From: Bacteroidota bacterium
GTDB lineage: Bacteria > Bacteroidota > Bacteroidia > Palsa-965
Direction of reading: 5' to 3'
NCBI GenBank assembly: GCA_013298545.1
Contig: JAAFIA010000034.1
Coordinates: forward strand, 1-48,638
Length of the DNA: 48,638 nucleotides
The notes under the pieces were generated by a model, which was given only the letters and a program-made list of their open reading frames with translations, had not been told where the DNA came from and made no database searches. A program made the position numbers and the translations under genes. This document shows, piece after piece, positions 1-48,638 of this stretch. Numbering within the stretch: the stretch's first letter is position 1; each line of letters starts with the position of its first letter.

Positions 1-164
1 ACGAAGAACTTGCCCGCAAGTACGAAATCACCGGCGCGCAAATTGTGAATGCGGCAGCGTGGTGCTTGCTACGCCTTGCCGACGATCCCACACGCCTACT
101 CGACCACGAACTCGTGCGCGCGGGGGTGGCGCGGGAGGTGGCGAAGGAAGGGCGGACGTTGTGA
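1..164 (+). CDS. C-terminal end of an AAA+ family ATPase (5' end outside the window)
   Basis: The reading frame starting at base 3 is open from the window edge to a TGA at 162-164 and gives about 53 residues. They include KYEITGAQIVNAA and end in VAKEGRTL. This helical stretch with a KEG(R/K)TL tail resembles the C-terminal lid of Bacteroidota AAA+ ATPases of the CDC48/FtsH-like type. The Walker motifs would lie upstream of the window, so substrate and role cannot be given. The fragment is visibly richer in G and C than the two genes that follow. The family call rests on the C-terminal pattern only. Confidence 0.55.
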   Translation, partial: EELARKYEITGAQIVNAAAWCLLRLADDPTRLLDHELVRAGVAREVAKEGRTL

Positions 165-169
165 GGGTG

Positions 170-901
170 TTATGAATTTCTTACTAACTCATGTACATCA
201 GGCATTTCATCATATGTTCTGCCATTTAAAATACGACCTGCGGCTTTTTTGTTTTTGCCCCCCCATTGCTTAAAAAAGAAAGCTACTTTTGCCTTTTCGC
301 ATTGTTCTTGAATATCTAAAACCCAATCAGGATTCATTGGGCGAGGTTTATGTCCACTTTCACCACCAACTATCACCCAATCAATTTTTTTAAGATTTAA
401 ATTTTCGATTTCACCAATTAAAGGTTCAAGTGAAAGGAATTTCACTTTTGCCTTTGTTTTCCTCAGATAGTCAATACGTTCTAGAACTCTATTATCCTCT
501 ACAGATACCCCCATCCAAATATTGTGTGTCCATCTCAACTCCTTATTTAATTGAAATAATCGTTCGGCCCTTTTCGTTAATACTTGAAAGACATGTTGTG
601 GATTATCGTTCATTACTTTAAAAACCTTTTTTATATATTCTAGAGGCACGTCCTTATGAAAGAGATCACTCATTGAATTCACAAAAACAATTTTAGGATT
701 TTTCCACGTATAAGGTATTTCAAGTGTTTCGGGATGCGTCTTAATTACTCGAAAACCATGCTTATACTTCTCTTGTCCCATTGCTTTCAACCGTCTTGTC
801 ATTATTTCGGCGTAGCAGAACTTACAACCAGAGGAAATTTTCGTGCATCCAGTTGTAGGATTCCATGTCATTTCCGTCCATTCAATCGATGAGTTTGCCA
901 T
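170..901 (-). CDS. DUF5131 (phage Gp37/Gp68-like) protein with three-Cys motif
   Basis: The product has 243 residues if it starts at the ATG at 901, which overlaps the tcmP stop by one base (TAATG); a start seven codons upstream is less likely. Residues 13-31 read W-N-P-T-T-G-C, then C-x6-C-x2-C-Y (Cys19, Cys26, Cys29). This is the cysteine signature of the Gp37/Gp68 (DUF5131) family, which resembles a radical SAM iron-sulfur site. Later stretches such as VNSMSDLFH, VLTKRAERL, GVSVED and GGESG are also family-typical. The family is regularly paired with TcmP, as here. Its biochemical role is not established. The AT-rich composition and phage links suggest horizontal transfer (inference). Confidence 0.88.
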   Translation of the reverse strand: MANSSIEWTEMTWNPTTGCTKISSGCKFCYAEIMTRRLKAMGQEKYKHGFRVIKTHPETLEIPYTWKNPKIVFVNSMSDLFHKDVPLEYIKKVFKVMNDNPQHVFQVLTKRAERLFQLNKELRWTHNIWMGVSVEDNRVLERIDYLRKTKAKVKFLSLEPLIGEIENLNLKKIDWVIVGGESGHKPRPMNPDWVLDIQEQCEKAKVAFFFKQWGGKNKKAAGRILNGRTYDEMPDVHELVRNS

Positions 902-2046
902 TAGTGAAAATTTAAAATACAATCCTTCGAAATAAGAACACTCACCTTATGCATTTTGTTGTCAATGAAATTAGAAGTTAATCGGCCTTCATCGACAAGT
1001 CTTCTTAAAGCCTCAGTATAATGGCTTCTGCTATACAATCCTGTTGTATGATGGTTTTCAAATAATTCGTGGGCAGTCATCTTTTTCCCGTGAAATAAGT
1101 TGCATAGTTCGTCCTTTAACTTATCAATATTAATTGAATTTTGATCAAACAACTCATTAAATGATTTGTCAAGTTTCTTTGCATCAAATGTATAAGTATT
1201 TATTCCATCAAATACTGTTCCGACGTTTGCGAAGTCATTGTATATAGTTTTTATTAAGTCATAACCTCTATCACCTTTTGTGATATGGAGAATGTAATGA
1301 CTTGTAGCGTCAATATCTTCTTCTTGAAATTTGAATGCAGTATAGTATACTTTTTCACCTAATAGAGATTGATATTCCTCGCCCAATTTATTTATTATTA
1401 AACTAAGTCTTTCTGCAACTGTTGACTTATACTTTCTATCTTTTCTAATATTATCTAATGTACTAGGAAACAGATCTTGCATTAAGGGGTCGAATTTGTC
1501 ATTCTCTAACGCAGGGTGAATTCTTTTTGTATTTACAAATAGAAATATCTCATTGCCCCAGTTTTTCAAAAATTCTGCTAATACTTTTGTTTCAATTCCT
1601 TTATAACCAAAGGGGTCAATAAAAAGAAGCGAAGGCGACTCATTGAAATTTTTAATATGTGTCTTTGTCATTAAAAAGTCGCTAATTGCAGGGGTTTCAC
1701 CAACAGTACTTTTCCCAAAATGTACTTTTTTCGCAAAAGTTCCATCGGGAAATTCGCTACAAAAATTTTTCTCCAATTCAGATGAGTATTGATTGTCATT
1801 AAAAATGAACTTCACACTATTTTTTAGAAAATCATCTTTTAGGCATTGTCTCGCAATCAAAATTGGAGTAGATGCGTTACCATCACCATATAATCCAGGA
1901 CCAGCAAATAAATCAATATAACGCAATTCTTTTGGACGATGTTTTTTTATTATTATTTTACAATAACTTGGAAAGTATTCGGAAACGATACTTGCTTTAA
2001 TTTTTGATGATATTGTCTGATTTTCAAAAAAGTCACTTTCTTTCAT
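901..2046 (-). CDS. tcmP: Three-Cys-motif partner protein TcmP
   Basis: The product has 381 residues and opens with a region containing RYIDLFAGPGLYGDG near residues 42-56. This looks like motif I of a Rossmann-fold methyltransferase. A second acidic motif, LLFIDPFGYKGIE, lies near residue 138 and could be the catalytic loop. The C-terminal third resembles a winged-helix DNA-binding segment (inference from MTAHELFENHHTTGLYSRSHY). TcmP proteins are defined by their neighbourhood with a three-Cys-motif protein, here the gene overlapping its stop codon, so the two are translationally coupled. Base composition is much more AT-rich than the flanking genes. A DNA- or RNA-modifying, possibly defensive, role is a guess. 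Confidence 0.85.
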   Translation of the reverse strand: MKESDFFENQTISSKIKASIVSEYFPSYCKIIIKKHRPKELRYIDLFAGPGLYGDGNASTPILIARQCLKDDFLKNSVKFIFNDNQYSSELEKNFCSEFPDGTFAKKVHFGKSTVGETPAISDFLMTKTHIKNFNESPSLLFIDPFGYKGIETKVLAEFLKNWGNEIFLFVNTKRIHPALENDKFDPLMQDLFPSTLDNIRKDRKYKSTVAERLSLIINKLGEEYQSLLGEKVYYTAFKFQEEDIDATSHYILHITKGDRGYDLIKTIYNDFANVGTVFDGINTYTFDAKKLDKSFNELFDQNSINIDKLKDELCNLFHGKKMTAHELFENHHTTGLYSRSHYTEALRRLVDEGRLTSNFIDNKMHKVSVLISKDCILNFH

Positions 2047-2265
2047 TGTTATACAGATTTTAATTCTTTGAAACTATTGCAAAATTTATTTTAGTTAAAG
2101 GGTTTCAATACTTGCAAATTTAATTAATTCAATAAATAAAATGCAAAAAATACTATGAAAAATTAATTATAAAACAATAATACTCTTTTGTAAAAGATCA
2201 CTTTTAGCAAATTAGCAATAAGCTAAAATCAAGTACTCTTCTTCGCACAATTCTAATAATAATCA

Positions 2266-2964
2266 TCACCAACAAAATCCCCCTTTAAAACCCCGCAACA
2301 TCTCCCGCTTCCCCGGCGGCCCCGCCAAACGCTCTACCGCAAAACCCGCCGCCTGCATCGCCCGCCGCACATCGCCTTTCGCGCAATAGGTTACTAAAAT
2401 GCCCCCCGCGCGCAAAGAATCATACAATTTTTGAAACACCTCCACCGTCCACAATTCCGGCTGAAAGGTTGGCGCAAACGCATCGAAATAAATCAAGTCC
2501 ATAGAACCCTGCGCGGGCATGTAATCCGCTAAATGCGTGTGGCGTTTGAGGAGTGTAAACGTGTCAGAAAAAACGTGCGGAGCGTCCCACGCACATGTAT
2601 GCAGTTGTTCAAAATCTTTTTGTAGCTCGGGCGCATTGAGCACCTGTGCGTAATTGCATGCATAAGCCAATTCCGAATCCAGCGGATACGCTTCGATGGC
2701 TGTATAAAAAACGGAGGTTTGCGTTGTCTGCGAAAGCTCATACTGCAAAAACGCATTCAACCCCGTGCCAAAACCAATTTCTAAAATATGTACCGGAGAA
2801 CTGCGCTTGGCCAAGGCTTCCCAACCCATGCGCAAAAACACATGCTTCGATTCTTGCACCGCGCCATGTACCGAATGGTAATGCACTTCCGAATCGGTCA
2901 AGACAACCGTGTGCGAACCATCGGCGGTTACGACCAAAGCACGTTTGCTAAAATCGGCGCACAC
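2266..2964 (-). CDS. mnmD: tRNA 5-methylaminomethyl-2-thiouridine methyltransferase, MnmD type
   Basis: This is a stand-alone homologue of the N-terminal methyltransferase domain of MnmC (DUF752), which performs the last SAM-dependent step in making mnm5s2U at the tRNA wobble position. Visible hallmarks are TADGSHTV near residue 14, the VHGAVQESKHVFL segment, the SAM-binding loop ILEIGFGTGLNAF near residue 61, and DLIYFDAFAPTFQPELW near residue 157, which holds the DAFxP catalytic motif. The 232-residue length fits the one-domain form without the oxidase half. The start is a GTG ten bases after the stop of the upstream PorE-like gene, so co-transcription is likely. Start choice is moderately certain. 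Confidence 0.9.
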   Translation of the reverse strand: MCADFSKRALVVTADGSHTVVLTDSEVHYHSVHGAVQESKHVFLRMGWEALAKRSSPVHILEIGFGTGLNAFLQYELSQTTQTSVFYTAIEAYPLDSELAYACNYAQVLNAPELQKDFEQLHTCAWDAPHVFSDTFTLLKRHTHLADYMPAQGSMDLIYFDAFAPTFQPELWTVEVFQKLYDSLRAGGILVTYCAKGDVRRAMQAAGFAVERLAGPPGKREMLRGFKGGFCW

Positions 2965-2973
2965 GCGGCAACC

Positions 2974-5130
2974 TTATTTGCTCAGAATTTTAAACTCCGT
3001 GCGGCGGTTGTTTTGGCGGCCTTGATCCGTGTCGTTTGTATCTATCGGTTTGTCCATGCCGTAGCCTTTAAACTCCATGCGCTCCGCCTTGATGCCTTTG
3101 CTCACGAGGTAATCAAAAACGGCCTTCGCGCGCGCCTCCGACAATTTCTGGTTCATCTCTGCTCCGCCCCGATTATCGGTATGCCCCGAAACTTCAATGC
3201 GCATGCTCGGCACGTCTTGCAAGAGTTTCACCAAGCGATCCAATTCGGTAAATGATTCGGGACGCAAGGTCGATTTTCCCGTATCGAAAAATACGTTGCG
3301 CAACACTATCGAACTGCCTACGGCAACTGGTTTCAAAGCAATGTCTTTCACCACTTCTTGATACGTTGCGACAGCCGGAATATCGAAGTTTTCGGAATGA
3401 AACAAATAGCCTTCTGCTTTCACCGCAATGCCATAATTTTTTCCGGAAGGAAGCGAAACGAGGTATTTTCCACTCGCGCTGTTTGACGTAAACGTAGCAA
3501 TCACTTCGCGGCGTTCGTTGTCCACCAACTCAATCGAAGCCATCACGGGTTTGTTCGTGATCGCATCGGTAACCATGCCTTTCAACAAGGTTACTTGCGC
3601 CGTTTTAATTTCAACCGTTGCCGCAGGTTGTACTGTTTTTACTGCGGCAGAAATTCCGGCCAACAAATTATCTTCGGTGCTGAGTGCCAATGGTTTTTCT
3701 GGTCCGAGGAAGGTGATTTTATAAATGTCTTTTTCGCCATAACCATCGCCTTTGGTAGAAGCGTAATACCCGTGCCGACCATTGGCCGAGATGACAAAAA
3801 ACACGTCATCATCTGGTCCGTTGATGGGATAACCTAAGTTTTCGGGTTCGCTCCATTTCCCGTCTTTCAATTCTGTTTTAAAAATATCGTAGCCACCCAT
3901 ACTTTTATGGCCTTGCGAACTGAAATAAATTGTTTTTCCGTCAGGATGCACAAACACACCTTCTTCGCCGTAAATGGTATTGATGGGCGCACCAATATTT
4001 ACGGCCTTGCCCCATTTTCCCTTTTCGTCCATCGTAGAAAACCAAATATCGCGGTTGCCCAAACCACCTTCTTTGCGATCGCTGACGAAATACAATTTCT
4101 TGCCATCGTAAGAAAGCGAAACTGACGATTCGTGATCGGATGAATTGATGTTTTTATTCATGCGCTCCGGCTCCGTCCATTTATCGCCTTTGAGAAAACT
4201 CTCGTAAATATCGCCGCCATTTTTGGGACGATAGACATATAATTTTTGTCCGTCAGGCGAAATTCCTGCTGTGGCATCGTGATCATCGCTATTTACAGGT
4301 TTCCCAAGATTGGTAGGTGTTGACCATTTTCCACCGGAGTACGCACTGGTATAAATGTCTTCAAAAAATTGGTTGTCTTGATCTTTGACACCACCCGTAG
4401 TTGAATTTCGGCGCGAGGTAAAATACATCATAGATTCATCAGCAGTAATGATGGGCGTGTATTCGGGATCGCCAGAATTGAGTCCAGCACCAGCATTGTC
4501 GATGAATACGCGCGTTGGATTTTTCATCAATTCTTTGCCGTTCAAGCATTCGCCAATTTTGCGGTTGATGTCGGCAATATCGCCTTGATTTTCGTTTGGT
4601 TTGGCGTTGAAAGGTTGCTGGTAGGCGCGGTAAGCCGTCATGGCTTCGTCCCAACGCGAGTGCAAATGATACAAACGCCCGAGGTAATACTGCACCATGG
4701 GATCAACGTTTGGATTGAGTTTTACGGCTTTCTCGGCATAATTCAAGCCCATCATTTTCTGATTCGGAATGTTGTAATAACACACCGCAATTCTGAAATT
4801 GAGCAAAGCGTGGTTGGGATTAAACTGATTGGCTTTGAGGTATTCGTCAAGGGCCATACGAAACCCTTCGAGTCCAACGCCGCCCAATTCGTTGATGCCG
4901 TTTGGCAAATAATTATTTTCCTCGATGAAGTGCTTGAGTTCGGACGCTTGCATATCGCTCGCTTGTTTGAAATAATCGTTTCCGTTCTCGTATTGCCGAC
5001 GGGCTTCCTTGAGTGTTTTTTTATCGGGGAAATTTTTCTCGTCAAATTCTACATTGCTTTGAGCAGCGAGAAAATTGGTTGCACATAAACATACTGCGAG
5101 AGCAAAAATAGATTTGGTCAGGAAATTCAT
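2974..5130 (-). CDS. PorE-like envelope protein: TPR, PD40 propeller, regulatory-like domain, OmpA domain
   Basis: The product has about 718 residues starting at MNFLTKSIFALA; another ATG three codons upstream (5139) is possible. A signal peptide ends near AQS. TPR-like helices follow (residues about 75-160), then PD40/WD40-like repeats (about 190-450) with repeated blades such as SPDGQKLYVYRP and DGKKLYFVSDR. Next comes a carboxypeptidase-regulatory-like domain (VTLLKGMVTDAITNKPV) and an OmpA peptidoglycan-binding domain with VSGHTDNRG and NNRRTEFKIL. This order matches PorE of the type IX secretion system, but Bacteroidota carry several paralogues. PorE is a lipoprotein, whereas no clear lipobox is seen here. 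It lies in a run with a TPR protein upstream. Confidence 0.85.
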   Translation of the reverse strand: MNFLTKSIFALAVCLCATNFLAAQSNVEFDEKNFPDKKTLKEARRQYENGNDYFKQASDMQASELKHFIEENNYLPNGINELGGVGLEGFRMALDEYLKANQFNPNHALLNFRIAVCYYNIPNQKMMGLNYAEKAVKLNPNVDPMVQYYLGRLYHLHSRWDEAMTAYRAYQQPFNAKPNENQGDIADINRKIGECLNGKELMKNPTRVFIDNAGAGLNSGDPEYTPIITADESMMYFTSRRNSTTGGVKDQDNQFFEDIYTSAYSGGKWSTPTNLGKPVNSDDHDATAGISPDGQKLYVYRPKNGGDIYESFLKGDKWTEPERMNKNINSSDHESSVSLSYDGKKLYFVSDRKEGGLGNRDIWFSTMDEKGKWGKAVNIGAPINTIYGEEGVFVHPDGKTIYFSSQGHKSMGGYDIFKTELKDGKWSEPENLGYPINGPDDDVFFVISANGRHGYYASTKGDGYGEKDIYKITFLGPEKPLALSTEDNLLAGISAAVKTVQPAATVEIKTAQVTLLKGMVTDAITNKPVMASIELVDNERREVIATFTSNSASGKYLVSLPSGKNYGIAVKAEGYLFHSENFDIPAVATYQEVVKDIALKPVAVGSSIVLRNVFFDTGKSTLRPESFTELDRLVKLLQDVPSMRIEVSGHTDNRGGAEMNQKLSEARAKAVFDYLVSKGIKAERMEFKGYGMDKPIDTNDTDQGRQNNRRTEFKILSK

Positions 5131-5143
5131 CGTAAGCATAGAT

Positions 5144-6196
5144 TTAGTGGCAATCGGATAAATATGGTTCAGCTTGTTTGATACCCAGGTTTGCAGCTTT
5201 CTTAAAATCGGAGCAAGAGCCTTCGTTGTCGCGCAGCATTTCTTTGGCAATGCCGCGATTGAGGTAAGCTTCGCCGTAATTGGGATTGAGTTGAATGGCT
5301 TTGTCGCAATCTTCAATAGATCCTTTGTAATCGCGTTTTTTGTAGCGAACGGCAGCGCGGTTGAGGTAAGCAAACGCATAATCGTTTTTGAGTTGAATGG
5401 CGCGGTTGAAATCGGAGATAGCACCATCGTAATCGCCCATTTCAAATTTCACACTGCCGCGATTATTGTAGGCGATGTAATAATCTGTTTTCATGTTGAG
5501 CGCGGTGGTGTAGGATTCGATTGCGCCTTTCAGATCGCCTTTTTTGCGGCGGGCGCTGCCCAAATTGTTATAGACAAAAGGCAAACCTGCATTGAGTTTA
5601 ATGGCTTGCTGATAATCGCCGATAGCACCGTCGATGTCGCCATTTTGGCGTTTGGCCGAGCCGCGATCGTTCCAGTAATACGCATTCTTGGCATTGAGTT
5701 GAATGGCGCGATCAAAACGGTTGAGGGCAGAAGCATAATCGCCTTCTTCAAAACGCAAAACACCAGCTTGATACCAAGCGCCATCGTTGTTTGGATTGAG
5801 TTTGACGGTTTGATCGAAATCGTCGCCGGCTTTACGTTTTTCGTTGAGCGCGAGGTACGATTGGCCACGGCTATAAAACGCATAATCGGCGGCAGGATTG
5901 AGGGCGATGGCTTTGGTAAAATCATCGACCGCACTTTGGTGTGCCACCATTTCGGCGCGGGTTAAGCCACGGTTGTAAAATGCTTTTTCAAAATCGGGTT
6001 TTAGTTCAATGGCTTTATTGAAATCGAGCAAGGCTTCGGGAAATTGCTTGGCATTGAATTTTGTAACACCGCTGTTGTAGGCTACTTCGGCTTCCATGGC
6101 GGGCGGGATGTTTGCCGCTTTGATGGTGTCTTGCGCCTGCACACGCGTAGATGCAAAAACAAGCAGTAACGTGCTGAATGCGAATAAATATTTCAT
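5144..6196 (-). CDS. Exported tetratricopeptide-repeat protein
   Basis: The 350-residue product starts with a signal peptide (MKYLFAFSTLLLVFASTRVQAQ). The rest is nearly all TPR units of 34 residues, about nine, running from residue 36 to the end. Each carries the W/Y-A-F-Y-N-R-G pattern and A-I-x-L-N/K-P spacers. The repeats are also visible in the DNA, where GATTACGATGGTGC-like blocks recur. Such proteins are periplasmic scaffolds; the partner is unknown. Its stop codon lies 13 bases before the start of the PorE-like TPR/OmpA gene, so both probably belong to one transcript and may act together in the envelope (inference). Confidence 0.88.
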   Translation of the reverse strand: MKYLFAFSTLLLVFASTRVQAQDTIKAANIPPAMEAEVAYNSGVTKFNAKQFPEALLDFNKAIELKPDFEKAFYNRGLTRAEMVAHQSAVDDFTKAIALNPAADYAFYSRGQSYLALNEKRKAGDDFDQTVKLNPNNDGAWYQAGVLRFEEGDYASALNRFDRAIQLNAKNAYYWNDRGSAKRQNGDIDGAIGDYQQAIKLNAGLPFVYNNLGSARRKKGDLKGAIESYTTALNMKTDYYIAYNNRGSVKFEMGDYDGAISDFNRAIQLKNDYAFAYLNRAAVRYKKRDYKGSIEDCDKAIQLNPNYGEAYLNRGIAKEMLRDNEGSCSDFKKAANLGIKQAEPYLSDCH

Positions 6197-6458
6197 AAGA
6201 AGATCCGGTTTACTGGATAAAATTAGGAAAACTTCTGTCCTTTTGCTTTAAAAAACGACAGGTTTGTGATAAAATAATACTTGTCTTCGCACGAGAGGTA
6301 ATGCTGGTGCGTTTTTTTTACCGCGAAAGGAAGCAAAGGTTTCCTTCGAATGATGAACTCAACGAGCTTGGTAGTCATGCTCTAAGTAATGGACATTGCG
6401 CTCTTGTTTGTTAATTTTCTTTAACGCCCAACCTCTATGCGTTCAACGAAAGCACAAA

Positions 6459-7391
6459 CTATTCAAAATACGTGTAGTCAATCACATCAACGTACATCCC
6501 AACAACCGACTCAACAGCATGCACCGAAACTTTGCCTTCGGTGTTGAAACGGCGGTGGTGCGCACGTTGCACAAGATCTTTCTGAATGGTTTCTTGATAA
6601 ACTAAGCGACCTTCTTCGTCGTATTCGTTTTTAATCAGGAAATTATCTTTTTCATGCACAGACTCTGATCGCTCTTCAATTTCACGATCATGTTCATCAA
6701 ATTTGATGCGGATAATATCGGTTACTTTATCTTTCTCATTATAGGTAACCGAAGCAATGCCATCTTCACGGGTACGTGGATCAAAAAATTCGATGCGGCG
6801 TGTTGTGCCAATTGAATGATCTTTGCTAATGAGTTGTTTTACTTTAATACCAGAAGGTCGTTCTTCCCATTCTTGCAATTCTTCGAGATACAATTTGTTC
6901 TCTTCGTCAAACACTTGGTGATGAATCATTTTGTCTGTCCATTCCGAATGATAATTCCATACTTCACGACGTTCTAGTTCGCCATCGCCATCATCCACAA
7001 TTTTTTCAATCATCTGTCCGTGCTCGTTGTACACGCATTTGGTTTGAAACGGATTTCCTTCTTCAAAAGCACGTTCTTCGCTCAAGGTTGTTCCTTTTTC
7101 ATCCACAACAAACGTGTTGGTTTCGGCAAGCACTCCATCTGACCAATGTTCTTGTTTGACGAGGTGGCCGCGCTCATTATAGAAATTGACTGTGCGCTGC
7201 AATTCAAAGCCTTCTTCGTCATATTCGGCCTCTTCGATCAAATCGCCTGCCGCATTGTAGGTGCGCACCATAGAGAGGTAACCAAAATGTTTCGCTTCGG
7301 TATCGTCGAGTTCATCAATACGAATACCAGCATAACGCGATACCTTCATGGTACGGACTTTTTTGCCTTGTTGGTCAACGGTTTCTTCCAT
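6459..7391 (-). CDS. Hypothetical acidic repeat protein (YwqK/RHS-like repeats)
   Basis: The product has 310 residues, no signal peptide and no membrane segment. It contains repeated short units of the form Y-N-E-x-G-x-(L/V/I)-x-(E/K), for example VRTYNAAGDLIEEAEYDEEG, VNFYNERGHLVKQ, CVYNEHGQMIEKI, VTYNEKDKVTDII and NEYDEEGRLVYQE. These recall beta-hairpin repeats of YwqK-like and RHS-like proteins. The protein is strongly acidic. The gene starts five bases after the stop of the thioesterase gene and is likely co-transcribed with it. I do not recognise a family with a known role. The 262 bases between this gene and the TPR gene hold no gene; a small hairpin with a T-run lies near 6288-6319 on the plus strand. 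Confidence 0.8.
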   Translation of the reverse strand: MEETVDQQGKKVRTMKVSRYAGIRIDELDDTEAKHFGYLSMVRTYNAAGDLIEEAEYDEEGFELQRTVNFYNERGHLVKQEHWSDGVLAETNTFVVDEKGTTLSEERAFEEGNPFQTKCVYNEHGQMIEKIVDDGDGELERREVWNYHSEWTDKMIHHQVFDEENKLYLEELQEWEERPSGIKVKQLISKDHSIGTTRRIEFFDPRTREDGIASVTYNEKDKVTDIIRIKFDEHDREIEERSESVHEKDNFLIKNEYDEEGRLVYQETIQKDLVQRAHHRRFNTEGKVSVHAVESVVGMYVDVIDYTYFE

Positions 7392-7396
7392 AAAAA

Positions 7397-7834
7397 TTAA
7401 GCTGTTGGAGTTTCAAATGCGTGAATCCGATCGCGTAGATCGGTTGGTATGGTAAATTTAGTTTCGTTTTTGAAATCGTACAAGACAACCACATCGTGCC
7501 CTTCGGCGACTAACTCATTTTGAGAATTATAGATGCGATGGTGCAAGCCAAAACTCGTTGTCTTGATAAACTCCATACGCGATTCGATGCGAATGGAATC
7601 GGGATAGAAAAGTGGTTTGATGAAATTGCAAGACGTATTGGCGAGTGTGGGTCCAATATGAACACCTTTGAGCAAGGTTGATAAACCGATGGTTTCCCAA
7701 TATTGTACACGAGCTGCTTGCAGGTATTTGAAATACATGACATTGTTGATGTGTCCCAACACATCCATCTCGCCCCAATCCAAGCGCAGCTCCAAACGCG
7801 CAGGAAAAAAATACTCTTGTTTCGTTTCGCTCAT
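7397..7834 (-). CDS. Acyl-CoA thioesterase, 4-hydroxybenzoyl-CoA thioesterase (hotdog) family
   Basis: The product has 145 residues from the ATG at 7834 (MSETKQEYFF); a longer frame exists, but homologues begin near LELRLDWGEMDVLGHINN. The hotdog-fold signature is clear: LRLDWGEMDVLGHINNVMYFKYLQAAR near residues 14-40 with the conserved Asp in DVLGH, then RIESRMEFIKTTSFGLHHRIYN in the middle. Enzymes of this family hydrolyse acyl-CoA thioesters in the cytoplasm; the acyl substrate cannot be read from the sequence. The gene leads a two-gene minus-strand unit with the repeat protein downstream. Confidence 0.88.
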   Translation of the reverse strand: MSETKQEYFFPARLELRLDWGEMDVLGHINNVMYFKYLQAARVQYWETIGLSTLLKGVHIGPTLANTSCNFIKPLFYPDSIRIESRMEFIKTTSFGLHHRIYNSQNELVAEGHDVVVLYDFKNETKFTIPTDLRDRIHAFETPTA

Positions 7835-7905
7835 AAATGACGTTTCGCAGGTAAAAATACACATCCGCCGCTCCCGATTTTCAACCGCTCACATAATCTT
7901 CTGCA

Positions 7906-7933
7906 TTTCGCACCAAAAACATCCTATTTTTGA
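7906..7933 (+). promoter_or_regulatory. Putative Bacteroidota promoter for the prolyl oligopeptidase gene
   Basis: A TATTTTTG box at 7926-7933 fits TAnnTTTG. A TTTC at 7906-7909 could serve as the -33 element. The start codon is 19 nt downstream of the box. Confidence 0.45.
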
Positions 7934-7952
7934 ATGCAAATAACCTAAACAC

Positions 7953-10070
7953 ATGCTTCGACTCCTTTTTTCTTCTGCACTTGTTACCGGAATCCTAGTG
8001 GGTTCTTGTTCAGACACCAATGTTTCTAAAAACGCCATCGCTTATCCGAAAACCCGTAAAGGCGATTCGGTGGACACGTATTTTGGTGTTAAAGTTGCCG
8101 ATCCGTATCGTTGGCTCGAAGATGATAACTCCGATTCGACCAAGGCTTGGGTAACCGCAGAAAATAAAGTAACATTCGATTACTTATCAAAAATTCCGTA
8201 CCGCGATAAAATCAAACAACGCTTACGCGAAATTTGGAACTACGAAAAAACAAGCGCGCCCTACCGCAAAGGCAAACGCTACTTCTATTCGCGCAACAAC
8301 GGTGTGCAAAATCAATCGGTTTTGTATTACAAAGATTCGCTTGCTGGTGCTGAAAAACAATTGCTCGATCCCAACACGTTTTCTACTGACGGAACGGTTT
8401 CGCTTAGTGGCTGGGATGTTTCGCAAGATGGTAAATACATGGCGTATTCGTTGAGCAAAGCGGGTTCCGATTGGAATGAGTATTATGTACTCGACATCAG
8501 CACAGGCCAAAAGATGAGCGATCATTTGGAATGGGTGAAATTTTCGGGCACAGGTTGGAAAGGCAATGGTTTCTTTTATTCGCGTTACGATGAACCGAAA
8601 GGAAGCCAACTCACGGCCAAAAACGACCACCAAAAATTGTACTTCCACACACTTGGACAAGATCAGAAAAATGACTTATTGATTCATAAAGACGATGCGC
8701 ATCCCGAGCGCAGCTTCTCGCCACAAATCAGCGATGATCAGCGTTGGCTCGTTGTTTACACGTCGGAATCGACGACTGGAAATGGGTTGATGGTGAAAGA
8801 TTTATCGAAGCCTAATTCGCCACTCATTACCATCAACGACGAGCATAAAGATGAATATGGTGTGTTGGATGTACGCGGTACAAAAATGTTGGTGCGTACC
8901 AATAAAAATGCACCACGTTACCGTTTGATCGAAATTGATCTTTTAAATCCGCAGGAAGCGAATTGGAAAGAAATCATTCCACAGCGCGAACATCCGATGG
9001 AGAGTGTGATTTTGGCGGGCAGTAAAATCGTAACGAAATATTTGGTGGATGTGAAATCGCAGATGATTATTTTCGATTCGTTGGGCAAACAAGAAAAAGA
9101 AATTCCAATTCCGACCATGAGTTCGGTGGCCGAATTGAGTGGCGATCGGAAAGACAAATTTGTATTTTATAGTTTGAGTTCGTTTACGGCGCCGCCTTCG
9201 ATTTACAAATACGATTTAACAACTGGTAGCAATGACTTATTTAGCGCACCAAAAATTGATTTTAAATCGGACGATTACGAAACGAAGCAGGTATTTTTTG
9301 CTAGCAAAGACGGCACCAAAGTTCCAATGTTCATCACGCATAAAAAAGGCTTGAAATTGGATGGTACCAATCCGACGTTTTTGTTTGGTTACGGTGGATT
9401 TGGTTTGCACTATGGTCCAGAGTTTCGGATTGATCGTGCGGTATTTTTAGAGGCTGGTGGTGTGTATGCGGTGGCCAATATGCGGGGGGGCGACGAATAC
9501 GGCGAAGAGTGGCATCAGGCAGGAACAAAATGTAAAAAGCAAAATGTGTTTGATGATTTCATTGGTGCTGCCGAATTTTTGATTAAAGAAAAATATACGT
9601 CGAGCGAAAAACTGGCGGTGCAAGGTCGCTCGAATGGCGGTTTGCTCATTGGTGCAGTCATGACACAACGTCCTGAATTGTTTAAAGTGTGTATTCCTAT
9701 GGTTGGTGTGTTGGACATGTTGCGTTATCACCGTTTCACAATTGGTCGGTATTGGTCAACGGATTATGGTCTGAGCGAAAACAAAGAGGAGTTTGATTGT
9801 CTTTACAAATACTCGCCATTGCACAACGTTAAAAAAGTAAGTTATCCTGCAACACTTGTAACGACTGGCGATCATGACGACCGTGTTGTTCCGGCGCATT
9901 AGTTTAAGTTTGCGGCGACGTTGCAAGAAAATCAACAAGGCGATAATCCGGTTTTAATTCGTGTGGACATCAACGCCGGACATGGTTCAGGCAAACCAAC
10001 CGAAAAACAGATTGACGAGTACGGCGATATTTGGGCCTTTGTGTTTCACAATTTGGGGATGACGTATTGA
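7953..10070 (+). pseudogene. Prolyl oligopeptidase (S9A) lipoprotein gene interrupted by an in-frame TAG
   Basis: The frame codes for an S9A prolyl oligopeptidase of about 705 codons, normal for the family, but codon 650 (9900-9902) is TAG. A lipobox (VTGILVGSC, Cys19) suggests a lipoprotein. The beta-propeller spans roughly residues 60-440. The alpha/beta-hydrolase domain has the nucleophile in GRSNGG (Ser560) and the catalytic Asp in DHDDRVVPAH (about 643). The TAG falls right after PAH, where the family usually has Ser. Past the stop the same frame continues with FKFAATLQ and carries the catalytic His in NAGHGSGKPT (about 677), ending at TGA 10068-10070. The truncated product would lack the catalytic His. 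A single C-to-A change (TCG to TAG) explains it. TAG is a normal stop in other genes here, so recoding is unlikely. Confidence 0.9.
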
Positions 10071-10077
10071 GGTGATC

Positions 10078-10160
10078 ATAGACACAAGACGAAATAAAAC
10101 ATAAGAAACAGAGCGGAGAAAGAGAGCGGAATAGTCGCTCTGTTTCTCCGCTCTTTGCTC
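10078..10160. repeat. Heptamer-rich inverted repeat between the peptidase and dapB
   Basis: Arms of 21 nt at 10108-10128 and 10136-10156 pair with about two mismatches around a 7-nt loop (GAATAGT). The right arm, read on the minus strand, and the left arm both divide into 7-mers such as ACAGAGC, GGAGAAA and GAGAGCG. Just upstream lie CATAGAC and ACAAGAC, which match the 7-mer family at 47972-48122. No T-run follows, so it is not a typical terminator. Confidence 0.7.
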
Positions 10161-10191
10161 TATAACGAATATGCATTTCACACGCCAAAAC

Positions 10192-10219
10192 TTGTGTCTA
10201 AGCGCTTTAATTATCTTTA
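10192..10219 (+). promoter_or_regulatory. Putative promoter of dapB
   Basis: TTG at 10192-10194 and TATCTTTA at 10212-10219 are separated by 17 nt. The box ends only 4 nt before the dapB ATG, so the mRNA is probably leaderless. Confidence 0.6.
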
Positions 10220-10223
10220 CCGC

Positions 10224-10949
10224 ATGAAAATAGCTTTGATCGGATATGGAAAAATGGGTAAAACCATTGAACGCATTGCGCTAGAACGAAACCACGAAAT
10301 TGTTTTGCGTGTCAATCAGGCTAATGCCGATTCCTATACGAATGACGAATTGAAACAGGCCGACGTTGCCATTGAGTTTAGCAAACCACATACGGCTGTT
10401 GCCAACATCCTGCGTTGCATCGAACATCAAGTTCCTATTGTGGTTGGAACAACGGGTTGGTTGGAACAATTGGATCACGTAAAAAAAATAGGGGCTGAAA
10501 AAAATGGTGCTGTCTTTTATGCGTCTAATTTCAGTATTGGTGTCAATTTATTTTTTCAGCTCAACGAGCGTTTGGCCGCGCTCATGCACCCGCACACGCA
10601 ATACGATGTACACATGGAAGAGATTCATCACATCCATAAACTCGATTCGCCAAGTGGAACGGCACTGACTTTAGCGCAAGGTATTTTCAAGAACATGTCG
10701 CGCAAAACCCGTTGGGAAGAAACGGAAAATGAACATGCTACTTCGTCCGAAACATTAGCTATTCATTCCCGTCGCGAAGGCGAAGTGCCGGGTACGCACA
10801 GCATTATTTATACTTCGGCAGTTGATCAAATTACGATTACGCACGAAGCTTTCAACCGCGAAGGTTTTGCACAAGGTGCAGTTGTTGCTGCCGAATTTAT
10901 ACTTGGCAAAAAAGGAATGTTTGGCATGAAGGATTTATTGGCTCTCTAA
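10224..10949 (+). CDS. dapB: 4-hydroxy-tetrahydrodipicolinate reductase
   Basis: The product has 241 residues from the ATG at 10224 (MKIALIGYGKMGK), which begins exactly at the family's nucleotide-binding loop GYGKMG. It reduces 4-hydroxy-tetrahydrodipicolinate with NAD(P)H in the diaminopimelate/lysine pathway. Family signatures are VVGTTGW near residue 78, ASNFSIGVN near residue 99, MEEIHHIHKLDSPSGTAL near residue 130 with the catalytic His and Lys region, and SRREGEVPGTHSI near residue 182. The length is close to the Bacteroidota form. It stands alone with its own promoter box and a strong terminator behind it. A longer upstream frame exists but runs through the promoter and was rejected. 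Confidence 0.96.
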   Translation: MKIALIGYGKMGKTIERIALERNHEIVLRVNQANADSYTNDELKQADVAIEFSKPHTAVANILRCIEHQVPIVVGTTGWLEQLDHVKKIGAEKNGAVFYASNFSIGVNLFFQLNERLAALMHPHTQYDVHMEEIHHIHKLDSPSGTALTLAQGIFKNMSRKTRWEETENEHATSSETLAIHSRREGEVPGTHSIIYTSAVDQITITHEAFNREGFAQGAVVAAEFILGKKGMFGMKDLLAL

Positions 10950-10962
10950 TTCCTCATCGAAA

Positions 10963-11003
10963 TAAAAAACGCCTCGTCAGAATTTTGACGAGGCGTTTTT
11001 TTA
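10963..11003. terminator. Bidirectional terminator between dapB and yidC
   Basis: Perfect 12-bp stem AACGCCTCGTCA (10968-10979) with TGACGAGGCGTT (10986-10997), loop of 6 nt, flanked by A-runs and T-runs on both sides. It can serve the convergent genes dapB and yidC. Confidence 0.93.
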
Positions 11004-11019
11004 TGTGTTGATAAACGGT

Positions 11020-12945
11020 TTATTTTTTCTTCTTACCGCCATTTTTCTGATCCTGTACTTGTTTCATGCGTTCGCGCTGCGCTTGTTCTAGGCGTTGCAT
11101 GAAACTTGAAGTTTTGGCGGGTTTCTTTTTATTTTCTTCAATCTTGGCTCGAATTGCCCCTTCATCTACAAAACGACGCATGATAAACATTTGTCCGAAA
11201 GTAATCATGTTGCTCAGGAAGTAATAGTAACTCAAGGCTGATGAATAACTGTTGAGGAAACCGAGGAAGAATATTGGCATGATGTAAATCAAATACTTCA
11301 TACCGGGCAATTGTGTGCTTCCGGGCGAAAGCATTTGTTGGTTCATCCACGTATAAAGCAAGGTTGAAATGGTCATGAGTAAAGCAAACAAACTCACGTG
11401 ATCGCCGTAAATCGAATCAATAACGGGTACATGGCCAAATGTCCAGATTGAATCGTATGTTGATAAATCTTCTGCCCATAAAAACGACGCTTGACGCAAA
11501 TCGTATGCACTTGGGAAGAAACGAATCAAGGCAAACAAAATCGGAATTTGAAGCAGCAAGGGAATACAACCAGCCATTGGATTGACTCCGGCTTTGCGGT
11601 ACAAGCCCATGGTTGCTTTATTTTTTTCGAGTGGGTCGCCATCTTTGAACTTTTCGTTGATTTCGTCAATTTCAGGCTTCAAGACCCGCATTTTGGCTGA
11701 CGACAAAAACGATTTGTACGCAATCGGGAATAAGACAATTTTAACAATGATGGTGATGAGTAAAATCACAATACCATAATTGCCGATAAACGAACTCAAG
11801 AAATCGAAAATTGGGAAAATGGCGTATTTGTTGATCCATGCAAATGGTCCCCAGCCCAAATCGAGTTGCTTTTCTAAATCGAGGTTATACGATTTGAGTT
11901 GATGGTAATCGCTTGGCCCGAAATAAAATTGCGTCGCAAACGATTCGCTTGCACCGTGTGTATAAGGAACAGGCAATAAAGCACCAAAATGTTTTACCGA
12001 AAACGGATCAGAAGGCGTGCGTACATCAACAATCGAACCATTGGTAAAAGCTGTTTTAGGAATCAAGGTTGACGTAAAATATTGTTGCGAAAAACTAACC
12101 CATTTTACCGATCCAGTAAGTTGTTTGTTTTCTGCTTCTGTTTTTGAAAGGGCTTCTACCGTTTCGTCATCAAAACGGTAATGAACCGTTGCAACCATCC
12201 GCTCGTTCTTCAAACTCTTTTCCTGAACAGGTGTATTCATCGACCATTGCAAATCGAAGCTATGCAAATCGCGATCAACAACGCCGGTTAGGCCAACAAA
12301 ATTGATCGTACAGCCAGACATATAGCTACCGCCACGCAACGAATACACATACTCAATGTATTTGTCTGTTGCATCGTCAGCATAAAGACGCATCCGAATA
12401 GCATTGGAATCGTTTCCGGTTACAGCAAATGCTTTTCCTTCCGCCTTAAAATAAAGCGAATCGGTATTCATCAAACGACGCTTGGCATCGAAAAACTGAA
12501 GTCCGAAATGGGTTGAATCTCCTGTAAACAAAATCAACGGTTTCCCTGAATAGGTTTTCACCCCTTTCAACTCCACTTGTCCAATGCGTCCGCCACGAGG
12601 GAAAATAGAGATTTTAAGTTTTTCGTTTTCGATGACAACAGGAGTATTATCACCTTTTGCAGCGGCACTGAAAAAACCATAACGGCCTTTTTCTTCTACC
12701 AACTTCATCGAATCGAGTTTCGCTTTACCTGCCGAATCGAGGACAATTGCTTTCTGAACGCTGTCGGTTTTCAGTTTGGCAATAGAATCAGTGCTGCGTT
12801 TGCGTTTTTTCTCTACAAGCGCTACTGAGTCGTCGTATTTTTTTTGAAGTGCTGCTTCCTTCTCTTTAGACGAGTTGAGGTAACTCGACCAGATGAAGAA
12901 AATGACTGCCATGAGCACGATGGCAATGAGTGATTTCCGATCCAT
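11020..12945 (-). CDS. yidC: Membrane protein insertase YidC
   Basis: The product has 641 residues from MDRKSLIAIVLMAV. It inserts and folds proteins in the cytoplasmic membrane, alone or with Sec. The N-terminal membrane helix (residues about 5-23) is followed by the large periplasmic domain. The conserved YidC/Oxa1 core is in the last 250 residues: GNYGIVILLITIIVKIVLFP, then YKSFLSSAKMRVLKPEI and AGVNPMAGCIPLLLQIPI, with the hydrophilic-groove residues in this region. The C-terminal tail is very basic and ends in GGKKKK, as in YidC proteins that contact ribosomes. A TATCTTTG box lies about 28 nt upstream. An alternative start ten codons earlier is less likely. Confidence 0.96.
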   Translation of the reverse strand: MDRKSLIAIVLMAVIFFIWSSYLNSSKEKEAALQKKYDDSVALVEKKRKRSTDSIAKLKTDSVQKAIVLDSAGKAKLDSMKLVEEKGRYGFFSAAAKGDNTPVVIENEKLKISIFPRGGRIGQVELKGVKTYSGKPLILFTGDSTHFGLQFFDAKRRLMNTDSLYFKAEGKAFAVTGNDSNAIRMRLYADDATDKYIEYVYSLRGGSYMSGCTINFVGLTGVVDRDLHSFDLQWSMNTPVQEKSLKNERMVATVHYRFDDETVEALSKTEAENKQLTGSVKWVSFSQQYFTSTLIPKTAFTNGSIVDVRTPSDPFSVKHFGALLPVPYTHGASESFATQFYFGPSDYHQLKSYNLDLEKQLDLGWGPFAWINKYAIFPIFDFLSSFIGNYGIVILLITIIVKIVLFPIAYKSFLSSAKMRVLKPEIDEINEKFKDGDPLEKNKATMGLYRKAGVNPMAGCIPLLLQIPILFALIRFFPSAYDLRQASFLWAEDLSTYDSIWTFGHVPVIDSIYGDHVSLFALLMTISTLLYTWMNQQMLSPGSTQLPGMKYLIYIMPIFFLGFLNSYSSALSYYYFLSNMITFGQMFIMRRFVDEGAIRAKIEENKKKPAKTSSFMQRLEQAQRERMKQVQDQKNGGKKKK

Positions 12946-12972
12946 GAGGATATATTCGCTGAAAAATGCCCG

Positions 12973-12980
12973 CAAAGATA
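12973..12980 (-). promoter_or_regulatory. Putative -7 box of the yidC promoter
   Basis: TATCTTTG on the minus strand, a perfect TAnnTTTG, 27 nt before the yidC start codon. The -33 element is weak (TTTTGG near 12995-13000). Confidence 0.55.
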
Positions 12981-13040
12981 CGATTTACTACTGGCCAAAA
13001 TGATTTCAACAAAACTTTATACAATGGAAAACGTGTTAAA

Positions 13041-13078
13041 AAAACACCCCGCTTATCGAACGATAAACGGAGTGTTTT
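13041..13078 (-). terminator. Terminator of the M13 peptidase gene
   Basis: Long stem AAAACACTCCGTTTATCG on the minus strand paired with its near-complement (13041-13058 against 13061-13078), ending in T-rich sequence. It separates the peptidase gene from the yidC promoter. Confidence 0.85.
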
Positions 13079-13099
13079 CAAAACCAAAACAGAAAAAGA

Positions 13100-15133
13100 T
13101 TACCAAATAGCGATGCGTTCTTCTGCGCTGCGGTACATTTTATCGCCTTCTTTTACGTTGAATGCATCATAAAACTCCTGCATGTTTGAAAGTGGTCCCA
13201 ATACACGGAAGCGCGCAGGCGAGTGCGGATTGGTTTTCACCATATTGATCAAACTTCGGGTACGCATGCTCGTACGCCAGCCTTGCGCCCAAGAAATAAA
13301 GAAACGTTGATTACCCGTAAAGCCATCAATTTCAGGACCTTTTTGACCTTTTAAGGAGCGTTGATAGGCGTAGTAAGAAATGGTCAAACCGCCCAAATCG
13401 GCAATATTTTCGCCCAAGGTCAAATCGCCATTAACGCGCAGGTTGAGGCTATCAATAACGACGAATGAAGAGAATTGTGCCGAAAGTTTCTTGGTAAGTT
13501 CCTCAAAACGTGAACGATCATCGGCAGTCCACCAATCAACAAGATTACCTTCTGAATCGTAATGCGAGCCTTCATCGTCGAACCCGTGTGTCAATTCGTG
13601 GCCGATAATTGCGCCCATGGCACCATAATTTACCGCATCGTCAGCATTTGCATCGAAAAATGGCGGTTGCATGATAGCGGCAGGAAAAACGATTTCGTTG
13701 TACGACGGATTGTAGTACGCATTGATGGTTGCAGGAGTCATGCCCCATTCCGTTTTATCAACAGGTTTGCCCAAACGGTCTAAGAAATATTTTGCGTCAA
13801 AGCGATTGGAATTCAAATAATTACGCACATAAGATTTCCGATCTACTTTAAGTCCACTATAATTACGCCATTTATCCGGATAAGCCAATTTACGCATGAC
13901 GGTGCTCAATTTTTTAGAGGCCATTGCTTTGGTTTCAGGACTCATCCATTCGCGTGTTTGAATGCGTTCTTCAAATGCAGCGGTCAAATTGGTAACCATT
14001 TCGTCAACGCGTTTTTTAGCGGTTGCGCTGAAATTGGTTTTAACATATTCTTCGCCCAAGGCTTCGCCTAAAGCTCCTTCTGTTGTGGCCATCACACGTT
14101 TCCAACGCGGCTGTTGTTTGGTTTGACCAGACAATACCGTTCCATAAAAACGGAAATTTTCATCGGCAACAGCTTTATGCAATTTGCCCGCAACTAAATG
14201 CACCAAATGCCAACGGAAATAATTCTTCCACGTTGCAATCGATGTAGTTGTCATTTGGGTATTGATCATTTTCAGAAATTCAGGCTGCGCAACAATCACT
14301 TCTTTTACGGTTGGTGTACCGCTAAGTGTGAAATACGTTTTCCAATCCATTGCACCGCAAATAGAACTAAGTGCTTCTACGGACATTTTATTGTACTGAC
14401 GTTCGGCATCGCGCAATTCAACCGCACCCATTGAGGCACCAGCCAACGCTTTTTCGAGCTCGAATACTTCTCCAGCATTTTTGAAAGCAATTTTCTCCTC
14501 GTCGCCAAGTAAGACAAACAGGTTGCCGATGTGTTTTACATATTCTTCGCGGATGGCTTTGGTATCTTCGCTGAAATAGTAATCTTTTTCTGGAAGACCA
14601 ATGCCAGACTGGAACAAATAAGCCGCGTTGACATTGCTATTTTTTTGGTCGGCCATTACAAAATAGCCAAAACCTGCCGATGATTGTACTTGGTGCATTT
14701 CGGCAAACAATGCGGTTAAACCCTTTACATCTTTCAGCCCCGTGATTTTATCAAACTCTGGCTTAATGGGTGTAAACTTCATCGTCTCGATGGATGTAGA
14801 ATCCATGCCGGAAGCAAAAAAGTCGCCAATGCGTTGCTGATTGGTTCCTGGTTTTGCGGTTTTGTTTGCGGCAGCCGTTTCGCAGATCGCGCGAAGTGCT
14901 TTTTGGCTTTTCTCATTGAGCACATTGAAATTGCCCCAACTGGTTTCTGTGGCCGGAATTGGGTTGTTTTTGAGCCATGTGCCGTTGACGTAAGAAAAGA
15001 AATCGTCTTGCGGGCGTACTGACGTATCGAAATTCGATTTGTCAATCGCTTTAGGTTCATCAGCGATTTTGAGCGCGAGCGCAAAAAGGCCCAAACCTGC
15101 TAATGCTGAAATACGAATAAGAGTTCGGTTCAT
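13100..15133 (-). CDS. M13 family zinc metallopeptidase (neprilysin/PepO-like)
   Basis: The 677-residue product starts with a hydrophobic export segment (ISALAGLGLFALAL). The M13 N-terminal domain begins at VRPQDDFFSYVNGTWL near residue 40. The zinc site is HELTH at residues 512-516, followed by ENIADLGGL near 570, whose Glu is the third ligand. The C-terminal stretch SPARFRVLGPLSNMQEFYDAFNV with a terminal W is typical. Family members cut small peptides outside the cytoplasm. The length fits bacterial PepO-type enzymes. It is monocistronic with a terminator behind it; a CGAAATTA element near 15163 could be part of its promoter. The exact substrate cannot be deduced. Confidence 0.95.
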   Translation of the reverse strand: MNRTLIRISALAGLGLFALALKIADEPKAIDKSNFDTSVRPQDDFFSYVNGTWLKNNPIPATETSWGNFNVLNEKSQKALRAICETAAANKTAKPGTNQQRIGDFFASGMDSTSIETMKFTPIKPEFDKITGLKDVKGLTALFAEMHQVQSSAGFGYFVMADQKNSNVNAAYLFQSGIGLPEKDYYFSEDTKAIREEYVKHIGNLFVLLGDEEKIAFKNAGEVFELEKALAGASMGAVELRDAERQYNKMSVEALSSICGAMDWKTYFTLSGTPTVKEVIVAQPEFLKMINTQMTTTSIATWKNYFRWHLVHLVAGKLHKAVADENFRFYGTVLSGQTKQQPRWKRVMATTEGALGEALGEEYVKTNFSATAKKRVDEMVTNLTAAFEERIQTREWMSPETKAMASKKLSTVMRKLAYPDKWRNYSGLKVDRKSYVRNYLNSNRFDAKYFLDRLGKPVDKTEWGMTPATINAYYNPSYNEIVFPAAIMQPPFFDANADDAVNYGAMGAIIGHELTHGFDDEGSHYDSEGNLVDWWTADDRSRFEELTKKLSAQFSSFVVIDSLNLRVNGDLTLGENIADLGGLTISYYAYQRSLKGQKGPEIDGFTGNQRFFISWAQGWRTSMRTRSLINMVKTNPHSPARFRVLGPLSNMQEFYDAFNVKEGDKMYRSAEERIAIW

Positions 15134-15245
15134 TGTTTATCGAATGGATTAAGATGAAAACGGTCGAAATTAACGAAAAAGAGCCTCCAAAAAATGCTCG
15201 TTTGCTGAACGGCATCAGGAATGCATAAGCGGTAATTCGGGTAAA

Positions 15246-16142
15246 CTAACAAAAAACTTCCGCCAACATACATCGCGCGCCCCCGCCCCCAACCCGCTCA
15301 ATAATGCTCAAATCTACCAAAACAGGCTTCGCATGACGCACCAAACAATTCTGTTGCGTTTCCTCCAAAGCACTCCAAGCCCGCTCCGAAGCAATCACAC
15401 ACGCTTCCCCCACACCATTGTACACAAACAACATATTCCCACAAAAATTTTCCAATTGCTCCATACTGATGGCTATGATTTCACGACCCGAAAGCTCCAG
15501 CATCCGAAAAACACTATGCTGGTCGCGCTCATCCGCAATCGCATCCAAGCAAACAACCGCCACTTTTTCGCCCAAAGCCATAACCACATTGGTATGATAA
15601 ACAGCTGCTCCCCTACGATCGCGCGTTGAAAATGCGACAGGCAGAAAACCTAGTTTTTCACAGAAATCCAGCAATACATCGCAATCTGTACGCGGTGAAA
15701 GTGCAGCATATACAAATCCACCTTTATGGTCTATAACCAAGCTACCTGTACCTTCTAGGTATTTCCCTTGCGTTTCCCAATGCGATAAATCAATCACCCG
15801 ATCATAGGCATGTTGCTTACGCAAATAAAGTTCTATATCCATACGCCTTTCGCGCTGACGACTGGGTGCTTGCATGGGATATAAAACCAACGTTCGCTCG
15901 TGTATGCTGAACCAATTGTTGAGAAAAACAGCATCCGGACAAATTTCGTCTTCACGATCTTCAAACACATGAAAAGCAATATCGTGTTTTTGCAACTGCA
16001 AAACAAATGCATCGAACTCAGCAAGAGCTGCGTTTTGAACGCTCTGCGTCGTTTCCTGCATAAACGCATTCGTCATGGCTGTCTCGGCATTAAACCCAAA
16101 ATGCTTGGGTCGAATGAGGAAGAGTTTGTTGATCGATGACAC
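15246..16142 (-). CDS. ctlX: Guanidino-group hydrolase, CtlX (citrulline utilization hydrolase) type
   Basis: The product has 298 residues if it starts at a GTG (16142), giving MSSINKLFLIRPKHFGFN; an ATG eleven codons upstream would run through the promoter box and was rejected. It belongs to the guanidino-modifying (amidinotransferase/arginine deiminase) superfamily. Conserved features are CPDAVFLNNWFS near residue 77, LEGTGSLVIDH near residue 131, AVYHTNVVMALGE with the catalytic His near residue 184, and the C-terminal GGGGARCMLAEVFC with the nucleophilic Cys. Relatives act on citrulline or arginine-like substrates. A TACCTTTG box ends 4 nt before the GTG, so the mRNA is probably leaderless. 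The exact substrate is not shown by the sequence. Confidence 0.87.
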   Translation of the reverse strand: MSSINKLFLIRPKHFGFNAETAMTNAFMQETTQSVQNAALAEFDAFVLQLQKHDIAFHVFEDREDEICPDAVFLNNWFSIHERTLVLYPMQAPSRQRERRMDIELYLRKQHAYDRVIDLSHWETQGKYLEGTGSLVIDHKGGFVYAALSPRTDCDVLLDFCEKLGFLPVAFSTRDRRGAAVYHTNVVMALGEKVAVVCLDAIADERDQHSVFRMLELSGREIIAISMEQLENFCGNMLFVYNGVGEACVIASERAWSALEETQQNCLVRHAKPVLVDLSIIERVGGGGARCMLAEVFC

Positions 16143-16146
16143 GCTG

Positions 16147-16175
16147 CAAAGGTAAGTAGTGAATTGGAAAAACAA
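16147..16175 (-). promoter_or_regulatory. Putative promoter of the ctlX gene
   Basis: On the minus strand, TTG (16175-16173), 18 nt, then TACCTTTG (16154-16147). Only 4 nt separate the box from the GTG start. Confidence 0.65.
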
Positions 16176-16237
16176 GGGGTAATTGCTGGCAACTAGATAC
16201 GTGCTTAATGCTTATTTTAGCAGAAATATATTGACCC

Positions 16238-18646
16238 ATGAAAAAAACCTTACTCTTCTTTGCGTTATTAACTGGAATGCTTTCGGTTTCTGCGCAAACA
16301 CAAATTCTAGCACCGCACCCTGCACAAACCACTACTTTTAGTGGGAATGTTAGAGGCTATTATTTTGTTGCCCCCACGTGCTTCACCATTACAGGCGTTG
16401 AAGTGCCTAACAACAACTCTGGAAATCAAAGTATTGCCGTTGTCCGATTCAATGCAATACCGCCAATATTTTCAACGACGACCAATAGCTTTACAACACT
16501 TTTCCTCACACAAAATAATCCGGCTACGGGCATTATTCCTGTCAACATTCAAGTAGAACAAGGCGATATTATTGGCTTTTTAGGTTGCCGCGGAACAACT
16601 AACTCCTACTCAAACGTTGGAAACACAACGGTTATCGAAGGATTTCCAGTTACACTTGCTCGTTTAGGGATGCAATTTCCGTTGCCAACAACTGTACCGC
16701 AACAGTTATGGACCGAGACTAGTGGCTCCATTTCGCGTGTGTTTATGTATTACGATAGTTTGATTACGTATAATGTAACAGCGACACAACTCACGTCTAA
16801 TTCGTTTTCGTTCACCAATGGCGCAGATACCAGTTTCTCTGCGGTTTGGAATTTTGGCGACAATTCCCCACTCGATCCGTCTGACAATCCTACACACATT
16901 TATGCTGCTTCGGGCACTTACAACGTATGTTCCTACATCACCAACTCATGCGGAACTGATACGGTTTGTACAACAGTAACTGTTTGTGCTCCGGTTGCAA
17001 CAAGTTATACATCGTCTGCTGTCGGAGGAACGGTTTCATTCACCGATCAAACAACGTCTAGTCCAACAACTTGGGTCTGGGATTTTGGCGATAGTTCACC
17101 TACCAGCACACAACAAAATCCTGTTCATACTTACGCTGCCAGTGGTACTTACACCGTTTGTTTGATTTCAAGTAATGGGTGTTCGGCAGATACCACGTGT
17201 GCTGTGGTAACTGTATGTTTAGCAACTACGGCAAACTTTACTTCGGCTGTGAATGGTGGAACTGTTCAGTTTACAGATATTTCTGCAAGCGAAGTAACTT
17301 CTTGGACTTGGGATTTTGGCGATAGTTCTCCACTCAACAATACGCAAAATCCCCAACATACGTTCTCAACAAACGGCACTTACCAAGTGTGCTTAATTGC
17401 AAATTCGGCTTGTTCTGCTGATACATTTTGTACAAGTATTACCATTTGTTATCCAGTTACAGCAAACTATACTTATACCGTAAATGGAGCAACAGCAAAT
17501 TTTACAGGTGCTTCGGCCAATGCGACAACATGGGTATATGATTATGGTGATGCTTCGCCACTTGATACTGTTCAGAATGGCTCACATACCTATACTGCAA
17601 ACGGAATATATTTTGTTTGCATGACGGCCATAAGCAGTTGTTCAACAGCAACTTTTTGCGACACGGTTAGCATTTGCTTACCCATTACCGCTGCTTATAC
17701 CGCAGTGGTGAATGGCGGAACAGTTGCATTTACCGATGCTTCAACAAACGCAACAACTTGGGTATATGATTACGGCGATAATTCGCCACTCGATACAACA
17801 CAAAATGGTTCGCACACATACGCAGCCAATGGCAACTATGTGGTGTGCATGACGGCAATGAGCAACTGCACAACGGCTACGTTCTGCGATACCGTAACCA
17901 TTTGTATGCCTGCTGTTGCTAATTTCTCTTGGGCTGAAGGTAACGCCAGCATCCTTTTCTCCGATTCTTCGCAACATGCTACTTCTTGGGCATGGGATTT
18001 TGGTGACAGTTCGCCGATTGATACGACTCAAAACGCAGCACATTTCTATTCACAAAATGGTGTTTACACGGTTTGCTTGATTGTTACGAATGCATGTTCT
18101 TCCGATACTTTTTGTACAACGATTACAAATTGTATATTCCCTGCAAACGCAGCATTTACAGCATCGGGCACAGGCTTCAATTATAACTTTACAAACACAT
18201 CCAGCAATGCCGTTTCGTATTTCTGGGATTTTGATGATAATGGTGCTACATCTTCACTTGCTGCTCCTTCACACACCTTCTCCTATACGGGTCTTCATAT
18301 TGTTTGTTTAACGGCATATAATTTATGCAACGACAGTGTTACAACGTGTGATTCTGTCCTTGTTCAGGTCGTTGATGTTTATGACCATATTGCTGGTGCA
18401 ACGCAAGTGGCTGTTTATCCAAATCCGTTAATCGAGGGATCTGTATTGTTTGTTCAATCAACAGAAATTAGTGGCGCATTTACATTTGAATTGATGGATG
18501 TAACAGGACGTGTTGTGCGCACCGAAAATGGAATGATCAACGAAACAAGCACAATTGGTCGCGGCGATTTGGCTGCTGGAATTTATGCTTACCGCATCAT
18601 TGCTGGTGGCAAAGCCATTGGTACCGGAAAATTGGTTATTCAATAA
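16238..18646 (+). CDS. Secreted PKD-repeat protein with T9SS type A sorting domain
   Basis: The product has 802 residues. A signal peptide (MKKTLLFFALLTGMLSVSAQ) is followed by a 160-residue N-terminal domain I do not recognise. Seven PKD domains then run from about residue 185 to 700. Each has W-x-(F/Y)-G-D, N-P-x-H-x-(Y/F) and G-x-Y-x-V-C, and each is followed by a Cys-rich linker. The repeats are visible in the DNA with a period near 228 bp. The last 75 residues (VYPNPLIEG, then VTGRVV, GIYAYRI and GTGKLVIQ) form a type A sorting domain that directs export by T9SS and anchoring at the surface. A surface adhesin-like role is an inference. A strong terminator follows. Confidence 0.95.
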   Translation: MKKTLLFFALLTGMLSVSAQTQILAPHPAQTTTFSGNVRGYYFVAPTCFTITGVEVPNNNSGNQSIAVVRFNAIPPIFSTTTNSFTTLFLTQNNPATGIIPVNIQVEQGDIIGFLGCRGTTNSYSNVGNTTVIEGFPVTLARLGMQFPLPTTVPQQLWTETSGSISRVFMYYDSLITYNVTATQLTSNSFSFTNGADTSFSAVWNFGDNSPLDPSDNPTHIYAASGTYNVCSYITNSCGTDTVCTTVTVCAPVATSYTSSAVGGTVSFTDQTTSSPTTWVWDFGDSSPTSTQQNPVHTYAASGTYTVCLISSNGCSADTTCAVVTVCLATTANFTSAVNGGTVQFTDISASEVTSWTWDFGDSSPLNNTQNPQHTFSTNGTYQVCLIANSACSADTFCTSITICYPVTANYTYTVNGATANFTGASANATTWVYDYGDASPLDTVQNGSHTYTANGIYFVCMTAISSCSTATFCDTVSICLPITAAYTAVVNGGTVAFTDASTNATTWVYDYGDNSPLDTTQNGSHTYAANGNYVVCMTAMSNCTTATFCDTVTICMPAVANFSWAEGNASILFSDSSQHATSWAWDFGDSSPIDTTQNAAHFYSQNGVYTVCLIVTNACSSDTFCTTITNCIFPANAAFTASGTGFNYNFTNTSSNAVSYFWDFDDNGATSSLAAPSHTFSYTGLHIVCLTAYNLCNDSVTTCDSVLVQVVDVYDHIAGATQVAVYPNPLIEGSVLFVQSTEISGAFTFELMDVTGRVVRTENGMINETSTIGRGDLAAGIYAYRIIAGGKAIGTGKLVIQ

Positions 18647-18661
18647 CCAAGCACTTTCTAC

Positions 18662-18699
18662 AAAAACGCTTCTGCGAAACAAGCAGAGGCGTTTTTTTT
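18662..18699 (+). terminator. Terminator of the PKD/T9SS gene
   Basis: Stem AACGCTTCTGC / GCAGAGGCGTT (18666-18676 and about 18683-18693, one mismatch) with a 7-nt loop, followed by a T-run of eight. Confidence 0.9.
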
Positions 18700-18715
18700 G
18701 CGCCCAATCATTTCA

Positions 18716-18891
18716 GAGCCTGTTTAAATTTTATCCTTTGTTCCGAAGCCTCGGAATTGTTATGCGCCTTTTTGCACCATACTTCGTTGCGTTTTTTGAC
18801 CGTAGGCGCGCTGCTATGGCCTTCAAAACGTGCCTCGTCTGGCATAAAAAGCCATCATAACAATTCTCAAAAACAAATTTTAAACAGGCTC
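18716..18891. mobile_element. MITE-like palindromic element, 176 bp
   Basis: Terminal inverted repeats are GAGCCTGTTTAAATTTT (18716-18732) and, inverted, AAATTTTAAACAGGCTC (18875-18891), 16 of 17 bases matching. A second nested pair, GAATTGTTATG (18754-18764) and CATAACAATTC (18856-18866), is perfect. There is no coding capacity. The whole element can fold into one long hairpin. It fits a non-autonomous transposon or a large REP-type element. No clear target-site duplication was seen. Confidence 0.75.
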
Positions 18892-18926
18892 TCAAAAATG
18901 CTGCAACGTGCCTGCACAAAATCTCC

Positions 18927-18934
18927 TAAGTTTG
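18927..18934 (+). promoter_or_regulatory. Putative -7 box for the nonulosonate synthase operon
   Basis: TAAGTTTG, a perfect TAnnTTTG, ends 17 nt before the ATG at 18952. It sits between the MITE-like element and the gene. No good -33 element was found. Confidence 0.5.
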
Positions 18935-18951
18935 TATCCTGACCAGACATT

Positions 18952-20007
18952 ATGAGCAAACTAATCAATTTCCTAAACGCATACGATGCCAAACGCCTTA
19001 CCAAACCGTATGTGATTGCCGAAGCTGGCGTAAATCACGAAGGTTCTATGGAACTGGCCAAGCGCCTCATCGACGAAGCAGCAGAAGGTGGTGCCGACGC
19101 CATCAAATTTCAATCGTACAAAGCCGAAACGCTGGCATCTAAAGATAGTCCGTATTATTGGGACATCACCAAAGAACCTACCCGCAGCCAGTTCGAGCTG
19201 TTTCAGAAATACGATAAATTCTGGAAATCGGAATACGAAGCCTTAAAAGTGCATTGCGACAAGGCGGGAATTGAATTTATGTCAACTCCGTTTGATGTGG
19301 AGTCGGCTAATTTCTTGAATGCGTTGATGCCTGTTTACAAAATCTCGTCGAGCGATATTACGAACTTACCTTTCATCGAGTATCAATGTGCATTCGGCAA
19401 ACCGATTTTGCTTTCCACAGGTTCGTCGTACCTCTGGGAAATTGAACGCGCGCTCGAAACCATTGCTAAAACAGGCAACCAAGTCGTTTTATTGCATTGC
19501 ATTTTAAATTACCCAACAGCCAATGAAAATGCGCACTTGGGTATGATTCTCGATCAGCGTCGCCGTTTTCCTGACGTAATTCCGGGATATTCGGATCATA
19601 CGTTGCCGGGAAAAATGGAGGTCTTGAAAATTGCGACGTTGCTTGGCGCGGCTGTTCTCGAAAAACATTTTACACACGATAAAACATTGCCCGGAAACGA
19701 TCATTACCACGCTATGGACAAAGCGGATTTGAAACATTTTCGTAAGGAAATGGATTTCACGTTTGAGGTACTTGGCAGTTTTGATAAAAAGCCGTTGGCA
19801 TCGGAAGAAAAATCGCGGGCCAATGCGCGCCGCAGTTTAGTTGCGTTGAAAAACATTGCTGAAGGAGAAATCGTAACGCGCGAGCATTTGACGTGGAAAC
19901 GCCCAGCAAGTGGCATTTCGCCTGCTGAAATAGAAACGCTTCTTGGCAAAAAAGCCTTGCGAAATATTGCCGAAGACGAGGTTTTGAAATGGAACATGTT
20001 TGCGTAA
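18952..20007 (+). CDS. neuB: N-acetylneuraminate/nonulosonate synthase (NeuB family)
   Basis: The 351-residue product joins a NeuB-type TIM barrel (residues about 18-270) to a C-terminal SAF antifreeze-like domain (about 285-348). The barrel shows PYVIAEAGVNHEGSMELA, GADAIKFQSYKAETLAS, EFMSTPFD, VYKISSSDITNLPF and GYSDHTLPG, followed by LEKHFTHDKTLPGNDHYHAM. These enzymes condense phosphoenolpyruvate with an N-acetylated hexose to make sialic, legionaminic or pseudaminic acid. The exact sugar cannot be decided here. Two glycosyltransferase-like genes follow with 6- and minus-1-base spacing, so the three form an operon. No CMP-sugar synthetase gene is present in the window. Confidence 0.92.
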   Translation: MSKLINFLNAYDAKRLTKPYVIAEAGVNHEGSMELAKRLIDEAAEGGADAIKFQSYKAETLASKDSPYYWDITKEPTRSQFELFQKYDKFWKSEYEALKVHCDKAGIEFMSTPFDVESANFLNALMPVYKISSSDITNLPFIEYQCAFGKPILLSTGSSYLWEIERALETIAKTGNQVVLLHCILNYPTANENAHLGMILDQRRRFPDVIPGYSDHTLPGKMEVLKIATLLGAAVLEKHFTHDKTLPGNDHYHAMDKADLKHFRKEMDFTFEVLGSFDKKPLASEEKSRANARRSLVALKNIAEGEIVTREHLTWKRPASGISPAEIETLLGKKALRNIAEDEVLKWNMFA

Positions 20008-20013
20008 ACGGGC

Positions 20014-20877
20014 ATGACAAACTTTCTTTTCGTAACACATCTAACACCCAAGCATAAGCGCACCGCTTTACGCCAAGCTCTTATTGATGGCTATGTGCGT
20101 GGACTCGAGGCGCAAACCTATCTGCATTGGAAGGTTTTGCAATTTGGCGACGAGGAGCGAGTTTCGGGAAAGTTTCACACGGTTTATTTACCCGATACGA
20201 GTAAAGCCGAAAAATTTGCAAATGTGGCCGCGCTCTTGCAACGCGCCGATGTCAAAGCCTTGTTTGATGAAGCGGATTATGTGTTGAAATTGGATGACGA
20301 TGATTTGATTTCGCCAACCATTTTGGAAGAAGCGGCTGGAAAAGATTTCGATTGTTGGTTTGATCGTTGGCATACATTCTTCGATTTGTCGAGTGGACAA
20401 TTGACGCAACAAAATCGTCCGTGGATTGCGGCGTGTTGTATTCATAAAAAAGAACATGCGCTTGCAAGCTATACGGGTGAAGGCGATTCGCCTGTCGGAA
20501 ATTTATTGTACACCGATCACAGCAAGGCTTGGCATGTGTATTACGAAGGAAAAAATTGCGTGATTGCCGATCGTGCGCATCCGGTTTATTTGCGCATTCT
20601 TTCGCCCAGTTCCATTACGGCTGGTGCGCAACAAGGGCCGCCCAAACATGCGGGTGAAGTGAATTTTGAAAAATACTATGCGTACTTACGGTTGTTTGGA
20701 AATTGGGAGCAGGTGGCTGTAACAAAATTTGATGCTTACCGCGATCAATTGCGCGAAGCGTGGCGGGTATTTTCATTTGATGCGTGGAAACCAATTCCTA
20801 GCGAAGGCATAAAAGGGTGGGTGAAAAAAATTGGACAACGGATCAAACGCTTTGGTAAAAAATCTTGCTGCGACTGA
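20014..20877 (+). CDS. Glycosyltransferase-like protein (GT-A, DDDD motif)
   Basis: The product has 287 residues. An aspartate motif, VLKLDDDDLISPT near residues 90-102, is the type of metal-binding motif seen in GT-A glycosyltransferases, and the N-terminal half has alternating strand and helix. A short basic stretch at the C-terminus (GQRIKRFGKKSCCD) may touch the membrane. I do not recognise a named family. The gene starts 6 bases after the nonulosonate synthase stop, and its own TGA overlaps the next ATG by one base. The operon position suggests a role in building or attaching a nonulosonate-containing glycan (inference). Confidence 0.7.
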   Translation: MTNFLFVTHLTPKHKRTALRQALIDGYVRGLEAQTYLHWKVLQFGDEERVSGKFHTVYLPDTSKAEKFANVAALLQRADVKALFDEADYVLKLDDDDLISPTILEEAAGKDFDCWFDRWHTFFDLSSGQLTQQNRPWIAACCIHKKEHALASYTGEGDSPVGNLLYTDHSKAWHVYYEGKNCVIADRAHPVYLRILSPSSITAGAQQGPPKHAGEVNFEKYYAYLRLFGNWEQVAVTKFDAYRDQLREAWRVFSFDAWKPIPSEGIKGWVKKIGQRIKRFGKKSCCD

Positions 20878-22274
20878 TGAGAACATTCACCGAATTTAAA
20901 AACGATTTTTACAGCCGCTTCTCCGATCCTGCTGTGTTTGATTGCGGCGACATCAATTTGCTCAAAGTCGTCTTGGATGGTTTAAAAGTGCAATACGCCA
21001 CGCGTGGGCCTGTGAATACACGGATGTTTGGATCGAAACTTATTTTTCGTCTTCAACTTTGGCGCAATGCGAAACGCAACCATGAAAATCACACCAAAAA
21101 AATTGCGGCTTTTAAAGCGCACGTTAACACACAAACGGTTTGGGGAATTGATTATACGGGACGTGGTGTAAGTGATGGAAAAGGAAATTTAGTTTCTGGG
21201 TATTACGATCGGTTGCGAACGCTTTTTCCGCAAAACGAATTTGTGATTCTAAACGATAAGCCCGGAAAAACGCCATACAACAATGCGATTTCTATTGAAG
21301 GTTTAGCAGCTAGATTTTCGTATGTGCAGCCGGATGCGGAGGATTGGGTCTTGCGCGATTTATTGGTGGAGGCGGAAGCGCGTTTTGTTGCGGGCGGGCT
21401 TGTGCGTGGGGATGAGCGGCTGAGTGTGCGGGCGGCGTTTCAGAAATTTTTCGACGAGTATCGCGGTTGGAAACGGTTGTTGCAAGTAGCGAAACCGAAA
21501 CAGGTATTTTTTACGATGCACTACCACCGCGAAGGTTTTTTGTTGGCATTAAAGCGGGCTGGCGTAAAGTCGATTGAGTTGCAACATGGCCTCATTGCGC
21601 CTGAAGATATTTTTTATGTTATGCCTAAAAGCATCAGCACCATTCGCAACCGCGCGATGTATGCCGACGAAATTTGGGTCTATGGCGATTTTTGGAAAAA
21701 TCGGTTGCTTCAAGGTGGCGAATACGGCGAAAACGAAATCCGTGTGATTGGTTGGTATCCGCGCATTGCGGTAACGCTAAATTCGCCCGAGTACGAGGCG
21801 TTGAAGCAATTCATAGGAACAAAGAAATGTGTCTTGGTGTGTACGCAAACGTCCTTACATGAATTTTATATCTCGCTCATTTCGGCGCTAGCGCAAACAC
21901 TACTGGATGCTAAACACGAAGCGGTAATTATTGTCAAACCCCACCCGCACGAAACCACCGCACTGTATCAAGCCTTAGAAAAATACACCAATATCAAAAT
22001 CGCGCAAGGCCCGCTCGACGATTTCGTCCAACTCGCAACCGTCCACGCCTCGATTTATTCGACCACGCATTACGACGCACAACGCCACGGCTTACGCAGT
22101 TTTGCTTGGTCTGTTACCGCTTGTGCCGATTATGTAAAAGCCGTCATCGCATCAGGTGTAGCCGAAAATCTTGCACAGGGCGAAGATATACTGAAACGTA
22201 TGCAAACAACTGAAAATCAGACCATGATTCCCGCAACGCATTTCTACGCACCGTTTCAGGAAGGAAATTATTGA
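20877..22274 (+). CDS. GT-B-like glycosyltransferase (surface glycan / sialyltransferase-like)
   Basis: The product has 465 residues from the ATG at 20877, which overlaps the previous stop (TGATG). A frame extending upstream through a TTG was not used. Motifs are typical of large GT-B surface-glycan transferases: KSIELQHGLIAPED near residue 230, DEIWVYGDFWK near 265, and IIVKPHPHET near 355, an HP motif as in bacterial sialyl- and capsule transferases. No membrane segments are seen. Together with the NeuB-type synthase it may transfer a nonulosonic acid from a CMP donor (inference). The gene is followed 62 bases later by the SRP RNA. Confidence 0.7.
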   Translation: MRTFTEFKNDFYSRFSDPAVFDCGDINLLKVVLDGLKVQYATRGPVNTRMFGSKLIFRLQLWRNAKRNHENHTKKIAAFKAHVNTQTVWGIDYTGRGVSDGKGNLVSGYYDRLRTLFPQNEFVILNDKPGKTPYNNAISIEGLAARFSYVQPDAEDWVLRDLLVEAEARFVAGGLVRGDERLSVRAAFQKFFDEYRGWKRLLQVAKPKQVFFTMHYHREGFLLALKRAGVKSIELQHGLIAPEDIFYVMPKSISTIRNRAMYADEIWVYGDFWKNRLLQGGEYGENEIRVIGWYPRIAVTLNSPEYEALKQFIGTKKCVLVCTQTSLHEFYISLISALAQTLLDAKHEAVIIVKPHPHETTALYQALEKYTNIKIAQGPLDDFVQLATVHASIYSTTHYDAQRHGLRSFAWSVTACADYVKAVIASGVAENLAQGEDILKRMQTTENQTMIPATHFYAPFQEGNY

Positions 22275-22303
22275 ACGATTATTCCGAAAAAGAAAATCTC
22301 TTC

Positions 22304-22333
22304 TTTGTAAATTCAGCAGAATGTGTACTTTTG
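22304..22333 (+). promoter_or_regulatory. Promoter of the SRP RNA gene
   Basis: TTTG at 22304-22307, 18 nt, then TACTTTTG at 22326-22333. This is the best match in the window to the Bacteroidota sigma factor consensus. Confidence 0.8.
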
Positions 22334-22336
22334 TGC

Positions 22337-22437
22337 TGGGTAAGTCTTATACGACCAGCTCCTGTTGACTCCCCCAGGACCGGAAGGTAGCAAGGGTAAA
22401 TGGTTGAGCGGTGCGATATAAATCGCTTACCCATTTT
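22337..22437 (+). ncRNA. ffs: Signal recognition particle RNA, small bacterial type (4.5S)
   Basis: The conserved SRP Alu-less core is present: CTCCTGTTGACTCCCCCAGG at 22359-22378, then ACCGGAAGGTAGCAAGGGTA (22379-22398), the GGAA tetraloop and asymmetric internal loop that bind Ffh. The ends pair as GGGTAAG (22338-22344) with CTTACCC (22426-22432), giving a single hairpin of about 100 nt. A T-run follows and acts as terminator. A consensus promoter ends a few bases upstream. The RNA forms SRP with Ffh and targets membrane proteins to the Sec machinery. Exact ends are uncertain by a few bases. Confidence 0.96.
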
Positions 22438-22446
22438 TTGTGCCCG

Positions 22447-22929
22447 CTATTTTCCTTCAATCCAATTCACAATGCGTTCGCAAATTGGATTTTCAACTGG
22501 CCCTACCATTCCTGCATAATTTCCGTCTTCGTCGATAAGGAATTTCTGAAAATTCCAACTCACTTCCGCATCTTCCACGCCATTTTCAGTTTTTGCAGTA
22601 AGCCAACGGTAGATCGGATGTTTGCCTTCGCCCACAACACTAATTTTTTTCATGAGTGGAAATGTAACACCAAAATTCACTTCGCAAAACTGCGCAATTT
22701 CCGCTTCGGTGCCTGGTTCTTGCGCCGCAAAATCGTTTGCCGGAAATCCGATAATCGTAAAATTCTTGTCGTTATACGTTTCATACAATTCTTGTAATTG
22801 CTTGTACTGTGGCGTAAGCCCACATTGCGAAGCGACATTAACAACCAATATTTTTTTGCCGCGAAAAGCAGATAAATCAACTGGTTTTCCGGAGATAGAT
22901 TCAGCCGTAAATTGATGAAAATTTGACAT
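22447..22929 (-). CDS. Glutathione peroxidase family protein (Cys type)
   Basis: The 160-residue product has the thioredoxin fold signatures of the GPx family: KILVVNVASQCGLTPQY near residues 26-42, where Cys36 takes the place of selenocysteine, then IIGFPANDFAAQEPG near 58-72 and SWNFQKFLID near 124-133. The catalytic Gln and Trp positions are present. Bacterial Cys-type enzymes usually reduce peroxides with thioredoxin rather than glutathione. It is monocistronic, converges with the SRP RNA, and has a TACTTTTG box 24 nt upstream of its ATG. Confidence 0.95.
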   Translation of the reverse strand: MSNFHQFTAESISGKPVDLSAFRGKKILVVNVASQCGLTPQYKQLQELYETYNDKNFTIIGFPANDFAAQEPGTEAEIAQFCEVNFGVTFPLMKKISVVGEGKHPIYRWLTAKTENGVEDAEVSWNFQKFLIDEDGNYAGMVGPVENPICERIVNWIEGK

Positions 22930-22953
22930 GTGCTTGTAGGTTTAGGTATTTTT

Positions 22954-22961
22954 CAAAAGTA
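22954..22961 (-). promoter_or_regulatory. Putative -7 box of the glutathione peroxidase gene
   Basis: TACTTTTG on the minus strand, a perfect TAnnTTTG, 24 nt before the ATG at 22929. No clear -33 element. Confidence 0.5.
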
Positions 22962-23018
22962 TGGATTCCAACGCAGAATGCCTAGTTCGATGTAAAAACG
23001 CAAGTGCAGTAGGAATTG

Positions 23019-23092
23019 GCGAATTGGTAAATTGGTGATTCACAAACTCAACAACTAGCCAACTCAACAATTCACCAATTTACCAATTCGTC
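23019..23092. repeat. Palindromic octamer repeat (AATTG core)
   Basis: The left arm has 8-mers GCGAATTG and GTAAATTG; the right arm has their inverted forms CAATTTAC and CAATTCGT. CGAATTGGTAAATTGGTGA (19 nt, from 23020) is repeated exactly inverted at about 23073-23091. The same 8-mer family appears at 46243-46314 and 48018-48065. It lies between the peroxidase promoter and the next promoter. Confidence 0.8.
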
Positions 23093-23155
23093 AATTCAAC
23101 ATCAGAAATAACTGAAAAAAAATAAGGCGACGGAATTTAAAACCTCATTTCAGAT

Positions 23156-23163
23156 TATCTTTG
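23156..23163 (+). promoter_or_regulatory. Putative -7 box for the lipoprotein gene at 23171
   Basis: TATCTTTG, perfect TAnnTTTG, ends 7 nt before the ATG, predicting a leaderless or nearly leaderless mRNA. Confidence 0.6.
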
Positions 23164-23170
23164 CACGTCT

Positions 23171-23767
23171 ATGAAAAATCGGGCTTTTTTGCTTTTACTG
23201 GTTTTGTTTTTTGCGGCTTGTTCGCCTTCACCAACAACGCGGCAAGAACACGATTCGCTTCCCGATAGTTTACCAGATACACTTGCAGGAAAAATAGACG
23301 ATAGCGATTCTTGCGCCGTACTTAAACGCACCATTGCCGGCGATACCCAACAAGACCAACTCAGACGCGATTTGGCCGAATTGCGGCTTTGCGGCTTAGA
23401 TAGTTTCGATTTGCTTTATGTTGTGCCCAACCTCATGCCCGGCTATTTGCTCGAACAAGAATCGAAAACAAGTATCCGTCCAACCTACGGAAACTTTCTA
23501 AATCACGTGCGCGAATTTCGCCAATCCAATTCGTACAAGCAATTGCACGATAATGTCATGACACTCGATAGTTTACAAGCATTGACCTACAATCCCAAAA
23601 AACTCAACGCCTTGAAACCATCTTTTGGCCGACTTGGTATGACCGAACCCGAATGGCGAGCATTTTCGGCATTTGTCCGTGATTGGGAACCACCTAAAAA
23701 TCAAAAAACAACTTGGCGCGATGCCTTCGATGCGTTTGAACGTGCGATGGCCAACGTTAACCGCTAA
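23171..23767 (+). CDS. Hypothetical lipoprotein
   Basis: The product has 198 residues with a lipoprotein signal (LLLLVLFFAAC, lipidated Cys17) and then a Ser/Pro/Asp-rich linker. The remaining 140 residues look helical and hydrophilic; I do not recognise a family. It starts 7 nt after a TATCTTTG box and is followed by a second lipoprotein gene after 11 bases, so the two are probably co-transcribed. Both share the short pattern L-x-L-C-G-(L/K) near the beginning of the mature part, which may point to distant relatedness (weak inference). Confidence 0.75.
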   Translation: MKNRAFLLLLVLFFAACSPSPTTRQEHDSLPDSLPDTLAGKIDDSDSCAVLKRTIAGDTQQDQLRRDLAELRLCGLDSFDLLYVVPNLMPGYLLEQESKTSIRPTYGNFLNHVREFRQSNSYKQLHDNVMTLDSLQALTYNPKKLNALKPSFGRLGMTEPEWRAFSAFVRDWEPPKNQKTTWRDAFDAFERAMANVNR

Positions 23768-23778
23768 CTCCATACCTG

Positions 23779-25038
23779 ATGCGTAACGCTTCCGTTTTCT
23801 TTTTTGCACTACTCCTACTCACCGTTTTTGCATGCGGCGATCCGCGCTCTCGTAAAACAAAAGAGGAGAAAAAACTAGATGCTCGAACCGAAAAACTTCA
23901 TCAATACCAACGACTCGGATTATGCGGCAAGTATTCCATTCCGCAAGTCGATTCGCTCTTTGAAACCTGTAAAGACGATCCACGCAATCAAACGCGGAAA
24001 CTCTTGGTCAAAACTGGTGCAATTTTAGAAATCGATCTTTCCCTCGAAAAACGTTCTTGCTTTGATACTTACCGAAATGCGTTCAAAGTCATTGGTGAAA
24101 AATGGCCTGATTTAAAATGCGATTCCATCGAACTGTCGTATGTGTATGATACCGATAATAAAAAAGACACCGATGCTGTTTTAGTAAACGTGCAAATCGG
24201 CAATACCTCAATTTCCAGAAGGCTCTATTGGTTTCGTGATTGGGAAATGGACGAAACGTTTTGCAAATTATTCAATACCATTCTCACCGAACGCAACAGT
24301 CCAGAACGCCTTCACCTCGTTACGTTTGAATGCGACCAATGTACCAAAGCCGCCATCAGTGTTTCTTCCGACGTGGACATCACGCGCATGGGTATCATGC
24401 GTTTCAACAAACAAATTGCCGACTCAATCCTACTCGATCCCGAATTGCACCTCGACCCGATGAATGAATTTGAATTGCTCACCCGCGCACAGACCGAAAA
24501 ATACCTGAGCCAACTCTTAAACAGTGGATTGATCGAAAAAACGGATAGTGCTCAATTTGATGACATTCGCACATCGGCGCGCCTCACTTCGGTTTACGGC
24601 TACGAAGGCTTTTTTGAGTTTAACGATAGTCTTTTTGTGCGTTTGTCGTTTGATACGATTAATGATTTCAACCCGTATGAAAACATACTACACGATCTAG
24701 AAAAAGGATCGCGTGGCCGATTTATGACCGATGGTTTTTCAGACGAGCGCGTGGGCACAGAAGCCGCGAATGTGCGTTTTACATTGAAGGGAAAAGTATA
24801 TGAACGAACATTTGAAAAACGAAATGGCTTCGTATCGCCCGAAATCATCAATTGGGTGAACGAAGCCCTTGCCGACCAAAAAGCAGATGGCGCTTTTTAC
24901 ACCATTTTTACCCGCGAAAAAATTGCCATGGTTACGTTTATCAAAAACGACAAGGCCGAACAAGCCAAAGCATGCGGATTTTTCCCGCTCGTCGTGAAAG
25001 GTGCTCCAGATCAGTTGTTAATGCCTTACCGCCAATAA
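23779..25038 (+). CDS. Hypothetical lipoprotein, 419 residues
   Basis: The signal peptide ends in a lipobox (LLLLTVFAC, Cys19). The mature protein is rich in charged residues and has no membrane segment; I do not recognise a domain. A CDQC pair occurs near residue 192, and several short Asp-Ser and Asp-Thr rich stretches occur. It follows another lipoprotein gene by 11 bases and precedes the MCE-family gene, whose promoter box lies in the short gap. An envelope role beside the MCE protein is possible but unproved. Confidence 0.72.
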   Translation: MRNASVFFFALLLLTVFACGDPRSRKTKEEKKLDARTEKLHQYQRLGLCGKYSIPQVDSLFETCKDDPRNQTRKLLVKTGAILEIDLSLEKRSCFDTYRNAFKVIGEKWPDLKCDSIELSYVYDTDNKKDTDAVLVNVQIGNTSISRRLYWFRDWEMDETFCKLFNTILTERNSPERLHLVTFECDQCTKAAISVSSDVDITRMGIMRFNKQIADSILLDPELHLDPMNEFELLTRAQTEKYLSQLLNSGLIEKTDSAQFDDIRTSARLTSVYGYEGFFEFNDSLFVRLSFDTINDFNPYENILHDLEKGSRGRFMTDGFSDERVGTEAANVRFTLKGKVYERTFEKRNGFVSPEIINWVNEALADQKADGAFYTIFTREKIAMVTFIKNDKAEQAKACGFFPLVVKGAPDQLLMPYRQ

Positions 25039-25063
25039 TCATCGCTTTTTCGGATAGAAATCG

Positions 25064-25071
25064 TACATTTG
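25064..25071 (+). promoter_or_regulatory. Putative -7 box upstream of the MCE gene
   Basis: TACATTTG, perfect TAnnTTTG, 24 nt before the GTG start at 25096. The -33 element is not convincing. Confidence 0.45.
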
Positions 25072-25095
25072 AAATCGTTTATTTAAGACTTATTC

Positions 25096-26085
25096 GTGAA
25101 AATCAGCAAAGAATTAAAAACAGGTATCGTCGTCGTTTTTGCGGTCGGACTGTTTATTTATGGCTTCAACTTTTTGAAAGGCCGCGACATCTTCTCGTCC
25201 ACGTTTGACCTCTATGCGGTTTACGACCATGTTGAAGGATTAACATCCAACAACAGCGTTACGCTCAACGGATTTAAAATTGGAACCGTCCGCGAGGTTT
25301 CCATTGATCCTAAAACCGGAAAACTCGTCGTCCATTTTGTGGTTACCAACGACGATGCCCGCATTACCAAACCTTCCCGCGCAGAAATATACAGCGATGG
25401 TCTTTTGGGAAGCAAGGCCTTACGTCTTTTGGTTGATGCCAACGGCAAACCCGTTGTTGATGGCGATACGCTTGTGGGTTCGGTAGAAGGCTCACTCAAA
25501 GATGCCGTCAACGAACAAATTCTCCCACTCAAAGGAAAAGTAGAAGGACTCGTTTCTTCGATTGATTCGGTAGTTACCGTTTTGCAAGTTATCCTCAACA
25601 AAGATGCCCGCGAAGATTTAGAAAATAGCTTCCAAAGTATCAGCAATGCCCTTTCTACATTTGAACGCACGGCATTGCGTCTTGATACACTTGTTGCTTC
25701 AGAAAAAGTAAAATTTGCGGATATCCTCACCAAAGTACAATCCATCACAACCAATTTAGCTAGCAACAACGAATCGCTGACCAAAGCCATCAATAATTTT
25801 GAAAACATCAGCGATAGTTTGGCTAAGTCAAATTTGAAAAGCACCATTGACAATGCCAACCTGACTCTTTCGCGCACGGCAGAAATCATGGATAAAATCA
25901 ACCGTGGCGAAGGTACTTTGGGCTTATTGGTCAACGATAAAAAACTGTACAACGATTTAACGAAAACAAATACCGACCTTGATGCGTTAATTGTAGATAT
26001 AAAAACGTATCCCGGTCGTTACCTCTCGATTTTCCACCGCAAAGACCGTCCTAAAAAAGGACAGAACCCGCCACCGAAGCCCTGA
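25096..26085 (+). CDS. MlaD/MCE family lipid-transport protein
   Basis: The product has 329 residues and starts with GTG (MKISKELKTGIVVVFAV). One N-terminal membrane helix (about residues 9-28) anchors it in the inner membrane. The MCE domain follows at about 37-115 with YDHVEGLTSNNSVTLNGFKIG and ISDGLLGSKALRLL-like sequence. After that comes a long helical region (about 140-300) with heptad-like spacing and the segment NRGEGTLGLLVNDKKLYNDL, common in Bacteroidota MCE proteins. The C-terminus is basic and proline-rich. MCE proteins form hexamers that move phospholipids between membranes. No MlaE or MlaF genes are in the window. The Fe-S operon starts 45 bases downstream. Confidence 0.92.
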   Translation: MKISKELKTGIVVVFAVGLFIYGFNFLKGRDIFSSTFDLYAVYDHVEGLTSNNSVTLNGFKIGTVREVSIDPKTGKLVVHFVVTNDDARITKPSRAEIYSDGLLGSKALRLLVDANGKPVVDGDTLVGSVEGSLKDAVNEQILPLKGKVEGLVSSIDSVVTVLQVILNKDAREDLENSFQSISNALSTFERTALRLDTLVASEKVKFADILTKVQSITTNLASNNESLTKAINNFENISDSLAKSNLKSTIDNANLTLSRTAEIMDKINRGEGTLGLLVNDKKLYNDLTKTNTDLDALIVDIKTYPGRYLSIFHRKDRPKKGQNPPPKP

Positions 26086-26130
26086 GGAAATTCCGTTTAA
26101 ACTGTCATCCGCGTTTTTTGTTCTGCAAGT

Positions 26131-27453
26131 ATGGCCTACATCGACAATATTCTCTTTGCCCTTTTATTTGCCGCAGGTATTTATTGGTTTGCCCAAAGTC
26201 TGGGAAAACTTCGCCGCAATATTTTGCTTGGCCGCGACCTCGACCTCACCGATAATAAACCCATGCGTTGGCGCACCATGATTCGTGTGGCGTTGGGCCA
26301 ATCGAAAATGGTAACGCGGCCTACGGCGGCCATCATGCATATTTTTGTTTATGTTGGTTTCATCATCATCAACATCGAACTTCTTGAGATTGTCATTGAT
26401 GGCATTTTTGGCACACACCGCGTTTTATCGTTCCTTGGGCCGCTCTACACCTTTTTGATTGCTACGTTTGAAGTTTTAGCCTTACTCGTATTGATTGGTT
26501 GCGTTGTTTTTCTTGTTCGTCGCAACATCATCAAACTTAAACGTTTTGTAAGCAAAGACCTCGATGGTTGGCCGCGCTCAGATGCCAATTATATTCTGAT
26601 CACCGAAATTTTGCTCATGTCGGCATTCTTGTTCATGAATGCTGCCGACCGCCAATTGCAGGTTATGGGCTACAGTCATTATCATGAAATGTCTTCCGCC
26701 GCATTTCCAATCAGTCAGTGGCTCATACCAATTTATGGCGATGCATCTCCTGAAGCGTTGATTATGGTAGAACGATTTTGCTGGTGGTTTCACATTGCCG
26801 GAATTTTAGCCTTCATGAATTATTTGCCGTATTCCAAACACTTGCACATCCTCTTTGCATTCCCGAATACATTCTACTCCAACCTCAAAGCAAAAGGCGG
26901 TTTTTCTAATCCTGAAAATGTGCAAAACGAAGTAAAAGCCATGATGGATCCTTCGTTTACGCCACCTGCCCCACCCGAAGGGCAAATACAGCGTTTTGGT
27001 GCAAAAGATGTAACCGACCTCAGTTGGAAACAATTGATGGATGCCTATACGTGTACCGAATGTGGGCGTTGTACATCGGCTTGCCCAGCAAATAATACAG
27101 GCAAATTGCTTTCGCCACGTAAAATTATGATGGCCACCCGCGATCGTCTCGAAGAAGTAGGGGCCAATATCGATTCCAACAAAGGAAGTTTTGTTGAAGA
27201 CGGTAAACCGTTGTTGGGAACATACATTACACCGGAAGAACTTTGGGCCTGTACCTCGTGCAATGCTTGCGTTCAGGAATGTCCAGTCAATATCGATCCG
27301 CTCTCCATCATCATCGACTTGCGTCGTTACATGGTGATGGAAGAATCGGCTGCTCCGGCAGAATTAAACATGATGCTTACCAACCTCGAAAACAACGGTG
27401 CGCCTTGGCAGTTTTCGCCATCAGACCGTTTAAATTGGGCAAACGAAGAATAA
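26131..27453 (+). CDS. Membrane (Fe-S)-binding protein with two 4Fe-4S clusters (HdrC/HdrD-like)
   Basis: The product has 440 residues. Four to five membrane helices fill residues 1-260 and resemble a nitrate-reductase gamma-like cytochrome b part. The cytoplasmic C-terminal part holds two ferredoxin-type motifs, CTECGRCTSACP near residue 309 and CTSCNACVQECP near 374. It probably passes electrons between the quinone pool and a cytoplasmic partner. The likely partner is the CCG-domain protein encoded at 27899, with a small HAD gene in between (6- and 16-base gaps). This gene order next to an MCE gene is familiar in Bacteroidota. The physiological substrate is unknown. Confidence 0.9.
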   Translation: MAYIDNILFALLFAAGIYWFAQSLGKLRRNILLGRDLDLTDNKPMRWRTMIRVALGQSKMVTRPTAAIMHIFVYVGFIIINIELLEIVIDGIFGTHRVLSFLGPLYTFLIATFEVLALLVLIGCVVFLVRRNIIKLKRFVSKDLDGWPRSDANYILITEILLMSAFLFMNAADRQLQVMGYSHYHEMSSAAFPISQWLIPIYGDASPEALIMVERFCWWFHIAGILAFMNYLPYSKHLHILFAFPNTFYSNLKAKGGFSNPENVQNEVKAMMDPSFTPPAPPEGQIQRFGAKDVTDLSWKQLMDAYTCTECGRCTSACPANNTGKLLSPRKIMMATRDRLEEVGANIDSNKGSFVEDGKPLLGTYITPEELWACTSCNACVQECPVNIDPLSIIIDLRRYMVMEESAAPAELNMMLTNLENNGAPWQFSPSDRLNWANEE

Positions 27454-27459
27454 GTAAAC

Positions 27460-27882
27460 ATGATCAACAACAACCTCATCAACCAGGAAGAGAACGGCAA
27501 AAAATTAAGCCCTGTTCTTCCCGAAGGCATTAAAAATTTCCTGATCGACATTGATGGTACGATCTGCGAAGATATTCCGAATGAAGAGCCTTGGCGCATG
27601 GCCGACGCGGCTATTTTTCCCGATGCGCTCGAAACCATTAACAACTGGTACGACGAAGGGCATATCATTACGTTTTTTACTTCGCGTACAGAAGAACACC
27701 GCGATGTAACCGAAGAATGGTTGCTTAAACACAATTTCCGTTTTCATGGATTGATTATGGGGAAACCACGCGGCGGAAATTACCATTGGATTGACAATCA
27801 CATTGTCCGCGCTACGCATTACGACGGAAAATTTACAAACCTCATTGAAAAAGATGTACGCATTCAAGTTTTTGAATCGTAA
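27460..27882 (+). CDS. HAD-superfamily phosphatase-like protein
   Basis: The 140-residue product has the HAD nucleophile motif FLIDIDGTICEDI at residues 24-36, motif II in FFTSRTEEHRD near residue 68 (Ser/Thr), a Lys in MGKPRGG near 98, and HWIDNH near 106 as a motif III/IV-like acidic site. The short length and cap-less layout match a group often mislabelled phosphoheptose isomerase in Bacteroidota genomes. The substrate is unknown. The gene lies 6 bases after the membrane Fe-S protein and 16 bases before the CCG-domain protein, so it belongs to the same transcript. Confidence 0.82.
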   Translation: MINNNLINQEENGKKLSPVLPEGIKNFLIDIDGTICEDIPNEEPWRMADAAIFPDALETINNWYDEGHIITFFTSRTEEHRDVTEEWLLKHNFRFHGLIMGKPRGGNYHWIDNHIVRATHYDGKFTNLIEKDVRIQVFES

Positions 27883-27898
27883 CAAAACATAAACACGC

Positions 27899-28693
27899 AT
27901 GAGCAACCAAGCAATTCATGTACCCACAATGGCCGAATTTGCGGCACGTGGCGAAATGCCGGAAATTTTATTTTGGGTAGGCTGTGCCGGAAGTTTCGAC
28001 GACCGCGCCAAAAAAATCACCAAAGCCATTGTTCGCATTTTGAACCATGTGGGTGTACAATTTGCCGTGCTTGGAACGGAAGAAACATGTACTGGCGATC
28101 CGGCCAAACGTGCTGGTCATGAGTTTTTGTTTCAGATGCAAGCCTCGACCAATATCCAAGTCTTGAATGGATATGGTGTGAAGAAAATTGTAACGGGTTG
28201 CCCGCATTGTTACAACACACTCAAAAATGAATATCCAGAATTGGGCGGCGATTACGAAGTGATTCACCACACCCAATTGGTGCAGCAACTTTTAGATGCC
28301 GGAAAATTAACGGTTCAAGGCGGCGCTTTCAAAGGCAAAAAAATCACGTACCACGATCCATGTTACCTCGGTCGCGCGAATGATGTGTACGAAGCTCCAC
28401 GCGAAGTGATTCAGAAACTTGATGTTGAATTGGCCGAAATGAAGCGTAGCCGTGCGAATGGCTTTTGCTGCGGGGCGGGCGGGGCGCAAATGTTTAAAGA
28501 AGCCGAAAAAGGCGATAAAGAAGTAAACGTAGAACGCAGCGAAGAAGCACTCGCCCTCAAACCCGATGTGATTGCTGTTGGTTGTCCGTTTTGTATGACG
28601 ATGATGACTGATGGTGTTAAACATTTCAATCAGGAAGATACAACCAAAGTCATGGATGTAGCCGAATTGATTGCACAAGCAAACGATCTTTAA
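27899..28693 (+). CDS. CCG-domain (Fe-S)-binding oxidoreductase subunit (HdrB/LutA-like)
   Basis: The product has 264 residues and two cysteine-rich CCG domains. The first has FWVGCAGS near residue 28, ETCTGDPAKR near 61 and VTGCPHCYNT near 100. The second has YHDPCYLGR near 151, CCGAGGAQMF near 191 and VGCPFCMTMM near 228. Such domains bind a non-cubane [4Fe-4S] cluster in heterodisulfide reductase HdrB or a related site in LutA and GlpC. With the membrane protein at 26131 it probably forms a cytoplasmic-membrane redox complex. It follows the HAD gene by 16 bases and precedes a conserved hypothetical by 12. Confidence 0.9.
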   Translation: MSNQAIHVPTMAEFAARGEMPEILFWVGCAGSFDDRAKKITKAIVRILNHVGVQFAVLGTEETCTGDPAKRAGHEFLFQMQASTNIQVLNGYGVKKIVTGCPHCYNTLKNEYPELGGDYEVIHHTQLVQQLLDAGKLTVQGGAFKGKKITYHDPCYLGRANDVYEAPREVIQKLDVELAEMKRSRANGFCCGAGGAQMFKEAEKGDKEVNVERSEEALALKPDVIAVGCPFCMTMMTDGVKHFNQEDTTKVMDVAELIAQANDL

Positions 28694-28705
28694 CATTGAA
28701 TAAGC

Positions 28706-29194
28706 ATGCTTAGTTTTAACGATATGCCCGCCCACAGCCGCGTCTGGATTTACCAGTGGGACCGTGAATTGACCGATGCAGAAATTGGTGAAATCAAACA
28801 GCGGGCAGCCATGTTTCTGATCGATTGGACTTCGCACGGTAATTTGATGCGCGCAAGCATTGATGTTTTGTACCATCGTTTCATCCTCGTTTTAGCAGAT
28901 GAAGCAGCGGCAGCAGCAAGTGGCTGTGGCGTTGACAAATCGGTACGTTTTGTGCAGCAATTGGAACAGGATTATAAGGTTTCGCTCTTTGATCGAATGC
29001 TAACAGCGTATCGCGATGCCGATGGAAAAATTCAAACCCTTAAGCTGCATTATTTTGAACAATTGGTGCAAGATGGTAAACTAAATGGCCAGACAGTTGT
29101 TTTCAATAATCTCGTTAGCACAAAAGCTGAACTGGAAAAAAACTGGGAAGTACCCATGCACAAGAGTTGGCATGCACGTATGATTCCTGCTTAA
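28706..29194 (+). CDS. Conserved hypothetical protein of the Fe-S operon
   Basis: The 162-residue cytoplasmic protein begins near SRVWIYQWDRELTDAEI and contains DWTSHGNLMRASIDVLYHRFI and the tail HKSWHARMIP. Proteins of this type sit next to the CCG-domain gene in many Bacteroidota and are often labelled ABC transporter ATPase. No Walker A or B motif is present here, so that label is not supported. The conserved CGVDKSVRF stretch near residue 73 holds one Cys. It lies 12 bases after the CCG gene and 12 bases before the next membrane protein. The function is unknown. Confidence 0.78.
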   Translation: MLSFNDMPAHSRVWIYQWDRELTDAEIGEIKQRAAMFLIDWTSHGNLMRASIDVLYHRFILVLADEAAAAASGCGVDKSVRFVQQLEQDYKVSLFDRMLTAYRDADGKIQTLKLHYFEQLVQDGKLNGQTVVFNNLVSTKAELEKNWEVPMHKSWHARMIPA

Positions 29195-29206
29195 TCTCAA
29201 GAAAAT

Positions 29207-29776
29207 ATGACACTTACCGCCAAACGTATTTTAGTGCTTGCTCTGGCGGTTCTTGGAACATGCTGGTTGCTCGTCCCGCTACGCCTCGATGTGGTTACGG
29301 GATATTATCAAGGCGAAACTCCAGAAACGAGCGTTTTGGTTCCGATGCATCAGGAATTGACCAGTACGGTCATTCAATTAGATACGCATCCGGCCTCCAA
29401 ATTATTTGTTTGTCTTTTTGCTTTTGCTCCTTGTTTGTTGGTGTGGAAATCGTTTTCCATTCGCAAACCGTTTACCTTGCCAACACGAGCCTTGATGCAA
29501 TTATCAGGACTTGTCTTGTTTCTTGGAGCTGCCTATACAATGTACATCATCACCTATAAAAATGGTGGATTGAGTATGACTGAATGTAAAACTTCGTTAA
29601 CGGTTGGTGGCATTTTATTGGCGGCACAAAATTTTCTGACCGGTGCATACATTTTTTCGGTTGTTGGTGTTCCAGATGGTAAACATGCAAACCTTTTTGA
29701 ATATCGCGATGCGTCTGAAACAACTTGGGACAACCAAATGCCCCGCCCGCGCCGCGACCCACGCTTCGACAAATGA
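29207..29776 (+). CDS. Hypothetical four-helix membrane protein
   Basis: The 189-residue product has hydrophobic segments near residues 6-26, 64-83, 94-116 and 126-150, and a hydrophilic tail ending in PRPRRDPRFDK. No family was recognised. It is the second-to-last gene of the Fe-S operon; its TGA overlaps the ATG of the ATP-pyrophosphatase gene as ATGA, which shows tight coupling. Whether it belongs to the redox complex cannot be told. Confidence 0.72.
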   Translation: MTLTAKRILVLALAVLGTCWLLVPLRLDVVTGYYQGETPETSVLVPMHQELTSTVIQLDTHPASKLFVCLFAFAPCLLVWKSFSIRKPFTLPTRALMQLSGLVLFLGAAYTMYIITYKNGGLSMTECKTSLTVGGILLAAQNFLTGAYIFSVVGVPDGKHANLFEYRDASETTWDNQMPRPRRDPRFDK

Positions 29777-30468
29777 TACCTGCATTTTTTAATTGGAGTG
29801 GCGGAAAAGACTCATCACTCGCCCTCTGGAAAATTCAACAAGAAGGAAAATTTTCCATTCAATCGCTCTTAACTAGCATTAACGCACACCACAGCCGCAT
29901 TTCCATGCACGGTGTGCGCCGCAGTTTGCTCGAACAGCAAGCACAAGCCTTACAAATCCCGCTTCATACGATTGAATTGCCCGAACATCCGAGTATGGAT
30001 GAATACGCAACCATCATGCACAATGGTGTCGATATGTTGAAGAACAAAGGCATGCACCACGCTATTTTTGGCGATATTTTTCTAGAAGATTTACGCGCTT
30101 ACCGCGAAAAACAATTGGCCACACAAAGCGTTGAGGCTGTTTTCCCGCTTTGGAAAATAGATACCAAACTGTTGATGCAGGAATTTTTAGATGCGGGATT
30201 TAAAGCCATTACGGTATGCGTTTCGGAAAAAAAACTAGGACCCGAATTTTGTGGACGCATCATTGACCAAGCGTTTTGCGAAGCCTTGCCCAGCGATGTG
30301 GACATCTGCGGCGAAAATGGCGAATACCATTCCTTTGTCTTTGATGGCCCAATTTTCAAACAACCAATTCCGTTTCAATTAGGCGAATTGGTGCACCGCT
30401 CCTACCCTGCGCCCGATGATACCAGCGAAGCGTATGGGTTTTATTTTCAGGATTTATTGGCCGATTGA
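29773..30468 (+). CDS. Dph6-like ATP-pyrophosphatase (diphthine-ammonia ligase family)
   Basis: The product has 231 residues from the ATG at 29773. The PP-loop FFNWSGGKDSSLALWKI lies at residues 4-20. HGVRRSLLEQQA (about 46), FGDIFLEDLRAYRE (about 98) and GENGEYHSFVFDGPIF (about 177) are the other Dph6 (DUF71) signatures; the last holds the GENGE(Y/F)HT-type motif. In archaea and eukaryotes Dph6 amidates diphthine on elongation factor 2. Bacteria lack diphthamide, so the bacterial substrate is unknown. The start overlaps the upstream stop by four bases. The last codons, GAT TGA, are the first bases of a tandem 144-bp repeat. Confidence 0.87.
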   Translation: MIPAFFNWSGGKDSSLALWKIQQEGKFSIQSLLTSINAHHSRISMHGVRRSLLEQQAQALQIPLHTIELPEHPSMDEYATIMHNGVDMLKNKGMHHAIFGDIFLEDLRAYREKQLATQSVEAVFPLWKIDTKLLMQEFLDAGFKAITVCVSEKKLGPEFCGRIIDQAFCEALPSDVDICGENGEYHSFVFDGPIFKQPIPFQLGELVHRSYPAPDDTSEAYGFYFQDLLAD

Positions 30469-30896
30469 TATTCGGAGATAATATTTCTTAATCTCCACCG
30501 CGTTTGCAACGCGGTGGAACGAGATTCGCGTTTGCAACGCGCATTACTTAAAATCTTCTTCTAATCAATCAAACTGTTCAATATAGGCTATGTAGAATTT
30601 GTGGACGATTGATATTCGGAGATAATATTTCTTAATCTCCACCGCGTTTGCAACGCGGTGGAACGAGATTCGCGTTTGCAACGCGCATTACTTAAAATCT
30701 TCTCCTAATCAATCAAACTGTTCAATATAGGCTATGTAGAATTTGTGGCAAGATTGATATTCGGAGATAATATTTCTTAATCTCCACCGCGTTTGCAACG
30801 CGCATTACTTAAAATCTTCTTCTAATCAATCAAACTGTTCAATATAGGCTATGTATAATTTGTGGCCGATTGATATTCGGAGATAATATTTCATAA
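30463..30896. repeat. Tandem array of a 144-bp unit (three copies plus a partial fourth)
   Basis: Units start with GATTGATATTCGGAGATAAT at 30463, 30607, 30752 and 30868, with lengths of 144, 145, 116 and about 29 nt. Each full unit holds two hairpins: stem CCACCGCGTT / AACGCGGTGG with loop TGC, flanked by AATCTC and GAGATT, and then CGCGTT / AACGCG with the same loop. Unit three lacks exactly 28 nt between the two copies of GCGTTTGCAACGCG. The first unit includes the last codons of the Dph6-like gene. It fills the whole gap to the next promoter. Confidence 0.93.
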
Positions 30897-30910
30897 GCCA
30901 AAAATTCCCC

Positions 30911-30918
30911 TATCTTTG
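30911..30918 (+). promoter_or_regulatory. Putative -7 box of the BatA-like gene
   Basis: TATCTTTG ends 7 nt before the ATG at 30926, predicting a leaderless mRNA. The -33 region is weak. Confidence 0.55.
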
Positions 30919-30925
30919 ATCTTTG

Positions 30926-33028
30926 ATGAAATTCGCCGCACCTATCTTCCTCTTTGGCCTGCTGGCTTTGGCGATTCCTATCCTCATTCACCTCTTTAAT
31001 TTTCGCAAATACAAACGCATTTTCTTTACCAATGTGCGTTTCCTGCGTGAAGTGCAGCACGAAACACAATCGCGCAACCGCCTCAAACATTTGCTTGTAC
31101 TGGCAAGCCGTTTGTTAGCCATTCTTTTTCTTGTCTTCGCATTTGCACAACCATTTATTCCACGCGAAAACGCAACCGTGCGCACCGGCCAAAAACGCGT
31201 CAGCATTTTTATCGACAATTCATTCAGTATGGATGCGGTAAACAAAAGCGGAACGCTCCTCGACGAAGCCAAAAAAGATGCCCGCGAAATTGTAGCCGCA
31301 TACAAAGCCGACGATCGCTTTCAATTGCTCACCAATGATTTTGAAGGCCGCCACCAACGCTTACTCAGCAAAGAAGACTTTTTGGAACAACTCGACGAAG
31401 TAAAACTAAGTCCCGCATTGCGTAGCATCTCCGAAATTACCAATCGCCAACAAGACGCACTTAATGCCATTTCAGGAACAGCATCGGGCAACAAACAAGC
31501 CTTCATCCTTTCCGATTTTCAAAAAAGCATCTCCGATTTTTCTGCTGTCAAAACCGATACGAGTATTCAATGGCGAACCATTCCAATTGTTGCACAGAAC
31601 AGAAACAATATCTATGTCGATTCCATCTGGTTTGAAAGCCCCGTGCGCCGTATTGGTCAGCAAGAAGTGCTGCATGTGCGCTTGAAGAGTCGTTCAGAGC
31701 AAGACATGGAAAATGTGCCCATGCGTTTGTACCTCAACGGCCAAGCCAAAACACCTGCGAGTTTCAATATTCGCGCCAATGCCACCACCGATACACTCAT
31801 TTACTTCACGGTAAACGAACCCGGATTGCAGCAAGGCTTGATTGAAATAAACGATTATCCTGTAACCTTCGACGATCGTTTTTACTTTTCGTTCGATGTG
31901 TTGAAATCCATTCCAGTATTGAGCATTCGCGCTACGGAAACAAATCCGTTGCTGGTTGAAAGCGACTACTTGCAAAAACTTTTCGGCAACGATTCGGCTT
32001 TTGTTTATGCGGCTCAAGAAGAAACCAAAATCGATTATGCAACCTTCGCCAATTACCGCCTCATTGTGGTCAATAGCCTTCAAAAAATCTCGTCGGGACT
32101 AGCCACCGAATTGCGCAAATTTGTTGACAATGGTGGAAGCATCGTCGTATTTCCAGGTGCCAATGCCGACCTCGCAACATACCGCGATTTGCTTTCGCCC
32201 ATGGGCTGTCCGGTTTTGGACAAACCCGATACGGTGAAAAGTATTGTCGATAAAATTCAGTTTGAGCATCCCTTGTACAAAGGCGTTTTTGAAAAATCGG
32301 CTGGAAATTTTGATTTGCCCATTGCATACGATCATTACCGCATTTCGCGTTCATCGCGTTCGGCGCAACAACCGCTGATGACACTCCGCAATGGTGATTT
32401 GTTTATGAGTGTTACACCCGTACGCAAAGGATTTGTTTACCTCTGCGCCACGCCGCTCTTGCAAGCCTACACGAATTTTCCGCGCCACGCCTTGTTTGTA
32501 CCAACCTTATACCAAGCCGCGCTCTTTAGTCAACCACAAAATAAATTGTTCTATACCATTGATCGCGATGCAACCATTTTCCCGGGACAAGTTGCAGTTG
32601 CCAGCGATCAAGTTTTTCACCTGACTGATCCGGCTAAAAAATTTGATGTCATTCCTGCATACGTCAACAACCAAGGGCAAAGCGAATTGCAAGTACACAA
32701 ACAAGTAACCGATCCCGGAAATTACCTCGTTCAACTCGATACCAAAACCATAACAGGTGCGGCATTTAATTACGATCGGCGCGAATCGGATTTGAGTGTG
32801 CTGAGTTCGGATGATTTAATTAAAAGCATGAGCGATGCGGGATTAATTCATTTCTCCAATTTGGATGCACAAGGCAAAGGCTATACGGCTTTGCTCACCG
32901 AACAAGATTATGGCATTCGCCTCTGGAAAATCTGTATTGCTTTAACTTTATTGTTTTTGTTGGCCGAAGTCTTACTGTTACGCTTTTGGCGAACACCAAA
33001 CCGTCCTGCAATTGCACAAACGACCTGA
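30926..33028 (+). CDS. BatA-domain membrane protein with VWA-like region
   Basis: The 700-residue product begins with the aerotolerance (BatA) N-terminal domain: FLFGLLALAIPILIHLFNFR at residues about 8-27, then a basic linker, TNVRFLREV, and a second membrane helix near 60-78. A von Willebrand A-like domain follows with the metal-site motif FIDNSFSMDA near 95. The large middle part is probably periplasmic, and a last helix lies near 670-690. Similar proteins occur throughout Bacteroidota with unknown function in the envelope. The next gene starts 14 bases after the stop, so the dihydroorotase-like gene is probably co-transcribed. A TTG one codon upstream was rejected as start. Confidence 0.9.
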   Translation: MKFAAPIFLFGLLALAIPILIHLFNFRKYKRIFFTNVRFLREVQHETQSRNRLKHLLVLASRLLAILFLVFAFAQPFIPRENATVRTGQKRVSIFIDNSFSMDAVNKSGTLLDEAKKDAREIVAAYKADDRFQLLTNDFEGRHQRLLSKEDFLEQLDEVKLSPALRSISEITNRQQDALNAISGTASGNKQAFILSDFQKSISDFSAVKTDTSIQWRTIPIVAQNRNNIYVDSIWFESPVRRIGQQEVLHVRLKSRSEQDMENVPMRLYLNGQAKTPASFNIRANATTDTLIYFTVNEPGLQQGLIEINDYPVTFDDRFYFSFDVLKSIPVLSIRATETNPLLVESDYLQKLFGNDSAFVYAAQEETKIDYATFANYRLIVVNSLQKISSGLATELRKFVDNGGSIVVFPGANADLATYRDLLSPMGCPVLDKPDTVKSIVDKIQFEHPLYKGVFEKSAGNFDLPIAYDHYRISRSSRSAQQPLMTLRNGDLFMSVTPVRKGFVYLCATPLLQAYTNFPRHALFVPTLYQAALFSQPQNKLFYTIDRDATIFPGQVAVASDQVFHLTDPAKKFDVIPAYVNNQGQSELQVHKQVTDPGNYLVQLDTKTITGAAFNYDRRESDLSVLSSDDLIKSMSDAGLIHFSNLDAQGKGYTALLTEQDYGIRLWKICIALTLLFLLAEVLLLRFWRTPNRPAIAQTT

Positions 33029-33042
33029 ACACAACTGAACGC

Positions 33043-34305
33043 ATGAAAGTATTGTTCAAAAACGCAACCATCTGCGATCCGGCCTCGCCTGAACATGGCA
33101 AACGACTTGATGTACTCATCGAAGATGGCACGATTCGTCAGCTTGGAGAACTGATTCAAGCCGATGATGCCCAAGTAGTCAGTTCCGACAACCTTCACCT
33201 TTCTCCGGGCTGGCTCGATATGCAAGCGCATTTACGCGATCCGGGCGAAGAACAAAAAGAAACGCTCGAATCGGCAGCAGCGGCAGCAGCAGCGGGCGGA
33301 TTTACAAGTGTGTTGGCCATGCCCGACACACATCCATGCATTCAAACCAAAGCAGATGTAGATTATGTGTTGCGGCGTTCGGCTCACCTTCCGGTAGAAA
33401 TAATTCCTGCTGGTGCGTTGACGGTTGGGCTGGAAGGAAAAGAAATGGCTGAGACGTATGATATGCACTTGGCCGGAGCAAAAGCATTTACCGATGGGTT
33501 AAAACCGATTGCGCATGCGGGCGTTTTGGTACGCTCACTTTTATACACGAAAAATTTTGGTGCGCCTGTACTCACGCACGCTGACGAACGCAGCATTTCT
33601 GCCGATGGTAAAATGCACGAAGGGCCAACGAGTACGATGCTTGGTTTGAAAGGCATTCCTTCGCTGGCAGAAGATTTGATGACTGCGCGAAATATTGAAT
33701 TGGCTGAATATGCCGATGCGCCCATTCACCTGCTCGCAGTAAGCTCGGCCAAAAGTGTAGCACTCATTCGGGAAGCGAAAAAACGTGGATTGCAAGTAAC
33801 CGCTTCGGTCAATGCGGCACATTTGTTTTTCAACGATACGGCATTGCGTGGCTTTGATTCCAATTTCAAAATCAATCCGCCCATTCGGAGCGAAGAAGAT
33901 CGCCTTGCTTTGATTGATGGCTTGGTGGATAAAACCATTGATGTCATTAGTTCTGGGCACGCGCCGGAAGATGCCGAGAGCAAAGTGGTGGAATTTGACA
34001 TTGCAGCGTTTGGCATGATTGGTTTAGAAACCGCATTTGCCATAGCGCGCAGCGCATCACCCGCGCTTCCGCTAGCAATACTACTCAACGCATTTTGTGA
34101 CGCGCCAAGACGCATTTTAGGAATAGACGTGCCTAAAATTGCTGTTGGAGAAAAAGCAACGCTCACCGCATTCGATCCAGATCTACACTGGACTTTTACA
34201 GCAAAAGACATTCGCTCCAAATCAAAAAACACGCCGCTTACCGGAATGGCCTTAACAGGCAAAGTACTCGGTATTTATGCGCGTGGGTTGTGGGTAATGG
34301 CCTAG
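33043..34305 (+). CDS. Dihydroorotase-family protein with altered metal site
   Basis: The product has 420 residues from MKVLFKNATICDP. The fold is that of class I dihydroorotases (amidohydrolase superfamily), and homologues are annotated pyrC. However, several metal ligands of the active enzymes are changed. The HxH motif reads DMQAHLRDPG near residue 57, so the first His is Gln. The H-V-S-T site reads LLAVSSAKS near 231, so the His is Ala. The ATDHAPH motif reads ISSGHAPED near 305, so the Asp is Gly. THADE near 180 is kept. It may be a non-catalytic partner, like the pseudo-dihydroorotase of some aspartate transcarbamoylases, or use a different chemistry (inference). It ends with TAG. Confidence 0.85.
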   Translation: MKVLFKNATICDPASPEHGKRLDVLIEDGTIRQLGELIQADDAQVVSSDNLHLSPGWLDMQAHLRDPGEEQKETLESAAAAAAAGGFTSVLAMPDTHPCIQTKADVDYVLRRSAHLPVEIIPAGALTVGLEGKEMAETYDMHLAGAKAFTDGLKPIAHAGVLVRSLLYTKNFGAPVLTHADERSISADGKMHEGPTSTMLGLKGIPSLAEDLMTARNIELAEYADAPIHLLAVSSAKSVALIREAKKRGLQVTASVNAAHLFFNDTALRGFDSNFKINPPIRSEEDRLALIDGLVDKTIDVISSGHAPEDAESKVVEFDIAAFGMIGLETAFAIARSASPALPLAILLNAFCDAPRRILGIDVPKIAVGEKATLTAFDPDLHWTFTAKDIRSKSKNTPLTGMALTGKVLGIYARGLWVMA

Positions 34306-34317
34306 CTCCTATCTTTG
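34288..34317 (+). promoter_or_regulatory. Putative promoter of the GT9 gene
   Basis: TTG at 34288-34290, 19 nt, TATCTTTG at 34310-34317. The box ends 4 nt before the GTG start at 34322, and the -33 element lies inside the end of the upstream gene. Confidence 0.62.
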
Positions 34318-34321
34318 CTGC

Positions 34322-35326
34322 GTGCAAGAACCAAAGCGTATTCTCATTATTCAAACAGCGTTTACAGGTGATGTTGTTCTAGCAACGCCTGTATTGGAAA
34401 AATTGCATGCTACATTTCCAAATGCGGAGCTTGATGTTTTGGTGCGAAAAGGAAATGAAGGCTTACTTGCCGGACATCCATTTCTTCACGAAGTGCTGAT
34501 TTGGGAAAAGAAAAAAGAAAAAATCCGTAACCTGTTTCGCTTACTCTTCAAAATTCGTAAGCGCAATTACGATGTTGTTGCAACGCTTCATCGTTTTGCT
34601 TCTTCGGGAATGCTTACCGCACTTTCGGGAGCCAAACAGCGCATTGGTTTCGATAAAAATCCGTGGGCTTTTGCCTTTACACACAAACAAACACACGAAA
34701 TCGGAAATGGAAAGCATGAAGTACGCCGCAACATTGAATTAATCGCACATTTAACAGGCGATACTATAGTTCGGACTCGGCTTTACCCAACAGTTGCCGA
34801 CGAAAAAATGGTTTCGTTTCATAAAAATTCGGGTCCCTATATTTGTCTTGCACCAACATCGGTTTGGTTTACCAAGCAATGGCCGCCCGAGCAATGGGTA
34901 GAATTAATCCAACTGATTCCGACAACCTACCGCATCCACCTCTTAGGAGCACCAAGCGATCGCGAATTGTGTGAGCAAATACTACAAAGTGCGGGCCGCG
35001 AGCATGTTGACAACCTCTGTGGACAATTGAGTTTTTTACAATCGGTTGCACTCATGTCGGGAGCCGTGATGAATTATGTAAATGATTCGGCCCCTTTGCA
35101 TTTTGCATCAGCCGTAAACGCTCCCGTAACCGCAATTTTTTGTTCTACTGTTCCCGCATTTGGATTTGGGCCGCTTTCGGATCATGCAACTGTTTTAGAA
35201 ACACCCGAAAAATTGACGTGTCGCCCTTGTGGTTTGCATGGCCATAAAGCCTGTCCGGAAGCGCATTTCAAATGTGCATGGAAAATTACACCCGCAATGG
35301 CTGCCGCAACGTTAGCAACTCATTAA
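34322..35326 (+). CDS. Glycosyltransferase family 9 (heptosyltransferase-like) protein
   Basis: The product has 334 residues and starts with GTG, four bases after a TATCTTTG box. The N-terminal strand-loop RILIIQTAFTGDVVLATPVLEKL at residues 5-27 is typical of heptosyltransferases. The C-terminal domain shows ICLAPTSVWFTKQWPPEQW near residue 180, the family's donor-binding signature, and VNDSAPLHFASAVNAPVTAIF near 258. The end contains a Cys-rich stretch (TCRPCGLHGHKACPEAHFKC), common in this family. It transfers an ADP-heptose-type sugar to lipopolysaccharide core in the cytoplasm. The next gene, rsmE, follows after nine bases. Confidence 0.92.
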   Translation: MQEPKRILIIQTAFTGDVVLATPVLEKLHATFPNAELDVLVRKGNEGLLAGHPFLHEVLIWEKKKEKIRNLFRLLFKIRKRNYDVVATLHRFASSGMLTALSGAKQRIGFDKNPWAFAFTHKQTHEIGNGKHEVRRNIELIAHLTGDTIVRTRLYPTVADEKMVSFHKNSGPYICLAPTSVWFTKQWPPEQWVELIQLIPTTYRIHLLGAPSDRELCEQILQSAGREHVDNLCGQLSFLQSVALMSGAVMNYVNDSAPLHFASAVNAPVTAIFCSTVPAFGFGPLSDHATVLETPEKLTCRPCGLHGHKACPEAHFKCAWKITPAMAAATLATH

Positions 35327-35335
35327 TTTTTCATC

Positions 35336-36037
35336 ATGGCCATTTTTTACCAACCTGATTTAACGGCTGACCTCATCACATTGAGCGAAGAAGAATCGAA
35401 ACATGCGATTCGGGTATTGCGTCTTCGCATGAACGATCGCGTGGAATTGGTTGACGGCATGGGCATGCGTTGCGAAGCGGATGTTATTGACGAACATCCC
35501 AAAAGATGCACCTTAGCTATTCGTTCGCGTAAACAAGAAGAAAAACCATACAGCCATCGGTTTCATTTAGGCATTGCACCAACGAAACATACCGATCGCA
35601 TGGAATGGTTGGTTGAAAAAGCAACCGAAGTTGGTCTTGAACGCCTTGTTTTGCTTGATTGCGCGCACAGCGAACGCACGCAACTCAAAACAGAACGGTT
35701 AGAAAAAATTGCGATCTCCGCAATGAAACAATCGCAACAAGCACATCTGCCGCAAATTGAGTCTATGCAAGCGTTTGAAACCATTGTTGGGCAAAAATTT
35801 GAGGGGCAAAAATTCATTGCGCATTGCTACCCAACCGCTAAGCAGCATTTGCACACCGTTTGTCAAAACGGGAAAGATACCTTGGTACTAATTGGTCCTG
35901 AAGGCGATTTTTCTGAAGCGGAAGTTGAACGCGCAATACAGCATGGTTTTATTCCCGTGAGCTTAGGAGAAACACGTTTGCGCACCGAAACGGCAGCATT
36001 TACAGCACTTTTTTCGGTTGCAATGAAGTCGGTTTAA
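35336..36037 (+). CDS. rsmE: 16S rRNA (uracil(1498)-N3)-methyltransferase
   Basis: The 233-residue product has the RsmE layout: an N-terminal PUA-like domain (residues 1-70) with SEEESKHAIRVLRLRMNDRVELVDG, and a SPOUT methyltransferase domain. The latter shows APTKHTDRMEWLVEKATEVGLERL near residue 80, SERTQLKTERL, MKQSQQAHLP, and the knot motif IGPEGDFSEAEVERA near 183 with SLGETRLRTETAA near 211. It methylates U1498 of 16S rRNA using SAM. The gene is close behind the GT9 gene and probably shares its transcript. Confidence 0.96.
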   Translation: MAIFYQPDLTADLITLSEEESKHAIRVLRLRMNDRVELVDGMGMRCEADVIDEHPKRCTLAIRSRKQEEKPYSHRFHLGIAPTKHTDRMEWLVEKATEVGLERLVLLDCAHSERTQLKTERLEKIAISAMKQSQQAHLPQIESMQAFETIVGQKFEGQKFIAHCYPTAKQHLHTVCQNGKDTLVLIGPEGDFSEAEVERAIQHGFIPVSLGETRLRTETAAFTALFSVAMKSV

Positions 36038-36182
36038 CGGCTTCGACATTCGCACAACAAAATGATTTTCAACAAATTAAACCATATAATATCCTTTTGA
36101 CTCTCAAAATTGGATAGTTTTTGGTTTTGTTTCGCTTTGATTACGTTGCATCATTGTATCGTCAAATTAAGCAAACCCAAAA

Positions 36183-36452
36183 ATGCAAGCGACCTCAAAT
36201 CATTCTAGTCAAGTAAAAAGTAAACATCCACGAATTGTTACCGAAGGCAAGCACAGTAGCCTAACACGTAAAATCATAAGCGCGATTATTGTAGGTGCGA
36301 CTATGATTGTTAGCGGTGCTATTGTTTTAAACATGAATTTATTTTCGATTGGCGAAACGGTTGCGCTTTTGCTTTCCTTATTTGTTCTTCTTTTAATGCT
36401 TTCCCAACGCGAACCATCACAAATACCTTATCACAGCAGACCTGATTTTTGA
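36183..36452 (+). CDS. Small hypothetical membrane protein
   Basis: The product has 89 residues with two probable membrane helices, near residues 31-51 and 58-76, a basic N-terminal segment and a short polar C-terminus. No family was recognised. Upstream, 36038-36182 holds no other gene. A long hairpin with T-run lies 30 bases downstream. The hydrophobic pattern and isolated position support a real gene, but the coding status is less certain than for the neighbours. Confidence 0.55.
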   Translation: MQATSNHSSQVKSKHPRIVTEGKHSSLTRKIISAIIVGATMIVSGAIVLNMNLFSIGETVALLLSLFVLLLMLSQREPSQIPYHSRPDF

Positions 36453-36480
36453 TACACCCATGAATACGCCCCAAGTACGT

Positions 36481-36561
36481 CCGGCGTTGAAAACTTCCCC
36501 CTACATGTGCGCTACCCCCTACGCTGGCCCACATCAACGTTTTCAACGCCGGTATTTTTTT
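36481..36561 (+). terminator. Long hairpin with T-run, terminator or structured RNA
   Basis: CCGGCGTTGAAAAC (36481-36494) pairs perfectly with GTTTTCAACGCCGG (36539-36552) across a 44-nt loop, followed by a T-run (36555-36561). The loop itself holds ATGTG / CACAT and two copies of CCCCCTAC, so it can fold further. It could end the small membrane-protein gene, but the loop is much longer than in an ordinary terminator. Confidence 0.75.
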
Positions 36562-36606
36562 GCTTATTTCGCAGCCCTTACCATCGTCAAAGACCTGATA
36601 TTTTTT

Positions 36607-36614
36607 TAACTTTG
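36607..36614 (+). promoter_or_regulatory. Putative -7 box of thrS
   Basis: TAACTTTG, perfect TAnnTTTG, 42 nt before the thrS ATG. The -33 element is not clear. Confidence 0.5.
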
Positions 36615-36632
36615 TAGCTCATCAACAGCTAA

Positions 36633-36656
36633 CCTGCATCGTAAGCAGGATTTTTT
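36633..36656 (+). promoter_or_regulatory. Terminator-like hairpin directly before the thrS start codon
   Basis: CCTGC (36633-36637) pairs with GCAGG (36645-36649), followed by A and a run of six T that ends at the ATG at 36657. The hairpin sits where it could affect initiation or transcription of thrS. It is short, so the evidence is modest. Confidence 0.4.
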
Positions 36657-38597
36657 ATGATCAATATTTCTTTACCCGATGGTTCTGTGCGCCAAGTTGC
36701 AGCCGGAACTACTGCGCTTCAAGTTGCGCAATCTATCTCCGAAGGTCTTGCCCGCAATGTTCTCGCCGCCAAAGTAAACGGCGAAATCTGGGATGCCTCA
36801 CGTCCAATCCATACCGACGCACACTTGTTGCTGCTCACGTGGAACGATGTAGATGGAAAAAAAACCATGTGGCATTCTTCGGCGCATTTGATGGCCGAAG
36901 CGCTCGAAGCACTTTATCCCGGTGTAAAATTCGGTATCGGCCCTGCGCTCGATAATGGATTTTATTACGATGTGGATTTGGGTGATCACAAACTTTCGTC
37001 AGACGATCTTCCCAAAATCGAGAAGAAAATGCTCGAATTGGCTAGCCTGAAAAAAGAATATGTCCGCCAAGAAATTTCTAAAATCGAAGCACTTGGATTT
37101 TTTCACAACAAAGGCGATGAATACAAAATCGATTTGTTGCAAAATTTGAATGACGGCGAAATCACACTTTACTCACAAGGTAATTTTACCGATCTCTGCC
37201 GCGGTCCACACATTCCCAATACGGGTTTTGTGAAAGCTGTAAAACTGCTCAACATTGCAGGCGCATACTGGAAAGGTGATGAGAAGAACAAACAGTTGAC
37301 CCGCATCTACGGCATTACGTTTCCGAAACAAAAAGAGCTTGACGAATATCTTGTCATGCTCGAAGAAGCCAAGAAACGCGACCACCGCAAATTGGGTCGT
37401 GAATTGGAGCTTTTCACCTTCTCGGATAAAGTAGGTATGGGATTGCCGCTCTGGCTTCCAGCGGGTGCAGCCTTGCGCGAGCGCTTGCAACAGTTTTTAC
37501 AAAAAGCACAATTGAAAGCAGGTTATTTGCCTGTTATCACCCCGCATATTGGCAACAAACAACTTTATATTACTTCTGGCCACTACGAAAAATATGGGAA
37601 AGATTCGTTTCAACCGATTCGTACACCGCAAGAAGGCGAAGAGTTTTTTCTCAAGCCGATGAATTGTCCGCACCATTGCGAGATTTATAAAAGCAAACCA
37701 CGTTCATACAAAGACCTTCCGGTTCGTTTTGCTGAATTTGGAACGGTTTATCGTTACGAGCAAAGCGGCGAATTGCATGGCCTTACCCGTGTGCGTGGCT
37801 TTACACAAGACGATGCGCATTTGTTTTGCCGCCCCGATCAGGTGAAAGAAGAATTTTGTAAGGTCATTGATTTGGTCTTGTATGTATTCCGTTCGCTCGA
37901 TTTTACCGATTATACCGCGCAGATTTCATTGCGCGATAAAGAAGATCGGAGCAAATACATTGGTACCGACGAAAACTGGGAAAAGGCCGAACAATCCATC
38001 ATTGAAGCGGCAACCGAAAAAGGCTTGCGTACTGTTGTGGAATATGGCGAAGCGGCATTTTATGGCCCTAAGCTCGATTTCATGGTCAAAGATGCGATTG
38101 GACGTAAATGGCAATTGGGTACAATTCAGGTGGACTACAATTTACCCGAGCGTTTTGAATTGGAATACACCGGTGCCGATAATCAAAAGCATCGTCCGGT
38201 CATGATTCACCGTGCGCCATTTGGCTCCATGGAACGTTTTGTGGCGGTATTGATTGAACATTGTGCCGGAAAATTCCCGTTGTGGCTTACCCCGCAGCAA
38301 GTAGCGGTATTGCCCATCAGCGATAAATTCAACGATTATGCGAAAGAAGTCTTAGAAACGCTACAACAGTTGGATGTACGCGGTTTTGTGGACGATAGCA
38401 ACGAAAAAATCGGGAAGAAAATTCGGGATGCGGAGATTGGTAAAGTTCCGTACATGCTCATTGTTGGCGAAAAAGAAGCGGCTGATAAAGCGGTTTCGGT
38501 GCGTCGGCAGGGCGATGGCGATAAAGGAGCCATGCCAATCGCTGCTTTTGCCCAAATGGTGCAAAATGAGGTAAATGAAAAGTTAAATGCACTTTAA
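36657..38597 (+). CDS. thrS: Threonine-tRNA ligase
   Basis: The product has 646 residues, the usual length. It charges tRNA-Thr in the cytoplasm. Domains are the TGS domain (residues 1-60), the editing domain with [10 protein letters not shown] near 72 (HxxxH) and [10 protein letters not shown] near 182 (Cys of the second editing motif), and the class II catalytic core with [11 protein letters not shown] near 335, [30 protein letters not shown] near 360-390 (motif 2) and [12 protein letters not shown] near 520 (motif 3). The anticodon-binding domain covers 545-640. The gene is followed by infC with its own promoter, the usual Bacteroidota order. Confidence 0.98.
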
Positions 38598-38630
38598 ATA
38601 AGAAATAACACAATATTTTCTGTCCAGAAC

Positions 38631-38662
38631 TTGACAAGGCATGATTCATACCTGTATATTTG
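38631..38662 (+). promoter_or_regulatory. Promoter of infC
   Basis: TTGAC at 38631-38635, 19 nt, TATATTTG at 38655-38662. It predicts a leader of about 70 nt, which contains a small perfect hairpin (GGTGT / ACACC, 38680-38692). Confidence 0.65.
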
Positions 38663-38727
38663 GACTGCAAAACAAAAATGGTGTTTTACACCTGATTAAA
38701 AACAATAAGTAAGTATCACTAAAAAAC

Positions 38728-38740
38728 GGAGGTTCACATC
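38728..38740 (+). promoter_or_regulatory. Strong Shine-Dalgarno and AUC initiation codon of infC
   Basis: GGAGG at 38728-38732, five bases, then ATC at 38738-38740 in frame with infC. No ATG, GTG or TTG lies at this spot. Most genes in this window lack a Shine-Dalgarno sequence, so this site decides the infC start. Confidence 0.72.
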
Positions 38741-39325
38741 GCTACTCCTTTCAATCGTCCGCCCCGCCCTGCAACACCATTCCGCGGGCCGCGAATGCCA
38801 CAAAAAAAAGAAGAACTTCACCGCATCAATGAAAAAATTCGCGGTGTAACACAAGTCCGCGTCGTCGGAGAAGACATCGAGCAAGGCGTTTTTTCAATCG
38901 AAAAAGCACTTGAAATTGCTCAAAGTGTAGGTCTCGATTTAGTTGAGATCGTTGCCAATGTCGATCCTCCTGTTTGTCGCGTTGTCGATTACAAGAAGTT
39001 TCTCTACGAACAAAAGAAGAAACAAAAGGAAATTAAATCCAAGGCACAAAAAGTTGTTCTGAAAGAAATTCGTTTTGGTCCACATACCGACGACCACGAT
39101 TTTAATTTCAAGAAAAACCACGCCATCCGATTCCTTGAAGACGGTGCTAAAGTCAAAGCTTACGTTTTCTTCCGAGGCCGTACGATTGTATTCAAAGAAC
39201 AAGGCGAAATTCTCCTGCTCAAATTTGCACAAGAACTCGAAGAATATGGCAAAGTAGAACAACTGCCACAACTCGAAGGAAAACGCATGCAAATGCTCAT
39301 TGCTCCAAAGAAAAAGAAAGCCTAA
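38738..39325 (+). CDS. infC: Translation initiation factor IF-3
   Basis: The product has 195 residues if it starts at the ATC at 38738 behind GGAGG; it then begins (M)[14 protein letters not shown], a basic Pro/Arg-rich lead like other Bacteroidota IF-3 proteins. The first in-frame ATG (38795) would give 176 residues. IF-3 binds the 30S subunit and checks the start codon. Visible signatures are [44 protein letters not shown] in the N-domain, and [22 protein letters not shown] with KAYVFFRGR in the C-domain. A non-AUG start allows IF-3 to limit its own synthesis, as known for E. coli infC with AUU. It has its own promoter and terminator. Confidence 0.93.
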
Positions 39326-39344
39326 TCCGCTTCTCGTTCATAAG

Positions 39345-39380
39345 CAAATCCCGTCAACATCCGTTGACGGGATTTTTTTT
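39345..39380 (+). terminator. Terminator of infC
   Basis: Stem AAATCCCGTCAAC / GTTGACGGGATTT (about 39346-39358 and 39363-39375), 4-nt loop, T-run of eight. It separates infC from the inserted gene block. Confidence 0.93.
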
Positions 39381-39475
39381 GCCCAAATCCAAGCCATTGA
39401 TCCATGCTCAACACAGGAATTATAGGGAAAACCCTTGATTTCATTAGCATCTCGCAGCATACAGCCCCCATCGCG

Positions 39476-39483
39476 TACATTTG
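39476..39483 (+). promoter_or_regulatory. Putative -7 box of the cupin gene
   Basis: TACATTTG, perfect TAnnTTTG, 58 nt before the preferred ATG at 39542. No clear -33 element. Confidence 0.4.
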
Positions 39484-39541
39484 GTTATTCTTACGCCTCG
39501 TTAAACAGCAATTCATCAGTTTACTTTACCAATCAGAAAAC

Positions 39542-40753
39542 ATGTCGTCATCTAACATCAATCTCCGTAATCCACGCGAATACATTTTTCCGCAACCCAT
39601 GCTCGAAGCATTGGAAACAGCGACACTGCAAACACAACTTTTGATCAAAGGACAAGGTGTATTTATTTTCGAACTCACGAAAACTCCTTCAACAACATTT
39701 GAAACACGCATAAATTGTGCTGATTATTCCAACAAAATTCGCCTCGATATAAAAATTACCAAGAACGAATTCAGCGCATTGCTGACAAAAAGCGATGGTA
39801 ATACGTTTGAAGGCATAGAGCGTATTGCTTTAAGCACAAACGACAAAGCATTTTACTGGTTGAGTTTAGACAGCCACAATTTGGTCTTACGGTTTGGAAT
39901 TGGCGAAGCACGTTTGGAAACCGAATCATGCCGCATTATGTTTGATGATGCTTGTAAAAAGGATTTGCTAACCATTTCGCAGTTTAGTTTTGATGATGCT
40001 GTTATTGCGCCATTGCGTATGCTCCGCGATCCGATCAGCACTCCAGTTGCGTTAGCCGTAAAAGGCTCGGATGATTTGACGATGGACGATATTGCCGCAC
40101 ATCGGTTTATGCCGAAGGCCAATTTATCGGAAATCGGGCAATTGCTGTACGACAATGTTGCAGGCAAAAAATTTGTGTTGGATGACGACGATTTTCCCGA
40201 ATTTTCGCAAGCCATTGAGTACAGCATTAAAACGCCGGGATGTTGGTGCCATACCAAACTAGCCGAAAAAAGTAAATCGAAACCTGCGGGACAGGAGAAA
40301 AAAATCTATTTGCGCATTACCCTTGGCCAAAACAGTGGCGAATCGCCAGGCATTCCGTATGTGATGGAAATCTGGCCTCCGGGTTGTTATTCCTCGATTC
40401 ATAGTCATGCCGGCGCAAACGCAATCATTCGCGTATTTACGGGATCTGTTGCGGTAACGATGTATCCATTTTTGGGTACTGAAGAATCGTTTGGTAAAGC
40501 AACATTTAAGGCTGGCGATATTGCGTGGATCAGTCCAACATTGAATCAATACCACATGCTTAAAAACGAAAATCTAGACGGCCCAACATGTATCACGATT
40601 CAGTGTTATATGTACGATAAAGATGATTTAGGCCATTACAGTTATTTCGATTATTTGGACGATAACAATAAACTAGCGCAGTTTAATCCCAACTCGGATA
40701 TGGATTTTGTGGAATTTAAAGCCACGATGCGGAAAGAATGGGCTAAACGATAA
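39542..40753 (+). CDS. Protein with C-terminal cysteine-dioxygenase-like cupin
   Basis: The product has 403 residues from the ATG at 39542 (MSSSNINLRNPREYIF); an upstream frame start would give a hydrophobic lead that overlaps the promoter box. The N-terminal 230 residues are not recognised and have no signal peptide. The C-terminal domain (about 240-400) is a cupin: VMEIWPPGCYSSIHSHAG, then VFTGSVAVTMYPF, KAGDIAWISPTLNQYHML. The two His of HSH and the His of QYHML fit the three-His iron site of thiol dioxygenases such as cysteine dioxygenase. Substrate unknown. It lies in the block between infC and rpmI and ends before a strong terminator. Confidence 0.75.
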   Translation: MSSSNINLRNPREYIFPQPMLEALETATLQTQLLIKGQGVFIFELTKTPSTTFETRINCADYSNKIRLDIKITKNEFSALLTKSDGNTFEGIERIALSTNDKAFYWLSLDSHNLVLRFGIGEARLETESCRIMFDDACKKDLLTISQFSFDDAVIAPLRMLRDPISTPVALAVKGSDDLTMDDIAAHRFMPKANLSEIGQLLYDNVAGKKFVLDDDDFPEFSQAIEYSIKTPGCWCHTKLAEKSKSKPAGQEKKIYLRITLGQNSGESPGIPYVMEIWPPGCYSSIHSHAGANAIIRVFTGSVAVTMYPFLGTEESFGKATFKAGDIAWISPTLNQYHMLKNENLDGPTCITIQCYMYDKDDLGHYSYFDYLDDNNKLAQFNPNSDMDFVEFKATMRKEWAKR

Positions 40754-40773
40754 GTTGATTTTGTTTTGTGTTT

Positions 40774-40814
40774 TAAAACGCATCTTCGCTTAATACGGGG
40801 ATGCGTTTTATTTG
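40774..40814 (+). terminator. Terminator of the cupin gene
   Basis: TAAAACGCATC (40774-40784) pairs with GATGCGTTTTA (40800-40810), 15-nt loop, followed by TTTG. It overlaps the -33 region of the next promoter. Confidence 0.85.
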
Positions 40815-40839
40815 TGATGGCAGCAATAATTTACATTTG
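40811..40839 (+). promoter_or_regulatory. Putative promoter of the ATP-grasp gene
   Basis: TTTG at 40811-40814, 17 nt, TACATTTG at 40832-40839. Only 3 nt separate the box from the ATG at 40843, implying a leaderless mRNA. Confidence 0.62.
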
Positions 40840-40842
40840 TAT

Positions 40843-41769
40843 ATGCCAAACTCCTTTTGTTTTCTCTTCTGTGAAGATCCGTTTGAAAAAAATAAAGTTG
40901 ATCCTGATTTTGAGGCGGAGTATCTCGAAGCCCAAGCGTCGGGATTCGTAACGCTATTGGTCAATTTTGAAAGCCTGACAAGTCGCGACCTCGCAGTAAC
41001 TGCAACCAAACGTATTCCACAAGCCAGTAATCGTACACGCCTTATATACCGTGGATGGATGCTGACTCCTGAACAATACGATTTTTTATATGTTGATTTA
41101 TTGGCCAAAAATTACCAACTGATCAATACTGCTGAGGAATACAAAAACTGCCATTATTTGCCCGAGAGTTTAAAATACATTGAAGCATACACACCCAGAA
41201 CCGTATATGGAAAAATAGTTGATACAACAAGTATTGACTCCTTGCTAGATTTATCTCGCGTGTTTGAAAAACGAGCCGTTGTTCTAAAAGATTATGTGAA
41301 ATCGGAAAAACACGATTGGGAAACAGCTTGTTTTGTTCCTGATGCTTCCGATCAGCAAAAACTGCGGGAAACGATCAACAATTTAATTGCTTTGCGTGGT
41401 CGATACTTGAATGAAGGAGTTGTGATTCGGGAATTTATCGATTTAAAATCGTTGACAATTCATTCCAAAAGCGGCATGCCATTGACAGAAGAGTATCGGT
41501 TATTTTTCATGTTTGGCAAATTGATTGGCGCATACGCGTATTGGGAAGAGGGCGAATACGAAGGTGTGTTACCCGATTTTTCGGTATTTGAAGCATTGGC
41601 AAAAAATATTGAAAGCAATTTTTTCACGATGGATGTTGCGCGAAAAACGGATGGTTCATTGCTTATCATTGAGCTTGGCGATGGTCAAGTTTCTGGATTG
41701 CCCGATCGTTTAGACAAAAAAGTATTTTATCAAACGCTCCAAACCCTTTTGCGGGGAGGCATGGAATAA
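40843..41769 (+). CDS. ATP-grasp protein (R2K-type, formerly DUF4343)
   Basis: The product has 308 residues from MPNSFCFLFCEDPF, three bases after a TACATTTG box; a start 14 codons upstream would run through the promoter. The middle and C-terminal parts fit an ATP-grasp fold of the R2K type: VLKDYVKSEKHDWETACFV near 145-163, GVVIREFIDLKSL near 190, EYRLFFMFGKLIGAYAYWEEGEY near 215-237, and LIIELGDGQVSGLPD near 280-295 with the acidic metal ligands. Such enzymes form amide or thioester bonds with ATP; the substrate is unknown. In the insert between infC and rpmI it is followed by a small VF530 gene. Confidence 0.83.
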   Translation: MPNSFCFLFCEDPFEKNKVDPDFEAEYLEAQASGFVTLLVNFESLTSRDLAVTATKRIPQASNRTRLIYRGWMLTPEQYDFLYVDLLAKNYQLINTAEEYKNCHYLPESLKYIEAYTPRTVYGKIVDTTSIDSLLDLSRVFEKRAVVLKDYVKSEKHDWETACFVPDASDQQKLRETINNLIALRGRYLNEGVVIREFIDLKSLTIHSKSGMPLTEEYRLFFMFGKLIGAYAYWEEGEYEGVLPDFSVFEALAKNIESNFFTMDVARKTDGSLLIIELGDGQVSGLPDRLDKKVFYQTLQTLLRGGME

Positions 41770-41775
41770 ATCTGG

Positions 41776-41803
41776 TTGTGGCTAAACAGTTTTCTTACCT
41801 TTA
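41776..41803 (+). promoter_or_regulatory. Putative promoter of the VF530 gene
   Basis: TTG at 41776-41778, 17 nt, TACCTTTA at 41796-41803, 8 nt before the ATG. Confidence 0.5.
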
Positions 41804-41811
41804 CGGTATTG

Positions 41812-42030
41812 ATGGAAACACAAAAGAACAATCCCTTGCATGGCGTAACGTTGGCGATGATGTTGGTTTATCTGGAAGAGAGTATTGGTTGGGAGGCAAT
41901 GGCGGAGGAGGTAAATATTAATTGTTTCAAATTTGATCCGAACCTGAAATCGAGTTTGGCTTTTTTGCGCAAAACGCCTTGGGCGCGGGAGCAGGTTGAG
42001 CGGTTGTATGTGCGGGTGCGGGGGATTTGA
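41812..42030 (+). CDS. VF530 family small protein (DUF2132)
   Basis: The product has 72 residues from [14 protein letters not shown]. The whole chain is the VF530 domain: [28 protein letters not shown], then [29 protein letters not shown]. The conserved K-S-S-L[10 protein letters not shown] block is unmistakable. The family is described as a small helical, possibly DNA-binding protein; its cellular role is not settled. It has its own promoter box and converges with the large membrane-protein gene, whose stop codon is four bases away. Confidence 0.92.
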
Positions 42031-42033
42031 GGG

Positions 42034-44526
42034 TTATTTTTTTCTGAGGGAATCGATTGATTTTTGAATTTGTAGGAGTTGTGTTTTGTATGTGTTTTGG
42101 AGGGAATCTACTTGGTGGCGTTGGTGTCTATTTTGAGCATTTGTAATTGAATCAAATTTCCTTTTTTCGGTTTGAAGGTTATTTTTTTGTTCGCTTTGCG
42201 CCCACTCCACACCGAAATAGCAGATACAGACATAGATTACAAATACTGTCAAAGAGATGGTAATTTGAATTTTATTGTTTTTCCAGAATGACTGAGGAGT
42301 AGTTATATCTTCCATATCTGTGTAATAAAAACTTCTTGGTTGGCCTGTCGTTGATCTAATGTTATCTATATCGTTTCTTAGCGTCTTTAATACTTTAAAC
42401 TTATAATCATCTTCATTCTTCTCTTTATCACGCGTTTGTCGTAAATGGAATAATAGCAGATAAACAAATACTGTAAGTACAAAACCGAGTATGCCAAGAA
42501 AAGTAAATGCAGTAGCCAAAGAACTGATATACTTCTCTACTACAATGGCGTTTCCGGCAAATACGACAACCGTTACAAATACAGCAAGTACTTGAATGGC
42601 TCGAAGTTCAGAGTCTTTGGTAGTGGCGCGGGCTGTTTTTTCGGCTTCTTCTTTGGCGGCTGGTATTGCGACTTCTTTGGCGGCTTCTTTGGCGGCTTCT
42701 TTGGCGGCTTCTTTGGCTACAGAAATGATGCTATCGACGGCTTTAGTAGCATCATTTACAGCGTCAGTAGCATTAGCGACTACGGGATCAACAGTACTTT
42801 TAACCGTTTCACGAGTTTCTATCTCTATTTTCTTTTTCGCCTTCTCAACATACTTTTTTAATACTTCTTGATTTGCTTTTTTGTTTTCAGCTAGTTCTTC
42901 TATTAACACTTGCTTATTAAAGGGCAATAGATAACCAGACGCAATAAAAATATGAATCTCATTATCATCAATCCTTAAGTCTTTTTTATCATTATAAGTT
43001 ACAGGACCAAATCCAGCCTTACCATAAACCGAATCTTGCGATTCCTTAAGTTCAAACAACGAGTCTTTTTTGATTTCAAAATAGGGGTGAAAATTGTAAT
43101 GAAAAGAAAGTTCAATTTTGCTTTTCCAAACACCTAAAGCGCGATTCCATGCTGACCATATTTCCAAGATTTGCGTATCATTCCATTCGGTTCTAATAAT
43201 TCGCTCACAATACTGTGCAAAACTTCGCGCGGGTGGAAACAATTGATCATTTTTCCCAGTTTCTGCTAGAATTAGGTCAAACGCTTTTTGATTACTTTCG
43301 AAATCCTCCCATTTATATTTATCGGTTACCCGTAATTTATGTCTAAACTCTGAGCGGCTCAAAAAACGGTTAATGGTATTTACGGCTTCCCAATTGTATG
43401 AGTTTTCTTGATAAAAGCATTTCCCCTTTTTGTGATACTTATAATCTTTTAAAAATATTTCTTTTATAATATTAAAGTCTTTTTGATTTTCATCAGCCTT
43501 TTTCTTACTTATTAATTCTCCGGAATCATCACTATCTGATGTATAATACATAATCGACCAAAAGTATTCATGTAAATTTACTAAGGGGGATTTATTTTTT
43601 ATTTTATCTATGATTTTAGATGTAAGTTTAGGGCAATGATGACGATAGAGTGAACCTCGTTCAATACATATTTTGAATTCTTCATATAAAAATTGCGTAT
43701 AGAACTGGTGATGATCAGTAAGTGCAGTCAAATTAATATGTTCTTCATCAATACTTATCAATTTTCCTTTTGTTGATTTACTCAACAATACTTTTCGAAA
43801 TAAAAAATTAGTCTTCTCAAGAGTGAGTTTAATGAGTTTTGAGTGCAATTTATCTTTGCCGTATTTTGCATTATTAATTGTTTCAATTTGTTCATACATA
43901 CTATAAACAATAGCATTGATTCGATGTAAATCTTCAATTAACTCAACAATATTTTCGTACGACATCCAAAACATATCAATTTTCAACAAGTGTAAATTAA
44001 TTGTAAATAAACTATCGTCTGTTTTCATCTCCTTATTTATGCCCAATTCAGTATCTGCATACGTTTCTTTCCGTTGCAAATCTGCCTGAATTAGTACAAA
44101 TAAATCATTAAGTAAACGAAACGCCTTTCTTGGATCGAATTCTTCATTCTCAATTGTTTTTTTATCGCGAAAAAGAATTTTTTCTTTTGCTAAAAAAATA
44201 TCTACACGCTTTTTGAATACCGAATCGTTTTCAGGATTATTAGGTTTTTTAATATCCTTTTCCAAAGGAATCGGAAACCAATCTAGAAATTCTCCCGTCA
44301 AAAGATGAAGGCTTAAACGATCAAAAAAATCTTGCTTTGATTGAATCTCTGTCTTCGACTTTTCTAATTGCTCAATTCTCTTACTATACTCATCTCCTCT
44401 CTTACGATACGATACGCTAATAGACTTATTCAATTTTAAAATACTCTCATTTATTTTATTTAATTCAAAATAATATGATTTCAAACTACTTAAAGCCTTC
44501 TCAAAATGAATTTTATTAGTTGCCAT
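42034..44526 (-). CDS. Large unrecognised protein with coiled coils and C-terminal membrane helices
   Basis: The product has 830 residues and no family I recognise. The N-terminus (about 5-75) looks like a coiled coil (LNKINESILKLNKSISVSY and following). A long, mostly helical, Lys/Glu-rich cytoplasmic part continues to about 560. Residues about 560-640 form an Ala/Lys/Glu helix with AAKE repeated four times, encoded by a 12-bp repeat at about 42672-42716. Two membrane helices lie near 645-695 and one near 753-777, followed by a coiled-coil tail. The gene is distinctly AT-rich, which suggests transfer. It lies in the block that splits infC from rpmI. A membrane-linked defence or toxin role is possible but unproved. 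Confidence 0.8.
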   Translation of the reverse strand: MATNKIHFEKALSSLKSYYFELNKINESILKLNKSISVSYRKRGDEYSKRIEQLEKSKTEIQSKQDFFDRLSLHLLTGEFLDWFPIPLEKDIKKPNNPENDSVFKKRVDIFLAKEKILFRDKKTIENEEFDPRKAFRLLNDLFVLIQADLQRKETYADTELGINKEMKTDDSLFTINLHLLKIDMFWMSYENIVELIEDLHRINAIVYSMYEQIETINNAKYGKDKLHSKLIKLTLEKTNFLFRKVLLSKSTKGKLISIDEEHINLTALTDHHQFYTQFLYEEFKICIERGSLYRHHCPKLTSKIIDKIKNKSPLVNLHEYFWSIMYYTSDSDDSGELISKKKADENQKDFNIIKEIFLKDYKYHKKGKCFYQENSYNWEAVNTINRFLSRSEFRHKLRVTDKYKWEDFESNQKAFDLILAETGKNDQLFPPARSFAQYCERIIRTEWNDTQILEIWSAWNRALGVWKSKIELSFHYNFHPYFEIKKDSLFELKESQDSVYGKAGFGPVTYNDKKDLRIDDNEIHIFIASGYLLPFNKQVLIEELAENKKANQEVLKKYVEKAKKKIEIETRETVKSTVDPVVANATDAVNDATKAVDSIISVAKEAAKEAAKEAAKEVAIPAAKEEAEKTARATTKDSELRAIQVLAVFVTVVVFAGNAIVVEKYISSLATAFTFLGILGFVLTVFVYLLLFHLRQTRDKEKNEDDYKFKVLKTLRNDIDNIRSTTGQPRSFYYTDMEDITTPQSFWKNNKIQITISLTVFVIYVCICYFGVEWAQSEQKNNLQTEKRKFDSITNAQNRHQRHQVDSLQNTYKTQLLQIQKSIDSLRKK

Positions 44527-44627
44527 ATTAAATATTTTTACTCAAATAAATTACATTTGAATAATATATGAAACAAAAAAACAACATCTGTTAATAACTT
44601 TTATACTCAAATACAAGCAATAAAAAA

Positions 44628-44736
44628 GAGGCCGTCTCAAAAGTCGAGAGCAGCCTCTTTTTATTTGGATACCTGCCTGAGAAGTTTTTCGTTTAAGCGA
44701 TTCTCAGGGCTTTCATTTTACTTTTGATACAGCCTC
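44628..44736. mobile_element. MITE-like element with GAGGC termini, 109 bp
   Basis: GAGGCCGTCTCAAAAGT (44628-44644) and the inverted ACTTTTGATACAGCCTC (44720-44736) match at 15 of 17 positions. Similar ends (GAGGCTGTCTCAAAAGT) are found on Bacteroidota insertion sequences. Inside, CCTGAGAA / TTCTCAGG form a hairpin, and GAGGC / GCCTC with A- and T-runs at 44622-44664 form a terminator-like structure. No coding capacity. Confidence 0.7.
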
Positions 44737-44761
44737 TTAAAACAAGCATTCATTAAGTCAG

Positions 44762-45091
44762 TTAGCCATAAACCAATTCGTATCCAGGCGCTGGAATATC
44801 ATCTATTGAAATAGCATACTTTAGTTTTTCTTGGTAGTAAGCATTAATTGCATCAAAAACCACTCCTGCATTGTATAATCCAGAACCATCAGAAAGTACC
44901 AATCGAGTTTCGTTTATATCAACCTCCGTTATATTTTGCAGTTCAGGAGGTCTATTTTGTTCGGGAATCGTCAATAAACATTGCCAAATATGATGATGTA
45001 ACTTACGATTTGCGGAATAAGGAATACCAAAACTTGTAATGGTGTTGGCCATGCGTTGTAGGCCATTTTTTTGCGCTGTACTTAATGACAT
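44762..45091 (-). CDS. Small hypothetical protein
   Basis: The product has 109 residues from MSLSTAQKNGLQRMAN; a frame with 22 further residues upstream is unlikely because it runs through a TATATTTG box. It has no signal peptide, membrane segment or recognised domain. The C-terminal half (LVLSDGSGLYNAGVVFDAINAYYQEKL) looks globular. The gene is solitary and minus-strand, next to the MITE-like element, in the block between infC and rpmI. Confidence 0.6.
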   Translation of the reverse strand: MSLSTAQKNGLQRMANTITSFGIPYSANRKLHHHIWQCLLTIPEQNRPPELQNITEVDINETRLVLSDGSGLYNAGVVFDAINAYYQEKLKYAISIDDIPAPGYELVYG

Positions 45092-45111
45092 ATTCTCTAA
45101 TTTTATGTGAA

Positions 45112-45119
45112 CAAATATA
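45112..45119 (-). promoter_or_regulatory. Putative -7 box of the small hypothetical gene
   Basis: TATATTTG on the minus strand, perfect TAnnTTTG, 20 nt before the ATG at 45091. Confidence 0.45.
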
Positions 45120-45385
45120 CAATCAGATTTATCCGAATCGGTCATCCAATCATCCAATTGTCATCTTTATTTTAACTTTTCATTGTACTCTTTCTACTCC
45201 AAAATCCTTCAAAACGTTTCAAAGGAAAACTAATTCTTGTAGATACACAAGACTACAAATTTCATTCCATTTCTAATTTACCCATTAATTTCCCTAAACA
45301 ACTCATCAACAACGCTTTAAAAAACAAACTAGTGCCTATCATTAAGTTTTTTTAGCATTTCCACCCAATCCCCAAAAATATTCCC
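45120..45385. other. AT-rich intergenic region without a recognised feature
   Basis: No convincing gene, repeat or hairpin was seen between the divergent promoters of the small hypothetical gene and rpmI, apart from a short CATCCAAT doublet near 45144-45159. Confidence 0.5.
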
Positions 45386-45393
45386 TACTTTTG
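45386..45393 (+). promoter_or_regulatory. Putative -7 box of rpmI-rplT
   Basis: TACTTTTG, perfect TAnnTTTG, 64 nt before the rpmI ATG. The leader could carry L20 autoregulation, but no clear structure was seen. Confidence 0.55.
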
Positions 45394-45457
45394 CCGTCCA
45401 AATCGGAGAAACCGAAAGGAAACAATTCATTAGTACAAATCAAAATAACGCGCTATT

Positions 45458-45652
45458 ATGCCGAAGATGAAAACCAATTCCAGTGCTAAAAAGCGTTTTG
45501 CGCTTACTGGAACGGGTAAGATCAAACGGAAGCATGCGTTCAAGCGCCACATTTTGACCAAAAAAGAAACTGCGCGTAAACGTGCTTTGACTAAAGACGG
45601 TCTCGTCTCTAAGCCAGACATGAACAACGTAAAGTTCCTTTTGGCCATCTAA
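45458..45652 (+). CDS. rpmI: Ribosomal protein L35 (bL35)
   Basis: The 64-residue, very basic product starts [20 protein letters not shown] and contains [16 protein letters not shown], the L35 signature. It is a component of the 50S subunit. The usual order thrS-infC-rpmI-rplT is kept except for the block inserted before this gene, so rpmI depends on the TACTTTTG promoter rather than on read-through from infC. rplT follows after 120 bases. Confidence 0.97.
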
Positions 45653-45772
45653 ATGTGGAACTGACCGCCAACTTCATTGGGTCGTATCCGACAACAAATT
45701 AAGTCGAACCCGGCTTTCAGTCTTTAAAGTGCAGCACTTCGCTTGCCACTGACAGCCAAAACAAAAAACAAA

Positions 45773-46117
45773 ATGCCTAGATCAGTCAATCACGTTGCTT
45801 CCCGTGCACGCCGTAAAAAGGTGCTCAAGCAAACTCGTGGCTACTGGGGTGCCCGTGGTAACGTTTGGACCGTTGCTAAAAATACCCTCGAAAAAGGCTT
45901 AGTGTACGCTTACCGCGATCGCAAAGCTAAAAAACGTAATTTCCGTGGATTGTGGATTCAGCGTATCAACGCTGGTGTTCGTATGCATGGCCTCTCTTAC
46001 TCCGAATTTATGGGGAAAGTTCACGCCAAAGGCATCACCCTCAACCGCAAAGCCCTCGCCGATTTAGCCATGAATCACCCCGACGCTTTCAAAGCCGTTG
46101 TTGATTCTGTAAAATAG
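45773..46117 (+). CDS. rplT: Ribosomal protein L20 (bL20)
   Basis: The product has 114 residues from [20 protein letters not shown]; a frame start ten codons upstream is not conserved in the family. Signatures are [43 protein letters not shown] and [27 protein letters not shown]20 is needed for early 50S assembly and in other bacteria represses its own operon by binding the leader. It ends in TAG, which shows that TAG is a normal stop codon in this genome. A terminator follows. Confidence 0.98.
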
Positions 46118-46132
46118 CCAGAGCAATACCTT

Positions 46133-46169
46133 AAAAAAAAGCGATTCGTGAAAACAAGTCGCTTTTTTT
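46133..46169 (+). terminator. Terminator of rpmI-rplT
   Basis: AAAAAGCGA (about 46136-46144) pairs with TCGCTTTTT (about 46159-46167), loop of 14 nt, T-run of seven. Confidence 0.9.
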
Positions 46170-46242
46170 GTGCTTTTATCTGAATCCTAAACACTCCGTT
46201 ATACCATAGGCATCCCACCCCGAAACCTCGGAATCGGAACAT

Positions 46243-46314
46243 CAACTCACCAACTTATCAACTTACTAATTCGCCAATTTACCAATTTGCCAACTTTTCA
46301 ATTCGCCAATTTCA
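46243..46314. repeat. Octamer array (CAAYT core), nine units
   Basis: Nine consecutive 8-mers without a gap: CAACTCAC, CAACTTAT, CAACTTAC, TAATTCGC, CAATTTAC, CAATTTGC, CAACTTTT, CAATTCGC, CAATTTCA. Five positions are almost constant and three vary. The last two units supply the final codons and stop of the minus-strand arsenate reductase-like gene. Confidence 0.88.
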
Positions 46315-46720
46315 AAAACTCCTCCACCCGCGCACGAATCGCATCGCGCACCACACACGTAGCCGCCAACTTCTCCTCCGCACTCCCCGCAAACGACGAT
46401 GGATCTGGAAAGCCCCAATGCAAACGCTGACCACTACCCGGAAAATACGGACAACGCTCCGCGCTCGCCTCATCACAAACCGTAACCACATAATCGTATA
46501 GCGTTCCCTTTTCCAACATCTCCTCCACGCTTTTGGTCGGATTGCCCGAAATGTCAATATCCGCCAAACGCATCGCCTCTACAACAACCGGATTCAATTT
46601 CCCCGGCTCAATGCCCGCGCTCTCCGCACGAAATGCACCGTCACTCAAAACATTCACAAAAGCCTCAGCCATCTGGCTCCGCGCCGAATTGTGAATACAC
46701 ACAAATAAAATCGTTTTCAT
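46298..46720 (-). CDS. arsC: Arsenate reductase-like protein (low-molecular-weight phosphatase fold)
   Basis: The product has 140 residues from MKTILFVCIHNSARSQMAEAF. The P-loop C-x5-R is CIHNSAR at residues 8-14. VVTVCDEASAERCPYFPG near 79-96 carries the two further cysteines used by thioredoxin-linked arsenate reductases, and WGFPDPSSF near 104 holds the general acid Asp. It probably reduces arsenate to arsenite; a phosphatase role is an alternative. No arsR or arsenite pump gene is next to it. The last codons (K-L-A-N-stop) are made of repeat octamers. The frame stays open upstream to 46876 (52 codons) but the family starts at MKTIL. Confidence 0.88.
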   Translation of the reverse strand: MKTILFVCIHNSARSQMAEAFVNVLSDGAFRAESAGIEPGKLNPVVVEAMRLADIDISGNPTKSVEEMLEKGTLYDYVVTVCDEASAERCPYFPGSGQRLHWGFPDPSSFAGSAEEKLAATCVVRDAIRARVEEFLKLAN

Positions 46721-46874
46721 AGATCGCAATATTACGATAAATTCATTTGCCGCTTGAAACGAAAACGTTAAATTTTCTTCGTTTTGCTTGACAAGGGCAT
46801 CTTCCTCAACGTACATTCGCAAACAAGCAGAACCACCACACGCGCCGGTGTTTTCATCTTGCTTGTTCAATTTC

Positions 46875-47948
46875 ATGGATCAAGAAAATCAATCGTCCTA
46901 TTTCAAAGGACGCGGCGCACAAATCAATCCCCACAACCGTTTTTTCAAACGTCAACTCGTTCAAGAACATCTTGAAATGCTTGACGAACCCTTGCTCCAA
47001 AGCGAGAAAACAGAAATTATTTTCGCCCATCCCAAAACCATTGTCAACAAAGTGGATAGTCCCGATTTAAAAGGCTTGTCCATGAATCCGTACCAAGGTT
47101 GCGAACATGGTTGCATTTACTGTTATGCCCGAAATGCCCACGAATACTGGGGCTACAGCGCAGGTTTGGATTTCGAGCGAAAAATCATGGTCAAAGAAAA
47201 TGCGCCCGAATTGTTGCATCAAGAATTGAGCAAAGCCAGTTGGAAACCCGAAGTCATCATGTTTTCGGGCAATACCGATTGTTATCAACCCCTTGAACGG
47301 AAATTTGAAATCACACGACGCATGCTCGAAGTGCTGCTCCGGTTCAAACATCCCGCAGCCATCATTACTAAAAATGCACTCATTCGGCGCGATATTGATT
47401 TGTTGCAACAACTCACAAAATACGATTTGGTACATGTGATGATTAGCATTACGGGCCTCGACGAATCCTTGCGTTCAAAACTTGAACCACGAACAGCAAG
47501 TTACAAGCAACGCCTCGAAACCATCCGCGCATTGGCCGACGCAGGTATTCCGGTTGGCGTAATGACAGCGCCCATTATTCCCGGACTCAACAGCCACGAA
47601 ATTCCAGATGTACTCGAAGCCGCACGCGATGCCGGCGCACAACAAGCTGGCTACACCATGGTGCGACTGAATGGTGCGGTGGGCGAAATTTTCCGCGATT
47701 GGCTCGATAAAAATTTCCCCGATCGCGCCGAAAAAGTTTGGCATCAGATTCAATCCTGCCACGGCGGCCAAGTCAACGATTCCCGATTCGGAACACGCAT
47801 GCGTGGCGAAGGCCCAATTGCCGAAAGCATTCGCAACCTCTTTCATATCAGCGTCAAAAAATTAGGCTTAAATCAAATCAAAACAACACTACGCACCGAT
47901 CTTTTCGACCACCGCGCCGGAAGCGATCAAATGCGCTTGGAATTTTAA
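46875..47948 (+). CDS. PA0069-family radical SAM protein
   Basis: The product has 357 residues from MDQENQSSYFKGRGAQINPHNRF; a start 29 codons upstream would overlap the arsenate reductase promoter region. The radical SAM motif is CEHGCIYCYARN near residues 77-88 (C-x3-C-x2-C). GRGAQINPHNRF at the start, LSMNPYQGC, MFSGNTDCYQPLE, AIITKNALIRRDIDLL and MTAPIIPGLN are typical of the PA0069 family, which is related to spore photoproduct lyase-like enzymes. Function not established. The C-terminus ends RLEF. The start codon lies head to head with the minus-strand arsenate reductase gene region. Confidence 0.93.
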   Translation: MDQENQSSYFKGRGAQINPHNRFFKRQLVQEHLEMLDEPLLQSEKTEIIFAHPKTIVNKVDSPDLKGLSMNPYQGCEHGCIYCYARNAHEYWGYSAGLDFERKIMVKENAPELLHQELSKASWKPEVIMFSGNTDCYQPLERKFEITRRMLEVLLRFKHPAAIITKNALIRRDIDLLQQLTKYDLVHVMISITGLDESLRSKLEPRTASYKQRLETIRALADAGIPVGVMTAPIIPGLNSHEIPDVLEAARDAGAQQAGYTMVRLNGAVGEIFRDWLDKNFPDRAEKVWHQIQSCHGGQVNDSRFGTRMRGEGPIAESIRNLFHISVKKLGLNQIKTTLRTDLFDHRAGSDQMRLEF

Positions 47949-47971
47949 GGGTAAGTCGCTGCGCTCTTTTT

Positions 47972-48122
47972 TGAGACATGAGAGATAAGACAAAAGACGT
48001 GAGACTGGATGAATTTGCGAATTACCGAATTGGTAAATTATTGATTCGCCAATTCACCATTCAACATCTGCGCGAAAGCAAGTGCGGTCTCATGTCTCTC
48101 GTCTCATATCTCATGTCTGCGT
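47972..48122. repeat. Nested palindrome: heptamers outside, octamers inside
   Basis: The left arm has five 7-mers (TTGAGAC, ATGAGAG, ATAAGAC, AAAAGAC, GTGAGAC; 47972-48006). The right arm has five inverted 7-mers (GTCTCAT, GTCTCTC, GTCTCAT, ATCTCAT, GTCTGCG; 48088-48122). Between them lie octamers of the AATTG family: GCGAATTA, CCGAATTG, GTAAATTA and inverted TTGATTCG, CCAATTCA (48018-48057). No gene is seen in 47949-48414. Confidence 0.85.
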
Positions 48123-48184
48123 CGGCCAAGTGCGTGGAAAAACACGAAATATAGAAACTGGCGCAAAATCCTCAACATTAAACT

Positions 48185-48415
48185 TGGAACCTGGAAATTA
48201 GAATCTGGAAATTGGAACTTGGAAACTGGAACTTGGAATCTGGAAATTGGAATCTGGAAATTGGAACTTGGAATCTGGAACTTGGAACCTGGAAATTGGA
48301 AATTGGAACTTGGAACTTGGAACTTGGAATCTGGAAATTGGAATCTGGAAATTGGAATCTGGAATCTGGAAATTGGAACTTGGAACCTGGAACTTGGAAC
48401 TTGGAATCTGGAACT
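48185..48415. repeat. Tandem heptamer array TGGAANN, 33 units
   Basis: Thirty-three consecutive 7-mers, exactly 231 nt, all reading TGGAA plus two bases, except for one TAGAA. The two variable bases are CT (11 units), AT (9), TC (9), CC (3) and AC (1). No insertion or deletion breaks the phase. The array ends on the first base of the stop codon of the minus-strand exonuclease gene. All six frames stay open for long stretches because of the repeat. Confidence 0.96.
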
Positions 48416-48638
48416 TAAAACTTCACAACAATTTTCTTCAACCACGGCTTCGCTTTCAAATAGCTCAACACCAAATCATCCGCATCTGGAAAATGTTTGC
48501 CTTGATTGAGTTGTACGCGCAAATCATCTGCGGTGGCCAATACATCCGTATCATTGAGCCAACCATATCCCGCAAACCGCCCACGATCAACCCAAATAAG
48601 TGACTGTTCATCCTGCTCGCGGCCCGTATCCACCAATA
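48415..48638 (-). CDS. C-terminal end of a DNA polymerase III epsilon-like exonuclease protein (5' end outside the window)
   Basis: The frame is open from the window edge to TAA (48415-48417) and gives 73 residues. They read TGREQDEQSLIWVDRGRFAG and end in YLKAKPWLKKIVVKF. This fits the C-terminal tail of Bacteroidota proteins that join a DnaQ-like exonuclease domain to a UvrC-type GIY-YIG region, which end in an S-x-x-W/L-V-(D/E)-x-G-(R)-(F/Y)-x-G-(Y/F)-G pattern and a K-K-I tail. The catalytic part is outside the window, so the call is tentative. The stop codon overlaps the last unit of the heptamer array by one base. Confidence 0.6.
   Translation of the reverse strand, partial: LVDTGREQDEQSLIWVDRGRFAGYGWLNDTDVLATADDLRVQLNQGKHFPDADDLVLSYLKAKPWLKKIVVKF

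Follow-up and report, generated by a model that had tools for sequence, protein, structure and literature searches.

The window analysed is a stretch of 48,638 nucleotides from a Bacteroidota bacterium. A radical SAM gene, a hairpin, a heptamer array and the end of a convergent gene lie at its right end:

46875–47948, forward strand: upstream gene encoding a radical SAM protein (PF04055), with its stop codon at 47946–47948
47972–48006, forward strand: left arm of a TGAGACN hairpin, five units, recognised from the sequence and belonging to a family confirmed genome-wide
48012–48065, no strand assigned: inner stem within the TGAGACN hairpin, with octamer-like GAATTNGC / GCNAATTC words, recognised from sequence and folding
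48087–48121, forward strand: right arm of the TGAGACN hairpin, five NGTCTCA units, predicted to pair with the left arm
48185–48415, forward strand: (TGGAAHY)33 array, putatively one arm of a TTCCA...TGGAA type of element, directed towards the 3' terminus of the gene on its right
48415–48417, reverse strand: TAA stop codon of the convergent gene, sharing one base with the last array unit (48415 is the last base of both the array and the stop codon)
48418–48638, reverse strand: C-terminal part of the convergent gene, which runs off the contig and has no Pfam match

The array is 231 bp long and consists of exactly 33 heptamers. The TGGAA core is intact in 32 of the 33 units, the exception being unit 3, which reads TAGAATC, and the last two bases are limited to CC, AT, CT, AC and TC. 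After first-order Markov shuffling of the window (100 shuffles), the longest run contained two units. The recount and the shuffles confirm the phased array described in the initial annotation. The recurrence of units 8–11 as units 21–24, 91 bp apart, which had also been pointed out, is present in the sequence; identity at lag 13 is 0.50 compared with 0.23 in shuffles (z 3.0 for the 13-unit block). The units do not contain stop codons, and therefore every frame across the array is open and the open reading frames that cross it are no evidence of a gene; the array was rejected as a protein-coding gene. A search of Rfam did not identify a family covering the array. Contig C83 ends about 220 bp away from the array, and 10 of the approximately 42 array places in the genome are less than 300 bp from a contig end, compared with about one expected. 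Since arrays break the assembly and the window array is near a contig end, array lengths and counts are lower bounds. Similar arrays sit inside many contigs, which makes it unlikely that the window array is an assembly artefact.

The window locus does not contain a TTCCA arm, and the predicted RNA fold of the region is no better than that of shuffles (z −0.08). The (TGGAA)n repeats of human satellite DNA pair with themselves, and such pairing was considered as a cause of the expansion. The folding prediction for a single array as a single strand gave no structure for either strand. The hairpin of the locus would instead be supplied by the neighbouring TGAGACN pair, which folds better than shuffles as DNA (z −3.0). 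Runs of three TGAGACN units occur 17 times in this genome and are absent from the 11 relatives tested. The TGAGAC-type arm comes first at all listed TGAGACN loci, and at one locus (L272) TGGAA and TGAGACN words are mixed within a single array. A search of congeners for the orthologous intergenic region showed that synteny around the window locus is not kept, and the neighbouring protein is 60–72% identical in these genomes.

Other repeats were observed elsewhere in the window. Octamer-like intergenic repeats at 23038–23101 and 46259–46312 (ATTCACCA, AATTTGCC) apparently represent a third word family of this genome. A 144-bp unit is repeated 2.4 times at 30458–30802 and contains CGCGTTTGCAACGCG palindromes, which resemble the GCAGGATTTGCAATCCTGC palindromes that surround one of the genome's Y1 transposase genes (L305). 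The Bacteroidales small SRP RNA (Rfam RF04183) is located at 22331–22436.

The initial annotation had proposed a search of the whole genome for TGGAA heptamers. The array pattern matched 209 and 206 times on the two strands and 0 times for a reversed control, and BLAST placed TGGAA arrays at about 42 places, mostly intergenic. Among six congeners, one genome contained three matches and five contained none. Most other Bacteroidota contain either no TGGAA arrays at all or short homogeneous runs, and short homogeneous TGGAAYY arrays are scattered over many phyla. Forty array-bearing stretches of this genome were retrieved, and unit statistics were calculated for 859 units from 55 arrays, the pooled consensus of which is TGGAAHY. 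The last two bases, described initially as taking 5 of 16 values, do take five values in the window array, but they are not random: position 7 is a pyrimidine in 99.8% of the 859 units and position 6 is never G. Core position 3 is A in 12% of units, and the remaining core variants are mostly transitions. Identical neighbouring units are rarer than in shuffles (0.17 compared with 0.30 at lag 1, z −9.2), with an enrichment at even lags (z about 3–4); the window array alone has the same trend, which is not significant. Therefore, either blocks of at least two units are copied or runs of identical units are lost. Because neighbouring units differ more often than by chance, growth did not proceed by single-unit slippage, in agreement with the reasoning of the initial annotation. 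Tandem duplication is evident in some array regions from higher-order repeats of about 50–90 bp. Apart from array-like words, no common flanking sequence and no conserved motif in the loops was found that would point to whole elements having been transposed.

The initial annotation had missed the inverted-pair geometry, the gene polarity, the abutment of stop codons, the adjacent hairpin at 47972–48121 and the genome-specific vocabulary. Its suggestions of protein binding and of a replication or recombination site found no support in this analysis. The arms occupy the edges of the intergenic space, with TTCCA first and TGGAA last in 24 of 24 two-armed regions, and the order is the same between convergent, tandem and divergent genes. 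At about 30 of the array-adjacent 3' ends that were inspected, TTCCA in the sense of the gene lies within about 0–30 nt after the stop codon, with no instance of the opposite case. At several promoters, the array ends 4–25 bp before the Bacteroidota −7 box TAnnTTTG. In an automatic gene call, in which gene borders were set by a simple ORF rule rather than by a trained gene finder, 20 of the 23 arrays scored have TGGAA directed towards the gene that lies closer (p = 0.0005). The same score is 21 of 30 in other Bacteroidota, a trend only, and 11 of 18 outside Bacteroidota, where the polarity is absent. The loops of different two-armed regions are unrelated to each other, and arms from the same region are no more alike than arms from different regions (p = 0.99). 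Therefore, the complementarity of the arms derives from a shared vocabulary rather than from the copying of a palindrome. If a stem were under selection, the arms within a region might co-evolve; such co-evolution was rejected on the same value. One array pair (L104, about 4590–4650, contig C111 of this genome) lies directly upstream of prfB, the start of which contains a TGA in frame, like that of the programmed frameshift in release factor 2. A gene beside one array encodes a type IX secretion sorting domain; both this domain and the small SRP RNA of the window fit a member of the Bacteroidota.

Different 7- or 8-base words are arranged in the same inverted geometry in other genomes, where they are found around genes of the S23/IVP family (PF05635). 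Of the 118 Bacteroidota genomes sampled, 90 contain the family, and a search of the genus gave at least 33 matches. At 19 of 28 loci, the inverted repeat between the flanks of the IVP gene, with a period of 7 or 8, is stronger than in 99% of 270 control genes (Mann–Whitney p 3e-13 and 3e-14). In the phylum sample, 11 of 30 IVP loci are above the highest control score of the genus test (within-locus controls, only 7). In this genome there is one IVP gene, and upstream of it lie arms of TGAGACN, the second word of the genome. This IVP gene shares a thiolase neighbour with the copy in genome G001, which has GTATTGA arms. The arm words of G001 reappear at many gene-less borders of that genome, GTATTGA with 23 hits and AAAGTTGG with 33 hits, the latter only in G001; both words are almost absent from the other six genomes. 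At locus L393 of G001, AAAGTTGG words form a gene-less hairpin that extends from stop to stop between convergent genes. The junction of pntA2 and pntB differs between genomes: the spacer is 19 bp in G006, an IVP-type four-helix-bundle gene lies between short inverted arms in G004, an IVP-gene remnant is present in G005, only arm-like sequence in G001, and about 490 bp of TTCCA/TGGAA arms in this genome.

Several observations were made at these loci. The pntA2–pntB arms of this genome (L088, 2867–3391, contig C82) contain an 86-bp higher-order repeat. IVP genes between inverted arms of 7–8-bp words in congeners and across the phylum (L315–L374) often fill the space from the stop codon to the next start, and recur beside genes for thiolase, lipoamide dehydrogenase, NADH dehydrogenase and guanylate kinase, as read by eye. 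A GTATTGA-type array of G001 (L376, 1480–1525) lies within a YggS-like coding sequence, as if overwriting a variable loop. In-frame insertion of the array into the YggS gene was rejected, as the alignment shows no added length.

The arrays could be plain minisatellites, that is, a neutral heptamer expanded by slippage, neither an element nor functional, since bacterial polymerases slip preferentially by 7 bp. Passages of PMC4679880 cite heptamers as the commonest long simple repeats of bacteria, with slippage as the proposed origin. The sporadic homogeneous TGGAAYY arrays in many phyla and the tandem duplication seen in some regions also fit this explanation. However, it predicts neither the invariant arm order nor the abutment of stop codons, neither the dispersal of one word to approximately 42 places of a single genome nor the deficit of identical neighbours, and it is weakened by the polarity; we consider it unlikely. 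The arms, which begin at the stop codon, could alternatively be bidirectional transcription terminators or hairpins stabilising 3' ends that grew over-long. Two-armed regions are predicted to fold far better as RNA than their shuffles (z −6.4 and −11.5), and the stop-to-stop hairpin of G001, which is complete, lies between convergent genes. Nevertheless, the elements also occur between divergent genes and at only about 42 places in the genome. The sequence beyond the array ends is T-rich but irregular, and because a U-tract is not consistently present after the second arm, classical intrinsic terminators are not demonstrated. A terminator origin thus appears somewhat improbable to us. Short TTCCA hairpins were also rejected as the general terminator of this genome, since an unbiased sample of 203 contained 27 cases of TTCCA after the stop, only slightly more than the 17 of TGGAA. 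The two Y1 transposase genes of the genome might suggest REP-like repeats mobilised by RAYT/Y1 transposase. The one of the two that was inspected has a separate palindrome family, GCAGGATTTGCAATCCTGC, at its flanks rather than TGGAA arms, and congeners with equally many Y1 genes do not contain the arrays. Mobilisation by RAYT is therefore unsupported, and we regard it as very improbable.

The arrays may also be gene-less relatives of S23/IVP intervening sequences, in which the arms would form stems, and other members would carry the four-helix-bundle gene in the loop, be co-transcribed and be excised by RNase III. This is consistent with the inverted period-7 or period-8 arms around IVP genes of the genus and phylum, with the TGAGACN arms at the only IVP gene of this genome, and with the reappearance of IVP-arm words at gene-less borders of the same genome. 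The pntA2–pntB junction, with a gene, a remnant and TGGAA arms in different genomes, argues in the same direction. However, an IVP gene or a recognisable remnant was not found between TGGAA arms in any of the 40 loci of this genome. Elsewhere, an IVP gene is in range at only 2 of 104 array loci, both times about 2 kb away, and there is no enrichment in other phyla. When the IVP sites of congeners were compared with the TGGAA arrays of this genome, only the pnt site corresponded, and this coincidence alone is not significant, as we estimate that about 0.25 would be expected. Furthermore, IVP genes may just exploit pre-existing hairpins. The relationship is plausible, although our judgement leans against it. 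The link between TGGAA arrays and IVP genes would be one of architecture and common vocabulary, short of proven descent.

We prefer the explanation that the window array belongs to a family of palindromic elements at gene borders, of which it represents a single, overgrown arm, and consider the chances of its being right or wrong to be even. The typical element would consist of the end of gene A, (NNTTCCA)n, an unrelated loop, (TGGAANN)m and the end of gene B. Only the TGGAA arm exists at the window locus. We infer that replication slippage and unequal exchange lengthen the arms, in steps of 14 bp and longer because runs of identical neighbours are unstable, and that exchange between loci keeps the units alike. 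The growth probably halts where a stop codon or promoter would be damaged. When transcribed from either side, the two arms would form a long RNA stem at the gene border, in line with the predicted folding. Such a stem could separate neighbouring transcripts by termination, by protection of 3' ends or by offering RNase III a site, comparable to the situation in 23S rRNA intervening sequences. Mobility of the elements is likewise conceivable. In our view, the elements are mainly selfish or near-neutral DNA that is tolerated owing to its benign position at gene borders.

More broadly, it is possible, and proposed here only tentatively, that Bacteroidota carry an undescribed class of gene-border elements with inverted arms of tandem 7–8-bp words, in which gene-less and IVP-carrying copies have a small private vocabulary in common. 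The words would turn over from one related species to another while the period and geometry persist, and the TGGAA arrays would be the gene-less, overgrown form. If so, the turnover of words at a fixed geometry would imply an active copying or homogenising process acting in trans, possibly aided by the IVP protein. If arms and IVP genes constitute one class of element, S23/IVP proteins gain a DNA or RNA context, and the rapid change of words provides a handle on the formation of bacterial heptamer arrays. From the strict polarity follows a prediction on transcript ends that can be tested.

The STRR of filamentous cyanobacteria, reportedly described by Mazel in 1990, are tandem, dispersed, intergenic heptamers. 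The TGGAA arrays likewise consist of several head-to-tail 7-bp units and are dispersed and mostly intergenic, so that the likeness to STRR put forward in the initial annotation holds, whereas the words differ. We know of no inverted-pair organisation of STRR. REP and BIME sequences are also dispersed intergenic palindromes near 3' ends, but they are not made of tandem heptamers, and the inspected Y1/RAYT gene, one of two here, is flanked by another palindrome.

Xanthomonas and Nostoc carry GGGNATC and GGGGA(C/T)T repeats (Rehm et al. 2015, PMC4692102), which are likewise heptamers with variable positions, dispersed and mainly intergenic. They lie 0–50 bp from ORF ends, sometimes overlap the stop codon and follow a strand rule relative to the nearest ORF. 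In contrast to the TGGAA units, which contain GG only and do not reach runs of at least three G (position 4 is G in 2.3% of units), they have runs of three to four G that form G-quadruplexes. About four units is their preferred number, compared with up to 33 or more here. The strand rule is opposite, as the G-rich strand after the stop is sense in Xanthomonas and Nostoc and antisense here. Their repeats are under-represented between divergent ORFs, and inverted pairs are not reported in the passages covered. The TAACTGA repeats (MacGregor 2015, PMC4679880) are intergenic heptamers that include examples from Bacteroidetes, with long arrays mixed with other heptamers and close relatives that have shorter, repeat-free intergenic regions. 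They differ from the TGGAA arrays in their word and in lying mostly upstream of start codons in Beggiatoaceae. The BOGUAY genome has 169 direct sets and only one indirect repeat, whereas inverted pairs are the rule here.

Complementary arms also border the intervening sequences of 23S rRNA, which RNase III cuts (PMC4990558). These sequences resemble the present elements in such arms, in the PF05635 ORF contained in the loop of some members, and in their dispensable location. They lie in rRNA, whereas the elements described here lie at gene borders and have arms of tandem heptamers. Complementary arms are present in 24 regions of this genome and are not formed by TGGAA at the window locus. No PF05635 match was found in the array loci of this genome, and because of this absence, although the ORF is optional in known intervening sequences, we do not file the TGGAA arrays as members of that group.

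The initial annotation knew of no described equivalent with this core in Bacteroidota. We found no description of the TGGAA core either, but heptamer arrays as such, TAACTGA and others, have been reported in Bacteroidetes (PMC4679880). The part of the literature searched did not contain a description of inverted heptamer arms around IVP genes. Heptamer arrays are already known from cyanobacteria, Xanthomonas, Beggiatoaceae and Bacteroidetes, whereas the strict polarity, the genome-private word and the link to an S23/IVP cassette appear to be new.
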